This document shows positions 1 through 64,000 of a DNA stretch of 64,000 nt, one piece after another. How positions within the stretch are numbered: position 1 is the stretch's first letter; each line of letters opens with the position of its first letter. This DNA is from Ilumatobacteraceae bacterium (GTDB taxonomy: Bacteria; Actinomycetota; Acidimicrobiia; Acidimicrobiales; Ilumatobacteraceae). The DNA is taken from positions 1,823,595 through 1,887,594 of the forward strand of contig JAWPMO010000001.1 in the NCBI GenBank assembly GCA_033344875.1, given 5' to 3'. The notes under the pieces are model-generated. The model saw only the letters and a list, made by a program, of their open reading frames with translations, did not search any database and was not told where the DNA came from. A program made the position numbers and the translations under genes.

Positions 1-508
1 AGAGCGCCTGGTAGGTCAGCGTGCCCGACCGGGAGACGATGCCGACGTTGGGACCGTCGGCCGATGGCTCCTGTGCGATCTCGCCGGCGGTGATGCCGAT
101 GTTGCACTTGCCGGGGCTGATGATGCCGGGGCAGTTCGGCCCGAGGAGTCGGGTGTTCGGGAAGTCCCGCACCAGCCGGTTGTAGACCTTGGCCTCGTCT
201 TGCGCCGGGATGCCCTCGGTGATGCACACGACGAAACCGATGCCCGCCTCGGCCGCCTCCAGGATCGCGCCAGACGCGAACTTGGGCGGCACCGCGGCGA
301 ACGATGCGTTCGCACCGGTCGCCTCGACCGCCTCGGCGACCGAGTCGAAGACCGGGATGCCTTCGACGTCCTGGCCACCCTTGCCGGGCGTGACGCCGCC
401 GACGATCTGGGTGCCGTAGTCGCGGTTGCGGAGGCCGTGGTACTTGCCCTGGCCGCCGGTCAGGCCCTGCACCAGGACCTTGGTGTTCTCGTCAACGAAG
501 ATTGCCAT
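1..508 (-). CDS. sucD: Succinyl-CoA ligase alpha subunit (partial, 5' part of gene)
   Basis: The ADP/GDP-forming succinyl-CoA synthetase alpha subunit carries the CoA-binding Rossmann domain and the phospho-histidine of the TCA-cycle step succinyl-CoA to succinate. The visible N-terminal ~169 residues begin MAIFVDENTKVLVQGLTGGQ, the family's typical opening, and contain the CoA-binding stretch GGVTPGKGG and the LLGPNCPGII motif. The gene starts at ATG 508 and runs off the left edge, so the catalytic His region is not visible. It lies 28 bp downstream of sucC in the same direction, the usual sucCD order. Confidence 0.96.
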   Translation of the reverse strand, partial: MAIFVDENTKVLVQGLTGGQGKYHGLRNRDYGTQIVGGVTPGKGGQDVEGIPVFDSVAEAVEATGANASFAAVPPKFASGAILEAAEAGIGFVVCITEGIPAQDEAKVYNRLVRDFPNTRLLGPNCPGIISPGKCNIGITAGEIAQEPSADGPNVGIVSRSGTLTYQAL

Positions 509-536
509 GTCGTTCGATCCTTCTCGATTCGTTCGT

Positions 537-1682
537 TCAGTTCGCCAGCGAAACGGCGGCTCGGGCGGCGTCGAGCATCGTGGGCTCGGAGCGCAGCTTG
601 GATTCGGGGATACCGGCGTCGAGGAGGATCTGGCGGCCCTCCTCGGCGTTGGTGCCGTCGAGACGGATCACGATCGGCGCCTTCAGGTCGACACGGCCGA
701 GTGCCTCGACGATGCCCTTGGCGACCTCTTCGCCGCGGGTGATGCCACCGAAGATGTTGATGAAGATGCTCTTCACCTTCTCGTCGGAGTTGATGACCTC
801 GAGCGCACCGGCCATCACGTCGGCGTTGGCGCCGCCACCGATGTCGAGGAAGTTGGCCGCTGAACCACCGACCTGGTTGACGACGTCGAGTGTCGACATG
901 GCGAGACCGGCGCCGTTGGCGATGATGCCGACGGTGCCGTCGAGGCCGATGTACTGCAGACCCTTCTCGGCCGCCATCTTCTCGCGGTCGTCCATCTCGG
1001 TGAGGCCGCGGAACGCGTCCCACTCGGGATGGCGGAACTCGGCGTTCTCGTCGAGCGTGACCTTGGCGTCGAGCGCGTGGACCTCGCCGGTCGGCTTGAG
1101 GATCAGCGGATTGATCTCGGCGAGGTCGCAGTCGCCCTCGTCGTAGCAGCGGTACAGCTTGACGATGATGTCGGTCGCGCCGTCGATCGCCCGCTCGGGC
1201 AGTTTGGCGTCGATGCACGCCTGGCGAGCGGTCTCGGCCGACAGGCCGTCGATCGGGTCGATGTGCAGCTTGACGATCGCGTCGGGGTTCTCCTCGGCGA
1301 CGACCTCGATCTCGACGCCGCCCTCGCGGGACAGCATCATGAGGTGCTGCTTCGCGCTGCGGTCGAGGGTGAAGCTGACGTAGTACTCCTCGTCGATGTC
1401 GGAGGCGTGCTCGACCCAGAGGCGGCGCACGACGTGGCCCTTGATGTCCATCCCCAAGATGTTGCCGGCGTGCTCACGGACCTCGGCCTCGTTGTCGGCC
1501 AGCTTGATGCCGCCCGCCTTGCCGCGACCGCCGACCTGCACCTGCGCCTTGACGACGACGGGGTAGCCGGCACCGTTGGCGGCGGCGACCGCCTCGTCGA
1601 CGGTGTCGGAGGGGCCGCCGGCACTGACCGGAATGTCATAGCGGGCGAAGTACTGCTTGCCCTGGTATTCGAACAGGTCCAC
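537..1682 (-). CDS. sucC: Succinyl-CoA ligase beta subunit
   Basis: ATP-grasp beta subunit (381 aa) of succinyl-CoA synthetase, which partners SucD in the TCA cycle. The protein opens VDLFEYQGKQYFARYDIPVS, typical of SucC. It contains KAQVQVGGRGKAGG (nucleotide-binding ATP-grasp), the GAGLAMSTLD region and FLDIGGGAN near the C-terminus. GTG at 1682 is preferred over an upstream in-frame ATG because AGGAAGG stands six bases before it and homology begins there. It sits 11 bp after the B12-binding mutase gene, so methylmalonyl-CoA to succinyl-CoA to succinate steps are probably co-transcribed. Confidence 0.97.
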   Translation of the reverse strand: MDLFEYQGKQYFARYDIPVSAGGPSDTVDEAVAAANGAGYPVVVKAQVQVGGRGKAGGIKLADNEAEVREHAGNILGMDIKGHVVRRLWVEHASDIDEEYYVSFTLDRSAKQHLMMLSREGGVEIEVVAEENPDAIVKLHIDPIDGLSAETARQACIDAKLPERAIDGATDIIVKLYRCYDEGDCDLAEINPLILKPTGEVHALDAKVTLDENAEFRHPEWDAFRGLTEMDDREKMAAEKGLQYIGLDGTVGIIANGAGLAMSTLDVVNQVGGSAANFLDIGGGANADVMAGALEVINSDEKVKSIFINIFGGITRGEEVAKGIVEALGRVDLKAPIVIRLDGTNAEEGRQILLDAGIPESKLRSEPTMLDAARAAVSLAN

Positions 1683-1693
1683 GGGATGCCTTC

Positions 1694-2113
1694 CTAGAGT
1701 TGAGCGGGTTCGGTGTTGCGTTCGTCGAGCGCCGTTTCCAGCCACGAGCTGATCGTGCGGAGCGAGGCGCCGGGCTGGAAGATCTCGGCGATGCCCTGAT
1801 CCTTGAGCGCACGGACATCGGCATCGGGGATCACGCCGCCGCCGAAGACGAGCGTGTCGTCGAGGCCGCGACCGCGCAGCTCCTCGACGACTCGCGGGAA
1901 GAGCGTCAGATGGGCGCCCGACAGGAGCGAGAGGCCGATCGCGTCGGCGTCTTCCTGGAGCACGGTCTCGGCGATCTGCTCGGGCGTCTGGTGGAGACCC
2001 GTGTAGATGACCTCGAAACCGTGATCTCGCAGTGCACGGGTGATCGTCTTGGCGCCGCGGTCATGGCCATCGAGCCCAGGCTTCGCGACGACGACTCGGT
2101 ACGGGCGCTTCAC
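1694..2113 (-). CDS. Methylmalonyl-CoA mutase small (B12-binding) subunit
   Basis: A 139-aa stand-alone cobalamin-binding domain of acyl-CoA mutases. The lower-ligand motif DGHDRG (DxHxxG) is at about residues 15-20, followed by the GLSLLSGAH and FGGGVIPDAD loops seen in McmA C-termini. Split mutases carry this domain as a separate ~135-140-aa subunit (methylmalonyl-CoA mutase small subunit or IcmB), and the length here matches. The large catalytic subunit is not in the window. Start is GTG 2113. Position directly upstream of sucC favours methylmalonyl-CoA as substrate, but isobutyryl-CoA mutase small subunit is possible. Confidence 0.9.
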   Translation of the reverse strand: MKRPYRVVVAKPGLDGHDRGAKTITRALRDHGFEVIYTGLHQTPEQIAETVLQEDADAIGLSLLSGAHLTLFPRVVEELRGRGLDDTLVFGGGVIPDADVRALKDQGIAEIFQPGASLRTISSWLETALDERNTEPAQL

Positions 2114-2196
2114 AAGTAGGTGACCCTATTCGCTCCCCTGCCCCGCCGACCAACCCGTCAGCACCGAACGGCCGGTGACGACGGCAGACTGGTGCC

Positions 2197-2700
2197 GTGC
2201 GACTTCCAGAATTCCGCTCTCCCGTCGCCAGGGCGGTCATGCCCGTCGTCGGCGGCATCGCCGTGTTCGCCGCCATCGCTGGGTTCACCTGGGCGATCGC
2301 GGCGTACATCTCGGGGGGCGAACCCGGCACGTCCGATCGGCTCGCACCGAGTGTGTTCACGATCGGACGGGTCGAGTCACTCGCCGAATCCGTCGCCGAC
2401 GACGGCCCCCTGCTGTTTCCCGAACTCGGCACCGCGATCGGCACCAGGTCGATCGTGGTCGACCACCAGGGCGACGTCCCCGCCGACGGCTGGCGCGTCT
2501 ACTGGGCGTACCCGGCCGACCGCGACCCGACGTGTGTGGTCGAACAGGTCGTCGGCACGTCCGACTTCGTCGACTGCGACGGCCGCACGATCGACGTCAC
2601 CGAGCTGTCGCCGCCCGACAGCGGGGTGTTCCCGGTGGTCGAGGACCGCACGACGCTGATCATCGACGTCCGCGGCGCCACGCGCGGCACGACTCCCTGA
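2197..2700 (+). CDS. Hypothetical single-pass membrane/secreted protein
   Basis: 167 aa with one hydrophobic segment at about residues 15-37 (VMPVVGGIAVFAAIAGFTWA) after a short basic N-terminus. The rest is an extracytoplasmic domain of roughly 125 residues with two Cys (contexts DPTCVVE and VDCDGRT), possibly a disulfide. I do not recognise the family. The start used is GTG 2197; ATG 2239 is an alternative that would leave the membrane segment almost at the N-terminus. It ends 9 bp before the convergent flavodoxin-like gene. Confidence 0.75.
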   Translation: MRLPEFRSPVARAVMPVVGGIAVFAAIAGFTWAIAAYISGGEPGTSDRLAPSVFTIGRVESLAESVADDGPLLFPELGTAIGTRSIVVDHQGDVPADGWRVYWAYPADRDPTCVVEQVVGTSDFVDCDGRTIDVTELSPPDSGVFPVVEDRTTLIIDVRGATRGTTP

Positions 2701-2709
2701 GGCCGCCGG

Positions 2710-3138
2710 TCAGGCGGTCTGCACGACGCCGAGCAACCGCTCGACGAACAGGTCGGTGTGCTGATCGAGGTAGTTGCGCTTGATCTCGAGACCCCCGACC
2801 ACATCGGCACCGGTCTGGCCGACCGCCGTCGTCAGGCGGTCGATGCTCTTGCCGGCGTTGAGCGCGAACGTGAGGAAGCACGCCGCGCGCTTGCCACGCA
2901 TCGTCGGCAGGTTGGCGATGTTGCCGAGTGCGAACGGGGCCTGACCGACGACGAACAGTCCGTGCGTCCAGGTGCCGACGAGCACGATGTCGGCCCGCTG
3001 GATCGACGAGTGGTCGGGCGACCCCACCTTGGACATGCCGGTGATCGACCAGCGCTCCTGCTGGAGCTTGTCGCCGATCATTTCCGCGGCGTTCCAGGTG
3101 TTACCGGTGAGGCTCTCGACGAGCAGTGCTGCCTTCAT
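2710..3138 (-). CDS. Flavodoxin-like protein
   Basis: About 142 aa with a flavodoxin fold. The N-terminal beta strand AALLVESLTGNTWNAAE contains the phosphate loop S-x-T-G-N-T, which binds FMN phosphate. ADIVLVGTWTHGLF and KRAACFLTFALNAG fit the 60s and 90s loops. It is likely a small electron carrier or FMN-binding protein; the redox partner is unknown. ATG 3138 (MKAALL) is chosen because the flavodoxin strand begins there, although GGAGG is very close to it; TTG 3156 is a possible earlier start. It is divergent from the arsR gene. Confidence 0.82.
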   Translation of the reverse strand: MKAALLVESLTGNTWNAAEMIGDKLQQERWSITGMSKVGSPDHSSIQRADIVLVGTWTHGLFVVGQAPFALGNIANLPTMRGKRAACFLTFALNAGKSIDRLTTAVGQTGADVVGGLEIKRNYLDQHTDLFVERLLGVVQTA

Positions 3139-3197
3139 CACCTCCGATTCAAGCACGTCGGCCCCCTCGGTGGAAGTTTCGGCGCGGGTCGGCGCGA

Positions 3198-3524
3198 ATG
3201 CCCGATATCTTCACATATGTGCAGATATCGACACCGACGCTCCCCGCCGCCGAGGGTGCGGCCCTGTTCCGCCTCCTCGGCGACCCCACACGGCTCATGA
3301 TGCTCAACGAACTCGCCGCCGCCGACGAACTGTGCGTTCACGAGATCGCCGAGCGGGTCGGCGCCAACGAGTCGAAGGTGTCGCAGGCGCTGCGCTTGCT
3401 CCGCACCGCGGGGATCGTCCGCAACCGCCGCGACGGGCGTCACATCCACTACCGGCTCGACGACGACCACGTCCGCGACATCCTCGCGATCACGGCAGCG
3501 CACCTCGCGCACGGCACCTCGTGA
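3198..3524 (+). CDS. ArsR/SmtB-family metal-responsive repressor
   Basis: About 108 aa. It has the winged-helix ArsR layout: LFRLLGDPTRLMMLNEL (helix 1-2), CVHEIAERVGANESKVSQAL (recognition helix) and VRNRRDGRHIHYRLDDDHV (wing). The C-terminal HVRDILAITAAHLAH is rich in His/Asp and resembles the alpha-5 metal site of SmtB/CzrA-type Zn/Co sensors. The stop codon overlaps the GTG start of the CDF efflux gene by 3 bp, so it most likely represses the efflux gene and itself. The ATG at 3198 precedes a palindromic operator; GTG 3219 inside the operator is an equally plausible, perhaps leaderless, start. Confidence 0.92.
   Translation: MPDIFTYVQISTPTLPAAEGAALFRLLGDPTRLMMLNELAAADELCVHEIAERVGANESKVSQALRLLRTAGIVRNRRDGRHIHYRLDDDHVRDILAITAAHLAHGTS
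3203..3230. promoter_or_regulatory. ArsR-type palindromic operator
   Basis: A 28-bp near-perfect palindrome. The left arm is CGATATCT and the right arm AGATATCG, around the core CACATATGTG, with a single mismatched base pair (t/c) between arm and core. The size and AT-rich symmetric core match ArsR/SmtB 12-2-12-type operators, and it lies exactly over the possible translation start of the arsR gene. Autoregulation is inference. Confidence 0.8.
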
Positions 3525-4447
3525 GCGGCGGCCACGACCACAGCCACGGCCCGTCGCTCGCCGGGGCCGGACAACGCCACGTTCGGCCACTGACGATCTC
3601 GTTCGTGCTGATCGGCGGGTTCTTCCTGGTCGAGGCCGTCGCCGGGTTCGTCACCGGGTCACTGGCACTGCTGTCCGACGCCGGGCACATGCTCACCGAC
3701 GTGATCGGTCTGGGCATGGCACTCGCCGCCATCCGACTCGCGAGCCGGTTCGAGCAGCGGAGCACGGGGTCATCGCACACGTTCGGCGTGTACCGCCTGG
3801 AGATCCTCGCCGCGTTCGTCAACGCACTGCTGCTGTTCGCGGTCGCGGTGTGGGTACTCATCGAGGCCGGACGCCGACTCTTCGACGAACCGGACGTGCT
3901 CGGCGTACCGATGCTCGTCGTCGCAACACTCGGGCTCCTCGTGAACCTGATCGCGTTCGCACTCCTGCGCGAGGGGTCGAAGGAGTCGCTCAACGTCGAG
4001 GGCGCCTACCTCGAGGTACTCGCCGACACCATCGGCTCGGTCGGCGTGATCATCGCCGCCGTACTGCTCGAACTGTTCGGTTGGGGGTGGGCCGACCCGG
4101 TGGTCGCCGCACTGATCGGGCTCTGGATCCTGCCGCGCACCTGGCGCCTCGGCCGCAAGTCGGTTCACATCCTGCTGCAGGCGGCCCCCGAGCACATCGA
4201 CCTGCAGACGCTGTCCGACGAGCTGGTCGCGATCGACGGCGTCGTCGACGTGCACGACCTCCACGTCTGGACGCTCACGTCCGAGATGGATGCCGCGTCC
4301 GCCCACCTGGTGGCCAGCGCCGGCGCCGACCACCATGCGATCCTCGACCGGGCCCGCGAGCTCTTGGCCGAACGCCACCACGTGCAGCACGGCACGTTCC
4401 AGGTCGAGCCCGACACCCACGAGGGCTGCCACGACGTGACCTGGTGA
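3521..4447 (+). CDS. Cation diffusion facilitator (Zn/Co/Cd efflux)
   Basis: 308-aa CDF/CzcD-type proton antiporter of the inner membrane exporting divalent metals. The His-rich N-terminus (SGGHDHSHG) is followed by six hydrophobic helices. The TM2 metal site is ALLSDAGHMLTDV (D and H/D of the HD-DD site) and TM5 has the matching EVLADTIGSVGV. The C-terminal domain contains DVHDLHVWTL, the CDF cytoplasmic metal-binding ferredoxin-like domain. GTG 3521 overlaps the arsR stop, giving translational coupling and implying metal-dependent induction. Zn is the most likely substrate; Cd or Co cannot be excluded. Confidence 0.95.
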   Translation: MSGGHDHSHGPSLAGAGQRHVRPLTISFVLIGGFFLVEAVAGFVTGSLALLSDAGHMLTDVIGLGMALAAIRLASRFEQRSTGSSHTFGVYRLEILAAFVNALLLFAVAVWVLIEAGRRLFDEPDVLGVPMLVVATLGLLVNLIAFALLREGSKESLNVEGAYLEVLADTIGSVGVIIAAVLLELFGWGWADPVVAALIGLWILPRTWRLGRKSVHILLQAAPEHIDLQTLSDELVAIDGVVDVHDLHVWTLTSEMDAASAHLVASAGADHHAILDRARELLAERHHVQHGTFQVEPDTHEGCHDVTW

Positions 4448-4500
4448 CCCGCCCGACATCCACGGTCAACACGACCGTCCCCATCGACTACGGTCTTTCC

Positions 4501-5904
4501 ATGGGAAAGATTGTGGTCGCCGGTGGCGGGATGTGTGGGATGGCGGCGGCGATGATGCTCGCCGACGACGGCCACGAGGTCACCGTGGTCGAACGGGACG
4601 GCGCACCGCCCCCGCCCGACACCGACGGCGCCTTCACCGACTGGGAGCGCCGCAGCGTCGCCCAGTTCGGACTCGCCCACTTCCTCCTCGCCCGCGGTAC
4701 GTCGATCCTCCGCGAGCAGCTGCCCGACGTGCACCGGTCGCTCGTCGATCACGGCGGCTTCCGGTTCAACCTCGTCAAGTACCTGCTCGGCATGATGCCC
4801 GACGCCGAGATCACCCCCGCCGACGACCGGTTCGACCTGGTCACCGGGCGGCGCAGCACGATCGAGTGGGCGATGGCGGGTGCCGCCGACGCCCACCCCG
4901 GCGTCACGGTTCGTCGTGGGGAGGCGATCGCCGGCCTGCTCGCCGACACGACCGACGGGCTCCCGCCCCACGTGACCGGAGTGCGTCTGCAGTCGGGCGA
5001 TCATCTGGCCGCCGACCTCGTCGTCGACGCCACGGGTCGCCGCTCCCCCACGCCGGATTGGTTGGCCGAGATCGGCGCCGCCGCTCCGGTCGACCACGTG
5101 GAAGACAGCGGTTTCGCCTACTACGGCCGCTACTTCAGGTCGCCGGGAGCGATGCCCGCCATCATGGGCGGCATGCTCGCCCCGTACGGCAGCTTCTCGA
5201 TCCTCACGCTGCCGGCCGACAACGACACCTGGTCGGTCACGCTGTACGGCCTGTCCGACGACAAGGAGCTCCGGGCGTTCCGCGACCCCGAGGTCTACGA
5301 ACGGGTCGTTCGGGCATGCCCGGCACACGCCCACTGGATCGACGGTGAGCCGATCACCGAGATTCGTTCGATGGCCGGCGTCGTCGACCGGCACCGCGAG
5401 TTCGTCGTCGACGGACAACCGGTGGCGACGGGCATCCTCACCGTCGGCGACGCCAGTTCGTGCACCAACCCGTCGCTCGGGCGGGGCATCAGCCTCGGCC
5501 TGATGCACACGGAGGTGATGCGGGCGTGCGTCGCGGAGCACCTCGACGACCCGCACGCACTGTCGCTCGCGTTCCACGAGCGGTCGGCCGCCGAGATCAC
5601 ACCGTGGCACGATGCCACCGTGCAGACCGACCGGCGTCGGGTCCGCGAGATGCGGATCTACCGCGACGGCGGCACGCCGACGCCGAACGACGCCGAGAGG
5701 ATCGCCGACGTGATGCAGGGGTCCGTGCTCCTCGATCCCGTGATCACCCGCGGGTTCGCCGAGGTGTTCAGCTGCTACGCCACCGGCGACGAGGTCATGG
5801 CCCGTCCCGGCTTCCTCGATCGGGTGATGGCGTGCGCCGACCGGGTCTCGACCGCACCGCCACCTGGCCCGAACCGCGCCGATCTGCTGGAGCTCGTGTC
5901 ATGA
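4501..5904 (+). CDS. FAD-dependent oxidoreductase/monooxygenase
   Basis: 467 aa. The N-terminal Rossmann FAD motif IVVAGGGMCGMAAAMML (GxGxxG-like) ends with an acidic residue in VVERDG. The middle DLVVDATGRRS matches the DG motif of p-hydroxybenzoate-hydroxylase/halogenase-like flavoproteins. GILTVGDASSCTNPSLGRG near residue 310 is the GD motif contacting the FAD ribityl chain. No membrane segment is seen. The substrate is unknown; geranylgeranyl-reductase or halogenase relatives are possible. The stop overlaps the start of the alpha/beta hydrolase by 4 bp, so the two probably act in one pathway. Confidence 0.9.
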   Translation: MGKIVVAGGGMCGMAAAMMLADDGHEVTVVERDGAPPPPDTDGAFTDWERRSVAQFGLAHFLLARGTSILREQLPDVHRSLVDHGGFRFNLVKYLLGMMPDAEITPADDRFDLVTGRRSTIEWAMAGAADAHPGVTVRRGEAIAGLLADTTDGLPPHVTGVRLQSGDHLAADLVVDATGRRSPTPDWLAEIGAAAPVDHVEDSGFAYYGRYFRSPGAMPAIMGGMLAPYGSFSILTLPADNDTWSVTLYGLSDDKELRAFRDPEVYERVVRACPAHAHWIDGEPITEIRSMAGVVDRHREFVVDGQPVATGILTVGDASSCTNPSLGRGISLGLMHTEVMRACVAEHLDDPHALSLAFHERSAAEITPWHDATVQTDRRRVREMRIYRDGGTPTPNDAERIADVMQGSVLLDPVITRGFAEVFSCYATGDEVMARPGFLDRVMACADRVSTAPPPGPNRADLLELVS

Positions 5905-6653
5905 CCGTCGTCTTCGTCCACGGGGTACCGGAGACATCCGCGATCTGGGATCCGCTGCTCGACGAGTTCGGACGCGACGACGTCGTGACACTCTCGCCGC
6001 CCGGCTTCGGCGCGCCCGTTCCGGACGGCTTCGAGGCGACGTCGGATGCCTACCGCGACTGGCTCGTCGGCGAGCTCGAACACCTCGATGGCCCGGTCGA
6101 CCTGATCGGCCACGACTGGGGCGGCGGCCACGCGCTCCGTGCCGCCACCGCTCGGCCCGATCTCGTCCGCCGGCTGGTCACCGACATCGCCGGCACGTCC
6201 GATCGCAAGTACGAGTGGCACGACCTGGCGCAGGTCTGGCAGACCCAGGGTGACGGCGAGGCGTTCGTCCAGGCGATGGCAGCGATGCCGGTCGACGAGC
6301 GGGCGCCGTTGATGGTCGACGCCGGCATGTCCGAGGCGGCGGCGAGGTCGTGTGCTGCCGCCAACGACGAGACGATGGGTTCGTGCATCCTGTCGCTCTA
6401 TCGGTCTGCGGTGCAGCCCAAGATGCAACTCTGGGGCGACCAGTTCGCCGAGCTCTCCGATCGTCCCGCCGCGCTCGTCGTGATCCCCCACGAGGACCAC
6501 TTCACCGGGGGCCCGGAGATGGCGCGTCGGGTGGCGCAGAAGTGGGGTGCCGCGACCGCCGAGCTCGAGGGCCTCGGTCACTGGTGGATGATGCAGGACC
6601 CGGCGCAGGGCGCCGCGGTGCTGCGAGCGTTCCTTAGCGCCGACGCGGCCTAA
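5901..6653 (+). CDS. Alpha/beta hydrolase with Asp-type nucleophile elbow
   Basis: 250 aa. The oxyanion motif HGVPETSAIW is at residues 7-16 and the nucleophile elbow GHDWGGG near residue 74. An Asp rather than Ser at the elbow is typical of haloalkane dehalogenases, epoxide hydrolases and fluoroacetate dehalogenases. The C-terminal LEGLGHWWMMQDP supplies the catalytic His. The start ATG overlaps the upstream flavoprotein stop, suggesting the flavoenzyme product (for example an epoxide or halide) is the hydrolase substrate. Its TAA stop overlaps the stop of the convergent HD-GYP gene. Confidence 0.9.
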   Translation: MTVVFVHGVPETSAIWDPLLDEFGRDDVVTLSPPGFGAPVPDGFEATSDAYRDWLVGELEHLDGPVDLIGHDWGGGHALRAATARPDLVRRLVTDIAGTSDRKYEWHDLAQVWQTQGDGEAFVQAMAAMPVDERAPLMVDAGMSEAAARSCAAANDETMGSCILSLYRSAVQPKMQLWGDQFAELSDRPAALVVIPHEDHFTGGPEMARRVAQKWGAATAELEGLGHWWMMQDPAQGAAVLRAFLSADAA

Positions 6654-8431
6654 CCGAACAGCCCGCCGAGTGGCGGGAGCGGCAACGTGATCTCCGGCGT
6701 CGTCAGGTCGGGGACCGTCAGGAGCGGGGTCGAGACGGGCGGCGTGGTGATCGACGGTGTGGTGATCGGGGGTGTGGTGATCGACGGAACCGCGATCGGC
6801 GGTGTCGTCACCAGCGGCGTGGAGATCGACGGAACCGTGAGCTCTGGCGTGCTGACCGACGGCACCACCGTCACGGACGGCACGGTCACGGACGGCACGG
6901 TCACGGACGGCACGGTCACGGACGGCACGGTCACGGACGGCACGGTCACGGACGGCACGGTCGTCGCCGGCACCGTGGTGGTGGGAATCGGACCCGACGG
7001 AACCGTCGTCGCCGGCACGACCACCGGCGGCACGGTCACCGGCGGGACCGTCACCGGCGGGACGGTCGTGCCGGACGGTCCGACCACCGGCGGATCCGTT
7101 GGCGCGACCTCGGTCGGATCGGCCGTCGGCCCGGTCGTCGGCGCGGTCGACGTCGTCGGTGGCGGCACGGAGGGATCGGCCGCCGGGATGGTCGACGTCG
7201 GCACGCGGACGTCCGCAGGTGCGGTCGACGCGGTGGCACCGCCCGCGTCGGGCTCGGCCACCATCTCGACGGCAGCGATCTGTCCGTTGGAGAACGCCTG
7301 GAGCTCCGAGGCGAACGCGGCCCGGCGGGCGGAGCTATCGTCGCCGAGGCCGAGCAGGGCGGCGGTCGTGAACGCGGCGGTGCCGACCACCCCGGCGACG
7401 GGCGTGGCGCCGACGGCGACCGCGCCACGGACCACCGGGATCTCGGTCAGCCACGCCAGCGAGCCGATCGCCGGGCGGCGACCGATCGAAGCGGCGAGCA
7501 TCGCACGGACCACGACCGGGTCGAACTGCGTTCCCGAGCAGTCGACCAGCTCCTGACGTGCGGCCTCGGCCGACATCGGCTCCTTGTACGAGCGCTTCGA
7601 CGTGATCACGTCGTAGGCATCGGCGACCGCGGTGATGCGACCGGCGAGCGAGATCTCGTGCTCGTGCAGCCCGTCGGGATAGCCGCGGCCGTCCCATCGT
7701 TCGTGGTGCTCGCCCGCAGCGCGCACCCAGTCACCCAGCCACGGCTCCAGGGGTCGCAGCATCTCGGCGCCGGCCGCCGGGTGGTTCTTGAGCACCTGCC
7801 ACTCGTCGTCGGTCAGCTTCTCCGCCTTGTTGAGTACCTCCGGCGGCACCGTCATCTTGCCGACGTCGTGCAGCAGGACGCCCCAGGCGAGCCAGTTGCG
7901 ATCGGACTCGGAGAGCCCCATCTCATCGGCGATCAGATCCGCGTAGGCGCGCACTCGTTCGGTGTGCCCACGGGTGAGCCGGTCGTGCCGACCGAGGCCG
8001 TTCACGAGCACGATCGCGTTCTCGGCCGCTTCGGCGGCGGTGGCGCCGAGCCCGTGCTGTTCGAGTTCTCGAGCCCGCTGACGCATCTGGCGGACGGTCC
8101 CCGAGCGCAGCGCGACACCGAATCGCGACGGCGCCTGGTCGGGGAAGATCAGCGTGAGCCGCAGCAGCGTCGCCAGCGGGAGGAGGCGCCTCGTCACGCG
8201 CCCGACGGCATTCGAGACCACGGCTCCGACGACGCCGGCCTGCAGGATCCACAGTGCGAGTCCCCACCAGCCGTCGGGCCGGTACAACCGGGACCCGACG
8301 AGCCGAATCGCGAGGTACGCGGCGAGCACCGGCGTGGCGAAGGCCACGAAACGGACGCCGAGCGCCAGCGCGGGCGATGCGCGCCACGCCGTGTTCGGTT
8401 CCGTCGCCCCGCGAGTGGGCCCCGCACTCAT
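6650..8431 (-). CDS. Membrane HD-GYP phosphodiesterase with VPT-rich tail
   Basis: 593 aa. Two hydrophobic N-terminal segments (about 25-45 and 55-75) precede a complete HD-GYP domain at about 150-320: RGHTERVRAY, LLHDVGKMTVP, NHPAAGAEML, GEHHERWDGRGYPDG and DAYDVITSKRSY. This family hydrolyses cyclic di-GMP. A further hydrophobic stretch at about 325-360 leads to a ~200-residue Val/Pro/Thr/Ser tail, including six perfect TVPSV repeats. The tail probably lies outside the membrane, although that is inference. It follows pcrA with a 93-bp gap. Confidence 0.92.
   Translation of the reverse strand: MSAGPTRGATEPNTAWRASPALALGVRFVAFATPVLAAYLAIRLVGSRLYRPDGWWGLALWILQAGVVGAVVSNAVGRVTRRLLPLATLLRLTLIFPDQAPSRFGVALRSGTVRQMRQRARELEQHGLGATAAEAAENAIVLVNGLGRHDRLTRGHTERVRAYADLIADEMGLSESDRNWLAWGVLLHDVGKMTVPPEVLNKAEKLTDDEWQVLKNHPAAGAEMLRPLEPWLGDWVRAAGEHHERWDGRGYPDGLHEHEISLAGRITAVADAYDVITSKRSYKEPMSAEAARQELVDCSGTQFDPVVVRAMLAASIGRRPAIGSLAWLTEIPVVRGAVAVGATPVAGVVGTAAFTTAALLGLGDDSSARRAAFASELQAFSNGQIAAVEMVAEPDAGGATASTAPADVRVPTSTIPAADPSVPPPTTSTAPTTGPTADPTEVAPTDPPVVGPSGTTVPPVTVPPVTVPPVVVPATTVPSGPIPTTTVPATTVPSVTVPSVTVPSVTVPSVTVPSVTVPSVTVVPSVSTPELTVPSISTPLVTTPPIAVPSITTPPITTPSITTPPVSTPLLTVPDLTTPEITLPLPPLGGLFG
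6871..6960. repeat. Six perfect 15-bp tandem repeats (TVPSV codons)
   Basis: Six exact copies of TCACGGACGGCACGG, in register with the reading frame of the HD-GYP gene on the opposite strand, each adding one TVPSV unit. Perfect copies imply recent expansion or slippage, so copy number may vary between strains without breaking the frame. Confidence 0.97.
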
Positions 8432-8524
8432 ACCGAACTCTTCGGAATAACAGTGATCTCACACGAGCAACATCGCGACTCTTGATGATGTCTTGCCCGT
8501 ACGAACCGCCGGCGATCGACGCGG

Positions 8525-10849
8525 TCAGAGCTTCTTCAGGGGCGCCCAGGCGAGCGCCAGGTGCTTCTGACCGACGCCGGAGAAATTGATGACCGCCTCG
8601 GCCTTCTCACCCGCGCCAGAGATGTCGATGATCACACCCTCACCGAAGGCCGGGTGCGCCACGTCGTCGCCCACCTTGAGCCCGATGTCCTGCGAGTTGG
8701 ACGGCTGGGGGGTGTTGCCGGCCCGCATCGCCGCATCGACGACACGATCGCGGTGCGCATCGTGGTCGTCGGCCCTCGATGTACCGCCGCCGTCGCGACG
8801 GCGGTACGGCGGCGGGTCGTAGGCGCGCTCGTCGCGATGTCGGTAGCTCTGGCGACCGTACGACGACCGCCCGCTGGTGTTGCCCTTCGATTCGATCAGC
8901 GCCTCGGGGATCTCGTCGAGGAACCGGGACGGCGGGTTGTACTGCGTGTTGCCGTACAGCATCCGACTCCATGCATGCGTGACGAACAGCCGCCGCATCG
9001 CTCGCGTGATCCCGACATAGGCGAGCCGCCGCTCCTCCTCCATCTCGGTGGGCTCGGTGAGCGCCCGGTTGTGCGGGAAGATGCCCTCTTCGACACCGAT
9101 GACGAACACGACCGGGAACTCGAGCCCCTTCGCCGAGTGGAGCGTCATCAGCACGACCTGATCGTCGTCGTCGAGATCGTCGGTGTCGGCGACGAGCGAC
9201 ACCTGCTCGAGGAACTCGTCGAGCACCGTGAACTCTCGCGCCGAGCCGACGAGCTCGCCGAGGTTCTCGATCCGACCGTGGGCCTCGACCGTGTCCTCGG
9301 CCTCGAGTTCGCCCAGATACCCCGATTCGTCGATGACCGCCTGCAGCAGATCGCCCGGGCCCACGCCCTCACCCCCCACCATGGCGTTGAGCCGGTCGAG
9401 CAGTTCGACGAACGCACCGATGCCGCGCTGGGCCGGGCCGCTGACGCCGGCTTCGTCGGCGTGCCGGAGCGCCTCGGTGAACGGCACCGCCATCTCGCGT
9501 GCGTACGCGTCGATTCGACCGATGCTCGTGTCGCCGATCCCGCGCTTGGGGACGTTGATGATCCGCTTCACGCTGACCTCGTCGAGCGGGTTGATGACCG
9601 AGCGGAGGTAGGCCATCGCGTCCTTGACCTCGCGACGGTCGTAGAACCGGGTGCCGCCGACCACCTTGTACGGCACACCCGACCGCATGAACGCTTCTTC
9701 GATGACCCGCGCCTGGGCATTGGTGCGATACAGCACCGCCATCTCGCGCCAGTTGACGGCGTCGTCGCTGTGGAGTTGCTGGGCGGTGCCGGCGACCCAC
9801 ATCGACTCGTCGCCCTCGTCTTCGGCGTGGTAGCGGATGATCCGTTCGCCGTCGCCCGTGTCGGTCCAGAGCGACTTGGGTTTGCGTTCCTGGTTGTGCT
9901 CGATCACCGCGTTGGCGGCATCGAGGATCGTCTGCGTCGACCGGTAGTTCTGATCGAGCACGATCGTGGTCACCTCGTCGAAGGCATCTTCGAACTGCAT
10001 GATGTTGCGGAAGTCGGCACCGCGGAACTTGTAGACCGACTGATCGGTGTCACCGACGACGCAGACGTTCTGGTGACCGCCGGCGAGCATCAGCACGATC
10101 TCGTTCTGCGCCTGGTTCGTGTCTTGGTATTCGTCGACGAGGATGTGCTCGAAGCGTTGGCGGTAGTGGTCGAGCACCTCGGGGTGCTCGCGGAAGAGCC
10201 GCACGACGTTGAGGAGCAGGTCGTCGAAGTCCATCGCGCCGGCCTTCAGCAGGCGGGTCTGGTACTCGGCGTACACGTCGGCCTGCTTGCGGGCGAAGAT
10301 GTCGTTCGCCTGCTCCGCGGCCCGGTCGGGATCGACGAGTTCGTTCTTCCAGAGCGAGATCTGGCCCTGGACGCCGCGCGGCGGGAACCGCTTGCTGTCG
10401 AGACCGAGGTCGCGGATGACGTACCCCGTCAGCCGGACGGCGTCGGCCTGGTCGTAGATCGAGAACGTGCGCGGGTAGCCGATCGCCTCGCCGTCGCGGC
10501 GCAGGATGCGCACGCACGCCGAGTGGAACGTCGACACCCACATCGACCGCACCACGGGCCCCACCAGCGACCCGACGCGATCTCGCATCTCGGCCGCGGC
10601 CTTGTTGGTGAACGTGATCGCCAGGATGCTGGTGGGGCGCACGCCCCGGTCGATCAGGTAGGCGATCCGATGGGTCAGGACACGTGTCTTGCCCGACCCG
10701 GCGCCGGCCACGACGAGGAGCGGACCCTCGGTGTGCACGACCGCATCGAGCTGGTCGGGGTTGAGGCCTTCGGTGAACGGATTGGGTCCGACATCGCCGA
10801 CGGCGTCGGCGAACGGGTCGTCCGTGAAGAGGTCTGGCTGATCCGACAT
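8525..10849 (-). CDS. pcrA: ATP-dependent DNA helicase UvrD/PcrA
   Basis: 774-aa superfamily 1A 3'-5' helicase for repair and replication. Motifs in order: VVAGAGSGKTRVLTHR (Walker A, about residue 48), AITFTNKAAAEM (Ia), DEYQDTNQAQ (II), VVGDTDQSVYKFRGA (III), LDQNYRSTQ (IV), LMTLHSAKGLEFPVVF (V) and ERRLAYVGITRAM (VI). The C-terminus LKVGDDVAHPAFGEGVIIDISG is the Tudor-like domain of PcrA that contacts RNA polymerase. Length and motifs are normal. Confidence 0.97.
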   Translation of the reverse strand: MSDQPDLFTDDPFADAVGDVGPNPFTEGLNPDQLDAVVHTEGPLLVVAGAGSGKTRVLTHRIAYLIDRGVRPTSILAITFTNKAAAEMRDRVGSLVGPVVRSMWVSTFHSACVRILRRDGEAIGYPRTFSIYDQADAVRLTGYVIRDLGLDSKRFPPRGVQGQISLWKNELVDPDRAAEQANDIFARKQADVYAEYQTRLLKAGAMDFDDLLLNVVRLFREHPEVLDHYRQRFEHILVDEYQDTNQAQNEIVLMLAGGHQNVCVVGDTDQSVYKFRGADFRNIMQFEDAFDEVTTIVLDQNYRSTQTILDAANAVIEHNQERKPKSLWTDTGDGERIIRYHAEDEGDESMWVAGTAQQLHSDDAVNWREMAVLYRTNAQARVIEEAFMRSGVPYKVVGGTRFYDRREVKDAMAYLRSVINPLDEVSVKRIINVPKRGIGDTSIGRIDAYAREMAVPFTEALRHADEAGVSGPAQRGIGAFVELLDRLNAMVGGEGVGPGDLLQAVIDESGYLGELEAEDTVEAHGRIENLGELVGSAREFTVLDEFLEQVSLVADTDDLDDDDQVVLMTLHSAKGLEFPVVFVIGVEEGIFPHNRALTEPTEMEEERRLAYVGITRAMRRLFVTHAWSRMLYGNTQYNPPSRFLDEIPEALIESKGNTSGRSSYGRQSYRHRDERAYDPPPYRRRDGGGTSRADDHDAHRDRVVDAAMRAGNTPQPSNSQDIGLKVGDDVAHPAFGEGVIIDISGAGEKAEAVINFSGVGQKHLALAWAPLKKL

Positions 10850-10973
10850 CGTCGACCCATCCTAGGGACGGGGTGTCGCACCGCTTCAGACCCGGATCTG
10901 TCCAAACACGAAACCCGGACGCAACGAAGTCCGAACACCGCGGCATGCGACTGCGGGCCCGATCGATCCCACC

Positions 10974-10979
10974 TAGGTT
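10974..10979 (+). promoter_or_regulatory. Probable -10 box of a leaderless promoter
   Basis: TAGGTT matches TANNNT and ends 7 nt before the ATG of the cytochrome b gene, which has no Shine-Dalgarno sequence. This is the expected layout for a leaderless transcript. Confidence 0.45.
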
Positions 10980-10986
10980 GACCTGC

Positions 10987-11706
10987 ATGTCGATCGACGA
11001 AGACGCTCCTCCGGAGGTCGCCGAGCCACGAGCGGTGGCTCGACTCAAGCACCCCCGTGCGATCCGGTGGCTCCACTGGATCAACTTCCCGCTGTTGGCG
11101 GTGATGATCTGGAGCGGCCTGCGCATCTATTGGGCCGAGGATGTCTACGCGTTCGGCGTCGGGAGCTGGCAGTGGTTCGCGTTCTTCCCCGAGGTCGTCT
11201 ACGAACGGCTCGATCTCGACCGCCACCTCGCCCGCGGCATGGCGTTCCACTTCTCCTTCGCCTGGCTGTTCGTGATCAACGGGCTCGCCTACACGATCTA
11301 CCTGGCCGTCAGCGGCGAGTGGCGCCACATCTTCCCCGACCGCCGGTCGGCCGCCGAGGCGAAGGACGTCGTGCTGCACGACCTGCACCTCAAGGCCGAT
11401 GCGCCGCCGCAGGGCCGCTATAACGCCGCCCAGCGCATCGCCTACACGGTGGTCCTGGCGATGGCGGCGATCGTCGTGGTCAGCGGGTTCGCGATCTACA
11501 AGCCGACGCAGCTGTACCCGCTGCCGTTGCTGTTCGGCGGCTACCAGGGTGCCCGGCTGATCCACTTCTCGATGACGATCGGCATCCTGCTGTTCTTCGT
11601 CGTCCACCTCCTCCAGGTGCTCCGGGCGGGGTGGGGCAACTTCCGGGCGATGGTCACCGGCTACGAGATCGAGCAGCCCGAATCGAACGAGGAGGTCGCG
11701 TCATGA
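10987..11706 (+). CDS. Cytochrome b561-like membrane subunit
   Basis: 239 aa with four or five hydrophobic helices of the cytochrome b/b6-type domain. His residues suited to b-heme ligation occur in WLHWINFPLL (TM1), AFHFSFAWLF (TM2) and LIHFSMTIGILLFFVVHLLQ (last helix). It is probably the quinone-linked membrane anchor delivering electrons to or from the molybdopterin protein encoded directly downstream, whose start overlaps its stop by 4 bp. The arrangement resembles MsrQ/MsrP (YedZ/YedY) pairs, but the anchor is from a different cytochrome b family. Confidence 0.88.
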   Translation: MSIDEDAPPEVAEPRAVARLKHPRAIRWLHWINFPLLAVMIWSGLRIYWAEDVYAFGVGSWQWFAFFPEVVYERLDLDRHLARGMAFHFSFAWLFVINGLAYTIYLAVSGEWRHIFPDRRSAAEAKDVVLHDLHLKADAPPQGRYNAAQRIAYTVVLAMAAIVVVSGFAIYKPTQLYPLPLLFGGYQGARLIHFSMTIGILLFFVVHLLQVLRAGWGNFRAMVTGYEIEQPESNEEVAS

Positions 11707-12506
11707 GCGACGACCGGCACGAACAACCCACCGACGACCGCGCCGCCGAGCTCCGAGCCCAGGCCCGCAGCGGCCCGGCGATCCCGCTCGACGAGTTCCG
11801 ACGCAAGTCGCGCCGCTCGTTCCTGACGGGCGGCGCCGGCGTCATCGCCGCCGGGCTGTTCTGGAACTACGTGCAGACCAAGTCGGATCCCGTCGATCGG
11901 ATCCCCGGCATCCTCCGCAACACGCTCGAGGCCAACGAGCAGATCTGGTCGAACTTCCAGGGTCGCTCGGCGCCCGAGTATGACATCGCCGATGCGTCGC
12001 CGATCCAGGTCAACGGTCGGGTCGGCATCCGCAGCGAGATCGCACTCGCCGGCTACACCGTACGTGTCGAGGGCCCCGACGGTGAGTTGCTCGACGAGCT
12101 CCCGCTCGATCACTTCCGCGACCTCCCGCAGAGCGACTTGGTGATCGAACACAAGTGCATCGAGGGCTGGTCGAACATCACCCACTGGCGAGGTGCCCGG
12201 TTCCGCGACTTCCACGAGCCGTACGCCGACCGCATCGGCGACGCGAGCTACGTCGGCATGGAGACACCCGACGGCGAGTACTACGTCGGTTGGGACCTCG
12301 ATGCGATCCTCCACCCGCAGACGATGCTGGCGCTCGAGCAGAACGGGGCGCCGCTCGATCAGGACCACGGCGCCCCACTCCGGCTCGCGACGCCGAACAA
12401 GTACGGCATCAAGACGATCAAGCGCATCAAGACGATCCGGTACCGCCGAGACCGCGCACCCGACTACTGGGCAGAACGCGGATACGACTGGTACGCCGGG
12501 CTCTGA
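11703..12506 (+). CDS. Tat-exported molybdopterin oxidoreductase (sulfite-oxidase fold)
   Basis: 267 aa of the oxidoreductase molybdopterin-binding (sulfite oxidase/YedY) family. Residues around 37-60 (RRKSRRSFLTGGAGVIAAG) form a twin-arginine signal without an obvious cleavage site, so it may stay membrane-anchored. VIEHKCIEGWSN contains the Cys that ligates molybdenum, followed by the WRGARFRDF motif. The substrate is unknown (sulfite, methionine sulfoxide or other S-/N-oxide). Pairing with the cytochrome b gene suggests an extracytoplasmic enzyme coupled to the quinone pool. Confidence 0.92.
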   Translation: MSDDRHEQPTDDRAAELRAQARSGPAIPLDEFRRKSRRSFLTGGAGVIAAGLFWNYVQTKSDPVDRIPGILRNTLEANEQIWSNFQGRSAPEYDIADASPIQVNGRVGIRSEIALAGYTVRVEGPDGELLDELPLDHFRDLPQSDLVIEHKCIEGWSNITHWRGARFRDFHEPYADRIGDASYVGMETPDGEYYVGWDLDAILHPQTMLALEQNGAPLDQDHGAPLRLATPNKYGIKTIKRIKTIRYRRDRAPDYWAERGYDWYAGL

Positions 12507-12512
12507 TCGGGC

Positions 12513-13475
12513 TCAGCGGAGTGCCAGCGCCGCGACGTCGCCGAGTTGGGCCCGGGCCACGTCGATCCGGTCGCCCGGGAAGATGTTGATGCTGCTCACG
12601 CCGGCCGCCTCGAGCGCGGCGATGTGTTCGAACGCGTCGTCGATCGTGCCGACGGCTCCGATCTCGCGCCAGTAGTCGCTCGGCATGTCGAGCAGCGCCG
12701 TCGCTCCGCCGTCGGCCACCCGCTCGACCATCTCGTCGAAGAACGGCAACACCGTGAACGCCGGACGTCGCTCGGCGATCAGACCGGCGACGAAGGGCGC
12801 CACGTGACCGTACGCGGTCCGGCGATCGTGCTCGACCGCCAGCATCGTGAACGTCACGACGTGGAAATCGTCGGGGCGCCTGGCCGCGTGGCCGAGCGAC
12901 CAGTCGACGTAGGTCGGGCCGGCCCCCTCGACGAGGATCACGCCGTCGGCGACCCGTCCGGCGAGCGCGAGTGACCTCTGCTGCTGCACCCCGGCGACGA
13001 TCCGCGGGACGTCGCTCGGCGGCTGGTCGAGCCGGACCCGATCGAGCTGCACGTGGCGGCCGTCGAACGTGACCTCGTCACCGCCGAGCAGTCGCTTGAC
13101 GACGGTGATGGTCTCGTCGAGCGTCGTCAGGGGTGACGGGGGACGCGCGCCCATCTGTGCCATCCACTCCTGCACACCGTGACCGATCCCCGGGTGGAAC
13201 CGTCCGGGCGCGAGGTTCGCGAGTGTCGCGATCTCCATCGCGGTCACAGCCGGGTTGCGGGCGACCGCCGGCAGGATCCCGATCCCGACCTGCAGCTGCC
13301 CGGTCACGGCCAACGCCGTGGCCGCCAAGCTGACACCGGCGGTGAAGAAGCAGTCCTCGATGAGCCAGAGCTGTTCGACGCCGGCGGCCTCCAGCCGGCG
13401 GGCGTACTCCCCCACCTCGGCCGCCGGAAACGTCCGATCGAAGCACATCCCGATCTCGGCACGTTGCGAACCCAT
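12513..13475 (-). CDS. LLM-class flavin/F420-dependent oxidoreductase
   Basis: 320-aa luciferase-like TIM-barrel. IGMCFDRTFPAAEVGEYAR is the opening beta strand/helix, GIGILPAVARNPAVTAME the usual cofactor-side strand, and FHPGIGHGVQEWMAQMG a loop characteristic of F420-dependent members. DGVILVEGAGP lies near the C-terminal side. In actinobacteria most such enzymes use F420 and reduce or oxidise hydrophobic substrates; the specific reaction cannot be read. It converges on the molybdopterin gene with a 6-bp gap. Confidence 0.88.
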   Translation of the reverse strand: MGSQRAEIGMCFDRTFPAAEVGEYARRLEAAGVEQLWLIEDCFFTAGVSLAATALAVTGQLQVGIGILPAVARNPAVTAMEIATLANLAPGRFHPGIGHGVQEWMAQMGARPPSPLTTLDETITVVKRLLGGDEVTFDGRHVQLDRVRLDQPPSDVPRIVAGVQQQRSLALAGRVADGVILVEGAGPTYVDWSLGHAARRPDDFHVVTFTMLAVEHDRRTAYGHVAPFVAGLIAERRPAFTVLPFFDEMVERVADGGATALLDMPSDYWREIGAVGTIDDAFEHIAALEAAGVSSINIFPGDRIDVARAQLGDVAALALR

Positions 13476-13498
13476 CCCGGCAACGTACCGCGAGTGCC

Positions 13499-15256
13499 TC
13501 AGCCGGATTGTTCCTCGGAGAGCTCGAGCCAGCGCTCCTCGAGTTCGGACAGCTCGGCCTGAGCGGTCGCGAGCTCGGCGCCGAGTGACGCCAGCCGCTC
13601 GTGGTCGGTCGTGTCCAGAAGCTGCTCGTTCAGTCGATCGACCTGACGCTGCGCCTTGGTCATCGACTGCTCGGTGTCACGAATCTGACGGCCGAGTGTG
13701 TACTGGCTGGCCGGGCGTTCCTTCCTGGCCCGCGGCGTCGACGGGGCTGCCTTGGCCGGTTTCGGTGTGGGTGCGGTCGGCGTCGAGCGACTCGACAGCC
13801 AGCCCTGGACCCCGCCGGCCACGCGTCGGAGGTCACCGCCCGGGTCGATCGCGAGCACATGGTCGACCGTGCGATCGAGGAACGTGCGGTCGTGGCTCGC
13901 GACGACGAGCGCGCCCGGCCAGTCGTCGAGGAAGTCCTCGAGCGCTCGCAACGTGTCGAGATCGAGGTCGTTGGTCGGTTCGTCGAGCACGAGCAGGTTC
14001 GGCTTAGTGGCGAGCACCATCACCAGCTGGAGACGCCGACGCTCGCCTCCGGAGAGCATCCTGACGGGGGCGAACTGTGCGGTCGAATCGAACCAGAATC
14101 GTTGGAGCAGCGCCCGGTCTTCCCAGTCGGGCTCTCGCAGCGGCCCGGCCACCAGCTTGCGGACGATGGCGTCGGGATCGAGCATCGACGTCTGCTGATC
14201 GGCGTACCCGGTCACGACCGTCGAGCCCACCTGGACCGTGCCGGACACCGGTTCGCGACGCCCGGCGATGATGTCGAGCAACGTCGACTTGCCGGAGCCG
14301 TTCGGTCCGACCACGCCCAGCCGCGCTCCCGGCTCGATGAGCAGGTCGACGTGTTCGAACACGGTCGCGTCGCCGTAGGCCTGGGCGACGTCGACGAGCT
14401 CGACCACCTGGTTACCGAGCCGGGTCGAGCCCATGTCGAGCAGCAGGTCGTCGCCGCGCACCCCGGTCGCCTCCGGGCCACCCGAGACGATCTCGCGCGC
14501 CGACCGGAGGCGCGCCTTCGGCTTGGTCGATCGGGCCTGAGCGCCGCGCTGGAGCCACTCGAGTTCGCGGCGGGCGAGGATCTTGCGGGTCGACTCCTCG
14601 CTCGCCGCCTGCTCGTGGCGAGCCGCACGCCCCGCGAGATATGTCGCATAGGCACTCGTTCCGGCGTCGGCCCGGTGGATGTAGCCGGTCCCGCGTTCGA
14701 TCTCGACGATCCGACCGCTCCCCCGTGCCGTCGTGAGCCGGTCCATGAGGTGCCGGTCGTGCGTGATCATCACGAGCGCTGCGCTGGTGCCGGCAAGTCG
14801 ACCCTCGAGCCATTCGATCGCTTCGAGATCCAGATGGTTGGTGGGCTCGTCGAGCAGGATCATGTCGAACTCACCGACGAGCGCGTGGGCGAGTGCCACC
14901 CGCTTGGCCTGACCGCCGGAGAGCTGATCGGTTCGACGTGACAGGAGCGGCTGCACGCCGAGTGACGTCGCGACGGCTGCGAGCTCCCACGAGTCGCCCA
15001 GATACTCGGCGACCGTGCCGGGAGGCAGTTGCGGATCCTGGTCGAGCGACGCGATCCGAACGCCTCGGCCGAACCTGACGTCGCCCTCGTCGGGCGTCTG
15101 CGTCCCGGCGAGGATGCGCATGAGCGTCGACTTCCCGGAACCGTTTACGCCGACGATCGCGACCCGATCGCCGGTCGAGACGGTGAGCGAGAGATCGTCG
15201 AACAGCACCTTGTCGGGCTGGGCGATGCCCACCTTCGCCACGTCGACGCAGATCAC
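13499..15256 (-). CDS. ABC-F family ATPase
   Basis: 585 aa with two ABC cassettes and no membrane domain. Cassette 1: VGVNGSGKSTLMRIL, SGGQAKRVALAHALVG and ILLDEPTNHLDL. Cassette 2: VGPNGSGKSTLLDII, SGGERRRLQLVMVLA and VLDEPTNDLDL. The C-terminal ~70 residues form a coiled coil, as in Uup. ABC-F proteins act on the ribosome or, for Uup, also affect DNA precise excision. GTG 15256 (VICVDVAKVG) is taken as start because the conserved first strand begins there. An antibiotic-resistance role cannot be deduced. Confidence 0.93.
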   Translation of the reverse strand: MICVDVAKVGIAQPDKVLFDDLSLTVSTGDRVAIVGVNGSGKSTLMRILAGTQTPDEGDVRFGRGVRIASLDQDPQLPPGTVAEYLGDSWELAAVATSLGVQPLLSRRTDQLSGGQAKRVALAHALVGEFDMILLDEPTNHLDLEAIEWLEGRLAGTSAALVMITHDRHLMDRLTTARGSGRIVEIERGTGYIHRADAGTSAYATYLAGRAARHEQAASEESTRKILARRELEWLQRGAQARSTKPKARLRSAREIVSGGPEATGVRGDDLLLDMGSTRLGNQVVELVDVAQAYGDATVFEHVDLLIEPGARLGVVGPNGSGKSTLLDIIAGRREPVSGTVQVGSTVVTGYADQQTSMLDPDAIVRKLVAGPLREPDWEDRALLQRFWFDSTAQFAPVRMLSGGERRRLQLVMVLATKPNLLVLDEPTNDLDLDTLRALEDFLDDWPGALVVASHDRTFLDRTVDHVLAIDPGGDLRRVAGGVQGWLSSRSTPTAPTPKPAKAAPSTPRARKERPASQYTLGRQIRDTEQSMTKAQRQVDRLNEQLLDTTDHERLASLGAELATAQAELSELEERWLELSEEQSG

Positions 15257-15300
15257 GTCGCCACCATACGGGCACGTCGTCGAATCACGCCCCGGACGCG

Positions 15301-15328
15301 CTCGTGCGCCCCCGAAGGGGCGCACGAG
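15301..15328 (-). terminator. Perfect 12-bp hairpin with UUCG loop
   Basis: CTCGTGCGCCCC and GGGGCGCACGAG flank a four-base loop that reads UUCG in minus-strand RNA, an extra-stable tetraloop. It lies 23 bp downstream of the gene ending at 15352 and upstream of the ABC-F gene. No U-tract follows, as is common for actinobacterial terminators. Confidence 0.75.
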
Positions 15329-15351
15329 GTGGGGGGTGACAGTCGGTGACG

Positions 15352-16026
15352 TCAGCCGTCGTTACCGCGGGTGCGGTAGACGCCGTCCTCGATCCGCTCG
15401 GCGAGGCGCTCGAGGCGTTCGGCGGCCCGCTCCTCGTCGAGCCCGTGATCGACCGCCATGTCGACGTGGCTCTCGGCGTCGGCGATCAGGGCGTCGATCA
15501 CCGCTTGGACGTCGACGCCGTTGGCCTCGGCGATGTCGGCGATCGAGTTGCCGGCGGCGAGCTCGGAGCGCAGCGTGTCGGTGTCGACACCGAGGATGTC
15601 GGCCAGCACGGCCCCGTCACCACGGTGCCCGTCGAGGCCACGCCGGTGTGTGCGGCCGGGGCGCTCGCTGCGCTCGGGCCGGTTCTCGACGAGGTGCTCG
15701 GCGACGGTGTCGGCCTGCGCCTCGGTGATCGTGCCGTCGTCGACCAGGTCCTGCAAGCTCTCGCGCAGCCGATCGCCGAGCTCGGGCCGCTCGTCGGCCG
15801 TGTCGGTCGTCTCGTCGGTGTTTTCGTCGGTGTTCTCGTCGGTGTCGTCCTGGAGGACGACCACGGCATCGGCACCGTCGTCCGATGCTGCGCTCGTCAG
15901 CGACGGCACGGTGGCGACGAGGCCGATCGCGCCGCCGGCGAGCAGACCGGCGGCGACGCCGATCGTGGTGGAACGCTTCGACCCTGAGGTCGAGGTGTCG
16001 GTGGTGGGAGTCGGGGTGTCGTTCAT
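15352..16026 (-). CDS. Hypothetical membrane-anchored acidic protein
   Basis: 224 aa. A Thr/Ser-rich cytoplasmic N-terminus leads into a hydrophobic segment at about 22-46 (IGVAAGLLAGGAIGLVATVP), then an acidic linker with DENTDENTDETTDT repeats. The outer part contains two helical modules: a GTITEAQADTVAEHL-type short repeat and LGVDTDTLRSELAAGNSIADIA, a motif frequent in actinobacterial secreted proteins. Function unknown. The promoter region holds a match to the box found before the adjacent response-regulator gene, so it may be a target of that system. Start ATG 16026 has AAAGGA in front. Confidence 0.82.
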   Translation of the reverse strand: MNDTPTPTTDTSTSGSKRSTTIGVAAGLLAGGAIGLVATVPSLTSAASDDGADAVVVLQDDTDENTDENTDETTDTADERPELGDRLRESLQDLVDDGTITEAQADTVAEHLVENRPERSERPGRTHRRGLDGHRGDGAVLADILGVDTDTLRSELAAGNSIADIAEANGVDVQAVIDALIADAESHVDMAVDHGLDEERAAERLERLAERIEDGVYRTRGNDG

Positions 16027-16098
16027 GGTGGTTCCTTTCGGGGTACGTCTGACGAGAACAACGATGACGACCCTCGGTGTGAACGAAACCGGAGCGAG

Positions 16099-16115
16099 TT
16101 GAGAGCCGGGTAAGA
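16099..16115 (-). promoter_or_regulatory. Candidate response-regulator box (copy 2)
   Basis: On the minus strand the direct repeat TCTTAC-N5-TCTCAA differs by one base per half from TCTCAC-N5-TCTCAC found in front of the response-regulator gene. Half-sites 11 bp apart suit OmpR-family dimers. It lies 73 bp upstream of the hypothetical membrane gene. Confidence 0.45.
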
Positions 16116-16122
16116 ACCCGGC
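16105..16122 (-). terminator. Hairpin after the histidine-kinase gene
   Basis: GCCGGGT and ACCCGGC form a 7-bp stem with an AAGA loop (plus-strand reading), 8 bp after the kinase stop codon. It probably ends the two-component operon; it overlaps the candidate regulator box. Confidence 0.6.
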
Positions 16123-16130
16123 CGACCCGG

Positions 16131-17438
16131 CTACTCGGCGGTCGGAGGCGGGAGGCGACCGAGCCGAAACCCGACCGCTGCCCCGCCGCCGGGACGGTTG
16201 GAGGCGAACGCATCGCCACCGTGATGCTGTGCCACCTCACGCACGATCGACAGCCCGAGCCCCGACCCGGACATCGCTCGGGCCGCATCGGACCGGTGGA
16301 ACCGATCGAACACCCTGTCGAGGTCGGCCTCGGGGATCCCGGTGCCGCGGTCGAGCACGGTGACGGTGTCGTCGCCGACGGTGACCACGATCGGGCCGCC
16401 CGTGGTGTCGAACTTGGTCGCGTTCTCGAGCAGGCAGGAAACCGCTCGTTGCACCGCCGAACGGTGCGCGGTGACGACATCCGATGCTCCGTCGACCTCG
16501 ATGACACGATCGGTCCGACGGGCGTACCGGTCGGCCTGCTCCGTGACCACGTCGACCAGATCGAACGACGTCGCCGGCTCGTCGCGGGCGCCGCCGACCG
16601 CCACCGCGACCACCTCGTCGACGAGCGAGGTCAACTCCTGGGTCTCGGCGTGCAGGTCGTCGACGATCGCCCGCCGGTCGGCATCGGAGAGGTCGGGGTA
16701 CCGACGCAGGGTGTCGAGGTTGGTGCGCAAGCTGGTCAGCGGGGTGCGGAGTTCGTGCCCGGCGTCCTGCACGAGACGGCGCTGCTCGTCCTTCGATCGG
16801 GCGAGTGCGGCCAGCATCCGGTCGAACGCGACGCCGAGCCGACCGACCTCGTCGCCGCCCTCCTCCCCGACGGCGACGTCGAGTCGCCCGGTGCTCTCGA
16901 CGTGTTCCGCCGCCGCGGTGAGGCGCCGCAGCGAGGCGGTCGCACGTCCGGAGATCCACAGTCCGAGTGCGATGGCGGCGGCCGAGACCAGCCCAGCGAT
17001 CAGCAGGGTTCTCCGGCGGAGACTGTCGAGGATCCGTTCCGTTTCGTCGAGCGACCGTCCGACCTGGACCGCCCCTCGCGACACGCCGATCGTGCGAACC
17101 CGATAGGTGCCATCGGCGGTCTCGACCGTGGAGAAGCGGCTGACACCGCGGCGCCCGAGGACACGGCTGTCGGGCTCCGAGATCGGGAGCGGGCTCGGGA
17201 AGGTGGTGCCGGTGATCGTCCCGTCGAGCAGGACGATCTGCGCATCGAACCCGACCAGCGGCCCGCGGTCCGGCACACCCTGCTGGCCGAGCAGGCGGCC
17301 GTCGATGCTCAGGAGCGATCGATCGATCTCGGCGAACAGTCGATCGCTGGTCGACCGGTAGCTGACGGTGCCGAACGCGACGGCGGTGGTCGCGACGATC
17401 GCCGCCAACGCCAGCGCGAACTTCCAGCGGAGACTCAT
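16131..17438 (-). CDS. Sensor histidine kinase
   Basis: 435 aa. TM1 is at about 6-26 and TM2 at about 160-182, enclosing a ~130-residue sensor domain. A HAMP domain follows (ATASLRRLTAAAEHVE to EVGRLGVAFDRML). The H box is VQDAGHELRTPLTSLRTN (phospho-His about 250). The ATPase domain has the N box LLENATKF, G1 DRGTGIPE and G2 GSGLGLSIV. The layout is like MprB/TcrY kinases. Its ATG overlaps the response-regulator stop by 4 bp. The stimulus is unknown. Confidence 0.95.
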   Translation of the reverse strand: MSLRWKFALALAAIVATTAVAFGTVSYRSTSDRLFAEIDRSLLSIDGRLLGQQGVPDRGPLVGFDAQIVLLDGTITGTTFPSPLPISEPDSRVLGRRGVSRFSTVETADGTYRVRTIGVSRGAVQVGRSLDETERILDSLRRRTLLIAGLVSAAAIALGLWISGRATASLRRLTAAAEHVESTGRLDVAVGEEGGDEVGRLGVAFDRMLAALARSKDEQRRLVQDAGHELRTPLTSLRTNLDTLRRYPDLSDADRRAIVDDLHAETQELTSLVDEVVAVAVGGARDEPATSFDLVDVVTEQADRYARRTDRVIEVDGASDVVTAHRSAVQRAVSCLLENATKFDTTGGPIVVTVGDDTVTVLDRGTGIPEADLDRVFDRFHRSDAARAMSGSGLGLSIVREVAQHHGGDAFASNRPGGGAAVGFRLGRLPPPTAE

Positions 17439-18121
17439 GCGGGGTCCGCTCGAGCGACGTACCCGACACCACGAACGGTGTGGATCAGCCGTTCGGCACC
17501 GTCGGTCTCGGTCTTGCGACGGAGATAGCCGATGTAGACCGCCAGGTTCTTCGAATCAGGGCCGAAGTCGTAGTTCCAGATCCGCTCGTAGATCGTCGAG
17601 TGGTCGAGCACGACGCCGGCATTGCGGACCAGCAACTCGAGCAGGTCGAACTCGGTCTTGCTGAGTTCGATCTCGGTGCCCGCGCGGCTGGCGCGACGCC
17701 CGGCGAGGTCGAGGCGGAGGTCGGCGAGTTCGAGGTTGGCGTCGTCGTCGTTCGCTGTTCCGGTCCGGCGCCGCGACAGCGCGCGCATCCTGGCGAACAG
17801 TTCGGCGAGATCGAACGGCTTGGGGACGTAGTCATCGGCTCCCGCGTCGAGGCCGGCGACGCGGTCGCTCGTCTCGGTGCGGGCGGTCAGCATCAGGATC
17901 GGCACGTCGTTGCCTTCGGAGCGCAGCACACGGCAAGCCGTCAGCCCGTCGATGACCGGCATCGACACATCGAGCAGGACGATCTCGACCGGCCGTGAAC
18001 GGAGGTGTTCGAGCGCCTGCGCGCCGTTCGTGACCGCCGTGACCTCGTGGCCCTCGAGGGTGAGCGCGCGCACCAGCGACTCCCGAACGGCCCGGTCGTC
18101 TTCTGCCAACAGCACCTGCAC
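17435..18121 (-). CDS. OmpR-family response regulator
   Basis: 228 aa. The receiver domain has LLAEDDRAV (acidic pocket), LLDVSMPVIDG (phospho-Asp about 52), LTART (Thr) and PKPFDLAEL (Lys). The DNA-binding winged helix has ELSKTEFDLLELLVRNAG and YIGYLRRKTE plus the wing VRGVGYVAR. Start is GTG 18121 or GTG 18115. It is co-translated with the kinase and divergent from crcB with only 48 bp between, where a direct-repeat box is seen. Confidence 0.95.
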   Translation of the reverse strand: MQVLLAEDDRAVRESLVRALTLEGHEVTAVTNGAQALEHLRSRPVEIVLLDVSMPVIDGLTACRVLRSEGNDVPILMLTARTETSDRVAGLDAGADDYVPKPFDLAELFARMRALSRRRTGTANDDDANLELADLRLDLAGRRASRAGTEIELSKTEFDLLELLVRNAGVVLDHSTIYERIWNYDFGPDSKNLAVYIGYLRRKTETDGAERLIHTVRGVGYVARADPA

Positions 18122-18144
18122 GAGTACGAGTACACCAGAATCAC

Positions 18145-18161
18145 GTGAGAGATCGGTGAGA
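18145..18161 (-). promoter_or_regulatory. Candidate response-regulator box (copy 1)
   Basis: Minus strand TCTCAC-CGATC-TCTCAC: two perfect hexamers 11 bp apart, one helical turn, as expected for a tandem OmpR-family dimer. It sits 24 bp upstream of the regulator start and 9 bp from the divergent crcB start, so it could control both. Confidence 0.55.
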
Positions 18162-18169
18162 ATGTCCGA

Positions 18170-18532
18170 ATGCGTTCCCTGCTGGTCGTCGCCGCCGGCG
18201 GCGCGATCGGTGCCGGCGCCCGCTGGGGCGTCGGTGAGGTCGTCACCGGTACCGACGGCGGATTCCCATGGGCGACGTTCATCGCCAACGTCGTCGGTTG
18301 TCTCCTGATCGGCCTGGCGACGCATCGGCTGACGCGCGGATCCGATGCCTGGCTGGCGGTCGTCGTCGGCGGACTCGGCGGGTTCACGACGTTCTCGGCG
18401 TTCGCCGTCGAGACACGAACGCTGCTCGACAGCGGTCACGGTGCCACCGCCCTCGTCTACATCGGGGCATCGCTGATCGTCGGGCTCGGGGCGGTCGAGC
18501 TGACCCGAGCCGAGGACCCGCCGCAGCGATGA
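18170..18532 (+). CDS. crcB: Fluoride channel FluC/CrcB (first of pair)
   Basis: 120 aa with four hydrophobic helices. The Fluc signatures are GGAIGAGARWGVGE in TM1, NVVGCLLIG in TM2 (conserved Asn) and GGLGGFTTFSAFAVET in TM3 (Na+ site and the Phe box). These are dual-topology fluoride exporters of the inner membrane. It overlaps the second copy by 4 bp, so the channel is probably a heterodimer of fixed opposite topology. No fluoride riboswitch is visible in the 48-bp upstream gap. Confidence 0.94.
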   Translation: MRSLLVVAAGGAIGAGARWGVGEVVTGTDGGFPWATFIANVVGCLLIGLATHRLTRGSDAWLAVVVGGLGGFTTFSAFAVETRTLLDSGHGATALVYIGASLIVGLGAVELTRAEDPPQR

Positions 18533-18846
18533 CCGCGATGTGGTTCGTGCTGGCGGCGGCCGGCGGTGCCGTGGCCCGGCATCAGGTCAACCGACTCGGC
18601 ACCGGATGGCGCGGCACCATGGCGCTCAACGTGCTCGGTGCGTTCGCACTCGGACTCCTCGTCGCCGCCGAACCCGGGCAAGCGACCGTGATCGTGGTCG
18701 GCACCGGCCTGCTCGGCAGCCTCACGACGTTCTCCACGTTCGCGCTCGAGTTCGCCGAGGCACCCCGACGCATCCGACTGGTCATCCTCGTCGGCACGGT
18801 GGTACTCGGCCTCGCTGCCGCGGCGCTCGGCTGCTCGCTCGGCTGA
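18529..18846 (+). CDS. crcB: Fluoride channel FluC/CrcB (second of pair)
   Basis: 105 aa, shorter than its partner. It keeps GGAVARHQVNR, LNVLGAFALG and GLLGSLTTFSTFALE, the TM1, TM2 and TM3 Fluc motifs. The start ATG is inside the upstream stop (ATGA), giving coupled translation. Paired crcB genes are known to make heterodimers in which each subunit has a fixed orientation. Confidence 0.92.
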   Translation: MTAMWFVLAAAGGAVARHQVNRLGTGWRGTMALNVLGAFALGLLVAAEPGQATVIVVGTGLLGSLTTFSTFALEFAEAPRRIRLVILVGTVVLGLAAAALGCSLG

Positions 18847-18847
18847 T

Positions 18848-19675
18848 TCAACCGACCGGCTCGGCCGCGCCGGGCCAGCGCACCGTCGCCACCTGCGCGA
18901 CGAACACGGGCGGGTTCGCGTCCAGCCACGTCGCCAACTCCTGGTCGCGCGACGCCGGGAGGCAGAGCCTGCGCCGCGCCGTCGGGACCAACACGGCGGG
19001 GTCGGCTGCCGAGCGCGACAGCGGGTTCCGGCGGCTGACCTCGATCTCGGGATCAACGCCGATCTCGCGCAGCACCGCGACGAAATCGTCGGCGGTCGGC
19101 CCCGGCGGACGGGTCACACCCCAGAAGTGCTCCCACGCCGCCGACCACGCGGACATCGGATGTGCGGTCGGGAGTTCGACCACCACCGCGAGCCGCGCGT
19201 GATCGGTGAGCGCCAACACGAACGGCAAGATCTCGGGCACGTTGAAGACGACGTGGTGGCAGACCACGACATCGGCGACCGGTGTGTGACCTGCCACGTC
19301 GGGCCACTCGCCGTGCACGGTGCGTCGGGCGACGCCCACCTCGGCAGCTGCGGCGACGAACCCGTCGAGCATCGCGCCGCTGGCGTCGACACCGATCAGC
19401 TCGGTCGCAGGGGGTACGAGCGGGATCGCTGAGCGCCCGCCGCCGCACCCGACGTCGAGCACCGTGCCACCGAGCGGCGGCAGCACTTCGCGCGCCCATC
19501 GTGCCGACAGGCCGTCACGGGTCAGGGTGTCGTCGACATCGAAGCGGCCCGGATCGTGGAACCACGGCGATTCCGGTGCCTGGTCGAGGATCTCCTGCGG
19601 GATGCCCCATCCTTCGAGCTGCGCGGCCCAACGTTCCGCCGCGGGGAACAGCGACGGCGCATCGTCGGCGGTCAC
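18848..19675 (-). CDS. SAM-dependent methyltransferase
   Basis: 275 aa, class I fold. Motif I VLDVGCGGGRSAIPLV is at about 80-95, the acidic loop LIGVDASGAML follows, and motif IV is ADVVVCHHVVFNVPE. An unusual ~60-residue N-terminal extension (PESPWFHDPGRFDVDD) is also found in methyltransferases annotated from actinobacteria. The substrate is unknown. GTG 19675 overlaps the P450 stop by 4 bp, placing it third in a ferredoxin-P450-methyltransferase operon and suggesting O-methylation of the P450 product. Confidence 0.9.
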   Translation of the reverse strand: MTADDAPSLFPAAERWAAQLEGWGIPQEILDQAPESPWFHDPGRFDVDDTLTRDGLSARWAREVLPPLGGTVLDVGCGGGRSAIPLVPPATELIGVDASGAMLDGFVAAAAEVGVARRTVHGEWPDVAGHTPVADVVVCHHVVFNVPEILPFVLALTDHARLAVVVELPTAHPMSAWSAAWEHFWGVTRPPGPTADDFVAVLREIGVDPEIEVSRRNPLSRSAADPAVLVPTARRRLCLPASRDQELATWLDANPPVFVAQVATVRWPGAAEPVG

Positions 19676-20889
19676 GCGGTGTCGAGCACCCGGATCGGCA
19701 GCTCGCGCGGTCCGCGGATCTGACCGACACTCCAGCGGGTCGACCCGGCCAACTCGAACGCAGGGAACCGCACGATGAACTCTTCGATGGCGATCTTGAG
19801 TTCGAGGCGGGCGAGGTTGGAGCCGAGGCACCGATGGATGCCCAACCCGAACGCCGCGTGTCGATTGGCTTCGCGGTCGATCACGAACCCGCCGGCGTCG
19901 TCGAAGAACTCGGGATCGCGGTTGGCCGCCGGGAACGGCAGGAGGACCCACTCGTTCTCCTTCATCGGACAACCGTGGAAGTCGTGGTCCTTGGCGACGA
20001 GCCGGGCCATCGTCACGGGCGCGTAGGCCCGCAGGAACTCTTCGAGCGCGAACAGCATCACGTCGGGCTCGTCGACCAGCCGCTGCAGGTCGTCGGGATG
20101 TGAAGCGAGATGCCAGATCGACGACCCGATCGCGCTCCAGGTGGTGTCGATGCCCGCGATCAACAGCAGCACCATCGACCCGCGCACGTGCTCGTGGCTG
20201 AGCTTGTTGCCACCGATCTCGGCGTTGAGGAGGTACGTGGTGAGGTCGTCGCGTGGATCTTGCCGGTGCTCTTCGATCTGGCGATCGAGGTACGCGTCGA
20301 GATGGAGGTCGCTCTGTTCGCGTTCCTCGACGGGCACGTTGACGAGTTCGAGGAACTCGTGCACGCAACGGCGGAAGTAGTCGTCGTCCTCCACCGGGAA
20401 GCCGAGCATGCGCGAGATCACGTTGACCGGGATGTGCTGCGCGTACTGGAGCGCCGCGTCGACGATCGTCTCGCCGGGCTCGATCTCGCCCATCTCGTCG
20501 AGCAGCTGGTTGCACAGCCGCCGGATCTCGGGCTCCCACGGGTTGATCGCCTTGGGCGAGAACGGCGGGAGCAGCAACCGGCGCGCATGCTGGTGGAACG
20601 GCGGATCGCTCGTGATGGGCGGTGCCGGCCCGACCGGTGCCTCGGCGATCGGGCGCCCGGTGTTGACCACGACGCCACGGCTCGTGAAGTTCTCGGTGTC
20701 GTACGCGACCTCTTTGACGTACTCGTGCGTGAGCGGTGCCCACATGCCGCCGTAGCGGTCGGTGTGGGCGACGGGACAGCCGCCTTCACGGAGCTCGTCC
20801 CAGATCTCGTGGGCGCGTTCGTTGTACTCGGGTTCGGCGTGGTCGATGTCGTTCGCCCAGTCGCTGACGGGGCCGTATGCGCTCGTCAT
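19672..20889 (-). CDS. Cytochrome P450
   Basis: 405 aa, class I bacterial soluble P450. The I-helix is GIDTTWSAIG, the K-helix ExxR is in ALEEFLRAY, and the heme-thiolate loop is AFGLGIHRCLGSNLARLE (Cys about 350). Electrons presumably come from the ferredoxin encoded immediately upstream with a 4-bp overlap. The substrate cannot be inferred; related actinobacterial P450s hydroxylate terpenoid, steroid or fatty-acid substrates. Confidence 0.95.
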   Translation of the reverse strand: MTSAYGPVSDWANDIDHAEPEYNERAHEIWDELREGGCPVAHTDRYGGMWAPLTHEYVKEVAYDTENFTSRGVVVNTGRPIAEAPVGPAPPITSDPPFHQHARRLLLPPFSPKAINPWEPEIRRLCNQLLDEMGEIEPGETIVDAALQYAQHIPVNVISRMLGFPVEDDDYFRRCVHEFLELVNVPVEEREQSDLHLDAYLDRQIEEHRQDPRDDLTTYLLNAEIGGNKLSHEHVRGSMVLLLIAGIDTTWSAIGSSIWHLASHPDDLQRLVDEPDVMLFALEEFLRAYAPVTMARLVAKDHDFHGCPMKENEWVLLPFPAANRDPEFFDDAGGFVIDREANRHAAFGLGIHRCLGSNLARLELKIAIEEFIVRFPAFELAGSTRWSVGQIRGPRELPIRVLDTA

Positions 20890-21080
20890 TCGATGATCGT
20901 GATCGCATACTCGGGGCAGTTGGCGACGGCCAGCTTGGCCTTCTCCTCCAACTCCGGGGTCACCGTGCCGTCGCCGATGACGACCGCCGTGCCGTAATCA
21001 TCGACGTCGAACAGTTCGGGCGCCAGCGCATAACAGCGATTGTGCCCCTGGCAGAGATCCGCGTTCACCTCGACTCGCAT
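20886..21080 (-). CDS. [3Fe-4S]-type ferredoxin
   Basis: 64 aa. The cluster motif is CQGHNRC (C-x5-C) near residue 10, with the fourth-position Cys replaced as in P450-associated [3Fe-4S] ferredoxins, and a final CP in NCPEYAIT. The His within the first motif is a known variant position that tunes potential. It is the first gene of the P450 operon and overlaps it by 4 bp, so it is almost certainly the redox partner. Confidence 0.94.
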   Translation of the reverse strand: MRVEVNADLCQGHNRCYALAPELFDVDDYGTAVVIGDGTVTPELEEKAKLAVANCPEYAITIIE

Positions 21081-21210
21081 GGACCGATCGTAGAGGTTCG
21101 CGTGCGGCCGTGGCGGGTCGGCGGCGGGCGGGACGAGGTCGTTGCCGACACAATCACTGCGGTCCGTCGCCACACCGAACGGTTCGCCACGCAGAGCGTT
21201 CGGTCGCCTG

Positions 21211-21247
21211 CCATTCGCGAGAAAAGTACGGAATATGGTGCGAATGG
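21211..21247. promoter_or_regulatory. Inverted repeat in the ferredoxin/TetR divergent region
   Basis: Perfect 8-bp arms CCATTCGC and GCGAATGG separated by 21 bp. They flank TATGGT, a possible -10 box. It lies between divergently transcribed ferredoxin and TetR genes; the 276-bp gap contains no gene that I can see. Confidence 0.4.
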
Positions 21248-21286
21248 ACCGGTTCGCCGCCAGTCCGAGCGCATAGCTTCGTTTGT

Positions 21287-21317
21287 GTTCACGTGACCAT
21301 GACACGTCAGCGTGAAC
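21287..21317. promoter_or_regulatory. Candidate TetR operator
   Basis: 7-bp arms GTTCACG and CGTGAAC around a 17-bp centre that itself contains ACGTG and CACGT halves. It is 40 bp before the TetR start, the usual place for an autoregulatory operator. Confidence 0.45.
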
Positions 21318-21356
21318 GTTCCGCCGCCCCCTGCGCGAACAGAGGACATATTTCTC

Positions 21357-21965
21357 ATGCAATCGAACCACGACGAGACGAGCCTGGCGTTACTCGAGGC
21401 CGCACACCGTCTGCTGGCCGAACACGGCTCCGAAGCGCTCACCGTGCGACGCATCGCCACCGAGGCCGGAATGAGCACGATGAACGTGTACTCCCGGTTC
21501 GGGGGGAAGGACGGCGTCATCGACGAGCTCTACATCGACGGCTTCTCGCGGATGTACGCCGCCATCGACGCCGTCCCGACCACCGGCGACTTCGCGGCCG
21601 ACCTCGTCGCGATGGCGAACGCGTACCGCCGATTCGCGCTCGAGAATCCCACGTACTACAAGGTGATGTTCCGCACCGCCATCCACGAGTTCGCACCGTC
21701 GGCTCGAGCCGCCGAGCTGGCTCGCTCCGGTCTCGCGGTCATCGCCGAGCGTGTTCGACTGGGCCAGGACGCCGACCAGGTGCGCAGCGACGACGGGCAC
21801 GAGGCAATGGTCGTCGCCGCCTGGCTGTGGGCGTCCTGCCACGGGCTCGTGACGCTCGAGATCTTCTCGGTCGGGAACAACCAGGTCGACTGGTCGTCGG
21901 TGTTCGATCGCGGTATCCGCACCTCGGTCGCCGGGTTGCACCCGTCGGCGATCAGCCCCGGCTGA
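21357..21965 (+). CDS. TetR-family regulator
   Basis: 202 aa. The HTH is at about 10-55: LALLEAAHRLLAEHGSEALT, then VRRIATEAGMSTMNVYSRFG (recognition helix with YSRFGGKDG). The C-terminal ligand domain (FALENPTYYKVMFR, AAWLWASCHGLVTLEIF) is like TetR_C_13-type proteins. ATG 21357 is chosen because the HTH begins shortly after; GTG 21312 would add 15 residues. It is divergent from the ferredoxin-P450-methyltransferase operon and probably controls it. Confidence 0.9.
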   Translation: MQSNHDETSLALLEAAHRLLAEHGSEALTVRRIATEAGMSTMNVYSRFGGKDGVIDELYIDGFSRMYAAIDAVPTTGDFAADLVAMANAYRRFALENPTYYKVMFRTAIHEFAPSARAAELARSGLAVIAERVRLGQDADQVRSDDGHEAMVVAAWLWASCHGLVTLEIFSVGNNQVDWSSVFDRGIRTSVAGLHPSAISPG

Positions 21966-22008
21966 GCCGACCCCCGCCAACGGGCCGACCCGGTAGCGTG
22001 CAGCGACA

Positions 22009-22632
22009 ATGCTCGCCGCTGTCCTCGCCAACGTCTTCACGGACGTCTCCGACTGGCTCGCCGACTTCTCGTCGAACTGGTACTTCCTCGCCATCATCTT
22101 CGCCGTGGCGTTCTTCGACTCCGTCGTACCCGTCGTGCCCAGCGAGACCATGGTCATCATCGGTGGGGTCGCCGCCGGCATCGGAGAACAGCAGTTGCTC
22201 GCCGTCATCGCCTCCGGAGCGGTCGGCGCCTTCCTCGGCGACAACACGGCCTACCTGCTCGGCGATCGGCTGAGCGGATTCATCCGCCGTCGGGCGAGCA
22301 CCCGCCCGAAGCTCGGACGACAGCTCGCCTGGGCCGACGAACAGATCCGGGTCCGGGGCGGGCTCCTCCTGATCACCGCCCGCTTCATCCCCGGCGGCCG
22401 CACCGCACTCACCGTCACGTCGGGGATCACCGCCCAACCGCGTCGCTGGTTCATGGGCTGGGTCGCACTCGCCGTCGTGATCTGGGCCACGTACGCCGGG
22501 CTCCTCGGCTACCTCGGCGGGCAGGCGTTCGAGGACAACCACACCATGGCGTTCCTCGTCGCGTTCGGTGCCGCCCTGGCGATGACGGGCGTCATCGAAC
22601 TCGTGCGACACCTCCGCCAACGGGCCCGCTGA
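22009..22632 (+). CDS. DedA/SNARE-associated family membrane protein
   Basis: 207 aa with about five hydrophobic segments. DedA hallmarks are FFDSVVPVVPSETMVIIGG (E of the reentrant loop), GAFLGDNTAYLLG (G-x-x-x-GD-x-x-x-Y) and RFIPGGRTALTVTSG (F-x-R-[FY]-x-P-x-x-R). DedA proteins are lipid scramblases or flippases linked to membrane homeostasis and undecaprenyl-phosphate recycling. It starts 43 bp after the TetR gene. Confidence 0.93.
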   Translation: MLAAVLANVFTDVSDWLADFSSNWYFLAIIFAVAFFDSVVPVVPSETMVIIGGVAAGIGEQQLLAVIASGAVGAFLGDNTAYLLGDRLSGFIRRRASTRPKLGRQLAWADEQIRVRGGLLLITARFIPGGRTALTVTSGITAQPRRWFMGWVALAVVIWATYAGLLGYLGGQAFEDNHTMAFLVAFGAALAMTGVIELVRHLRQRAR

Positions 22633-22778
22633 CCCCATCGGCAGGATGGAGGCGATGCTCCGAGGCCGTCGCCGCCCGCCGCTCGAACCCGCCTCCGGCC
22701 CCGACGCTCCCATCAACTCGCTGTCGAGCGAGCGGTTGCCACTCGATCAGCGGGCGGTCTGCGTCGACCGAGCGACCG

Positions 22779-23171
22779 TCACTCCGGAGTCGGAGCGGCG
22801 AGATCGGCGATCCGCTCGGCCGCCACCCGGCACACCGCCAGGTACGGCGCCGCGAACCACGGCACCCCGAACGTCAGTGCGCAACGATCGGCACCGAGCG
22901 GCTGCACGGAATGACTCGTGGCCGGCATCCCGGCGACGTCCCACGACCACCGCTCGCCGGCGACCCACCGGGTCACGACGAACGGGACGCTGACGCCGAC
23001 GGCCGTGGTCACCGTCCCACGAGCGGCGGCGCGCAGTCGCCGACCGCCGCGGTCGAGTTCTGCGGCGCGCACGGTCGGCCCCCACCCCGGCCACTGGTCG
23101 AGATCGACGAGCACGTCCCACACCGCCGCCGCCGGCGCCGCTGCCTCGATCGTCGTGTGCACGAAGCGCAT
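22779..23171 (-). CDS. SRPBCC/START-like protein
   Basis: 130 aa of the polyketide-cyclase/START-like superfamily. It has FVHTTIEAAAPAAAVWDVLV (first strand and helix), DLDQWPGWGPTVRAAEL (the W-x-x-W loop) and a C-terminal long helix FAAPYLAVCRVAAERIADL. This fold binds hydrophobic ligands; no specific role is visible. It is the last gene of a six-gene minus-strand operon starting with the acyl-CoA carboxylase subunits, 12 bp after the alpha/beta hydrolase. Confidence 0.85.
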   Translation of the reverse strand: MRFVHTTIEAAAPAAAVWDVLVDLDQWPGWGPTVRAAELDRGGRRLRAAARGTVTTAVGVSVPFVVTRWVAGERWSWDVAGMPATSHSVQPLGADRCALTFGVPWFAAPYLAVCRVAAERIADLAAPTPE

Positions 23172-23183
23172 CGCCGCCCGCCG

Positions 23184-23963
23184 TCAGAGCGCGGCGAGGA
23201 ACTCGGCGAGCGCAGGATTGACCACGTCGGGGTGGGTCATGTTCGGGGCGTGAGCGGCGCCGTCGACCTTCACGATGCCCCGATGGTCGGTCGACGATGC
23301 AGCGAGCGCCTCGGCCCGCTCGATCGCGATCGCCTGATCGTCCGTGCCGTGGACGCCGAGGATCGGGCAGGAGATCTCCCCGACCCGGCCGCTCACGTCG
23401 TCCCGGCCGAGCAGGGCTCCGCCGGCGAGGACCAGTTGGTCGCTGTCGATCGCCATCCACTTCGGGATCCAGTCGGCCGCCAGGTCGTCGTCGCCGAGGA
23501 TCAGACCGGCGACGATGGCGAAGACGCCCGCCCGGTCGTCGTCGGTGCCGTGCTCGAACACGTGGAGCATGCCCTGGTACCCCTGGATCGTCTCGTCGTC
23601 GTCGACGTCGGCCGCCGAGTCGATCAACACGACCGCACGCACTCGATCCGGATGCGCGAGCGCAGCGCGCAACGAGAGGAAGCCTCCCTGCGACATCCCG
23701 ACGAACACGGCCGACTCGACCCCGAGATGATCGAGCAGTGCGACGGCGTCGGCGGCGGAGTCCCAGTAGGTGAACGGGCCGTCGGCCCTGGTGCCGCCGA
23801 AGCCGCGCTCGTCCCATCGGATGCACCGATACCGGTCGCGGAGCGCCTCGACCTGGCGGTCGAACATCGTGTGGTCCATCAGGAACCCGTGGCTGAAGAG
23901 CACCGCCGGCCCGTCACCACCCGTGTCCTCGAAGTGAACCTCGATGCCGTTGATCCGTGCCAT
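23184..23963 (-). CDS. Alpha/beta hydrolase (Ser type)
   Basis: 259 aa. Oxyanion region LFSHGFLMDHTMF, nucleophile elbow GMSQGG (Ser about 96), acid loop VHGTDDQAIAIERAE, catalytic His in DGAAHAPNMTHPDV. CIRWDERGFGGT is typical of the HSL/epoxide-hydrolase-like esterase group. Within the carboxylase/AtuA operon it may hydrolyse an ester or thioester intermediate, which is inference. Confidence 0.92.
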   Translation of the reverse strand: MARINGIEVHFEDTGGDGPAVLFSHGFLMDHTMFDRQVEALRDRYRCIRWDERGFGGTRADGPFTYWDSAADAVALLDHLGVESAVFVGMSQGGFLSLRAALAHPDRVRAVVLIDSAADVDDDETIQGYQGMLHVFEHGTDDDRAGVFAIVAGLILGDDDLAADWIPKWMAIDSDQLVLAGGALLGRDDVSGRVGEISCPILGVHGTDDQAIAIERAEALAASSTDHRGIVKVDGAAHAPNMTHPDVVNPALAEFLAAL

Positions 23964-23973
23964 CCCGAGGACA

Positions 23974-24345
23974 CTACGCGTCGAGCATCGACAGGAAACG
24001 ACCGGAACCCATCACCCGTGCACGGTCGGGCAGCCTGGCCCGGAGCCCGCGATCCGAGGTGACGACCTGCGGTTCGTCGTCGAGCTCGCGTACCAACTCG
24101 ACGATCCGGTCGTCGGCGGCGTTACGCCCGCGGCGACGCGACTCGACGATCGTCAGGTTCCCGCCGCCGAGTTCGAACGTCGTGGGCGCCACCGGCGCGT
24201 CGAACACGAGGGCGACCTCGTCATCGTGGGTGCGACACCACTCGGCGACCGACTGCGCCAATCGTCGTGCGGCGGCGTCACGGTCGTTCCACCATCCGTC
24301 GGGCCGCGACCCGAACACGTTGTTGCCGTCGATGATCCAGCGCAC
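23974..24345 (-). CDS. NYN/YacP-like PIN-fold protein
   Basis: 123 aa beginning VRWIIDGNNVFGSRP. This is the IDGNN motif of NYN (PIN-like) nucleases, with further conserved acids in DEVALVFDAP and ADDRIVELV and the terminal VVTSDRGLRARL. All metal-binding acidic positions appear present, so it may be an RNA-degrading or processing enzyme. Its presence inside a catabolic operon (one base after the AtuA-family gene) is unexplained. Start GTG 24345. Confidence 0.85.
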   Translation of the reverse strand: MRWIIDGNNVFGSRPDGWWNDRDAAARRLAQSVAEWCRTHDDEVALVFDAPVAPTTFELGGGNLTIVESRRRGRNAADDRIVELVRELDDEPQVVTSDRGLRARLPDRARVMGSGRFLSMLDA

Positions 24346-24346
24346 G

Positions 24347-26104
24347 TCAGGCCAGCAGCGACGTCGGCACATCGACCACGCGAGCCCGGAGCCACTCGCC
24401 GAGGCTCTTGGCCTGCCCGTCGATGCGGGTCGATGCGGCGACGCCCTCGTCGAGCAACCCGTGCACGACGAAGTTCAGCGACCACAGGTTGGCGAGGTCG
24501 TGGCGCTCGACACGCAGTTCGGCGGTCTCGGGCAACAGTTCCCGGAACCGTTCGACGGTGAGGAACGCGTCGAGCCACGCGAACGCATCCGCCGTTCGGG
24601 CGAAGACACCGAGGTTGGCGTTGCCGCCCTTGTCGCCGGACCGTGCGCCGATCACCCGACCGATCGGTGCACGGGTCGTCGGCGCGTGCGTCACGGGCGT
24701 CCCCGGCGTGTCCGTCGGGATCGGCGCCTCGACGCCCAGCGCCGGAGCCACCGAGCCGATCTCGGTCGTTCGGCCGTCGACGTGCACGTACGCCGGGGCG
24801 AGATCGGCGGGAACGGTCGCCGGCCGGTACACGCCGTACGGTGTCGCGGCGGTGGGACCACCCGTCAGACCGTAGAACCCTGGGATGCTCGCCAACGCCG
24901 TCTCGACGAAGGCGTTGGAGAAGGCGCGCCCGACCTTGCGCTCGTCGGCGTCCTTCACCGTGAGTCGCCACTGCGCCGTCGCCGCCTCGTTGGACGTCGG
25001 ATCGTCGTGATCGGTGCGGATGACGCGCGAGCTGACGGCGTCGAAGTCGTCGGGATCGTGCGGACACGCCCGCCAGAAGGCCGCCGCTGCCGCCTCGGCC
25101 TTGGCCTCGATGTCGAGCCCGGTGAGCGCCACGCCGAGGGTGTTGCGAAAGCCTCCGAGTTCGTTCATCGCGACCTTCAGCGTCGGCGGTGGTGGCTCGC
25201 CGACCGTGCCGGAGATGCGCACCCGGTCGGGTTCGACCTGTTCGAGCCGGATCGTGTCGAACCGTGCCGTGACGTCGGGGCCCAGGTAGCGGGCACCGCC
25301 GATCTCGTAGAGGAGCTGCGAGGTGACGGTGCCGATCGAGACCTGCCCGCCGGTGCCGTCGTGCTTGCCGATGACACACGAGCCGTCGTCGGCGACCTCG
25401 GCCCACGGGAAGCCGAGGCGTTCGATGCCGGGGACTTCGGTGAAGAACGAGTAGTTGCCGCCCGTCGTCTGCGCCGAGCACTCGATCACGTGCCCGGCCA
25501 CGACCGCGCCGGCGAGCCGGTCCCAGTCGTCCCGGGCCCAGCCGTGGTGCCAGGCGGCCGGGCCGCAGGCCACGGCGGCGTCGGTGACCCGGCCGGTGAT
25601 CACGATGTCGGCACCGCTGCGGAGCGCTTCGACGATGCCCCAGCACCCCAGGTACGCGTTCGCCGTCAGGTAGCGGCCGACGTCGCCGAGGTCGCCGTGC
25701 TCGTCGAAGGGTCGGAGTGCGCCCGACTCGGCCAGTTCGTCGATCCGGGGCAGGAGGTCGTCGCCGTCGACGTAGGCGATCGTCGGTGAGAGCCCGAGCC
25801 GGTCGGCGACCTCGTGCACGGCCTCGGCGCAGCCGGCAGGGTCGAGGCCCCCGGCGTTGGAGACGACCTTGATGCCACGGTCGAGGCACGGGCCCATCAC
25901 ATCGTCCATCTGACGGACGAACGTCGACGCGAACCCACCGCCCGGCTTCTTCGCGCGTATCCGGCTCAGGATCAGCATCGTCAGTTCGGCCAGCCAGTCA
26001 CCGGTCAGGACGTCGATCGGCCCGCCCTCGACCATCTCCGCGGCACCCGACTGGCGGTCGCCGAAGAACCCCGAACAGTTCGCGATCCGGATCGGGTCGG
26101 ACAC
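24347..26104 (-). CDS. Acyclic terpene utilisation AtuA-family (DUF1446) protein
   Basis: 585 aa. The DUF1446 core is recognisable from IRIANCSGFFGDRQSGAAEM, then DWLAELTMLIL, VVSNAGGLDPAGCAEAV, ADIVITGRVTDAAV and AQTTGGNYSFF. A C-terminal AtuA-associated domain IGRVIGARSGDKGGNANLGV is fused to it. AtuA is required for growth on citronellol/geraniol in Pseudomonas but its reaction is not established. GTG 26104 has GGAGGGG six bases before it. It lies one base after the biotin carboxylase gene, echoing the atu/liu clusters. Confidence 0.92.
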   Translation of the reverse strand: MSDPIRIANCSGFFGDRQSGAAEMVEGGPIDVLTGDWLAELTMLILSRIRAKKPGGGFASTFVRQMDDVMGPCLDRGIKVVSNAGGLDPAGCAEAVHEVADRLGLSPTIAYVDGDDLLPRIDELAESGALRPFDEHGDLGDVGRYLTANAYLGCWGIVEALRSGADIVITGRVTDAAVACGPAAWHHGWARDDWDRLAGAVVAGHVIECSAQTTGGNYSFFTEVPGIERLGFPWAEVADDGSCVIGKHDGTGGQVSIGTVTSQLLYEIGGARYLGPDVTARFDTIRLEQVEPDRVRISGTVGEPPPPTLKVAMNELGGFRNTLGVALTGLDIEAKAEAAAAAFWRACPHDPDDFDAVSSRVIRTDHDDPTSNEAATAQWRLTVKDADERKVGRAFSNAFVETALASIPGFYGLTGGPTAATPYGVYRPATVPADLAPAYVHVDGRTTEIGSVAPALGVEAPIPTDTPGTPVTHAPTTRAPIGRVIGARSGDKGGNANLGVFARTADAFAWLDAFLTVERFRELLPETAELRVERHDLANLWSLNFVVHGLLDEGVAASTRIDGQAKSLGEWLRARVVDVPTSLLA

Positions 26105-26105
26105 G

Positions 26106-28115
26106 TCACTCCCCTCCGTCAGCGACGTCGAGCGCCACGAGCAGATCGCCGGTGTCGACTCGGTCACCGACGCCGAACCGGACCTGGGTCACCGTCGACG
26201 CAGCCGGCGCGAGGATCCGGTGCTCCATCTTCATCGCCTCGACGACCATCAGCAATTGTCCTTCGGCGACCTCGGCGCCGTCGTCGACGTGGACGGCGAT
26301 CACCGTGCCGGGCAACGGGCAGATCGGGCCACCCCCGGCCGCGACGTCGTCATGGTCGACGAACCGTGGTGGGCGCTGCCAGACGAGCGAGCCGGACGGC
26401 CCGGCCGTGCGCATCATGTCGCCGTCGAACCGGACGTCGACCACATGGCGGGCCCCGTCGAGCTCGACCACCTGGCGGTCGGGTGTCCGGTCGAGCAGCC
26501 GAACGGCGACGGCGCGACGGGGGTCGTCGGGCAGCGAGCCGTCGGCTCCGGCGACGGGAGGTGCACCGACCAGCGCCGTGGCAGCGTCGCCCGTCAGCAC
26601 GTACTCGATCTCGTATTCGTCGTCGTCGAGGAGCCACGTTCGTCGCTGCCCCCGCGTGCGCAGGTTGCGCCACCCGGACGGGGCGAATCCGGTGACGGCG
26701 TCGGCGGCGCGGTGCCGCATCTCGTCGGCGAACACGCCGCCCAGCAGCAGCGCCAGTCGGTCGTCGCCGTCCGGGCCGGCGGCCGACTCGACCGCCGGGT
26801 GATCCGCGAGGTAGCTGGTGAACGTGGCACCCGCGCGGAAGTCGGGTTCGTCCATGATCGCCGAGAGCGCAGCGGCGTTCGTGCGGACCCCTGCGATGCG
26901 TGAGCCCCGCAACGCCCTGGCGATCCGGCCTGCCGCCACGCCGCGATCCGCGTCGTGGGCGATCACCTTGGCGAGCAGGGAGTCGTAGTCGGACGAGACC
27001 TCGCTGCCGGCGCGGAACCCGGTGTCGACCCTGACGTCCCCCGGGATGTCGAACTCGGCGATGTGACCGGTCGACGGCAGCCAACCGGCGGCCGGGTCTT
27101 CGGCGACGAGCCGGACCTCGATCGCGTGGCCCGTGAACATGATGTCGTCCTGTGCGAGCGGCATCGGATGTCCGTCGGCGACGCGGATCTGCATCTCGAC
27201 CAGATCGAGCCCGGTGATCGCCTCGGTGACCGGGTGCTCGACCTGGAGCCGGGTGTTGACCTCGAGGAACGTGATCGTCGGCGCGCCGCCGTCGCCCGCG
27301 TCGCCGACCATGAACTCGACCGTGCCGGCGCCGACGTAGCCGACGTGGCGCGCCAGCGCGAGCGCTCCGTCGTGGAGACGACGGCGGGTCGCGTCGGAGA
27401 TGCCGGGCGACGGCGCCTCCTCGACCACCTTCTGGTTGCGCCGCTGGATCGAGCACTCGCGGTCGCCCAGATGGATGACGTTGCCGTGGGTGTCGCCGAA
27501 GATCTGCACCTCGACGTGTCTGCCTCGCTCGATGTACGGCTCGATGAAGACGGTGCCGTCACCGAACGCCGATGCGGCCTCGCGCGCCGCCGCCGCGACG
27601 GCGTCCGGCAGGTCGGCGGCATCGTGCACCACCCGCATGCCACGCCCACCGCCGCCGGCTGCGGCCTTCACCAGCACCGGCATCGGGAGACCGCTCGGCA
27701 CGTCGTCGGGTGAAGCCTCGATGATGTCGGTCGTCGGCACGCCGGCCTCGAGCGCCGCTCGCTTGGCCGCGACCTTGTCGCCGAGCAGTCGGATCTGATC
27801 GGGGGTCGGACCGATCCAGATCAACCCGGCATCGCTCACCGCCTGTGCGAAGTCGGCGTTCTCGGCGAGGAACCCGTAGCCGGGGTGCACCGCCGTGGCG
27901 CCGTGGTCGAGTGCCACCCGGATCACGGCATCGCCGCGCAGGTACGACTCGGCCGGCGTCGACCCGCCGAGCGCCACCGCGACATCGACCGAGTCGACGT
28001 GCAGCGCGTTGCGGTCGGGCTCGGAGTACACGCCGACGGTCGGGATGCCCATCCGGTGCGCGGTGCGTGCGATGCGGCAGGCGATCTCGCCGCGGTTCGC
28101 GATCAGGATCCGCAT
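26106..28115 (-). CDS. Acyl-CoA carboxylase alpha subunit (biotin carboxylase/BCCP)
   Basis: 669 aa. The biotin carboxylase part opens MRILIANRGEIACRIARTA. It has the ATP-grasp loop KAAAGGGGRGMRVV, RDCSIQ-like GDRECSIQRRNQKVVEEAP and EVNTRLQVEHPVTE. A linker of ~130 residues leads to the biotinyl domain with VVEAMKMEH (biotinyl Lys). It carboxylates biotin for the transcarboxylase encoded upstream, with a 1-bp stop/start overlap. Length and domain order match 3-methylcrotonyl- or geranyl-CoA carboxylase alpha; the substrate cannot be fixed from sequence. Confidence 0.95.
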   Translation of the reverse strand: MRILIANRGEIACRIARTAHRMGIPTVGVYSEPDRNALHVDSVDVAVALGGSTPAESYLRGDAVIRVALDHGATAVHPGYGFLAENADFAQAVSDAGLIWIGPTPDQIRLLGDKVAAKRAALEAGVPTTDIIEASPDDVPSGLPMPVLVKAAAGGGGRGMRVVHDAADLPDAVAAAAREAASAFGDGTVFIEPYIERGRHVEVQIFGDTHGNVIHLGDRECSIQRRNQKVVEEAPSPGISDATRRRLHDGALALARHVGYVGAGTVEFMVGDAGDGGAPTITFLEVNTRLQVEHPVTEAITGLDLVEMQIRVADGHPMPLAQDDIMFTGHAIEVRLVAEDPAAGWLPSTGHIAEFDIPGDVRVDTGFRAGSEVSSDYDSLLAKVIAHDADRGVAAGRIARALRGSRIAGVRTNAAALSAIMDEPDFRAGATFTSYLADHPAVESAAGPDGDDRLALLLGGVFADEMRHRAADAVTGFAPSGWRNLRTRGQRRTWLLDDDEYEIEYVLTGDAATALVGAPPVAGADGSLPDDPRRAVAVRLLDRTPDRQVVELDGARHVVDVRFDGDMMRTAGPSGSLVWQRPPRFVDHDDVAAGGGPICPLPGTVIAVHVDDGAEVAEGQLLMVVEAMKMEHRILAPAASTVTQVRFGVGDRVDTGDLLVALDVADGGE

Positions 28116-29713
28116 CAGTGCCGCCAGATCCCGTACTCGCGCGTGCCCTGCACCACGTTGCTGTGTGCCGCCGACAGCGCCAGGCCGAGCACCGTGCGGG
28201 TGTCGTTGGGGTGGATGATGCCGTCGTCCCAGACCCGGCCGGTGGAGTACAGCGCCGACGACTCGCTCTCGATCTGGGCTTCGAGCGCCTGCTTCTTGGT
28301 GTCGAGGTCGGCCTCGTCGACGTCGATCCCTCGTCCGGCCGCAGCGTTGCGGGCGACGATGTCCATGACGCCGGCGAGCTGACGACCGCCCATGACGGCG
28401 ATCTTGTGGTTCGGCCACGAGAAGATGAAGCGAGGGTCGTACGCCTTGCCGGCCATGCCGTAGTTGCCGGCGCCGTACGAGGCCCCGACCATCAGACAGA
28501 AGTGCGGCACCTCGCTGTTGGAGACGGCGTTGATCAGCTTGGCGCCGTTGCGGATGATGCCGCCCTGCTCCGCCTTCGATCCCACCATGAACCCCGTGAT
28601 GTTGTGCAGGAACACCAGCGGTGTGTCGGTCGCATTGCACAGCTGGATGAAGTGCGCCCCCTTCTTGGCCTCTTCGGAGAACAGGATGCCGTTGTTGCCG
28701 ATCAGGCCGACCGGGAAGCCGTGGACCGAGCCCCAGCCGCACACGAGCTTGTCGCCGTACAGGGGCTTGAACTCCTCGAAGCGGCTGCCGTCGAGCACGC
28801 GGGCATAGATCTCGCGGATGTCGAACGGGATCCGCACGTCGGCCGAGGCGCACCCGATCAGTTCGTTCACGTCGTGGACCGGGTCGTCGGCCGGCTCGGT
28901 CGGGCCGGGTCCGAGTTTCTGCCAGCGGAGGTGACGCACGACGTCGCGAACCATGCGCAGCGCGTCCATCTCGTCGTTGGCGAGGTAGTCGCTCAGCCCG
29001 CTCGTGCGGGCGTGCATCTCGGCGCCGCCCAACGTCTCCTCGTCGACGACCTCGTCGATCGCCATCTTGACCAGGGGCGGGCCACCGAGGTAGGCGGTGC
29101 CGCGCTCCTTCACGAAGATCGTGTAGTCGCTCATCCCGGGCGTGTACGCGCCACCGGCCGTGTTGGGCCCGAACACGGCGGTGATCGTGGGGATCCCCAG
29201 CTTCGAGAGCTGCGTCTGGTTCTTGAAGCCCTCACCGCCACGGATGAAGATGTCGGCCTGGTGGGGCAGGTCGGCTCCGGCCGACTCGTTGAGGTTGATC
29301 CACGGCAGCCGGTTGCGACGGATGATCTCGTGGAACCGCATGTTCTTGTCGACCGACCGCGGGTTCATCGACCCACCCCGGTACGTCATGTCGCTCGCCG
29401 CGATCGCGCACTCGACCCCCTCGACGATGCCGATGCCGGCGACCGACCCGGCACCGATCGGGAACTCACTCCCCCACCCGGCCAAGGCACTCAGTTCGAG
29501 GAACGGCGTGTCGGGGTCGACGAGCTGCTCGATGCGTTCGCGCGGCAGCATCTTGCCACGCTTGCGATGACGATCGACGTAGCGCTGCCCGCCGATCGAC
29601 GGCACCGACTGCATGAGGTGCTCGACGTCGGCCCACAGCGCCTCCATCGCGGCGACATTCGCCCGATGGTCGTCCGTGCGCGTGTCGAGACGGGACCTCA
29701 GGATCTTCGGCAC
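28115..29713 (-). CDS. Acyl-CoA carboxylase beta subunit (carboxyltransferase)
   Basis: 532 aa, MccB/AtuC-like. The N-domain has VDRHRKRGKMLPRERIEQL and MTYRGGSMNPRSVDKN. The acyl-CoA site includes GGAYTPGMSDYTIFV and TAYLGGPPLVKMAI, and the biotin/CoA C-domain has HNITGFMVG and GASYGAGNYGMAGKAYDPRF. Family members carboxylate 3-methylcrotonyl-CoA or geranyl-CoA (leucine or acyclic terpene breakdown). It is the first gene of the operon; start GTG 29713. Confidence 0.95.
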   Translation of the reverse strand: MPKILRSRLDTRTDDHRANVAAMEALWADVEHLMQSVPSIGGQRYVDRHRKRGKMLPRERIEQLVDPDTPFLELSALAGWGSEFPIGAGSVAGIGIVEGVECAIAASDMTYRGGSMNPRSVDKNMRFHEIIRRNRLPWINLNESAGADLPHQADIFIRGGEGFKNQTQLSKLGIPTITAVFGPNTAGGAYTPGMSDYTIFVKERGTAYLGGPPLVKMAIDEVVDEETLGGAEMHARTSGLSDYLANDEMDALRMVRDVVRHLRWQKLGPGPTEPADDPVHDVNELIGCASADVRIPFDIREIYARVLDGSRFEEFKPLYGDKLVCGWGSVHGFPVGLIGNNGILFSEEAKKGAHFIQLCNATDTPLVFLHNITGFMVGSKAEQGGIIRNGAKLINAVSNSEVPHFCLMVGASYGAGNYGMAGKAYDPRFIFSWPNHKIAVMGGRQLAGVMDIVARNAAAGRGIDVDEADLDTKKQALEAQIESESSALYSTGRVWDDGIIHPNDTRTVLGLALSAAHSNVVQGTREYGIWRH

Positions 29714-29771
29714 GGGCGAGACCGTAGGGCTCGGTACCGAATGGCGTCAACCGGTACCGCATCCGGAGGTG

Positions 29772-31022
29772 ATGCGATACGATCTCCGGGTGCCCAGCGA
29801 CGCCATTCTCGATCCGGCGCGGCTCGCGGCGGTCGAGCAGTCCGGGCTGCTCGATTCCCGTCGCGAGGCCACCTTCGACGAACTCACCCGGCTTGCCGCC
29901 GAGGTCCTCGACGCCCCGTTCGCGTTCATGACTGTGGTCGACGATCGGCGGTCGTTCTGGAAGTCGACGCACGGCATCGCCGACGGGACTCGGGCCAACT
30001 CGGTGAGCGATTCGTTCTGCCAGTACGTCATCGAGATCGGCGACGAGCTCATCATCGACGATGCGGTGCACCACCCGACCACAGCGAGCAACCCGTCGAT
30101 CGAGTCGATGGGTGTCAAGGCGTGGGCCGGATGTCCCGTCGTGCTCGAGGGCATGACCCTCGGGACCTTCTGCGTCGTCGACCAACGGACTCGCGAGTGG
30201 ACCGAGCGCGATCGGCAGATCCTCCGCACCCTCGCCTCGAGCGTCAACTTCGAGGTGGCTCGTCGCAGTGGTCCGAACGGGCTGGGCGTCGACGAGGCAC
30301 AACTCCAACTGGTGCGTCAGAGCCTGATGCCGGCCGAGTTCCCGCCGCTCCACCGACTCCAGATAGCGGGGTGGCACCAGGCGGCGTCCGACAGCGTGCT
30401 CCTCGGCGACTTCTACGACGCGATCGATCTCGGCGACGGACGATCGCTCGTCGCGATCGGCGATGTGTGCGGACACGGCGCGGCCGCCGCCGAGATCACG
30501 GTCGTCGTGCGCGACTCACTCCGGCGCGCCGTCGAGATGAGCGGTGACCCCGCGGCGATCCTCGGTGAGTGCAACGCCGAGTTGCTGAGATCCGCATCCG
30601 AACACGGTCGGTTCGCCACCGCCTCGGCGATGGTGCTGACCCCCGACGACGACGGGGTCGAGGTGCAGACCTCGTCGGCCGGGCATCCGGCGATCATCAC
30701 GATCGATCCCGACGGAGCGGTCGACGTACTTCCCGCACCCGACGGTCCGCCACTCGGGGTCACCGACGACGTGGCCTACGGTGGACACACGCACCGCCTG
30801 CCGTACGGGCACACGCTGATCGCGTTCACCGACGGGGCCACCGAGTGCCGCAACGCCGACGACGATCTCCTCGGCAACGAGGCGCTCACCGCGATCGTCA
30901 GAACACTCCCGGCACATGGCTCGCCACGCGAGCTCATCGACACGCTGTCGGCCGCGATCCTCGATTATGCGAGCGAGTTGACCGACGACATCGCCCTCCT
31001 CGCCATCCGGCTCGGCGACTGA
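29772..31022 (+). CDS. GAF-SpoIIE (PP2C-like) serine phosphatase
   Basis: 416 aa. An N-terminal GAF domain (about 20-165; LTRLAAEVLDAPFAFMTVVDD, FCQYVIEIGDELIIDDA, AWAGCPVVLEGMTLGTFCVVD) is followed by an RsbU/SpoIIE phosphatase domain: LLGDFYDAIDLGDGRSLVAI, IGDVCGHGAAAAEIT, SSAGHPAIIT, FTDGATECRN and SELTDDIALLAIRL. The metal-binding Asp residues are present. These enzymes dephosphorylate anti-sigma-factor antagonists; no such partner is nearby. Start ATG 29772; GTG 29790 is an alternative. Confidence 0.92.
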   Translation: MRYDLRVPSDAILDPARLAAVEQSGLLDSRREATFDELTRLAAEVLDAPFAFMTVVDDRRSFWKSTHGIADGTRANSVSDSFCQYVIEIGDELIIDDAVHHPTTASNPSIESMGVKAWAGCPVVLEGMTLGTFCVVDQRTREWTERDRQILRTLASSVNFEVARRSGPNGLGVDEAQLQLVRQSLMPAEFPPLHRLQIAGWHQAASDSVLLGDFYDAIDLGDGRSLVAIGDVCGHGAAAAEITVVVRDSLRRAVEMSGDPAAILGECNAELLRSASEHGRFATASAMVLTPDDDGVEVQTSSAGHPAIITIDPDGAVDVLPAPDGPPLGVTDDVAYGGHTHRLPYGHTLIAFTDGATECRNADDDLLGNEALTAIVRTLPAHGSPRELIDTLSAAILDYASELTDDIALLAIRLGD

Positions 31023-31095
31023 TCGAGCCGGCCTCGGAGCCGCCGGGGCCGCTCTGGTACCGTCCGGCACGTATCGGTACCGCCCGGGAGGTTCC

Positions 31096-31893
31096 ATGGA
31101 CGTCAGCGAAGTACTCGACGATCTCGTCGCGGAACAGGAGGCGCTCGATCGTGTCGTCGGCGACATCGACGCCGAGCAGTTCGACACCCCGACACCGAGC
31201 CCTCGCTGGACGGTCACCGATCAACTCGGCCATCTCACGTACTTCGATACGAGCGCGGCATTGGCGATCGTCGACCCGGCCGGGTTCGCCGAGCACAAGG
31301 CCGAACTGCTGAGTTCGTTCGCCGATGAACTCGCCGTCGACGAAGCGACGCTCGGCAAGTTCCGCGAGCGTGAGCCGGCCGCCCGGCTCCTCACCTGGCG
31401 CAGTGCCCGGCTCGATCTCGAAGCCGCCGCTCGCGGGCTCACCAACGAATCCCGTGTCGAGTGGTACGGACCGTCGATGGGTTCGAAGTCGTTCCTGACC
31501 GCCCGGCTGATGGAGGCCTGGGCCCACGGGCAGGACATCTGCGACGCGCTCGGTGTCGATCGTGAGCCGACCGATCGGATTCGCCACATCGCCCAACTCG
31601 GGGTGATCACGCGCGGCTGGAGCTACCTGGTCCGCGGCGAACCACCCCCGGAGGGCGACGTGCGCGTCGAGCTGACCGCACCGTCGGGCGAGGTGTGGAC
31701 GTGGGGCCCCGGCGACGCCGAGGACTCCGTCGTCGGGCCCGCGAACGACTTCTGTCTGGTCGTCACACAGCGCCGCCACGTCGCCGACACCGAGCTGGAG
31801 GTCACCGGCGAGCGAGCGACCGACTGGATGAGCAAGGCCCAGGCGTTCGCAGGCACCCCGACGACCGGACCAGCGCCGAAAGGGAACGACTGA
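31096..31893 (+). CDS. TIGR03084/DinB-like maleylpyruvate-isomerase-fold protein
   Basis: 265 aa. The N-terminal metal-binding four-helix domain has LDDLVAEQEALDRVVGDI, WTVTDQLGHLTYFDT (His) and LMEAWAHGQDICDALG (His with Glu). A C-terminal beta-rich domain VRVELTAPSGEVWTWGP follows. Members of this actinobacterial group lie beside acyl-CoA dehydrogenases, as here: the stop overlaps the ATG of the next gene by 1 bp. The biochemical role is unknown. Confidence 0.88.
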   Translation: MDVSEVLDDLVAEQEALDRVVGDIDAEQFDTPTPSPRWTVTDQLGHLTYFDTSAALAIVDPAGFAEHKAELLSSFADELAVDEATLGKFREREPAARLLTWRSARLDLEAAARGLTNESRVEWYGPSMGSKSFLTARLMEAWAHGQDICDALGVDREPTDRIRHIAQLGVITRGWSYLVRGEPPPEGDVRVELTAPSGEVWTWGPGDAEDSVVGPANDFCLVVTQRRHVADTELEVTGERATDWMSKAQAFAGTPTTGPAPKGND

Positions 31894-33131
31894 TGGACTT
31901 CGATCTGCCTGCCGACGACGACCCACGCCGCGTGGCGGTCCGGGAGTGGCTCGCCGAGCACCCCGAACCGAGCAACGCCACCTTGCACGAGGGCGGGTAC
32001 ATCGTGCCGCACTGGCCGGCTCCGTACGGACTCGGGGCCGACCCGATGCACCAGCTCATCATCGACGACGAGCTCAAGCGCGCCGGGGTCACGAAGACCT
32101 CGGTCGCCACGAACGCGATCGGCGTCGGGTGGGCGGCTCCGACGATCTACCTCGCCGGCAGCGAGTGGCAGAAGGAACGATTCCTCGAACCGATTTTCAC
32201 CGGCGACGAGGTCTGGTGCCAGCTGTTCAGCGAGCCCGACTCGGGGTCCGACCTCGCGAGTCTCGGCACGCGTGCCGTGCGCGACGGCGACGAGTACGTC
32301 GTCAACGGCTCGAAGATCTGGTCGAGCGGCGCCCACCACTCGAAGTTCGGGATCCTGATCGCCCGCACGAATCCCGATGTGCCGAAGCACAAGGGCATCT
32401 CGTACTTCATCGTGCCGATGGACCTGCCCGGCATCGAGCTGAGCCCGATCGTCGACATGACCACCGCGCACTCGTTCAACCAGACCTTCTTCACCGACGT
32501 CCGACTGCCTGCGAAATACCTCGTCGGCGAGGAGGGTGACGGCTGGAAGCTGGCCAAGGTCACGCTGGCCAACGAGCGCGTGTCGCTGTCGTCGGCCGGG
32601 TCGATGTGGGGGACCGGCCCCACCGCCGACCACCTCATCGACCTCGTGCGGGACGCCGGCGGCGTCGCCGACCCGATCGAGCGACAGCGGTTCGCCCGCT
32701 TGCACATCGAGTCCGAAGTGTTGCGGCTGGGACGGCTGCGCACGCTGAGCGCCCGACTGCAGGGCAAGACACCTGGCGTCGAGGCATCGATCCAGAAGAT
32801 CATGGGCGACGAGCACGGTCAGCACGTGATGGCGTTGGCCAAGCGGGTGGCCGGTGCCCACGGCATGATCGCCGGCTCGGGCCCGGTCGGCAACCTGCCG
32901 ACCGGCGCCCAGACCGGCGCCACCGAGATCAACTTCCCGCGCGGCAAAGGGGAGTATCCGGACGTCGACCCGGTGTGGCACTACGGCTTCCTGTTCGCAC
33001 CGGCCCTCACGGTGGGCGGCGGCACGTTCGCCGTCCAACGCAACATCATCGCCGAGCAGGTGCTCGGCCTCCCGCGTGACATCAACGTCGAGCAGGGCCT
33101 CACCTGGACGGAATCGCGCCGCCAACTCTGA
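31893..33131 (+). CDS. Acyl-CoA dehydrogenase
   Basis: 412 aa. FAD/substrate motifs are WCQLFSEPDSGSDLASLGTRA (conserved ACAD signature 1 region), YVVNGSKIWSSGAHHSKFGI and LTVGGGTFAVQRNIIAEQVLGLPRD (C-terminal FAD-binding). The usual catalytic Glu position in the helix before GGGT is not obvious to me. It is translationally coupled to the TIGR03084-type protein. It likely oxidises a short or branched acyl-CoA; the specific chain is unknown. Confidence 0.93.
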   Translation: MDFDLPADDDPRRVAVREWLAEHPEPSNATLHEGGYIVPHWPAPYGLGADPMHQLIIDDELKRAGVTKTSVATNAIGVGWAAPTIYLAGSEWQKERFLEPIFTGDEVWCQLFSEPDSGSDLASLGTRAVRDGDEYVVNGSKIWSSGAHHSKFGILIARTNPDVPKHKGISYFIVPMDLPGIELSPIVDMTTAHSFNQTFFTDVRLPAKYLVGEEGDGWKLAKVTLANERVSLSSAGSMWGTGPTADHLIDLVRDAGGVADPIERQRFARLHIESEVLRLGRLRTLSARLQGKTPGVEASIQKIMGDEHGQHVMALAKRVAGAHGMIAGSGPVGNLPTGAQTGATEINFPRGKGEYPDVDPVWHYGFLFAPALTVGGGTFAVQRNIIAEQVLGLPRDINVEQGLTWTESRRQL

Positions 33132-33157
33132 TCGGTTCGGCTGCTCGCAACGACCGC

Positions 33158-33538
33158 TCAGCCGACGACCGGCGAACCGTGGTGCACGACCAGCTTCCAC
33201 ACGCCGTCGGTGCGCATGAACAGGTTGGTGGCCGCCACGGTGCCGGTCATGCCGCCCTCGACCAGGTTCTCGTCGAGCGTGACCCATGCGGTGTCACCGT
33301 CGATCGCGACGGCCTCGTTGGTGAGGATGAACTGGTTGCGGCCCGGACCGGCGAAGATCTGACGCCACGATTGCTCGATCAGCGGCCACGTCCGCAAGAT
33401 CGGCCAGCCCGGATGCACACAGACCGTCCGATCGTCGTGTTCCCAGACCGCCGCCATCGCTGCCAGGTCTCGCGCTTCATGTGCGTCGTAGAACGCCTGG
33501 TTGGCGGCCAGAACACCGTCGATCGTCGGGTCGGTCAT
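33158..33538 (-). CDS. SnoaL/NTF2-like (DUF4440) protein
   Basis: 126 aa, cone-shaped alpha+beta fold: VLAANQAFYDAHEARDLAAMAAVW, then DDRTVCVHPGWPILRTWPLIEQSW, and strands TAWVTLDENL and VWKLVVHHGSP. This subgroup (VHPGWP...SW) is widespread in actinobacteria with no assigned reaction. It converges on the acyl-CoA dehydrogenase gene with 26 bp between. Confidence 0.85.
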   Translation of the reverse strand: MTDPTIDGVLAANQAFYDAHEARDLAAMAAVWEHDDRTVCVHPGWPILRTWPLIEQSWRQIFAGPGRNQFILTNEAVAIDGDTAWVTLDENLVEGGMTGTVAATNLFMRTDGVWKLVVHHGSPVVG

Positions 33539-33595
33539 CGGACCGACGGTAATCCGCGCCGACGGCCGCCGCGGGGCGAACCGACTCGAGCGGGT

Positions 33596-34414
33596 TCAGC
33601 CCTTGCCCGACTTGCCCTTGCCTGAGCTCTTCGACGCCGCACGCTCCGACTTCTCGGCGGCCCGGTCGGCCTTGCGTTCGGCATGCTCGGCGTCGCGGAC
33701 GTCCTTCCACTCGGCCTTGCCGTCGTGGTGCAGTTGCTTGAGTTCAGCCTGCATCGCCGCGCACTGGGGTGAGCGCTCGTCGCCGTCGCCGCAGGCCGCG
33801 ACGTAGGCATCCTTCGCGTCGTGCCAGGTTGCCTTGGCGTCGTCTCGAACGTCCTTCCAGCCGGCCTCGTCGTCGGCGCCTTCGACCTCCTCGGTGGCGT
33901 CGTCGTCGTCGACGGCGTCGTCGGTCGCGTCATCGCCGCACTTGGCGAGATACGGCGCCAGGTCGTCGTCGAGGCTCGGTGCGGACGGATCGACGTCGCC
34001 CCGTGCCACCGCCGCGGTCGCCTGACCCTTCTCGCAGCCGATCAAGTCCGTGGTCTTCGTGAACTCGGACACGACCGCGCCGTGTGTCTCGCCCGCGCCC
34101 GACTGCTCGTCGCTGCTCTGCTCACCAGATTCCTCACCGGAGCCCTGCTCACCGGACTGCTCGTCACTGCCCTGCTCACCGGACTGCTCGTCGCTACCCT
34201 GCTCATCGGACTGCTCGTCGCTGCCCTGCTCACCCGATTCCTCGTCGGAGCCCTCGCCGGTCATCTCGGCCGTCTCCTCCTGGGCGACGTTCGAGAGCGA
34301 CGGCATCTCGGCGCCGGCGGCCGCGGCCGCACCGACCCCCATCGTCGCGACGGCCGCACCGAGTGCGACCTTGCCGGCCAGGGTCTTTGCGAGCGTGGTG
34401 AACAGAGGAATCAT
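33596..34414 (-). CDS. Secreted/anchored acidic repeat protein
   Basis: 272 aa. A signal-like hydrophobic N-terminus (TLAKTLAGKVALGAAVATMG) is followed by an acidic Gln/Ser/Glu/Gly repeat (units like GSDEQSGEQ) at about 55-105. A middle part has two Cys (LIGCEKGQ, YLAKCGDD), then charged helices with WKDVRDDAKATWHDAK and WKDVRDAEHAERKAD, and a Lys-rich end. I know no family for it. The acid block next to a basic tail suggests an extracellular polyampholyte, perhaps wall-associated. Start ATG 34414 has GAAAGG 9 bases upstream. Confidence 0.78.
   Translation of the reverse strand: MIPLFTTLAKTLAGKVALGAAVATMGVGAAAAAGAEMPSLSNVAQEETAEMTGEGSDEESGEQGSDEQSDEQGSDEQSGEQGSDEQSGEQGSGEESGEQSSDEQSGAGETHGAVVSEFTKTTDLIGCEKGQATAAVARGDVDPSAPSLDDDLAPYLAKCGDDATDDAVDDDDATEEVEGADDEAGWKDVRDDAKATWHDAKDAYVAACGDGDERSPQCAAMQAELKQLHHDGKAEWKDVRDAEHAERKADRAAEKSERAASKSSGKGKSGKG
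34105..34255. repeat. ~27-bp imperfect tandem repeats within the acidic protein gene
   Basis: Repeated blocks of CCTGCTCACCGGACTGCTCG type (minus-strand codons for DEQSGEQGS), with a few substitutions between copies. They encode the acidic low-complexity part of the protein and could vary in number. Confidence 0.7.
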
Positions 34415-34541
34415 GAGGGCAGACCTTTCGTGGCGTTCCACAGAGACATCGGTCCGGCGCGGGGGTTCGTTACCAGATCCCCCACAAGTTCGGGTCAAGG
34501 TCCTCACCACGCTCCGTAGGCGTCGAGCGGACTCCCCTGCG

Positions 34542-34547
34542 TAGAGT
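34542..34547 (+). promoter_or_regulatory. Probable -10 box upstream of the MFS gene
   Basis: TAGAGT (TANNNT) ends 9 nt before the ATG at 34557 and no Shine-Dalgarno sequence is seen. The 142-bp divergent gap to the acidic protein gene has no other recognisable feature. Confidence 0.35.
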
Positions 34548-34556
34548 CCGATCCCG

Positions 34557-35972
34557 ATGCACACCGCGCCGGCCCCTCCGACCGGTACCGGCCGGAATCC
34601 GTGGGCCGCCGTCGTGGTGACCACGCTCGTCTTCTTCCTCGTCGTCATCGACGTGTCTGCGGTCAACGTGGCGTTTCCGTCGATCCGTGACGATTTCGGT
34701 GTGCCCGAGTCCACGCTCGGCTGGGTGATCTCGGGCTACAACATCGCCGTCGCGTCGCTGCTCCTCGTCGCCGGGCGGTACGCCGACAGCCTCGGCCGCA
34801 AACGCTTGTTCATCCCGGGCGTCGGGATCTTCGTCATCGGTTCGATGCTCAGCGCGCTCGCGCCGAGCGCCGGGTTCCTGATCGCTGCTCGCGTCGTGCA
34901 GGGAATCGGTGGCGCGATCATCTCCCCCACGGCGATCGCTGTCGTGCTCCCCGCCTTCCCGCCCAACAAGCGGGCGACCGTCATCGGCCTCACCGGGGCG
35001 ACGGGCGCGCTCGGTGCGGTCGTCGGACCCGCCCTCGGAGCATTCTTGACCGACGCGTGGTCGTGGCGCGGCATCTTCTGGATCAACGTGCCGATCTCGG
35101 CCCTCGTGCTCGTCCTCGCACCTCGGCTGCTCCAGGAGTCGAAGAACGAGCACGCGACCGGGAAGGTCGATCTGATCGGCGTGCCGATCGGCACCCTGGG
35201 CGTCGGGCTGATCATGTTCTCGATCGTGCGAGCCGAGTCCGCGGGGCTCGCCGACCCCCGCGTGATCGCGATCTTCCTGGTCGGTGCGGCCATGATCCCA
35301 CTCCTGATCCGCCGGTCGCGTGTCCAGCCGGAGCCGCTGATCGAACTCGACCTGTTCCGCCTGCGTTCGTTCTCGAGCACCAACGCCGCACTCGCGTTCT
35401 ACTCGATGGCGTTCACGTCTGGGTTCCTCGCGAACTCGCTGCTGCTCCAGGAGCTGTGGGGCGAGTCGCTCCGCACGACCGGCCTGGCCCTGATCGCCTC
35501 ACCGCTGCTCGCCGCGATGATCTCACCGTTCGCCGGTCGGTTCGCCGACCGCATCGGCCACCGGTGGATCCTGGCTGCCGGGAGCGCCGCGTGCGCCGTC
35601 GGCAACCTCTCCTTCCTCGTCACCCTCGATGAGACGCCGGCGACGTGGACCGTGTACGTCCCCACGTCGTTGCTCGTGGGTGTGGGCGTCGGGGCGACGA
35701 TCGCCACGTGGGCGAGCGCCGGGTTGGCCGACGTGAGCCCGAACCAATTCGGTACGGCGAACGCGACGGTGCGGACCACGCAGCAGGTCTGCTACGCCCT
35801 CGGGATCTCGGTGATCGTGGCGCTGCTCGCCGACGTGTCGATCGATCCCGACATCGGCCAGTTCCGGTGGGCGTGGCTGTTCGTCGGCTCCTGCTACCTG
35901 CTGGCAGCCGTCGTGGTGGCACTCACGTTCCCCGCCGGGTCGAGCGACGACCGGACGCCGGCGCCACACTGA
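34557..35972 (+). CDS. MFS drug:proton antiporter, DHA2 (EmrB/QacA) type
   Basis: 471 aa with about 14 hydrophobic helices. The first helix carries FLVVIDVSAVNVAFPSI, corresponding to the DHA2 motif D1 (usually LDxTIVNVALP), and loop 2-3 has ADSLGRKRLFI (motif A). Helix 5 has GAVVGPALGAFLTDAWSWR (motif C and W-R-W end). It exports lipophilic drugs or metabolites using protons. A TetR gene lies 0.5 kb downstream in the same direction and may control it, which is inference. Confidence 0.93.
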   Translation: MHTAPAPPTGTGRNPWAAVVVTTLVFFLVVIDVSAVNVAFPSIRDDFGVPESTLGWVISGYNIAVASLLLVAGRYADSLGRKRLFIPGVGIFVIGSMLSALAPSAGFLIAARVVQGIGGAIISPTAIAVVLPAFPPNKRATVIGLTGATGALGAVVGPALGAFLTDAWSWRGIFWINVPISALVLVLAPRLLQESKNEHATGKVDLIGVPIGTLGVGLIMFSIVRAESAGLADPRVIAIFLVGAAMIPLLIRRSRVQPEPLIELDLFRLRSFSSTNAALAFYSMAFTSGFLANSLLLQELWGESLRTTGLALIASPLLAAMISPFAGRFADRIGHRWILAAGSAACAVGNLSFLVTLDETPATWTVYVPTSLLVGVGVGATIATWASAGLADVSPNQFGTANATVRTTQQVCYALGISVIVALLADVSIDPDIGQFRWAWLFVGSCYLLAAVVVALTFPAGSSDDRTPAPH

Positions 35973-36117
35973 ACGGTGCCGCCCCGTGGCATCGGTGCGC
36001 CCGGTAGGGTGACCGCCCTTGGGATGAGTCGCCCCGCTTGGGCAGGATGGCCGGTAGCGCTGTCGCCCCGTGCAGGCTCGACGCCTCGACCCGAGCCGAA
36101 CGGTTCGAGGAGTCGAC

Positions 36118-36159
36118 ATGCCCAGCAACCCATGGATCCCCGTCGGGGTCCCCACGTGA
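36118..36159 (+). CDS. Possible 13-codon leader ORF
   Basis: ATG 36118 is preceded by GAGGAG at five bases, the best ribosome-binding site in the area. It reads MPSNPWIPVGVPT then TGA at 36157-36159. Nearly all third positions are G or C, as in real genes here, whereas the frame of the downstream gene is not coding-like over this stretch. The stop overlaps the GTG of the next gene (GTGA). It is either a coupled leader peptide or the displaced N-terminus of the next gene after a frameshift. Confidence 0.4.
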   Translation: MPSNPWIPVGVPT

Positions 36160-36422
36160 TCCGTCAGGAGTGGAACGCGCTCGAGGTGGGCGATCACGTC
36201 CTCGTCCACGAAGACAGCGGACAGGATCTGCCCGCGATCCCCGGCCGGGTCGTCGAGGTCGAGGTCGCCGACGGTTCGAACGTCCTCGCCATCCGGATCT
36301 CGCCGGTGCGCGGCAAGCCGCAGGTGGTGCATCCACGCCGACTCGCCGTGCACCTCGAAGAGCTCGATCCGGATCGGCGCTGCTGGCGCTGCGACAGCCA
36401 CGCCAGGTCGGTCACCAGCTGA
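36156..36422 (+). CDS. Small hypothetical protein
   Basis: About 88 aa starting VIRQEWNALEVGDHVLVHED. Composition suggests a small beta-barrel (VVEVEVADGSNVLAIRIS), and it ends with WRCDSHARSVTS containing two Cys if the preceding CWRC is counted, a possible half zinc-knuckle. I do not recognise it. GTG 36156 is inferred from overlap with the short upstream ORF; ATG 36132 is an alternative without a ribosome-binding site. The 36.0-36.12 kb stretch before it holds nothing else I can identify. Confidence 0.55.
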   Translation: MIRQEWNALEVGDHVLVHEDSGQDLPAIPGRVVEVEVADGSNVLAIRISPVRGKPQVVHPRRLAVHLEELDPDRRCWRCDSHARSVTS

Positions 36423-36460
36423 CGGAGCACCGCCTGACGGAGCACCGTGGCGACATCGAC

Positions 36461-36473
36461 CGTACATAGTACG
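36461..36473. promoter_or_regulatory. Candidate TetR operator palindrome
   Basis: CGTAC-ATA-GTACG, a perfect 5-3-5 inverted repeat located 30 bp before the ATG of the TetR gene. It also contains CATAGT, which could serve as a -10 element, a typical autoregulatory layout. Confidence 0.5.
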
Positions 36474-36502
36474 CTCGACGGCGAACCCGACGGGAGAGAT
36501 CG

Positions 36503-37195
36503 ATGCCACGGCAGCAGCACGACGCGTCGAGCGTCGAGAACGAGACGGCACGCCGGCCCCTGACGCCGAAGCGCGTCATCGCCGGTGCCGTTGCGCTCGC
36601 TGACGAGATCGGCATCGATGCGCTGACGATCCGGCGCCTGGCCGAAGCGCTCGACGTGAAGCCGATGGCGATCTACCACCACGTCGCCAACAAGGAGGCG
36701 ATCATCGACGGGATGGTCGACCACGTCTTCGCGGAGATCGAACTGCCACCCACCGATCTCGACTGGCGGTCCGCCATCATCGTGAGGTCGCATTCGATGC
36801 GCCGGGCGCTCGCCCGGCATCCGTGGGCGTCCCCGTTGATGGAGACCCGCACCACGCCGGGCAGGGCGACGCTCCGCCACCACGACGCGGTGGTCGGCTG
36901 CTTCCGGAACGCCGGGTTCTCGCTCGGGCTCACCGGCCATGCCTACGCCGTCCTCGACGCGTTCCTGTACGGGTTCGCCCTCCAGGAGGCGTCGCTGCCG
37001 GCGACCGGCGGCGAGGAGATGAGCGAACTCGCGGGGTCGATCGCCGAGGCGATGCCGGCCGATCTGTTCCCGCACCTCACCGAGTTCACGATCGGTCACG
37101 TGCTCCAGCCGGGGTACGACTTCGGCGACGAGTTCGAGTTCGGACTCGGCCTCGTCCTCGACGGCCTCGAGCGCGCCGCAGCCGACGAACGCTGA
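36503..37195 (+). CDS. TetR-family regulator (TetR_C_1 type)
   Basis: 230 aa. HTH: VIAGAVALADEIGIDALTIR, RLAEALDVKPMAIYHHVANK (recognition helix with YHHVANKEAIIDGMVD). The C-terminal domain has WRSAIIVRSHSMRRALARHPWA and FLYGFALQEASLP, as in TetR(B)-like TetR_C_1 domains. GGGAGAG sits four bases before ATG 36503. The most likely target is itself and possibly the upstream MFS exporter. Confidence 0.9.
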   Translation: MPRQQHDASSVENETARRPLTPKRVIAGAVALADEIGIDALTIRRLAEALDVKPMAIYHHVANKEAIIDGMVDHVFAEIELPPTDLDWRSAIIVRSHSMRRALARHPWASPLMETRTTPGRATLRHHDAVVGCFRNAGFSLGLTGHAYAVLDAFLYGFALQEASLPATGGEEMSELAGSIAEAMPADLFPHLTEFTIGHVLQPGYDFGDEFEFGLGLVLDGLERAAADER

Positions 37196-37214
37196 CGCTG
37201 TTGCGAGCCGGCGG

Positions 37215-37763
37215 TCAGCAGTCGACGTCGAACGTGGCGCCGATCTCGTCGCCGTAGGGACGGTTCGGCCCGATCGGCTTGAGCGTCACGGTGCCGGACA
37301 CGTTGCCACCGTCGACGGTCGCCACCAGCACTTCGCTCCCCTCGGTGTACAGCAGCCCGGCGTTCTTGCCCTCGTCGTCGAACTCGCCCTCGAGCACGGA
37401 GGTGTCGATGACCGAGTCCTCGTCGAAGCCGGCACGGATCAGCTGCACGGTGAATTCGCCGTCGGACGTGCGCCCGAACAGGTCGAAGCCGTCCTCGATC
37501 AAGAACCCCGCGGCACCGTTCTCCGAGGTCTCACACGTCGTCATCTCGAGCGTGAAGGCGGTCCCGTCGTCGAGGGTCAGCGTTCCGGTGCGCGAGCCCG
37601 TCGCCGGCTCGTCGGCCGGAGCGGCATCAGCCGTGTCAGCGCTGTCGGCGCTGCCGTCGGTGTTGGCAGCCGACTCGCCCGACGCCCCGTTGTCGTCGCT
37701 GGAGCCGCACGCGGTCACCCCCAGGAGCACCGCCGAGATGAACAGGGTACGAACCTTCGCCAT
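37215..37763 (-). CDS. Hypothetical lipoprotein
   Basis: 182 aa. The signal peptide MAKVRTLFISAVLLGVTACG ends in a lipobox (GVTAC), so Cys 19 should be lipidated. An Ala/Asp/Ser linker to about residue 55 is followed by a beta-rich domain (TGTLTLDDGTAFTLEMTTC, GRTSDGEFTVQLI, NVSGTVTLKPIG) with two further Cys. Function unknown. It is divergent from the LuxR gene; the 118-bp gap holds a palindrome and direct repeats. Confidence 0.82.
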   Translation of the reverse strand: MAKVRTLFISAVLLGVTACGSSDDNGASGESAANTDGSADSADTADAAPADEPATGSRTGTLTLDDGTAFTLEMTTCETSENGAAGFLIEDGFDLFGRTSDGEFTVQLIRAGFDEDSVIDTSVLEGEFDDEGKNAGLLYTEGSEVLVATVDGGNVSGTVTLKPIGPNRPYGDEIGATFDVDC

Positions 37764-37799
37764 CTCATCAGGCTGCACGCGGTCTGCGCCATGCGGCAA

Positions 37800-37815
37800 T
37801 ACGTCGTTCGACGTA
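37800..37815. promoter_or_regulatory. Perfect palindrome TACGTCG-TT-CGACGTA
   Basis: Seven-base arms with a two-base centre lie between the lipoprotein gene and the direct repeats in front of the LuxR gene. LuxR-type regulators bind such 16-20-bp palindromes; the assignment to the neighbouring LuxR protein is inference. Confidence 0.55.
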
Positions 37816-37820
37816 ACAGT

Positions 37821-37868
37821 ACGAGGGCAGCACAGCACGAGGGCAGCACAGTACGAGGGCAGCACAGT
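37821..37868. repeat. Three 16-bp direct repeats before the LuxR gene
   Basis: Units ACGAGGGCAGCACAGC, then ACGAGGGCAGCACAGT twice, in strict 16-bp period, with a broken fourth start (ACGATCG) that forms the -10 box. They occupy the expected -35 and upstream activator region. Confidence 0.85.
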
Positions 37869-37873
37869 ACGAT
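37868..37873 (+). promoter_or_regulatory. Probable -10 box of the LuxR gene
   Basis: TACGAT (TANNNT) begins at the end of the third direct repeat and ends 8 nt before GTG 37882. There is no Shine-Dalgarno sequence, consistent with a leaderless transcript. Confidence 0.45.
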
Positions 37874-37881
37874 CGCTGCCG

Positions 37882-38931
37882 GTGGTGCTCGACGAACGCG
37901 ATGTCCATGCGGTCCTCGAGATTGCGGCCGCGTTGGCGACCGACCCTGCACCCGACGTCGAGGCCGTGCTCGAACTCCTCGTCACGCTGATCCCCTCCGA
38001 CGGTGCCTCGTTCAACGACATGACCCTGGCGACGGGCGACTTCCGCCACGTCATGTTCCCGCCGGACGACGAACCGCTCGCGGCCTCCCTCCGGCCGATC
38101 TACGACCGGCTGGCCCATCAGCACCCGTTGATCCTTGCCGCGCAGCAGCAGGCGGGGATCGGGGCGATCCGGTTCTGCGACGTACCGGGCGGCGACGATC
38201 TCACCGACACCGACATCTACCGCGAGTTCTTCGAGCCGTTCGGTGTCCGATACCAGCTCGCCATCCGCCTCCCGTCGCCCCCCGACGTGATCGTCGGACC
38301 GGCGCTCAATCGGAGCGAGGCGCTCGGCGAGTTCAGCGACCGCGACGTCGCGGCCATGAATGCCCTGGCGCCGCACCTCGCGATGCACCACCGCCACATG
38401 GTCGATCGTGAGCGGGCCAGCGCCATGGCCGTCGAGACCGACCGGGAAGGCGGGTGGACCGTGTTGACGGTGCGCTCCGACGGCGTCGTCGAAGCCTCGT
38501 CGTCGCAATCGGCCGCCGCGGCGTTCGCTCGCGACGGGCGCATTCCCGCCGAGGTGGTCGCGCTCCTCCCCCGCTACGGCGACCTGTTCGACAACACGCA
38601 CAGCCACGACGTCACGGTCGACGGCGAGCGCTGGCGGTGCGCGGTGCAGCCGGTCCCGGTCGGGCCGACGGTGCTGCTGATCCGACGGCTGGGCGAGGAG
38701 CCCGCCGCGGCGACGCCGCTGATCGATCTCGGGCTCACGCCCCGTCAGTCCGATGTGGCGATCGCTCTGGCACGGACCGGAGGGACGAACTCGCAGCTGG
38801 CACGGTCGCTCGACATCTCCGAGGGCACCGTGAAGAAGCACCTCGAGACGGTGTTCCGAGTGCTCCGGGTCGACAGCCGCGCCGCCGCGGTCGTCGCGCT
38901 GCGATCGATCACGGGCGCCGCCACCCCCTGA
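37882..38931 (+). CDS. LuxR-family transcriptional regulator
   Basis: 349 aa. The first ~170 residues look GAF-like (VLELLVTLIPSDGASFNDMTL, YREFFEPFGVRYQLAIRLPS). The C-terminus is a LuxR HTH: LTPRQSDVAIALARTGGTNSQ, then LARSLDISEGTVKKHLETV, the GerE recognition helix. GTG 37882 or 37885 is the start; no ATG is in frame nearby. The promoter lies next to a palindrome and three 16-bp repeats. The ligand is unknown. Confidence 0.88.
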   Translation: MVLDERDVHAVLEIAAALATDPAPDVEAVLELLVTLIPSDGASFNDMTLATGDFRHVMFPPDDEPLAASLRPIYDRLAHQHPLILAAQQQAGIGAIRFCDVPGGDDLTDTDIYREFFEPFGVRYQLAIRLPSPPDVIVGPALNRSEALGEFSDRDVAAMNALAPHLAMHHRHMVDRERASAMAVETDREGGWTVLTVRSDGVVEASSSQSAAAAFARDGRIPAEVVALLPRYGDLFDNTHSHDVTVDGERWRCAVQPVPVGPTVLLIRRLGEEPAAATPLIDLGLTPRQSDVAIALARTGGTNSQLARSLDISEGTVKKHLETVFRVLRVDSRAAAVVALRSITGAATP

Positions 38932-39007
38932 CCCGACCGGGGTCGCACCGGACGGCGCTCGCCATGTGCCACCCGGCGCCCGAGAGGACGTTCGGCCCTG
39001 GCCGACC

Positions 39008-39039
39008 ATGAATCTATGAGTCCATGATTCATAGATCAT
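39008..39039. promoter_or_regulatory. Operator-like inverted repeat at the Rrf2 start
   Basis: ATGAATCTATGA and TCATAGATCAT are inverted around nine bases, matching except for one extra A in the left arm. The right arm runs into the ATG at 39038. It is AT-rich in an otherwise GC-rich region, as expected for an Rrf2-family binding site. Confidence 0.7.
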
Positions 39040-39472
39040 GAAGCTCGAATTGATGCCGAGAACCGATCTGACGCTGCGCACCATCGCCGCCCTGACCGAC
39101 GGGGAACGCTGGAGGGCCGCCGATCTCGCCGAGAGCGTCGGGACCACTGCGGCGTATCTCGCACATGTCATCGGGCCGCTCACCAAGGCCGGTTGGGTGC
39201 ACTCGGCCCCCGGCCCGACCGGCGGCCACCGGCTCGTCGCCGACCTCGGGACGGTCTCGCTGCTGGACATCATCGAAGCCGTCGAAGGCCCGACGGACGA
39301 CGGACGGTGCGTGATGGCCAACCGCCCCTGCCCCGCTCCGGAACCGTGCGCCGTCCACGAGACCTGGCTCCGGGCACGGTCAGCACTGACCTACGAGCTC
39401 GCATCGACGTCGCTGGCATCGATCACCACCGAACACGCCAACGCCAACCAGCAGAAAGGTGTTCAACCATGA
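39038..39472 (+). CDS. Rrf2-family Fe-S regulator, NsrR-like
   Basis: 144 aa. Winged HTH of the Rrf2 type: LTLRTIAALTDGERWRAADLA, VGTTAAYLAHVIGPLTKAGWV, SAPGPTGGHRLV (wing), then the cluster motif CVMANRPCPAPEPC (C-x6-C-x5-C), close to IscR/NsrR spacing. NsrR proteins sense nitric oxide through the cluster and derepress NO/nitrite genes. Its stop overlaps the nitrite reductase ATG by 4 bp, which strongly supports an NsrR-like role, although IscR-like sensing is not excluded. Confidence 0.9.
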   Translation: MKLELMPRTDLTLRTIAALTDGERWRAADLAESVGTTAAYLAHVIGPLTKAGWVHSAPGPTGGHRLVADLGTVSLLDIIEAVEGPTDDGRCVMANRPCPAPEPCAVHETWLRARSALTYELASTSLASITTEHANANQQKGVQP

Positions 39473-40875
39473 ACCGGAATCTCACCAGCGTCGGGGTCGC
39501 CGCCCTGCTCGCGCTCACCACGGTCGCGGCAGCGGCCTGTGCCGACGACGGTCCTGCGGCACGGATCAGCGGAGGAGCAGCGGCCGGAAGCGGCGCCGGC
39601 GCGGCCGCCGCATCCGTCAGCGAGATCTCGCCCGGCGACACCGTCGAGTTCTACGCCGGCGAGTTCATGTTCGCTCCTGCAGATTTCACCGCAGAACCCG
39701 GCACGTACTCCGGCGTTCTCGTCAACGACGGCGACATCGAGCACGACATCACCTTCGAAGGCGGTGATCCGATCGTCGCTGCGGCCGGCGAATCCGTCGA
39801 GTTCGAATTCACGGTCCCCGCAGAAGGCATCCGCTACTGGTGCTCGATCCCCGGCCACGAGGACGCCGGCATGGTGGGTTTCGTCAGCACTGGTCAGACG
39901 CCGCCGGCGGCAGCCGATGCCGAAGGCCACGCGACCGACGCCGCCACGCCATCGGTGAACGCCAACCCCGATGCCGCCCCCGCCGTGATCCGTGACCCGC
40001 GCCCACCGGCGCGAGGCGAAGGTGACGGCGTCACGCTGGTCGCGGGCGGCGCCCCGAATGGCGGCGATCTGATCGAGGTCGAACTCGTGATCGAGGAGAA
40101 GCTGATGACCGTGGCCGATGGCTTCGAGCAACTCGTGTGGACATTCGGCGGCGACGTGCCCGGCCCCGTGCTCCGCACGCGGGTTGGCGACACCGTGCGG
40201 GTCCACCTGGTCAATCCTCCCAAAGCGAGCGTGTCACACTCGATCGACTTCCACGCATCCCAGGTGTCGATGGACGACGAGATGGCCTCGATCGCCCCCG
40301 GTGAGGATCTCGTCTACGAGTTCACCACCGACTACGCCGGCGTCTGGATGTACCACTGCGGCACGGCACCGGTGCTGCATCACATCGCCAACGGCATGTT
40401 CGGCATGGTGATCGTGGAACCCGAGGAGGGCCTGCCCCCGGTCGACGACGAATTCTTCTTCGTCCAGAGCGAGTGGTACCTCGGCCCCCAGGGCGAGCCC
40501 GGCTCGTTCGCAGCGGCGAACCAGGCAGCCCCGGCTCCCGACTTCCAGATGTTCAACGGGGTGGCGGGCCAGTACGCCGACTCCCCCATCGACATCGCGA
40601 CCGGGGAGGACGTGCGGATGTTCGTCCTCAACGTCGGCCCGTCGATCGACACCTCGTTCCACGTCGTCGGCACGATTTTCCACGACGTGATCAAGGAAGG
40701 GGTGCATCTCGCCGCCGGCAACGAGGGCAACTGGGGCGCCCAAGCCGTCGATCTCGCTCCGGCGCAGGGCGCCGTCATCGAGATGCGAGCCGCGGAGGAC
40801 GGCACCTACGCCTTCGTCAACCACGCGTTCAACTTCCCGGGGCGCGGCGCCATCGGTCTCTTCACGGCCGGCTGA
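39469..40875 (+). CDS. nirK: Three-domain copper nitrite reductase lipoprotein
   Basis: 468 aa. A lipobox signal (TTVAAAACADD) is followed by a plastocyanin-like domain (about 50-145) with type 1 ligands in IEHDITF and YWCSIPGHEDAGM. Two NirK cupredoxin domains follow. They retain HSIDFH (type 1 His, catalytic Asp, type 2 His), YHCGTAPVLHHIANGM (type 2 His, type 1 Cys/His/Met), GTIFHDV (catalytic His) and FVNHAFNF (type 2 His). Nitrite is reduced to NO outside the membrane. The N-terminal cupredoxin may be the built-in electron donor, as in Hyphomicrobium NirK. Confidence 0.9.
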   Translation: MNRNLTSVGVAALLALTTVAAAACADDGPAARISGGAAAGSGAGAAAASVSEISPGDTVEFYAGEFMFAPADFTAEPGTYSGVLVNDGDIEHDITFEGGDPIVAAAGESVEFEFTVPAEGIRYWCSIPGHEDAGMVGFVSTGQTPPAAADAEGHATDAATPSVNANPDAAPAVIRDPRPPARGEGDGVTLVAGGAPNGGDLIEVELVIEEKLMTVADGFEQLVWTFGGDVPGPVLRTRVGDTVRVHLVNPPKASVSHSIDFHASQVSMDDEMASIAPGEDLVYEFTTDYAGVWMYHCGTAPVLHHIANGMFGMVIVEPEEGLPPVDDEFFFVQSEWYLGPQGEPGSFAAANQAAPAPDFQMFNGVAGQYADSPIDIATGEDVRMFVLNVGPSIDTSFHVVGTIFHDVIKEGVHLAAGNEGNWGAQAVDLAPAQGAVIEMRAAEDGTYAFVNHAFNFPGRGAIGLFTAG

Positions 40876-40890
40876 CGCACCGGGACAACC

Positions 40891-40914
40891 GGCCGGCGAC
40901 CGAAGTCGCCGGCC
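40891..40914. terminator. Perfect 10-bp hairpin after nirK
   Basis: GGCCGGCGAC and GTCGCCGGCC flank CGAA (UUCG on the other strand), 15 bp after the nirK stop. It lies between nirK and the displaced end of the acyl-CoA dehydrogenase gene, so before integration it was probably a shared bidirectional terminator. Confidence 0.75.
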
Positions 40915-40932
40915 GCTCAGGATCCCGCAGAA

Positions 40933-41011
40933 TCACTCGATACGCAGGCCAGAGATGGCCCGGCTGATCACCAGCTGCTGGATCTGCTCGGTGCCTTCGA
41001 AGATGTCGTGG
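40933..41011 (-). pseudogene. attL: displaced original 3' end of acyl-CoA dehydrogenase
   Basis: The minus strand encodes HDIFEGTEQIQQLVISRAIS and then GLRIE plus TGA, the exact C-terminus of the dehydrogenase at 55001-56215. 75 of 79 bases match 55001-55079. The four differences are CAG/CAA, GCC/GCG, TCT/TCC and TGA/TAA, all silent. Upstream of this fragment the reading frame is lost, so it is the left junction of the integrated element. The longest identical stretch is 33 bp at 40979-41011. Confidence 0.92.
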
Positions 41012-41115
41012 TTCACCCTCCCCAGGTCTCTGAGTGCCGGTGAGTGTTGCTGAGTCCCGCTGACCAGGGGTTTCGCGATCGACGTGTCCGCTGGGTGTTA
41101 CTCAGTCCACCCAGT

Positions 41116-41132
41116 ACTAGGGATCACTAGGG
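41116..41132. promoter_or_regulatory. Left pair of integrase arm-type sites
   Basis: ACTAGGGAT and ACTAGGGCG in direct orientation, 10 bp apart, about 105 bp inside the left core. The same ACTAGGG motif occurs twice beside the right core, as expected for arm sites bound by the integrase N-terminal domain. The rest of 41012-41258 holds no gene that I can see. Confidence 0.6.
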
Positions 41133-41258
41133 CGGACTCGGCTCGTGGAACACGCCCCAACGTGATGGTCTTGCCCCAGCTATCGACGTAGGTCTCGACG
41201 TGGTCGAGCCAGCTGTCGCATCCGCGGCCTGTAGCGGACCAAGCGCGAGAATTCGTTC

Positions 41259-41870
41259 GTGGTCTGGGTCGCGTTCGTCGGAATAGTCGCACAGCTGCTC
41301 GGTCTAGCGCTGGCGATGATTGGTGTGCGCGGCGCCTACCAATCCATCGTCGGGAACGATGGCCCGCCAATCCGATTGGCGATCCGGGGGATGCTCCACC
41401 ACGCGGCGACACGAGCGGCGCGTCTCATTGGACACGCGCTCTCGTGGCCAGTCCGGCTGATCCGTCGGCGGTTCGGGCGTCCGTCTCCGCAGTCCGTTGT
41501 CGTGACACCTGCGGGGGTCACCGTTCAGGCAAGCGCGGGTAGCCCGAGCATCACGGTCGGACCAGCACCAGTACCACACGACGCGCCGCTCGACGAGCAG
41601 GTGTCATACCTTCGCCAGCGGGTCGACGACCTTGCTGCAAACGCAAGTACCGAGCGCACTCGATGGCGCCAGGCGGTCAACAACACGAACCGGAAGCTCA
41701 ACGAACGAATCGACGATGTCGAGCAACGGCTGGGCGAAACGGACCGAACCGTCCACGCAGTTCGCGATGCGACTGTCGGTGTGGATGGAAGGGCACTCGC
41801 CGAGGCATTTGCGGGTCTGATGCTGACGGCGGTTGGCGTCGCGCTCACAACTGCCGGGTTGCCCTGGTAG
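41259..41870 (+). CDS. Hypothetical membrane protein with coiled coil
   Basis: 203 aa. The N-terminal hydrophobic segment (VAFVGIVAQLLGLALAMIG) and C-terminal one (ALAEAFAGLMLTAVGVALTT) bracket a basic stretch (RLIRRRFGR) and a predicted coiled coil at about 112-165 (LDEQVSYLRQRVDDLAANAS onward). Both ends may sit in the membrane with the coil in the cytoplasm. No known family. It is the first cargo gene of the element; start GTG 41259. Confidence 0.7.
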   Translation: MVWVAFVGIVAQLLGLALAMIGVRGAYQSIVGNDGPPIRLAIRGMLHHAATRAARLIGHALSWPVRLIRRRFGRPSPQSVVVTPAGVTVQASAGSPSITVGPAPVPHDAPLDEQVSYLRQRVDDLAANASTERTRWRQAVNNTNRKLNERIDDVEQRLGETDRTVHAVRDATVGVDGRALAEAFAGLMLTAVGVALTTAGLPW

Positions 41871-42067
41871 GACTCGCCCGATCAGTCGAATGTGCACGCT
41901 CGTCAGGCGAGGGGGCGTCGGCAGTCCCTTCCGTCGTCGCTGCGAGCAGCGGGCGCCGGTGCGGCATTGTCCATCCGCTGCGCCCGCGGTAGTTCCCGGT
42001 CGGTCGGGTTCCGACAGGACACACCCGGGTCCGTCTCGTACTCCGGGTCGCTGCCACAGGGTCTCCC

Positions 42068-42073
42068 TACAGT
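42068..42073 (+). promoter_or_regulatory. Probable -10 box of a leaderless promoter
   Basis: TACAGT ends 7 nt before ATG 42081. The 210-bp gap between the first and second cargo genes has no other recognisable element, so the second gene probably has its own promoter. Confidence 0.4.
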
Positions 42074-42080
42074 TGACGGG

Positions 42081-43445
42081 ATGACGGACTTGCCAGCGGT
42101 TGGGAAAGGCGACCATGGGGCGCCGCCGGCGTCCAAGTCCCCGGCCGCTCCGACGATGGCTCGAGCGGGCTCGTCGCTCGGCGTACTGCCCATGCGCGAC
42201 GACGACCACCGAGCTGGCGCTGTCTTCTGGTTGTCGGAACCGCTGACGCAGCCGTGGGACGTCAACCTTCAAGACGACGCGACCGGCCGTCGCGTGGCGC
42301 AGATCGTCGGCTTCCAGGGCCGACCACACCTCGTCGTCCGCCTTTGCGATTCTGCGTCGGGGTACGCCGCCGCGCGCCGCGCGTCCCTGCGCGCCGTGCA
42401 GCGAGTGCTCGACGTCTTGAGCGTCGTGTCGCCAAGCCATCTCCAACTGCGAGCTCTGCGGGGCGAGCAAGAGCACCTGGTCTGGTGGGAGTCCAAGGAG
42501 TTGGGGCACGTACTCCGCTGCACCGTTCACGGCTACCTGGATCACGAAATGGTGACCGCGCCGCTCCAGCGGATGGCGGAGCAAGTACGCGCGGCCATCC
42601 CCCCTGAACTCATCGCGCCGGCACCTAAGCCCCCCGATTGGCACCCGAGCTTCCGCTACTTCCGAGCCGCGCAATGCAGCGACGATCTTGCGAACGCGTT
42701 CCGCAACATGTACCTCGCTCTGGAATCCGTGCTCGACGCAGTGGTTCCGAAGGCTGGATCGGGGCTTGATGAACGTCACTGGCTGAAGGCTGCGCTCGAG
42801 GCGACGGTGCCCAGCTGCCAAGTCGCGGAACGGTTCGCGACCCGATCAGCATCGGGCTCAGCCGTCGATTTCGTCATCTCGATCTATCAGGACAAGCGGC
42901 TACCCACGTTCCACAGCAAGGCAGGCGCCGGGAGTCGGCTTCCCTTCGTCGAAGACGACGAGCGCCACGGTGAGCTGGAGCAGGCGTTCACAGATCTGTC
43001 CGACCTCTACCTCGACCTCGCCCGTATCCACCTGGGAGCCGACCGCCGCGTGGGAACGATCCTTGCCAGGGGAGGATGGGATCTGCTGACCAGCAATCTG
43101 TTCCTCGGTGCGACGGATCTCTACGTCACGACCGACGATGCTCCGATCGAGGACCGCGTGGACGACACGGAGCTGAATCCCAGAAACGCTGCGGTACACC
43201 TCATGCGCACTCGGAACGCCACCAGGTTGGAGGGGCCGTTCGACCGGGTGTTCATCGGCAAGTCGCGACCAGGCGACGCCGGCCACCCAACACCCGTTCA
43301 CGGCTGGACGGTGTCGGTGCGAGGCGAGCCCTTCTCCGGCGGCACGTTCGAGGCTCCACTTCACCTTGACGGAGTCGACCAGCTCCAGCTCGTGGTCGGC
43401 TACTCGTACCAGCGACCCGACTTGCGGGCGACGTTCAAGAGCTAG
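42081..43445 (+). CDS. Cargo protein of unknown function, HEPN-like central region
   Basis: 454 aa, soluble. No catalytic signature is certain. The central part (SFRYFRAAQCSDDLANAFRN, then MYLALESVLDAVVPK) has the helical pattern of ApeA/HEPN-type defence proteins, but I see no clear R-x4-6-H motif. The C-terminal ~110 residues are beta-rich (VFIGKSRPGDAG, GWTVSVRGEPFSGGTFEAPL). Codon usage is less GC3-extreme than in core genes. The next gene begins 41 bp later, so they may be co-transcribed. Confidence 0.7.
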   Translation: MTDLPAVGKGDHGAPPASKSPAAPTMARAGSSLGVLPMRDDDHRAGAVFWLSEPLTQPWDVNLQDDATGRRVAQIVGFQGRPHLVVRLCDSASGYAAARRASLRAVQRVLDVLSVVSPSHLQLRALRGEQEHLVWWESKELGHVLRCTVHGYLDHEMVTAPLQRMAEQVRAAIPPELIAPAPKPPDWHPSFRYFRAAQCSDDLANAFRNMYLALESVLDAVVPKAGSGLDERHWLKAALEATVPSCQVAERFATRSASGSAVDFVISIYQDKRLPTFHSKAGAGSRLPFVEDDERHGELEQAFTDLSDLYLDLARIHLGADRRVGTILARGGWDLLTSNLFLGATDLYVTTDDAPIEDRVDDTELNPRNAAVHLMRTRNATRLEGPFDRVFIGKSRPGDAGHPTPVHGWTVSVRGEPFSGGTFEAPLHLDGVDQLQLVVGYSYQRPDLRATFKS

Positions 43446-43486
43446 AACTGACGACAAGGACGCGGGTGGTGGGCGACAATGGTGGG

Positions 43487-44311
43487 ATGGCCGGTCACCA
43501 GATCGACAACCCAACCAGGACGAAGCTGGAGAAGCTGTTCGACATGTCAGGTGGGTACGTCCTCGACTTCAGCAACGCTTCGTTCGCTGCGTTCGTCGAG
43601 ACGTGCCTCGGGTTTGATCCGTACGATCGCTACGACGGCTCCAAGGCAGCCATCCTGCGGAAGATCTGGATCTCGGAACCCTGGCCGGACGTTGCTCGAC
43701 TCAATCGCGAACTGCTTGAGCACTGGCATCTCGAGAAGCTCGCCGGCGATGTCGAACTCACCCCGTTCGAAGCACGCGCGTATGAGGGGTTGTCCGCCGC
43801 GTTCGCGGAGAACGAATCGACAGTGTCGGCAGACACGTTGACCTTCTTGGAACGCGACCTCTCGAAACTCGACCTCCGCTCGCTACCGGTCGAGCTGACT
43901 GCTGAGAAGATTGTCCGCGCCCGCCTCGACGAGATCGAACGCTGCATGTCATCGGACGCGCCGCTCGCGGTGATCTTTCTCGTGGGCAGCACCCTTGAGG
44001 GCCTCCTCATGGAGCTGGCGCTGGCGAATGCCGCAACCTTCTCCGCGAGTTCGTCCGCTCCGAAGGTTCGGGGGAAGACGAAGCCGGTCGGCGAGTGGAC
44101 TCTCGCCGAGCTCATCGCCGTGTCGCGATCGCTGGGATTCGTTGGCGAGGACGTGCTCAAGCATGCCGACCACGTTCGCAACTTCCGCAACTACATCCAT
44201 CCTCGACAACAGATGCACGAGAACTTCGAACCGCGGATGATGACTGCGCAGATCGCCCGCCAGGTCCTGCTCGCTGCGCTCGGCGACCTGAACAGCCTTG
44301 CGGAGCGGTAG
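43487..44311 (+). CDS. AbiJ-like protein with C-terminal HEPN nuclease motif
   Basis: 274 aa. The N-terminus KLEKLFDMSGGYVLDFSNAS followed by FAAFVETCLGFDPYDRYDGS resembles the small N-terminal domains of abortive-infection AbiJ proteins. The C-terminal helical domain contains LVGSTLEGLLMELAL and HADHVRNFRNYIHPRQQ, where RNFRNYIH fits the HEPN R-x6-H ribonuclease signature. Such proteins act as RNA-cleaving effectors in phage defence. The assignment is by motif, not search. It lies between two unknown cargo genes. Confidence 0.75.
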   Translation: MAGHQIDNPTRTKLEKLFDMSGGYVLDFSNASFAAFVETCLGFDPYDRYDGSKAAILRKIWISEPWPDVARLNRELLEHWHLEKLAGDVELTPFEARAYEGLSAAFAENESTVSADTLTFLERDLSKLDLRSLPVELTAEKIVRARLDEIERCMSSDAPLAVIFLVGSTLEGLLMELALANAATFSASSSAPKVRGKTKPVGEWTLAELIAVSRSLGFVGEDVLKHADHVRNFRNYIHPRQQMHENFEPRMMTAQIARQVLLAALGDLNSLAER

Positions 44312-44375
44312 GGCGTCGGCGAGTGCCGGGTCCTGAGCGCTGACCCGTGACTCCGATGCGACGTACGGTGCGGTC

Positions 44376-45110
44376 ATGACGTCCGATAGCAGCAGTCGAG
44401 GCCCCGACCACGCGTTCGAAGCTCAGCAGGCAATCGGACCGAGCCTCAAGCGCATCAGCGAGGAGCCGACCGCGCGCGGGTTCGGAGGTGTCGCATTGAC
44501 CATCCACACGAGCGGGGGTGACGACGGTGAGAACGACCCGCGCGAGGAAGCCGAGATCGTCGAAGCTCTGACCGCGAGCGGTCTCGACGTGCGAGCCGAG
44601 CCGACGGGCGTCGGGTGGGGCGGTGACTCAGGGGCGTTGACGGTCGTGCTTGAGTCCCTCGCCGCGGTGGGGACTTACGGCGGCGGAGCCGTCTTGTCGT
44701 GGCAGGCGATCAAGATGTCGGTGAACTCGCTGGTGTCTGCTCTCCGAACGATCGCCGGGCGGTCGGCCCACGTCCACCTCTCGCTCGGCGCCATGACGTA
44801 CCTCTGCCTCGCCGATCTCCACGACCTCGTTGGCGAGGAGTTCGAAGGCGTCCGCCTCGTCCACGCAGGCGAGTTGAATCCAGCGCTCGGATCGACACTC
44901 GGCTACTCCGGGGCCGGTGAGCTCTACACGGTGCTCTTGGTGAACCGAAGAAGCAGTTGGCTGTATCTCGTCGATAGCAACGGGCATCTGCTTCATCGCA
45001 GCGAAGGCCATCCGCCGCAGTTCGGGATGTACTCCATCGCTGGCTATTTCGAAGACATGACTGAACAGGCACTGCCGAAGATCTATGACTGGACCGTCGA
45101 GGAACCCTGA
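44376..45110 (+). CDS. Cargo protein of unknown function (possible EACC1-like domain)
   Basis: 244 aa. Residues ~38-125 have a pattern of one strand, an acidic linker, then GWGGDSGALTVVLESLAAVG and SWQAIKMSVNSLVSALRTIA. This vaguely resembles effector-associated constant component (EACC1) adaptor domains. The C-terminal ~110 residues (YLCLADLHDLVGEEFEGVRL, SSWLYLVDSNGHLLHRSEGH) look like a separate alpha/beta domain. No catalytic residues are recognised. It lies 64 bp after the AbiJ-like gene. Confidence 0.65.
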   Translation: MTSDSSSRGPDHAFEAQQAIGPSLKRISEEPTARGFGGVALTIHTSGGDDGENDPREEAEIVEALTASGLDVRAEPTGVGWGGDSGALTVVLESLAAVGTYGGGAVLSWQAIKMSVNSLVSALRTIAGRSAHVHLSLGAMTYLCLADLHDLVGEEFEGVRLVHAGELNPALGSTLGYSGAGELYTVLLVNRRSSWLYLVDSNGHLLHRSEGHPPQFGMYSIAGYFEDMTEQALPKIYDWTVEEP

Positions 45111-45232
45111 CCTCGCGCATTGCGACGAGCACCGCCTCCGAGGAGGTGACACGCACCAGCACGCGGGCCTCTCGTACCCAAAGGGCCAAGGCTCGATGGA
45201 ACGGAGACCCGCTGCGTACGGCAGATGAGAGT

Positions 45233-47200
45233 ATGGCGGACATGAGCATTGGCGATGACCTTCCTCGACGCGGCCGGAGTCACGTTCTGGAGTCGGTGTC
45301 GGAACGAGCTTTCGCCTGGGCGATGCCGGAGCAGTGGATCGAGACGAAACCCGACAAGGACTACGGGATTGACCGCCACATTGAGGTGTTTGAACTCGAC
45401 CCAGGCAACCCGGGTTCGGCCGTTCCAACGGGCTTCGACTTTGGCGTGCAGTACAAGGCCACCGACGACGAGACCGCTCGGGCGATGAGCGTCGGGATCA
45501 GATGGTCAACCCTGCACTACTGGTGGCTGAAGCCATACCCAGTGTTGGTCGTGCGCTATCGCGCTGACACCGATTCGCTCTATGGCCGATGGGCTCACAA
45601 CCGCCCCAACGACGTGGAGAACGGTCTCCAGGCTCAAGCCTGGTTCCACTTCGATGACCGCCACCTGCTGACCAATGGTGGCGATTGCTGGGACGCGCTT
45701 GTCGAGGACGTCCGATCCTTTCGAGATGCGCGGGAGCGCTCCGTAGAACTCCCGCTCGAGCTGTCATTGATCGGCGATCGTTGCCAATCGTCGACCGCTG
45801 CGCGGATCAACGCTGAGCTGCGCGCTCGCATGAACGGCGACGAGGTGCTCATCGTCCCGGACCGTACAACGGAGCCGAGGTTCACGGTCGACGATCATCG
45901 CTCCGGAGCGAGCCTCGGTGGGCCGATCGGTGTCTACTTCTATGGTGAGCAGCCCGACCCAGCTGATGCAGCCACGCTGCTGCTATCGCTTGCACTGTGC
46001 TTCGGTCGCATGGGGAGATGGACGGAGGCCCTCCGGATTCTTCGCAACTGCCGCGACGCCGCACCACTCAACGATCCCGAGTGGCTCACACTCGCGGCGA
46101 CCTTGAGCGCGACCGGAGGCGATGCAGGACTCGGGATCGACCTCCTCGAAGACTTCGCACAAGCCCACGGCGTGCATGGCCAGCTGGCAGCCGCCCTCGC
46201 CCGCGTGGTCCACGAGGCCACGCACCCATCGGACAACACGGATCGGTTGATCTCTATTGCCGACCGCTGGATCGAGGCCACGCCCGACGGCGACGACCGA
46301 TCCACGATGTGTTTCAACATGGCGACGATCTGCTCCACAGTGGGGGCGTTCACATCGGCGGTCCGGCTCTTCGATCGATGCCTTCACGAGAGCGACCGCT
46401 ATCTCGGACGCGGCTACTACTGGATCGGCACAGCACGAGCACTCCTCAGCGTCGGCGAAACCGGTCGCGCTGCCCAAGCCTACGAGCAAGCAGCCACGCT
46501 GTCGGGCGATCCGCTGTTGCTCGCAGAAGAACACGCCGAGGCAGCGCTGTTCAGCGGGCACTACGCCGACGCTCGGCAGCTGATCGACGATGTTGTGGCC
46601 AAGCGCGGTGACCCAACGGTCGCAGAGCATCTGCTCATGATCGTGTGTAGCAGCGTGATCGCATTGAGTGACAGTCGCGAACAAAGCCGCGACACGGCCG
46701 CCGCCCTTCAACGTTGGTCGGACACTGGGAGCGATCGCGGCGACTCCCGGTACGACATCACTTCGATCTTGGATCTCGACGGCCTATTCGCACCCGCCTG
46801 GGAGTGGATGACTCAGCACATGCGCGAGTTGCCGACTCACCCAGACACGGCGCTCGTCGCCGCCATCACTGCACGCGATGATGCGGTCGCGTGGGCATCC
46901 GCCCTCGTTGCGGCGCAAGCATGGAACTGGCACGACGAGGTGATGCTCGAGATGATCGCACGGGGCCGAGCATGCGACCATCGGTTCGATCGCATGGCGG
47001 TGAGGACGATTGACGAACTCCTTGCCACCTCCACCGATGGATACATGACGGGAGCCAAGGCCGAGAACCTCTTCCGGCTTCTCGCGACGCACGTACCCAC
47101 CGAGCGTCCCTTCTTCATGCGGTCAGCCGACGATGGCGAGTGGCTCGGCGACTTCGCTGGGTCCACTACCGTTCGCCCGGAGCGGGCTGACGGGGAGTAG
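45233..47200 (+). CDS. DUF4365 nuclease-like protein fused to TPR repeats
   Basis: 655 aa. Residues ~10-170 match the DUF4365 restriction-endonuclease-like fold: WIETKPDKDYGIDRHIEVFE supplies acidic metal ligands and FGVQYKATDDE the Q-x-K motif. From ~220 on there are helical TPR-like repeats (LALCFGRMGRWTEALRILRN, ICSTVGAFTSAVRLFDRCLH, ALLSVGETGRAAQAYEQAAT). DUF4365 domains are common in mobile defence loci. ATG 45233 is used; ATG 45242 is possible. It ends convergent to the relaxase gene with a 31-bp gap. Confidence 0.78.
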   Translation: MADMSIGDDLPRRGRSHVLESVSERAFAWAMPEQWIETKPDKDYGIDRHIEVFELDPGNPGSAVPTGFDFGVQYKATDDETARAMSVGIRWSTLHYWWLKPYPVLVVRYRADTDSLYGRWAHNRPNDVENGLQAQAWFHFDDRHLLTNGGDCWDALVEDVRSFRDARERSVELPLELSLIGDRCQSSTAARINAELRARMNGDEVLIVPDRTTEPRFTVDDHRSGASLGGPIGVYFYGEQPDPADAATLLLSLALCFGRMGRWTEALRILRNCRDAAPLNDPEWLTLAATLSATGGDAGLGIDLLEDFAQAHGVHGQLAAALARVVHEATHPSDNTDRLISIADRWIEATPDGDDRSTMCFNMATICSTVGAFTSAVRLFDRCLHESDRYLGRGYYWIGTARALLSVGETGRAAQAYEQAATLSGDPLLLAEEHAEAALFSGHYADARQLIDDVVAKRGDPTVAEHLLMIVCSSVIALSDSREQSRDTAAALQRWSDTGSDRGDSRYDITSILDLDGLFAPAWEWMTQHMRELPTHPDTALVAAITARDDAVAWASALVAAQAWNWHDEVMLEMIARGRACDHRFDRMAVRTIDELLATSTDGYMTGAKAENLFRLLATHVPTERPFFMRSADDGEWLGDFAGSTTVRPERADGE

Positions 47201-47231
47201 ATCACTGACGCTCTCGCTTCGGCTTGCGCTG

Positions 47232-49889
47232 TCATAGGCCGATACCGAGGTCGGGAGGTTCGGGCCGGACCTCGTGGTGGCGGGCGCCCGTCGCTCGCAG
47301 TTGGTCGCGCAGGTCTCGGTTCGACGGCTGCGGCGCTCGGGCCGGTCCCGCTTGTTGGGCCAGCGATCGACGTTGGGCGATGGCGGGGAGGTCGGTGCGG
47401 TCGAGGGTGACGGCGGTGTTGAGGATGTTGATGGCTTCGGTGAGGTCGTGGGTTTGGGTGACGACGAGGGTGGTGTTGTTGGTGCGGCCGCGGGTCATGC
47501 CGACGTAGAGGTTGCGGCCGCTGGTGGCGTTGGTGGCGAGGGTGATGCTGCGGTCGGCGGTGTCGCCTTGGGCGCCGTGTTCGGTGGTGGCGTAGGCGAG
47601 TTCGACGTGTTGGCGGACGTAGTCGGCGGGCAGGGTGATGGTGCCGTGTCCGCCGAGGCGGGTCACGGTGATGCCGGCGTCGCTGGTGTGGGTGACGGTC
47701 CAGCGGTGGCGGTTGCGGACGTGGTCGCCGGTGGTGGTGCGGAGGCGTCGGTCGTTGTGGCGGGTGGCGACGACGTCGCCGACCATCACGGAACCGCTGG
47801 CGATTCGGGTGGCGGTCACCGTGTCGAGCTCACCAGTGAGCAGCCGTGCGTTCTGGATGTGATTGTTGATGGCGGTGACGTGTTCGTTGCGGGTGGAGGT
47901 GATCGACAGCGTCTCCCCGGCGATGTGCGATTGCTGCCATTGGTGGGCGATGGTGTCGAGGTGTTGGTCGAAGGTGCCGGGTCGGATGCGGCCGAACGTG
48001 GCGTAAGTGGCGAGGGCTCGGCTGTCGCCTGCGCGGAGGCGGAGCGAGGCGGTGGCTTCCCAGGGGTGTTCGAAGCGGTGGAGTCGGTCGAGTTCGACGG
48101 TGCGTCCGGTCTCGCAGAGTTCGGCGAACATGCCGCCGCGGCCGACGGCTTGGAGCTGGTAGGGGTCGCCGACGAGCACGAGCCGCCATTGGGATCGTTG
48201 GGCGTGGTCGACGAGGCGGTCGAGGTCGGCGGTGCGGACCATGCCGGCTTCGTCGACGATGACCGTCGTGCCCGGGCCGGGGTCCCACCACGTGGCGCCG
48301 GCGGTGGGTTGGTCGAGGTCGCGGAGGAACTTGGCGATCGTGTCCGCGGCGACACCGGTCTCGCGGGAGAGGACCGCGGCGGCCTTGCCGGTCGGGGCCA
48401 CGCCGACCACCGGGCGCCGGTGGGTGTGAAGGTCATCGACAGCGGCGGCGAGCGTTCGCGTCTTGCCGGCACCGGCGGGGCCGACGACGAGGACGAGCCG
48501 GTCATCGCCGGCGACCGCCCGGGCCGCGGCGTGCTGGCCCGGGTCGAGGTCGGTGTCGGTGATCGCGGTGGACGGTGCCGGGTCGTCGGACTGGGCGTCG
48601 AGCGCCCAGGTGATGATGCGTTCTTCTTGGGCGAGGACGTGCTCGCTCGTGGCCTGGTTGGCGACCGGTTCGATCAGTAGTGACCGACCGTCAGACCCGC
48701 GCCGACGCGCGTCGGCGATGTTCGGGTCGAGGTCGATGCAGGCGTCGAGCACCGTGTCGGCACCGGCCTCGAGCGCTCGCGCCCAGGTGGTCGCGTCGTG
48801 TCCGGGGTGTGGTCGAGCGGTGCCCGCGAGTGTGCGCAGGACGTCCATCCGGTTCCATGTTGAGCGTCGCTCGGCGAGCTCCTCCAACACCTCGGCGACC
48901 GACATCCCAGTTGTCTCGGCGACATGCTCTCGCGCTGCCGTGCGGACGGAGTCGACGAGGTCGATCGCGTCGCAGCCGACACTCTCGGCTTCTCGGTCCC
49001 ACCGCGACCTCAGATCAGTGACACCGAGCCCGGTCTTATGGTCACGGGTGTCCGCGGCGGCTTCGCGTTCCATCGCCGCGTACTCGCCGTCGGTCGGCTC
49101 ACGACCGGTGCGGCCGATGAAGTCGGCGACCCGGGCGTCCATCTCGACCGCGATCACGTGAGCCCGCTTCGAGAACTGATGCAACAACTCGGTCGGCACT
49201 CCGGCGATCTCGGCCTGGCCGTTCACGATCTCGTCGAACGCCACCCCGTACCGGGTGGTCAGCTCGGCACGCAGCACCGACTGGTACACGTAGCCGAACG
49301 TCTGCTGATACCGCTTCAACACCCGGGCGTCGAGCGCCCACCAGCGGCCGTCGTCGGTCTGCACCTTCGCCGAGACCACGACATGGGTGTGCAACTGCGG
49401 GTCATCGGCACGGCTCGTCGACTGGCGGAACACCGCCGCGGTCAACCCAGCGGTGTCAGGGTGGAGCCGTGTCCCGTTCGAACGGATGCGGGTCGTCGAC
49501 CCGTACTGCTCGATCATCGCCACCGCCGCGTCGACGGCGCGGTCGTGGCACTCGGCGAGACCGTCGTCGCCGGTGAGCGCCCACAGCACCGACAGCGACT
49601 TCGGCGCCGAGAACGTCGCGTCATACCCAGCCACCGCCTTCGTCACGTTGCCGTGCCGATCAACCCGATCCAACAACTCACGCCCGAGGACCTGACCGGC
49701 GACCGGATGCCGGCCCGACAGCAGCAACTCGAGCGCCTCGGTCGACACCTCACCGCCGAGCCCGAACGACGCCGCCTGCCGGCCGGTCCACCGTCCCGGC
49801 AACTCGCCATCGGGCTCGGTCAGGTAGCCGGTGTAGTAGCGAGCCGACGCCCCCGCCGACGCCGCATAGATCCTCGTCACCCGGATCAC
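47232..49889 (-). CDS. MobF-family relaxase/helicase (TraA/TrwC type)
   Basis: 885 aa. The relaxase domain has the N-terminal Tyr region (ASARYYTGYL), YDATFSAPKSLSVLWAL, and the metal triad in SRADDPQLHTHVVVSAK. The helicase half has VVGPAGAGKTRTLAAAV (Walker A), VIVDEAGMVRTADLD (Walker B) and VELAYATTEHGAQGDTADRS (RecD2-like motif). It would nick oriT and unwind the transferred strand, using a helper conjugation system. Start GTG 49889. The length is shorter than plasmid TraA (>1000 aa). Confidence 0.95.
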   Translation of the reverse strand: MIRVTRIYAASAGASARYYTGYLTEPDGELPGRWTGRQAASFGLGGEVSTEALELLLSGRHPVAGQVLGRELLDRVDRHGNVTKAVAGYDATFSAPKSLSVLWALTGDDGLAECHDRAVDAAVAMIEQYGSTTRIRSNGTRLHPDTAGLTAAVFRQSTSRADDPQLHTHVVVSAKVQTDDGRWWALDARVLKRYQQTFGYVYQSVLRAELTTRYGVAFDEIVNGQAEIAGVPTELLHQFSKRAHVIAVEMDARVADFIGRTGREPTDGEYAAMEREAAADTRDHKTGLGVTDLRSRWDREAESVGCDAIDLVDSVRTAAREHVAETTGMSVAEVLEELAERRSTWNRMDVLRTLAGTARPHPGHDATTWARALEAGADTVLDACIDLDPNIADARRRGSDGRSLLIEPVANQATSEHVLAQEERIITWALDAQSDDPAPSTAITDTDLDPGQHAAARAVAGDDRLVLVVGPAGAGKTRTLAAAVDDLHTHRRPVVGVAPTGKAAAVLSRETGVAADTIAKFLRDLDQPTAGATWWDPGPGTTVIVDEAGMVRTADLDRLVDHAQRSQWRLVLVGDPYQLQAVGRGGMFAELCETGRTVELDRLHRFEHPWEATASLRLRAGDSRALATYATFGRIRPGTFDQHLDTIAHQWQQSHIAGETLSITSTRNEHVTAINNHIQNARLLTGELDTVTATRIASGSVMVGDVVATRHNDRRLRTTTGDHVRNRHRWTVTHTSDAGITVTRLGGHGTITLPADYVRQHVELAYATTEHGAQGDTADRSITLATNATSGRNLYVGMTRGRTNNTTLVVTQTHDLTEAINILNTAVTLDRTDLPAIAQRRSLAQQAGPARAPQPSNRDLRDQLRATGARHHEVRPEPPDLGIGL

Positions 49890-49977
49890 AGCAGTTCCCG
49901 ACCGCCCGCGGGCACCTGTCTGTCAGTTCGAGGTTCCGGGTTGGGTGACGTGGGTTCGGTCATGAGGGATCGGCCGA
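49890..49977. other. Possible oriT region upstream of the relaxase gene
   Basis: The 88-bp gap before the relaxase gene contains the palindrome GCCCGCGGGC (49904-49913) and ends in GATCGGCCGATC (49968-49979). MobF oriT sites usually lie next to the relaxase gene and carry inverted repeats. No known nick sequence is recognised, so this is only positional inference. Confidence 0.25.
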
Positions 49978-50397
49978 TCAGGCGTCGAGGGTGAGCGCGA
50001 GTTGGCCGGTCGTGCGGCGGGTCGCGCGCTCGCTGGATGCGGGTGGCCGGGTGAGTTCCGCTGGTGTGGCCGCGGGTGCGACGGTGAGGCAGGCGGCGGG
50101 GACCGCGAGTCGGTAGACGCCGGTCTGGAACATGCCGCTGTCGGCGCGCCGCTGATCGGCCTCGATGACGCCGAGGTCGCGCAGCCGGCGGACGGCTCGT
50201 GCGACGGTGTCCTTCGCCACGCCGAGTGAGTCGGCCAGTGAGCGGATCGACACCTCGGCGACGAGACGATCGGACGGGCCGGTGGCGACGTGCATCATCT
50301 CCTCGAGCACCGCCCACGAGATCGAGCCGACGTAGCGGCGGAGCTCGTGCGCCTTCGGTCCGACGACGATCGACCGGCGGGTCAGCTCAGCGGGCAC
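49978..50397 (-). CDS. Winged-HTH regulator/replication-type protein
   Basis: About 139 aa. The middle has VSIRSLADSLGVAKDTVARA followed by VRRLRDLGVIEADQRR, a winged helix with wing residues like GntR or plasmid replication-initiator domains. The C-terminus is low-complexity. GTG 50397 gives an 11-bp overlap with the upstream excisionase-like gene and has GGGAG six bases before it; ATG 50427 is an alternative. It probably regulates transfer genes of the element. Confidence 0.78.
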   Translation of the reverse strand: MPAELTRRSIVVGPKAHELRRYVGSISWAVLEEMMHVATGPSDRLVAEVSIRSLADSLGVAKDTVARAVRRLRDLGVIEADQRRADSGMFQTGVYRLAVPAACLTVAPAATPAELTRPPASSERATRRTTGQLALTLDA

Positions 50398-50662
50398 CGG
50401 AGGCTCCCGACGTGGGCGCCTCCGCATCGCAGAGCCTCACGACCCGGCCCGTCGTCGCCAGCTCGACGAGCGCCCACCGAGGAACCCGGTAGCACTTCTC
50501 TCCGAACCGGATCACCGGCAGCCCCGACGTGCCGCCCGAGTTCAGATACTCATGGGCGAGCTGGTAGCCGAGCGAGCGGCCGATGCGCAGGTAGTCGGTC
50601 GCCTCTTGCACCGTGAGGAGCTCGCGCTCCCCCGGCCCGGCGACGTGATCCAGCGACGACAT
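50387..50662 (-). CDS. Excisionase/AlpA-like HTH protein
   Basis: 91 aa. LLTVQEATDYLRIGRSLGYQ and LPVIRFGEKCYRVPRWALVE form the HTH_17 (MerR-like) fold of recombination directionality factors and AlpA regulators. It lies on the minus strand with four 10-bp phased repeats 70-110 bp upstream, as in Xis binding arrays. It is not adjacent to the integrase (3 kb away). It could act as excisionase or as transcriptional regulator of the relaxase region. Confidence 0.82.
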   Translation of the reverse strand: MSSLDHVAGPGERELLTVQEATDYLRIGRSLGYQLAHEYLNSGGTSGLPVIRFGEKCYRVPRWALVELATTGRVVRLCDAEAPTSGASGAR

Positions 50663-50733
50663 GGGCCATCTGAATTACACGTCTGGCATTCGCCCGACAA
50701 GGGGCCGCAATCGAGCGCCTCTGGACGGGCTGG

Positions 50734-50776
50734 CACCAGTGGATACCAGCGCACACCAGAGGACATCAGTGGACAC
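50734..50776. repeat. Four 10-bp phased iterons
   Basis: CACCAGTGGA, TACCAGCGCA, CACCAGAGGA and CATCAGTGGA follow each other without gaps, then a partial CAC. The period equals one DNA turn, so all copies face one side of the helix. They lie in the 219-bp divergent gap between the excisionase-like gene and the DUF2071 gene. Confidence 0.8.
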
Positions 50777-50868
50777 GAAACGGACGGTCGCATGTGACGA
50801 ACGTCACTGCGCGTGCGGCTGTCCCGAGATCGAGGACACGGTCCTCAGACGCGCAGCTGCCTCCCCCG

Positions 50869-50874
50869 TAGCCT
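50869..50874 (+). promoter_or_regulatory. Probable -10 box of a leaderless promoter
   Basis: TAGCCT ends 7 nt before GTG 50882 of the DUF2071 gene, with no ribosome-binding site. Confidence 0.35.
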
Positions 50875-50881
50875 GAACGAC

Positions 50882-51601
50882 GTGAGGATCCCAACGATTC
50901 GCGGCATCATCGAGCGCCGTATCTTGGTCAACTTTCGCGTCGACCCCGATGCGTTGTCGTTCGTTCTCCCCGAGCCGTTCACGCCGCAACTCGTCGATGG
51001 CGTCGGCATCGCAGGGGTCTGCCTCATCCGGCTCGCCCATCTTCGTCCGGCGTTTCTCCCTGGCGAGTGGGGCTTCCGCTCGGAGAACGCCGCTCACCGC
51101 GTCGCGGTCAAGCTCCCCGACGGTTCGAACGCCGTCTACATCCCTCGGCGAGATACGAACTCACGCCTCAACGTGTTGGTCGGTGGCCGGCTGTTCCCCG
51201 GAGCACACCACCACGCTGATTTCACCAGCGTCGAGACCGGCGGTCGGTTCGACGTCACGATGCGGAGCGACGATGGCGAGACGCGACTCGCGGTTGAGAG
51301 CGCGGTCGGGGAAGGTCTGCCCGACAACTCGGTGTTCGCGAGCCTCGCCGAAGCCTCCTCGTTCTTCGAGGCCGGCTCGCTTGGCTTCTCCGACACGCGG
51401 GAAGGGGGTTGCTTCGATGGGCTCGAGCTCCGCACCGATCAATGGCAGGTGTCGCCGCTCGATGTGTCGCGCGTCGAGTCCAGCTTCTTCGACGACCGAT
51501 CCTCGTTCCCGCGGGGAGTGGTCGAGTTCGACAACGCACTTCTGATGCGCGACATCGACCATGAATGGCACACACGGGCGTCACTGCGCGCCGCTGATTG
51601 A
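50882..51601 (+). CDS. DUF2071/YqjF-like protein
   Basis: 239 aa. The opening IRGIIERRILVNFRVDPDAL then LPEPFTPQLVDGVGIAGVCL and LFPGAHHHADF match the acetoacetate-decarboxylase-like beta fold of DUF2071. No role is assigned to this family. Start GTG 50882 follows a TANNNT box. It seems unrelated to transfer functions and is probably passenger DNA on the element. The 51602-51852 stretch after it shows no gene or known element. Confidence 0.82.
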   Translation: MRIPTIRGIIERRILVNFRVDPDALSFVLPEPFTPQLVDGVGIAGVCLIRLAHLRPAFLPGEWGFRSENAAHRVAVKLPDGSNAVYIPRRDTNSRLNVLVGGRLFPGAHHHADFTSVETGGRFDVTMRSDDGETRLAVESAVGEGLPDNSVFASLAEASSFFEAGSLGFSDTREGGCFDGLELRTDQWQVSPLDVSRVESSFFDDRSSFPRGVVEFDNALLMRDIDHEWHTRASLRAAD

Positions 51602-51852
51602 GGCCCGGTGCGCGGATGCGAGGAGCCTCTCGACTGCGGTCGTCCGCGAACCACCTTGTGCCGGTCGACGGTTGCGGCGAGAATCGCGTCGGCACCGGGC
51701 GTCGTGAGCCTTGATGAAGTAGAGCCTCGGAGGAGCCGGCGACACCGCTTGGTGATCGTCGGAGCCGAGGCTCATGCGCGTCGGGCGCCGATTTGCGCTT
51801 GCAGCGCGACCAGTTCCGGCGCACACTGGTGATGCCTCCGGCAAAGCGCTGG

Positions 51853-51912
51853 AGGAAGTGGACCCGGTTGCCTACCGGAAGGGTAGGGGAGCCGGGTTCT
51901 GCGCGTTTCGGG
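51853..51912. repeat. Dispersed hairpin repeat, copy A
   Basis: About 60 bp beginning AGGAAGTGGACCCGGTTGCC and ending near GCGCGTTTCGGG, almost repeated at 52600-52657. The arms ACCCGG/CCGGGT and CCTACC/GGTAGG can fold into a two-part stem. It covers the stop codon and last codons of the VanZ-like gene. Confidence 0.8.
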
Positions 51913-52390
51913 TCGTCATGGCCAGGCCAACGCCGATCGCGATCCCAAGTACGTTGGCGACGACATCGGTCGGGTCGCCGGCACCGGACAGCACGGTGGC
52001 ATGGAGCGTCTCGATTGCCAAGACGAGGGCCACGAGCACGCCCGACACAACGGCGGGTCGGCCTGTGAGAACCGTCCAACCGGTCGCGGCCGGTACGAAC
52101 AGGGCGACGTTCAGCCACCAGCCGATGTCACCGCCGACGAGGCCGGGAAGCGCGTCCCAGTTGCGGCTCCACCACGTGAGGTCGTACGCCAGGCCCTCGT
52201 CGGAGACGACGATGCCGCGGTTAGCGATCGTCATGGTGGCGATGAGGACGGTGCCGGCAAGCGCCAGGAAGAGACGCCAGGCTGGGCCTCCGCGCCTTCG
52301 AACCGCGACGGCCGCCAGCGCCGACACCCCGAAGAGCACCGCAGCGATGACAACGACCCGGCCGTCGACCAGTGTCAGAACGTGACGCAT
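51872..52390 (-). CDS. VanZ-like membrane protein
   Basis: 172 aa with about four hydrophobic helices. WWLNVALFVPAATGWTVLTG and SGAGDPTDVVANVLGIAIGV correspond to the VanZ-family N-x-x-x-F-x-P and D-x-x-x-N-x-x-G motifs. The family's biochemical function is unknown (VanZ itself gives low-level teicoplanin resistance). ATG 52390 is chosen since the first helix follows directly. The last ~12 codons fall in the repeat element, so the C-terminus may have been altered by its insertion. Confidence 0.82.
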   Translation of the reverse strand: MRHVLTLVDGRVVVIAAVLFGVSALAAVAVRRRGGPAWRLFLALAGTVLIATMTIANRGIVVSDEGLAYDLTWWSRNWDALPGLVGGDIGWWLNVALFVPAATGWTVLTGRPAVVSGVLVALVLAIETLHATVLSGAGDPTDVVANVLGIAIGVGLAMTTRNAQNPAPLPFR

Positions 52391-52599
52391 TGCTGACGGC
52401 GGCGAGCGAACCGGCGCTCCGAGTGTGAGCCCATGACCTCCCGAGGCTAGGACTCCTCTACGCGCAGACCCCGACACCCCATTGCACCGAAGCGTCCGCC
52501 GGGCAACAGCGCAGGTCGATCCGGGCGGGTCCGAGCAGAACCACCTTGCGATCGCGCGCTTCTCGGCGCATGCTGAGAGGGCCTCGGGTGAGTACCCGT

Positions 52600-52657
52600 A
52601 GGAAGTGGACCCGGTTGCCTGCCCGTAGGTAGGGGAACCGGGTTCTGCGCGTTCGGG
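52600..52657. repeat. Dispersed hairpin repeat, copy B
   Basis: Second copy of the 60-bp element, with base changes and two single-base deletions relative to copy A. ACCCGGTT and AACCGGGT pair perfectly over 8 bp here. It lies downstream of the HTH antitoxin-like gene and may act as its terminator. The remaining 52391-52691 gap shows no gene. Confidence 0.8.
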
Positions 52658-52691
52658 GCCCGTGCCGAAAAGCCAGCTCCGATCGAGCGGA

Positions 52692-53210
52692 TCAGCTGGC
52701 TGTCAGCAGGTCGCCGACGAGCCGCCGCTCGTCGTCTCCGTGGAGGTTGTGGCGCGCGAGCAGGGTCGCGTTCGCCAGGGCGATGATGCGACCTCGATCA
52801 TCCGCCGACGGATCATCGTCGAGCCATGACTGCACGTCCGACCAACGCCACAACGGTGATCTCGTCGACGCCCCGTACGCGGGAGGCGGGAACCCGGAGC
52901 TGTCTGCGTCCCGCTTGATCCAGTGGTTGACGGCCTGCCGACTGCGACCTGTCCGTTCGGCGATGTCGGATTGCGAAACGAGTTCTTCGCCCTCGACGCG
53001 GACGACCCGCACACCATCCACCGACTCGGCCTGTCGGACTGCGGAGGCAATGGCCTCGAGGAGACCTGGCGCATCTCGGTCGACGTCGAGCGCGGCGTTC
53101 CCGTCGAACGAGGTGACAGCGGCATCGTCGAGACCAGCTTCGAAGAGACGGTCGCTGGTCGCCTCGTCGACCGCTCGATCGAGGATCAAGATGAAGTTGT
53201 AGGTGTCCAT
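52692..53210 (-). CDS. HTH antitoxin-like protein
   Basis: 172 aa. The N-terminal ~75 residues (MDTYNFILILDRAVDEATSD, FEAGLDDAAVTSFDG, LLEAIASAVRQAESV) form an alpha/beta domain found with DNA-binding partners. It continues into an HTH, VSQSDIAERTGRSRQAVNHW, and a wing with SPLWRWSDVQSWL. Its ATG overlaps the stop of the HicA-like gene by 1 bp. The order toxin then HTH antitoxin matches HicAB-type modules, so it probably neutralises and represses its partner. Confidence 0.75.
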   Translation of the reverse strand: MDTYNFILILDRAVDEATSDRLFEAGLDDAAVTSFDGNAALDVDRDAPGLLEAIASAVRQAESVDGVRVVRVEGEELVSQSDIAERTGRSRQAVNHWIKRDADSSGFPPPAYGASTRSPLWRWSDVQSWLDDDPSADDRGRIIALANATLLARHNLHGDDERRLVGDLLTAS

Positions 53211-53437
53211 CACGTCTCGTCTCGGGTATTGCGGCGAATGTGGCGCCTGATCTGCTTGGCGTGATTGTCGGCATTCTTGGGTGTCGACCACACCCGGAAC
53301 GGATGCGGTTGGTCTCCGCTGATGACGTGGGTTGAGTGACCGCCACCGGATGCGTCGGTCACGACCAGCCCCGCCTGCTCAGCCTCTCGGAGCGCCTTCT
53401 CGATCTCCTTCTTCGGATGCGTCTTGCGCTCCGCCAT
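53210..53437 (-). CDS. HicA-like toxin candidate
   Basis: 75 aa, basic. EIEKALREAEQAGLVVTDAS then GGGHSTHVISGDQPHPFRVW and NADNHAKQIRRHIRRN fit the HicA double-stranded-RNA-binding-like layout, with the catalytic His in the GGHS position. HicA toxins cleave mRNA. It is coupled to the downstream HTH gene. Identity is by pattern only. Confidence 0.7.
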   Translation of the reverse strand: MAERKTHPKKEIEKALREAEQAGLVVTDASGGGHSTHVISGDQPHPFRVWSTPKNADNHAKQIRRHIRRNTRDET

Positions 53438-53504
53438 CAGACTGTACCCGGTCCGTAGACAATGTCAACAACGTGACCGGCGGCCAACCGAACCACGTTC
53501 CAAC

Positions 53505-53600
53505 AGTGTCCGGGTCGAGAATGTGGGCCGGGCTCGCCGCTATCTCCTGGTCGGCAGCTGGTCAGGCGCGGGCGGAGACGCGCAACGTCACCGACGGGCG
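53505..53600 (-). pseudogene. Decayed integrase C-terminal fragment
   Basis: The minus strand reads VTLRVSARA, stop, PAADQEIAASPAHIL. This parallels MTLRVYAHAFAAADQKLAAS at the end of the intact integrase 300 bp away. The catalytic Tyr position is Ser and a stop codon follows. It is embedded in a 352-bp gap (53438-53789) with no other gene, and suggests a previous integrase copy or an earlier element at this place. Confidence 0.6.
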
Positions 53601-53789
53601 CGTCAACGCATGGCTGGCTCCGGCGAGGACTATTCAGGACACCGATCGTGTGCCACGCGTGCGAGCACCCCGTGACCCGCCTTGTACTCCCGCCGGTTCG
53701 GCCGAAGCCTCGGGCGCACCAGCACACCTGTTGTCGGGACACAGCAAGACTATTCACCGTCAGCTGAAGCCCGAGACAAGGAATCAACT

Positions 53790-54890
53790 TCACTCGTCCA
53801 GCTCTGCGTCGAGGAGGTCGGCCAAGCTCGCGGCGAGCTTCTGGTCGGCAGCTGCGAAGGCGTGGGCGTAGACGCGCAAGGTCATCGCCGGGTTGGAGTG
53901 GCCGAGACGATTCGCAACGGTGCGAACGTCGTGGCCCTGGCCGATGGCGACGGTGGCCGACCAGTGGCGTAGGTCATGCAGCCGCCACTTCTTGTCGATG
54001 CCCGACAGCTTGCGCGCCCGCGTCCACCACCAACCGATCCGATCGGGAGCGCACATCTCCTCCCCCACTCCGAACATCCACGGGCCGTACTGCTCCCGCT
54101 CGCGGCGCAGCTCCCAGATCGCCGCATGTGTCGTCGGGTCGAGCGTCAGCCGTCGGGCGTTCGCCGTCTTGGTCGGCGCATCTCGCAACTCGCGTGGCGC
54201 GACCTCGTGGCGGATCACTTCGATCGCCGAGTCGATCGTGAGCATCCCGTCGTCGTCGACATCGGTCCACCGGAGCGCCGCGAGCTCGGCACGCCGAGCG
54301 CCGGTCATCGCGGCGATTCGTAACGCCAAGGCGGCAGCCGGATCGAACGACTCGGCGGCGGCGATCACGGCCCGCACATCGTCGAGCGACATCACTCCCC
54401 TAGGCTGCTTCTTCGACGTCTTGCGCTGAGCGAGCGCCACCACGTTCTGGCTCACCCAGCCCCACCGGACCGCCTGACCGAACGCCGCGCTCAGCGCGCC
54501 GTGCTGATTGCGGATGCCGGCGTCTTTCATCCCCGCCCGGCGCAGCCGGGTGTGCCAGCGCTCGACATCGGCGATCGAGAGCTGCGCGATCGGGATGCGG
54601 GCGATCCTGTCCTGCTTGATCGACCGCACCCGGCTCTGCTGATCGCGCGCCGAGGCCGGCGCCCACGTGTCGATGTTCTGGTCGACCCACGCGTCGAGCA
54701 CGTCCTCGACCCGACGACCCGCGGGCGACGCGCTCCCCGGACCGACCTCGAGCTGCGCCGCCAGGCGCTGCGCGTCACGCTTCGACCCGCGCACGGTGCG
54801 CGAGATCTGCGTGGGGCGTCCGCGGGCGTCGTTGCCCGTGAAAACGCGGACCTCCCACACGCCCGGCTGCTTCTCGCGCATCGTCGCCAC
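53790..54890 (-). CDS. Tyrosine site-specific recombinase (integrase)
   Basis: 366 aa. An arm-binding N-terminal domain (VWEVRVFTGNDARGRPTQIS) is followed by a core-binding SAM-like domain and the catalytic domain. The catalytic residues are Arg in TGARRAELAALRW, His-x-x-Arg in LHDLRHWSATVAI, His in NRLGHSNPAM and Tyr in LRVYAHAF. The gene ends the element, 110 bp from the attachment core, the normal place. Start GTG 54890; ATG 54881 is possible. It should integrate at the 33-bp core in the dehydrogenase gene. Confidence 0.95.
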   Translation of the reverse strand: MATMREKQPGVWEVRVFTGNDARGRPTQISRTVRGSKRDAQRLAAQLEVGPGSASPAGRRVEDVLDAWVDQNIDTWAPASARDQQSRVRSIKQDRIARIPIAQLSIADVERWHTRLRRAGMKDAGIRNQHGALSAAFGQAVRWGWVSQNVVALAQRKTSKKQPRGVMSLDDVRAVIAAAESFDPAAALALRIAAMTGARRAELAALRWTDVDDDGMLTIDSAIEVIRHEVAPRELRDAPTKTANARRLTLDPTTHAAIWELRREREQYGPWMFGVGEEMCAPDRIGWWWTRARKLSGIDKKWRLHDLRHWSATVAIGQGHDVRTVANRLGHSNPAMTLRVYAHAFAAADQKLAASLADLLDAELDE

Positions 54891-54935
54891 GGCGACGACA
54901 CTACGCCGGGGGTGTCACACTCGCCAGCGCGAATC

Positions 54936-54956
54936 ACTAGGGATGAAACTAGGGAT
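54936..54956. promoter_or_regulatory. Right pair of integrase arm-type sites
   Basis: ACTAGGGAT at 54936-54944 and 54948-54956, 12 bp apart, between the integrase gene and the right attachment core. Same motif and orientation as the pair at the left end. Confidence 0.6.
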
Positions 54957-55000
54957 GGACGATCGGCGGCTATCGACGCCGATCGAACCCAACCCGAAAT

Positions 55001-55079
55001 TTACTCGATACGCAGGCCGGAGATCGCCCGGCTGATCACCAGCTGTTGGATCTGCTCGGTGCCTTCGAAGATGTCGTGG
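55001..55079. other. attR: element-borne 3' end of the dehydrogenase gene
   Basis: This stretch encodes the last ~26 codons of the dehydrogenase and pairs with the left copy at 40933-41011. It ends in TAA where the left copy has TGA. The identical core is 55047-55079. Confidence 0.9.
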
Positions 55080-56215
55080 ATCTTCGCGTCGCGGTGCCAG
55101 CGCTCGACCGGATACTCGCGGGTGTAGCCGTAGCCCCCGAGGATCTGGATCGCACGCTCGGTCGACCAGGTGGCGACCCGACCGGCCTTCAGCTTGGCCA
55201 TCGACCCTTCGGCGTTGACGAACTTCTTCTGCTTGCCGAGCCAGGCGGCCCGCCAGATCAGACCGCGGGTGGCGTCGATCTCGGTGGCGATGTCGGCCAG
55301 CATGAACGCGATCGACTGGTTCATGATGATCGGACGACCGAACGCGTGGCGCTCCTTGGCGTACTCCAGCGAGTATTCGTAGGCCGCGCGGGCGATACCG
55401 AGCGCCTGCGCGCCGACCGACGGGCGAGTCGCCTCGAAGGTCTGCATCGCGGCCTGCGCGTTGCCCTTCTCGCCTCGGCGCACCCGGGCGAGACGCTCGT
55501 CGAGCTTCTCCTTGCCACCGAGGAGGCAGCGGCCGGGGACCCGTACGTCGTCGAGCACGACCTCGGCGGTGTGGCTGGCCCGGATGCCGTGCTTCTTGTA
55601 CTTCTGCCCCTGCGACAGGCCCTTGGTTCCCGGCGGGACGATGAAGCTGGCATGCCCCTTCGAACCCAGTTCGGGGTCGACGACCGCGACCACCACGTGG
55701 ATGTCGGCGATGCCGCCGTTGGTGATCCATGCCTTGGTCCCGTTGAGCACCCACTCGTCCTTGGCCTCGTCGTACACCGCGCTGGTCCGGTAGCCACCCA
55801 CGTCGGAGCCGGCATCGGGCTCGCTGGCAGCGAACGCACCCAGCTTGAGGTCGGCGGCGTCGCCGTAGCACTGCGGCACCCACTCGAGCACCTGCTCGGG
55901 CGTACCCGACGACGAGATGCCGGCGGCGGCGAGGGCGGAGCCCATGATCGCCATGCCGATGCCGGCGTCGCCCCAGAACAGCTCCTCGATCGCGACCGGC
56001 AGGGTGAGACCCGACGGGTCGTTCATCATGCCCTCGGCCAGGAACTCCCAGCCGTAGAGACCGATCTCGGCGGCCTGCTGCACGATGGGATACGGGAACT
56101 CTTCACGCTCGTCCCATTCCTCCGCGTTGGGTCGCATCACGTCTTCGGCGAAGCCGTGCACCCACTTCTGGAGTTGGACTTGGTCCTCGTTCAGCGCCAT
56201 GGAGAATTCGGTCAT
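55001..56215 (-). CDS. Acyl-CoA dehydrogenase (hosts the element)
   Basis: 404 aa. LKLGAFAASEPDAGSDVGGY and WVLNGTKAWITNGGIADIHV are the two ACAD signatures, MNQSIAFMLADIATEID is the helical domain, and ILGGYGYTREYPVERWHRDA then IHDIFEGTEQIQQL is the C-terminal FAD site. The catalytic Glu in IFEGT is present. It is intact although its last ~26 codons derive from the integrated element. Its normal function is oxidation of an acyl-CoA thioester in beta-oxidation; chain-length preference is unknown. ATG 56215. Confidence 0.95.
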   Translation of the reverse strand: MTEFSMALNEDQVQLQKWVHGFAEDVMRPNAEEWDEREEFPYPIVQQAAEIGLYGWEFLAEGMMNDPSGLTLPVAIEELFWGDAGIGMAIMGSALAAAGISSSGTPEQVLEWVPQCYGDAADLKLGAFAASEPDAGSDVGGYRTSAVYDEAKDEWVLNGTKAWITNGGIADIHVVVAVVDPELGSKGHASFIVPPGTKGLSQGQKYKKHGIRASHTAEVVLDDVRVPGRCLLGGKEKLDERLARVRRGEKGNAQAAMQTFEATRPSVGAQALGIARAAYEYSLEYAKERHAFGRPIIMNQSIAFMLADIATEIDATRGLIWRAAWLGKQKKFVNAEGSMAKLKAGRVATWSTERAIQILGGYGYTREYPVERWHRDAKIHDIFEGTEQIQQLVISRAISGLRIE

Positions 56216-56247
56216 ACCTCCAAGTTACTCCTCGGTAACCGAGATGT

Positions 56248-57714
56248 CTACTCTTCGGTAACTTCCGATCCGGGTCGCGCGCCGGCCACCCCGTGACCGT
56301 GACCACGATGTCGACGATTCGACCCGGTCGCCGAACCACCCCTCGACCATCGCTCCGCCGATTGATCGACCTGCGACAAGAGCAGGGCGACCACGATCGC
56401 GAAGAACGTCAGCGGGACGAACTGCTCGAAGATCGCCTCCGTCAGTCCGAAGACGCCGTAGCCGAACACGACCAGGAGGCCGGCGGCACCCACCGACTGC
56501 TGATCCGAGTCGGATGAATGCCAGGCGGCCCGCCAGAAGTACCGGGCAGGGATCACCATGACCGCACACCACGCCACGAGGCCGGGAAGACCGGAGTTGG
56601 CTGCGGCGCTGATGAGTTGGTGGTGTGCGTGATCGAACCTCGCGATCCGCGGATTGCGATAGCGAGCCCACGCCAACTCGCCGAACTGCCGCTGCAGATT
56701 TCCCCAGCCGACGCCGGTCAGCGCATGCTCGCTCGTGGCCCACAGCGCCGCACGCCACGCCTCGAACCGGGCACCGATCGACGTGCCCGCCGCAGGGTCG
56801 AGCGGCGATCGTGCCGCCTCGTACGCCCGCACCTCTCCGATGGCCGAGCGCGTGCGATCGATCGGCATCGAGCCACTGAGTCGGACCACGAGCACAGAGA
56901 TCGCGACGCAGGCAGCTGCGAGTCTGGCGGCGCCCAAGGCGCGCAACGCGTCGCGATGCCGGACGGCGAGCACGCCCGCCAACACCGGTACCGCGAGCCA
57001 CGCGCCGCGGGAGCCGGACACCACGGTCGCAGCCAAGCCGAGCATCGCCCCCGTTGCCGTGATGAGACGCCACCTGGCGACGGCTCGGCCGACCGGCGTG
57101 CCGTAGCGTCCCTCGGCTGCAACCGACCGGACGAGTGGCATCAGCACAACGGTGAGCAGGGCCATCACCAGCGACAGATCGCCGAAGACGATCGCATTGC
57201 GCGTCGTCCCGTCGGCACGACGCGCCCCGAACACGACGACCTCGACGAGACCGAAGATCCCGGCGAACGACGCGCCGGCGGCCGCGCCGCACCACACCAC
57301 CACCGCCACGCGCCGATCGACCGGGACGGCACACGCGGCGACCGCGGTGATCGGCAGCACGGCGAACGTCGCCACCAGCAGCAAGCCGCCACCGGTGAGC
57401 GGCTGGGACACGAACGGCGCCACCGCCGAGATCCACAGTGCGACCGCCGCGGTGGCGAAGACGACCACGGGAGTCGATCTCGACGGTGCAGGGACGACGA
57501 CCGCTTCGTGTTGCACCCGGACCGCCACGACGACCAGAGCCACGCCGACCAGTCCCAACCAGAGCGGCGGCAGCACGAGGAGACCGGCGAGGAACACGGC
57601 GAGCGACAGCCCCAGCAGGCCGACCGGTCCGGCCTGTGCCTGGCCGACCCGCGCCGGATCAACCCGTGGTGTACCGCCGGCGGCGTCGCGACGCGGGCGA
57701 ACGGCAACGTTCAT
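56248..57714 (-). CDS. O-antigen ligase-like (Wzy_C) membrane protein
   Basis: 488 aa with about ten hydrophobic helices. GSRGAWLAVPVLAGVLAVR is the conserved Wzy_C-like loop/helix, then a large loop with ALTGVGWGNLQRQFGELAWA and RFDHAHHQLISAAANSGLPG, matching the H-N-x-x-L-x-x-x-x-E-x-G-type ligase motif (here HAHHQL). It probably transfers glycan chains to an acceptor outside the membrane or acts in polysaccharide/teichoic-acid assembly. No glycan gene cluster is adjacent. ATG 57714 has CGGAGT nearby. Confidence 0.85.
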   Translation of the reverse strand: MNVAVRPRRDAAGGTPRVDPARVGQAQAGPVGLLGLSLAVFLAGLLVLPPLWLGLVGVALVVVAVRVQHEAVVVPAPSRSTPVVVFATAAVALWISAVAPFVSQPLTGGGLLLVATFAVLPITAVAACAVPVDRRVAVVVWCGAAAGASFAGIFGLVEVVVFGARRADGTTRNAIVFGDLSLVMALLTVVLMPLVRSVAAEGRYGTPVGRAVARWRLITATGAMLGLAATVVSGSRGAWLAVPVLAGVLAVRHRDALRALGAARLAAACVAISVLVVRLSGSMPIDRTRSAIGEVRAYEAARSPLDPAAGTSIGARFEAWRAALWATSEHALTGVGWGNLQRQFGELAWARYRNPRIARFDHAHHQLISAAANSGLPGLVAWCAVMVIPARYFWRAAWHSSDSDQQSVGAAGLLVVFGYGVFGLTEAIFEQFVPLTFFAIVVALLLSQVDQSAERWSRGGSATGSNRRHRGHGHGVAGARPGSEVTEE

Positions 57715-57844
57715 CGGAGTTCGGACCTCTCGATGCGGCCCGTCCGGTCGTCGACCGAACGGGATGGGGCGGACGGGTGCCGCGCCACCCAGTTGTTCAC
57801 GCTGCGTGTACGGCGCCGCCAGCCTACGCGCGCGCCGGCCCTGG

Positions 57845-59203
57845 TCAGCGTCGGACCGCGGTGCCGTCCTTGGTGGTCTCGACGGTCCAACCGTCGGCCT
57901 GCAGTTCGGCACGCAGCGCATCGGCGACGGCGAAGTCTTTCGCCGCCCGAGCCTCGTCGAGCGCCGCTGCCTTCGCGGCGATGTCGGCGGGCACGTCGGC
58001 GGCGGCTCGGAGGTCGAGTCCGAGGGCGACGCACATCTCGCGGACCGTCGCCGCCACCTGCGCTGCCGTCGTGTTGTCACCGGCGTCGATCAGCGCGTTG
58101 GCCTTGCGGACCGTGTCGAACAGCAGCGCGGCAGCGCCGGGCGTGTCGAGATCGGCGTCCATCGCAGCGCGGAACCGATCGAGGATCGCCGGGTCGGGGT
58201 CGCCGTCGCCGATCATCACCGACCGGGCCGCGAACGAGTCGAGGCCGCCGAGCGTGCGCTGCGACGCCTCCAGGCTGTCGAGGCTGATCCGGACCGGGCT
58301 GCGGTAATGCGTCTGCAGGAGCAGCATCCGGTAGGCACGCTCGTCGTACTGATCGAGCAGGTCGAGCATGTTCAAGACGTTGCCGAGGCTCTTCGACATC
58401 TTCTCGCCCTCGGCGTCGATCACGAACGCGTGGTGCATCCAGTGGTTCGCGAACCGCTTCCCGAGCGCCACCGCCTGGGCCCGCTCGTTCTCGTGGTGCG
58501 GGAATCGGAGGTCCTGGCCACCGCAGTGCAGGTCGAAGCCTTCGCCGAGGAGGTCGAGGCTCATCACGACGCACTCGCTGTGCCAACCGGGCCGGCCATC
58601 GCCCCACGGCGACGGCCATGCCGGCTCGCCCGGTTTCGAGAACTTCCAGAGCACGAAGTCGGCCGGGTGCCGCTTCTGGTCGGCGCCGAGCACCTCACGG
58701 TCGCCGCCACCGGCGAGCATGTCGTCGAGCGACTGGTGGGCGAGCATGCCGTAGTCGGGCACCGCCTCGACCGAGAGGTAGACGCCGTCGTCGGTCGTGT
58801 AGGCCTGGCCGGCGTCGACCAGTTCACCGATCATCGCCACCATCTCGTCGACGTATTCGGTCGCGTGCGGCGTGTCGTCGGGCCGCGCCACACCCATGCG
58901 GGCCTGTGCGTCGAACCAGACCCGCTCGCACTTCTGTGTGATCTCCTGCCACGGGCGATCCTCGGCGTTGGCCCGCTTGATGATCTGGTCGTCGATGTCG
59001 GTGACGTTCGAGACGAAGCGCACGTCGAGGCCGGTCCACCGGAGATAGCGCACCAGCACGTCGTAGACGATGTTCTGTCGACCGTGTCCGATGTGGGGCG
59101 GGGCATAGACGGTGGGACCGCACAGGTAGATGCTGACCTTCCCGGGCTCGCGCAGGGCGAGCTCGCGGATCTCTCGGGTCGCGGTGTCAAACAGGTGCAG
59201 CAC
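57845..59203 (-). CDS. cysS: Cysteine--tRNA ligase
   Basis: 452-aa class I synthetase charging tRNA-Cys. CGPTVYAPPHIGHGRQ contains the HIGH motif and first Zn Cys. GRPGWHSECVVMS and CGGQDLRFPHHENERAQA give further Zn ligands, EKMSKSLGNVLNM is KMSKS. The C-terminal anticodon domain with AARAAKDFAVADALRAEL-type sequence and DGTAVRR end shows it is CysRS, not the shorter MshC ligase. One copy is normal. Confidence 0.95.
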   Translation of the reverse strand: MLHLFDTATREIRELALREPGKVSIYLCGPTVYAPPHIGHGRQNIVYDVLVRYLRWTGLDVRFVSNVTDIDDQIIKRANAEDRPWQEITQKCERVWFDAQARMGVARPDDTPHATEYVDEMVAMIGELVDAGQAYTTDDGVYLSVEAVPDYGMLAHQSLDDMLAGGGDREVLGADQKRHPADFVLWKFSKPGEPAWPSPWGDGRPGWHSECVVMSLDLLGEGFDLHCGGQDLRFPHHENERAQAVALGKRFANHWMHHAFVIDAEGEKMSKSLGNVLNMLDLLDQYDERAYRMLLLQTHYRSPVRISLDSLEASQRTLGGLDSFAARSVMIGDGDPDPAILDRFRAAMDADLDTPGAAALLFDTVRKANALIDAGDNTTAAQVAATVREMCVALGLDLRAAADVPADIAAKAAALDEARAAKDFAVADALRAELQADGWTVETTKDGTAVRR

Positions 59204-59251
59204 GGTCGACCATCCTACGAGTCGGAGTCGGCCCGGCCGACCAGGATTCGA

Positions 59252-59740
59252 TCAGCGCCGTTGCCGACGGAAGTGGGGATTCTCCGGCGTCTCGACGGCG
59301 GTCAGGTACGGATGCCACGGCCCGCCGGCGGCGCCCTGCTTCAGCGACGCCATCGTCGCGTCACGGGTGTGCTCGAAGACCGCTTCCTCCGACTCGGCCC
59401 CCGGCGGCACCCACACCGACACGATCAGGCAGTGGTCACCATCGGGATCGTCCATCTGCAGGTCGAGCACGGCCGCTGCGACACCCGCCTGCGCCGCGCC
59501 GAGCGTGAGGTCGGCATGGCGCTGGTCGCTCACACCGATGGCCGGAACGAGCAGCGTCACCGGCACCACGGGCAGGTTCGGCTTGGCGACGACCACGAAT
59601 GGCGAGTGCCCCATCGTCGGTGTCGCGATCGCCGTCGCCCACGCGGTTCCGACCGGCCCCTCGCGCTCGCCGAGGACGGTGGTGACCCGGATGCCGTCGA
59701 CGCCGTCGCCGGCCGAGCCCTCTCCGATCTGTGTCGCCAC
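59252..59740 (-). CDS. Formaldehyde-activating enzyme (Fae)-family protein
   Basis: 162 aa. GPVGTAWATAIATPTMGHSP and VVVAKPNLPVVPVTLLVP, then AQAGVAAAVLDLQ, align with the Fae fold (typically GPVGEAFATALANQ, PNVPVKPATLMV, GPAQAAVAKAV). Fae condenses formaldehyde with tetrahydromethanopterin. Here the catalytic His of the AHIDL motif appears replaced (GIRVTTVLG), so activity is doubtful. GGGAGG stands six bases before GTG 59740. It is divergent from deoD by 48 bp. Confidence 0.82.
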   Translation of the reverse strand: MATQIGEGSAGDGVDGIRVTTVLGEREGPVGTAWATAIATPTMGHSPFVVVAKPNLPVVPVTLLVPAIGVSDQRHADLTLGAAQAGVAAAVLDLQMDDPDGDHCLIVSVWVPPGAESEEAVFEHTRDATMASLKQGAAGGPWHPYLTAVETPENPHFRRQRR

Positions 59741-59776
59741 GATGCGCCTCCCTTTCGATTTGCTGCCGTCCGACTC

Positions 59777-59782
59777 TACGCT
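59777..59782 (+). promoter_or_regulatory. Probable -10 box upstream of deoD
   Basis: TACGCT ends 6 nt before the deoD ATG at 59789. The divergent Fae-like gene starts 48 bp away. Confidence 0.35.
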
Positions 59783-59788
59783 GAGGGC

Positions 59789-60502
59789 ATGCCGATCCAC
59801 TTGCGCGCCGAACCCGGCGACTACGCCCCGAACGTCCTCTGCCCCGGCGACCCCCGTCGCGCCGCGTACATCGCCGAGACGTTCTTCGATCCCGGCTATC
59901 GGACCGTGAACGAAGAGCGGGGCATGCTCGGCTTCACCGGCACGTTCGAGGGCAAGCCGATCAGCGTGCAGACGACCGGCATGGGTTGCCCGTCAGCCGG
60001 CATCGTGTTCGAAGAACTCGTCATGCTCGGCGCCCAGCGGCTCGTGCGGGTCGGCACCAGCGGTGGCCTGAAGGACGGGATGCAGATGGGCGACACCGTG
60101 ATCGGCATCGCCGCGACCGCCGAGGATGCGACCCCCCTGCGGTACGCACAGATCGACTCGTACGCGCCGACGGCAACGTTCGAGCTCGCCGAGACCGCGG
60201 CCCGACTCAGCCGCGAGCAGGGTGCGACCGTGCACGTCGGAACGATCCTGACCAGCGGCGTGTTCTACGACCCCGATCCCGGCACGTTCGCCCGGTGGAA
60301 GCGCACGGGTCACATCGCGGTCGAGATGGAGGCAGCGATGATGTACACCGTCGCTGCGATCCACGGCATCGAGGCGCTCGCCATGATGACCGTGTCCGAC
60401 ATCCTCGAAGAGTCGGGCGACACCACGCGCATCAGCGACGACGACCTCAAGCGAGGCGTCGACGACATGATGCGTCTCGCCTGCCGCGTCGCCGTCAGCT
60501 GA
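59789..60502 (+). CDS. deoD: Purine nucleoside phosphorylase, DeoD type
   Basis: 237 aa. CPGDPRRAAYIAE (phosphate site), TGMGCPSAGIVFEELVMLGA, RVGTSGGLKDGMQMGD, and VEMEAAMMYTVAA (ribose-binding Glu) are in the order of hexameric PNP. SDILEE near the C-terminus is the base-binding Asp region. It phosphorolyses purine nucleosides in salvage; uridine phosphorylase is a close alternative. The 3' end overlaps the convergent SEC-C gene by 8 bp. Confidence 0.92.
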   Translation: MPIHLRAEPGDYAPNVLCPGDPRRAAYIAETFFDPGYRTVNEERGMLGFTGTFEGKPISVQTTGMGCPSAGIVFEELVMLGAQRLVRVGTSGGLKDGMQMGDTVIGIAATAEDATPLRYAQIDSYAPTATFELAETAARLSREQGATVHVGTILTSGVFYDPDPGTFARWKRTGHIAVEMEAAMMYTVAAIHGIEALAMMTVSDILEESGDTTRISDDDLKRGVDDMMRLACRVAVS

Positions 60503-61859
60503 CGCCGCTCTCCCCGTCGGTCGGCTCGGCCTCGCCCGTGTCGCCGGCACCGCCGAGTTCCGCCAGCAGTTCGTCGAGGGCGCTCATGTCGAGCCCTTCG
60601 TCGAACGCCTCGCGGAGTTCGTCGTGCGTCGCCGCGCTCTCGAAGATCTGACCGATCGCGAGCGTCACGGTCTCGAGCTCACGGCTCGCGAACCCTTCGA
60701 GCATCGCCGGGGCCATGTCGTCGTTGACGGGCAGGAACCCGCCGTACGCCCGGTATCCGCTGCCGACCGGAACGAGTCGACCGATGATCTTCCAGCCGGC
60801 CTCGAGCGGTGCGTCGGGCAGGGTGTCGACCACGGTCCGGCGCGAGCGGTCGGCGAGGTCGATGACGTCCATCGTGCCCGCGCGTGACCGCTCGACTTCG
60901 TAGACCGAGCGGGTGGCGTCGATCCACGACCGCAGGAGTTCCACTTCATCGGACGGGAGCAAGGTTCCACGGGCATCGAGGAACCGCTGCGCCACGCCAC
61001 CTTCGAACAGGGCGAGATCGACCGTGAGGTAGGAGTCATGGACCATCCGGCTCAGCTCCGGATCGGTGACCCCGTCGACGATCTCGTCGCCGATCGACGC
61101 CGGCAGCAGCGCCGCATTGACCTGCATGAACCGCATCAGCTTGACGTACAGCCAACCGGCCCGGTCGGCGATCGGGTGCAGTTCGCGGCCCAGGTGACAC
61201 TGCTTGTACTTCTTGCCAGACCCGCACGGGCAGCGATCGTTCCGTCCGGCCATCGGTCTCGGCCGCACGGCGGCGAAGGGCGCGATCTCCTCGGCCAATT
61301 CCTGAGCGAACCCTCGATCGGCGGCGTGCGGATCGAACGCCGTGTCGAGGTCGATGTCGACATCGGCCCCGGCCTCCCGGAGCAGTTCGCGCGCCGCCGT
61401 GGCGTTGCTTCGGTCGGCTTCGACCGCGCCGAGGTCGGCGAGCACGAGCCGGTTCCCCGACGAGCGGGCGGCGGCGAGCAACTCGATCGCGGCATCGGTG
61501 TGACCGTGCCAGGCGAGATGACGGGCCCGCAGCCAGGCGACACCCGCCGACGGATCTTCGAGCTCACCGAGTCGGTCGATCAGTGCATCGAGCGGCTCTC
61601 CGAGCTGATCGTCGTCACTCCATCGGGTCCACGCCGCCTCCGCGATGTCGGGGTCGCCCAGCGACTCGATGACGTCGGAGAGATCATCGGGCACATCACC
61701 CGCCGCATCGACCACCGCCTCCAACCGCTCCGCCGAGGCAGCATCGAGCCCGAACTCGACGGTCGCCCGATGCACCCGATCAGCAACCGGGTCACCGACG
61801 GGCCGGTCGTCCGACCCCGCGTGCCGACCTACCTCGGACACACCGTCGACGTCACTCAT
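60495..61859 (-). CDS. SEC-C motif protein
   Basis: 454 aa. An acidic N-terminal helical region (~1-190) leads to the zinc-binding SEC-C motif GRNDRCPCGSGKKYKQCHLG at about 205. A C-terminal ~220-residue part of unknown fold (DEIVDGVTDPELSRMVHDSY, YRAYGGFLPVNDDMAPAML) follows. SEC-C motifs occur in SecA and in many uncharacterised proteins. It is probably soluble. Start ATG 61859; the region between it and ilvC holds inverted repeats. Confidence 0.85.
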   Translation of the reverse strand: MSDVDGVSEVGRHAGSDDRPVGDPVADRVHRATVEFGLDAASAERLEAVVDAAGDVPDDLSDVIESLGDPDIAEAAWTRWSDDDQLGEPLDALIDRLGELEDPSAGVAWLRARHLAWHGHTDAAIELLAAARSSGNRLVLADLGAVEADRSNATAARELLREAGADVDIDLDTAFDPHAADRGFAQELAEEIAPFAAVRPRPMAGRNDRCPCGSGKKYKQCHLGRELHPIADRAGWLYVKLMRFMQVNAALLPASIGDEIVDGVTDPELSRMVHDSYLTVDLALFEGGVAQRFLDARGTLLPSDEVELLRSWIDATRSVYEVERSRAGTMDVIDLADRSRRTVVDTLPDAPLEAGWKIIGRLVPVGSGYRAYGGFLPVNDDMAPAMLEGFASRELETVTLAIGQIFESAATHDELREAFDEGLDMSALDELLAELGGAGDTGEAEPTDGESGVS

Positions 61860-61888
61860 GAAGGAGCACTCCCTGGGTTCGAGAACGA

Positions 61889-61920
61889 GTCATCACACGC
61901 CGATCCCAACGTGTGATGAC
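61889..61920. other. Perfect 11-bp hairpin
   Basis: GTCATCACACG and CGTGTGATGAC with a 10-base loop. It lies 30 bp upstream of the SEC-C gene start and 120 bp beyond the ilvC stop. It could be the final terminator of the ilv operon or an operator of the SEC-C gene. Confidence 0.7.
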
Positions 61921-61933
61921 CCATTCTGAGATT

Positions 61934-63643
<1,710 letters not shown>

Positions 63644-63647
<4 letters not shown>

Positions 63648-64000
63648 GTCAAGAGCTCCCGGTTGTGCTGCTGGGTCGGATGGACGAGGACCTCGTCGTT
63701 GGACTTACCGGCCGGAACCATCGGGAAGACGTTCTCGTCGGGGTCGGTGCGGAAGTCGATGACGACGCACCGGTCGTTGATCGAGTTGGCCTTCTCGATC
63801 GCGGGTGCGACCTCTTCGGGTGACTCGACCAGGATGCCGACACAGCCCATCGCCTCGGCCCACATCACGAAGTCGGGGCAGGTGCCAGAGTGCAGGTCGG
63901 TCTGGCTGTACCGCTCGTCGTAGAACATGTTCTGCCATTGGCGCACCATGCCCAGCCAGCCGTTGTTGAGGATCGCGACCTTGATCGGGATGTTCTCGAG
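63644..64000 (-). CDS. ilvB: Acetolactate synthase large subunit (partial, C-terminus)
   Basis: The last ~118 residues of the ThDP-dependent large subunit. [20 protein letters not shown] is the conserved segment after the ThDP/Mg motif, and [20 protein letters not shown] is the C-terminal signature. It enters from the right edge, so the start and catalytic Glu are not visible. First gene of the ilvBNC operon. Confidence 0.96.

Follow-up and report, generated by a model that had tools for sequence, protein, structure and literature searches.

A conserved palindrome as candidate shared operator of divergent luxR and lipoprotein genes in an Ilumatobacteraceae bacterium, and a promoter tandem repeat that may uncouple it from luxR

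Background

NarL has an HTH of the GerE type, and its consensus heptamer is TACYYMT. Passages of PMC7419079 on E. coli ogt and yeaR describe NarL sites of the 7-2-7 kind (i.e. inverted 7-base elements that lie 2 bp apart), and at ogt NarL activates from such a site at -44.5, where it abuts the -35. In Actinobacteria, a TANNNT box some 10 bp upstream of the start codon marks leaderless genes, according to the portions of PMC3160421 and PMC3898074 that deal with them. Tandem repeats that vary in copy number are present in the promoters of dop, lpdA and cysG of M. tuberculosis, as stated in part of the text of PMC12817950.

The locus described here lies in a window of 64,000 nucleotides (the whole stretch of DNA that was analysed), in which a palindrome and a tandem array separate a lipoprotein gene from a divergent gene for a LuxR-family regulator. 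As in the NarL sites of the PMC7419079 passages, the palindrome consists of inverted 7-base elements 2 bp apart with TAC...GTA ends and, as at ogt, its centre would lie at about -44.5, abutting a (putative) -35. However, its core is TACGTC and not the NarL heptamer, it serves a divergent two-gene layout, and the regulator combines a GAF/autoinducer-like and PAS-like sensor part with the HTH, without a receiver domain. With the quorum-sensing regulators LuxR, LasR, RhlR and VqsR it shares the C-terminal GerE HTH, as well as an N-terminal part that superposes on VqsR, but it differs from the lux-box regulators in an additional PAS-like segment between the N-terminal part and the HTH, and in the 16-bp site. 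The TANNNT at about 10 bp before the start is as in the leaderless genes covered by the portions of PMC3160421 and PMC3898074 mentioned above, the start sites here being predicted. The array resembles those of lpdA and cysG in being a tandem amplification just upstream of (predicted) leaderless promoters in an actinobacterium; compared with what that part of PMC12817950 gives for M. tuberculosis, its unit is shorter (16 bp versus 54-58 bp), it lies between a conserved site and the promoter belonging to it, and it is known from one genome.

A description of this LuxR-lipoprotein pair was not found among the titles and abstract openings listed by the literature searches. As far as the literature was searched, each ingredient is known, and what appears to be new is their combination, i.e. 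an operator shared by two leaderless promoters (both predicted), one arm of which has been displaced by a promoter tandem repeat.

The divergent gap and its tandem array

The features of the locus, in window coordinates, are the following.

37215..37763, minus strand: lipoprotein gene, 182 aa, lipobox VTAC
37770..37775, minus strand: putative lipoprotein -10, CAGCCT (NANNNT), 6 nt before the ATG
37794..37799, minus strand: putative lipoprotein -35, TTGCCG, next to the palindrome, with an 18-bp spacer to the -10
37800..37815, no strand: palindrome TACGTCG-TT-CGACGTA, proposed LuxR operator (form common to the loci: TACGTC-N4-GRCGTA)
37816..37831, plus strand: tandem unit 1, ACAGTACGAGGGCAGC
37832..37847, plus strand: tandem unit 2, one mismatch
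37848..37863, plus strand: tandem unit 3, identical to unit 1
37864..37879, plus strand: degenerate unit 4, 13/16 matching, holding the TACGAT box
37868..37873, plus strand: sole TANNNT (-10-like, TACGAT) in the stretch from the palindrome to luxR, at a distance of 8 nt from the GTG
37882..38931, plus strand: LuxR-family regulator, 349 aa, start GTG

The two coding sequences are 118 bp apart, and the sequence-only reading, which had placed a palindrome and 16-bp repeats in this divergent gap, is borne out by the CDS coordinates and by repeat detection. Its count of three repeats running into the -10 box needs to be amended: the three units are confirmed, but a fourth, degenerate one went uncounted, and it is this unit that holds the -10-like TACGAT. 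TRF describes the array (37816-37872, adjoining the palindrome) as 3.6 head-to-tail copies of a 16-bp period with a score of 107. Since these copies lie in a putative promoter and the last of them contains the TANNNT, the array would be a promoter tandem repeat. In 1000 dinucleotide shuffles, the gap never gave a tandem score above 11, against the 35 of the array, which is therefore not a product of chance. In the 464 kb of this genome that were sampled with TRF (20 stretches of 20 kb plus the window), it is the highest-scoring array with a period that is not a multiple of 3, one of three such rows with a score of at least 80, while the other rows at that score have periods divisible by three and fit protein-coding repeats. 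A dispersed family of the 16-bp unit was considered and rejected, the genome-wide excess being modest at most (25 matches when up to 2 mismatches are allowed, including the 3 that are this array, versus 13 for the reversed control). One further exact copy of the unit, with ~0.005 expected, occurs at G000:C1:2602869-2602884 (L004 1501-1516).

The reading frame of luxR is open upstream through the array to 37279 (37279-38931), so that a gene caller could overextend the LuxR protein; the LuxR orthologues align from the GTG/ATG starts that are used here. A general sigma-70 promoter and terminator scan gave no predictions.

Orthologous loci

Relatives were sought with the LuxR protein in overlapping sets of genomes, 221 from the family and 397 from the order (E cut-off of 1e-20 for both) and 395 from the class (1e-25), and the species-genome collection was also scanned once, using alignment A1. 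This yielded 12 orthologous loci with promoter sequence, with LuxR proteins that are 50-66% identical (one a fragment): Ilumatobacter nonamiensis, an Ilumatobacter MAG, two other Acidimicrobiia MAGs, a Nocardioides MAG, two Demequina, four Salinibacterium and a Schumannella MAG. The four Salinibacterium are not independent of each other. Together with the window, the set comprises 13 loci (window, L072-L082 and L084). L037/L039, L054, L010 and L058 (genomes G111, G385, G007 and G317) duplicate L072, L073, L074 and L084 and were counted once, some of the proteins in the alignments being taken from these duplicates. Excluded were L083 and L055, where a contig edge leaves just the 3' part of the gene, and L086-L097, where the match is confined to the HTH end. 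The luxR start codons of the MO_167 and Nocardioides loci were chosen by hand. A search with a Salinibacterium protein against 346 genomes drawn from the phylum (E up to 1e-40) returned only the window's own gene, and none of 39 candidate stretches for viral relatives was confirmed.

Conservation of the palindrome

The palindrome is a perfect 7-2-7 inverted repeat (two 7-bp elements, 2 bp apart), but a perfect arm of 7 bp was also found in 52 of 1000 dinucleotide shuffles of the gap, which makes it marginal against chance when taken by itself. Therefore, the case for the palindrome rests on its conservation. It is found as TACGTC-N4-GRCGTA with 0-3 mismatches in all 12 orthologous loci, each time beside a divergent lipoprotein gene, with 3-6 of its 6 outer pairs kept. 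When the window 16-mer is aligned on the site with the 12 relatives, a mean of 13.2 of 16 positions match, a figure that is favoured by picking the site as the best match to TACGTC-N4-GRCGTA, with shuffles serving as the control; at the tested offsets of 20 to 44 bp on either side the match is 3.2-6.8/16, and once the array begins it drops to 3.2-5.0/16. When the same 110 bp were subjected to mononucleotide shuffling, the observed match was reached in 0-11 of 1000 cases for 11 relatives. The Nocardioides site is weak, with 3 mismatches and 69 of 1000 shuffles as good.

The distance from the palindrome centre to the lipoprotein ATG, which played no part in finding the site, is 43-45 bp in 12 of the 13 loci and 79 bp in Nocardioides; some loci have several in-frame lipoprotein starts, and there the ATG nearest to 43-45 bp was taken. 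On the other side, the centre lies 24-33 bp from the luxR start in the 12 relatives, close to the luxR -10 in each, versus 74 bp in the window.

In this genome, the bare palindrome pattern occurs at one place without mismatches and at 11 other places with one mismatch, the total of 19 rows (including the two of the window) showing no excess over the 21 of the reversed control. An earlier, stricter pattern gave two places at one mismatch, and the two one-mismatch places that were inspected (L035 and L036) both lie inside long reading frames. A longer palindrome consensus matched one site without mismatches and six with 3, versus none in the control. A regulon of the palindrome in this genome was considered as well, but there is no sign of one, as one-mismatch sites are no commoner than in the reversed control. 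A single zero-mismatch copy would be what is expected of a local operator.

The lipoprotein partners

The divergent frame begins with a signal and a lipobox cysteine in all 12 relatives, as judged from translations; the lipobox pattern was run on nine of the 12 and on the window. The lipoprotein of the window is homologous to its counterpart in I. nonamiensis and in one Acidimicrobiales MAG, and other lipoproteins occupy the other loci. Ten representatives fall into two groups and three singletons (BLASTP, E 0.01), with no matches between these five, and the distance of 43-45 bp from ATG to palindrome holds in four of the five. Between the two main groups hhalign gives a probability of 90.3%, but this alignment consists largely of the signal and a low-complexity linker. 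The predicted fold of the lipoprotein was unusable (mean pLDDT of 40.3). It would seem that the cassette is a fixed regulatory one, in which the lipoprotein partner is exchanged and the geometry of the promoter is not. The lipoproteins of L073, L074 and L075 differ from those of L072, L084 and L076-L082, and the ATG lies at 43-45 bp in all of these except L075.

The LuxR protein and its distant homologues

The LuxR protein contains a GerE HTH (PF00196) at residues 285-338, scoring 38.2 bits against a cut-off of 23.5. Its N-terminal part superposes on the ligand-binding domain of VqsR (Z of 15.9, 3.2 A over 161 residues), and the structural matches of this fold comprise VqsR and CviR as well as phytochrome GAF domains. 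The middle segment looks PAS-like, going by the order of strands and helices. No autoinducer-domain family was found in the protein with Pfam at E up to 0.001, and scans with Pfam and NCBIfam gave no specific family model for this LuxR subfamily.

Long matches below about 40% identity (29-38%) were regarded as distant homologues; they make up 17 rows on 16 contigs, L067 and L085 being on the same one. Upstream of luxR, four of the 17 rows (two congener pairs) carry the palindrome with zero mismatches, a match that none of 200 shuffles reached in any of them. Another five (L059-L063), from a second LuxR subgroup, have a related form, TACGC-N6-GCGT(A/T), which was defined after inspection and hence carries less weight. 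The site was found in none of a further 7 rows (6 of the 16 contigs). The remaining row, the luxR paralogue of this genome (L018, region of G000:C1:2807542), carries the degenerate GACGC-N6-GCGTA. The distance from the centre of the related palindrome to the start of a divergent protein, which looks secreted, is 43-44 bp in L059, L060 and L062. Upstream of the paralogue, ~80 bp before its start, there is a long inverted repeat with 13-bp arms, CGCGAGTTGTGCC, and a 1-bp spacer.

Two predicted leaderless promoters

All 12 loci that have the ATG 43-45 bp from the palindrome centre contain a NANNNT 6-7 nt before that ATG (positions chosen after inspection; the background for two positions is 6.2%), and because of this the lipoprotein mRNA is probably leaderless. 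At the Nocardioides ATG that was used there is no NANNNT. In 8 of the 13 loci a TTGC abuts the palindrome, which, taken as a -35, would leave a spacer of 17-18 bp to the NANNNT. Between the palindrome and the luxR start, all 13 loci contain exactly one TANNNT, 5-10 nt before the start, and in the window it lies 8 nt before the GTG, from which a luxR mRNA that is nearly leaderless is predicted.

If the start codons are counted as +1, the centre of the proposed operator is at -43.5 to -45.5 for the lipoprotein gene (-44.5 in the window), and for luxR at about -24 to -33 in the relatives and about -74.5 in the window. A site within a core promoter normally represses, and a site that lies 24-33 bp from the start, inside the luxR core promoter of the relatives, suggests autorepression. 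Since -74.5 coincides with neither -67.5 nor -77.5, positions that are active for NarL, activation from upstream is not implied in the window.

Origin of the array

The expectation that the repeats would be kept in relatives with the same gene order did not hold, the array being absent from all 12 relatives with this divergent layout (gap tandem score of 4-6, versus 35 in the window). As the palindrome is kept in these relatives and the repeats are absent, the two do not form one conserved regulatory unit. The proposal of a switch for both genes, operated by LuxR, accordingly stands in part: comparison upholds it for the palindrome (12/12 loci; 43-45 bp in 12 of 13), but not for the repeats.

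The array would appear to be derived, with the -10 region amplified later on in this lineage. From palindrome to TANNNT there are 4-6 bp in Acidimicrobiia and Nocardioides and 10 bp in Demequina, Salinibacterium and Schumannella; in the window there are 52 bp, which become 4 when three units (48 bp) are subtracted. The same subtraction brings the distance from centre to luxR start from 74 to 26 bp, within the 24-33 of the relatives. Unit 4, TACGATCGCTGCC, resembles the single copy TACGATCACTTCC of the Acidimicrobiales MAG ANT-92, and it has the final T of the box, which is missing in units 1-3 (TACGAG or CACGAG). This unit is probably closest to the ancestral single copy, because the spacing between its TACGAT and the luxR start agrees with that of the relatives. 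The simplest history we infer is that a single ancestral -10 segment was duplicated and then re-amplified by slippage.

Proposed mechanism and alternatives

We consider it reasonably probable, judging by the comparison of loci, that the palindrome is a LuxR operator serving both genes, and that the derived promoter tandem repeat uncouples this operator from luxR. The LuxR protein would be the likeliest binder of the palindrome, because this genome gives no indication of a regulon, the site has persisted despite differing lipoproteins, and it also occurs upstream of some distant homologues. A LuxR dimer would bind the 7-2-7 palindrome beside its own gene, where it would abut the -35 of the leaderless lipoprotein gene (centre at about -44.5) and activate it. 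In the relatives, with its centre at about -24 to -33, the same bound dimer would occupy the core promoter of luxR, likewise leaderless, and repress this gene, the outcome being a self-limiting regulator that is paired with a divergent lipoprotein. In the present lineage, the 16-bp stretch spanning the luxR -10 appears to have been tandemly amplified by about three units (48 bp), which would place the operator at about -74.5 from the luxR start while leaving the lipoprotein arm as it was. Autorepression of luxR was probably lost or weakened by this displacement.

Whether it is LuxR that binds the palindrome could be questioned, as the TetR gene at 36503-37195 adjoins the lipoprotein gene and the operator might belong to its product or to another regulator, such as a global factor. 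This seems rather improbable, because in other orders, too, the site is found beside the LuxR orthologue, where the lipoproteins are unrelated; in addition, it recurs upstream of some luxR homologues that are more distant, and this genome contains it without mismatches only once. It is similarly improbable that the 16-bp units are themselves iteron-like binding sites of LuxR or another factor, through which luxR is controlled cooperatively. The units are nearly identical, three of the four share the TACG of the palindrome arm, and the exact copy at G000:C1:2602869 is in excess of what is expected; on the other hand, none of the 12 relatives has the array and the near matches in the genome (25, including the 3 of the array) are to be compared with the 13 of the control.

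A less remote alternative, although still a doubtful one, is that the array is a neutral product, that luxR uses the -10 of the last unit, and that the operator still acts on luxR or never did. Slippage products are common in non-coding DNA, and the TANNNT and the luxR start codon are intact, but the insertion breaks a spacing of 24-33 bp that is kept in 12 relatives. An assembly artefact is very improbable, since the units are not all identical (1 base is different in unit 2, and 3 bases are in unit 4) and the genome is a single contig of 4.97 Mb with 99.65% completeness.

Beyond the uncoupling that we favour, the array may also act as a slippage-prone dial, in which units of 16 bp, each equal to 1.5 helical turns, would be gained or lost and the operator would thereby enter or leave the core promoter of luxR; we regard this as unlikely. 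If true, luxR would switch between a self-repressed and a freely expressed state with the lipoprotein promoter remaining fixed, i.e. it would be a phase variation of a regulator via the spacing of operator and promoter in a divergent promoter. What the analysis yields for this LuxR subfamily, which is found in several actinobacterial orders, is a predicted DNA site together with two predicted promoters. The window would be a natural experiment on the effect of operator spacing on autoregulation, which is directly testable where one arm of the operator that the two genes would share is displaced by 48 bp.

Other features of the window

Directly 3' of luxR lies a gene for an Rrf2-family regulator (PF02082, 39038-39469), which is followed by a copper-oxidase-like reading frame, judged as such from its translation alone. 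Further strong tandem arrays of the window, at 6866-7067 (periods 15/45) and 34101-34254 (period 27), are probably protein repeats, since their periods are multiples of three.
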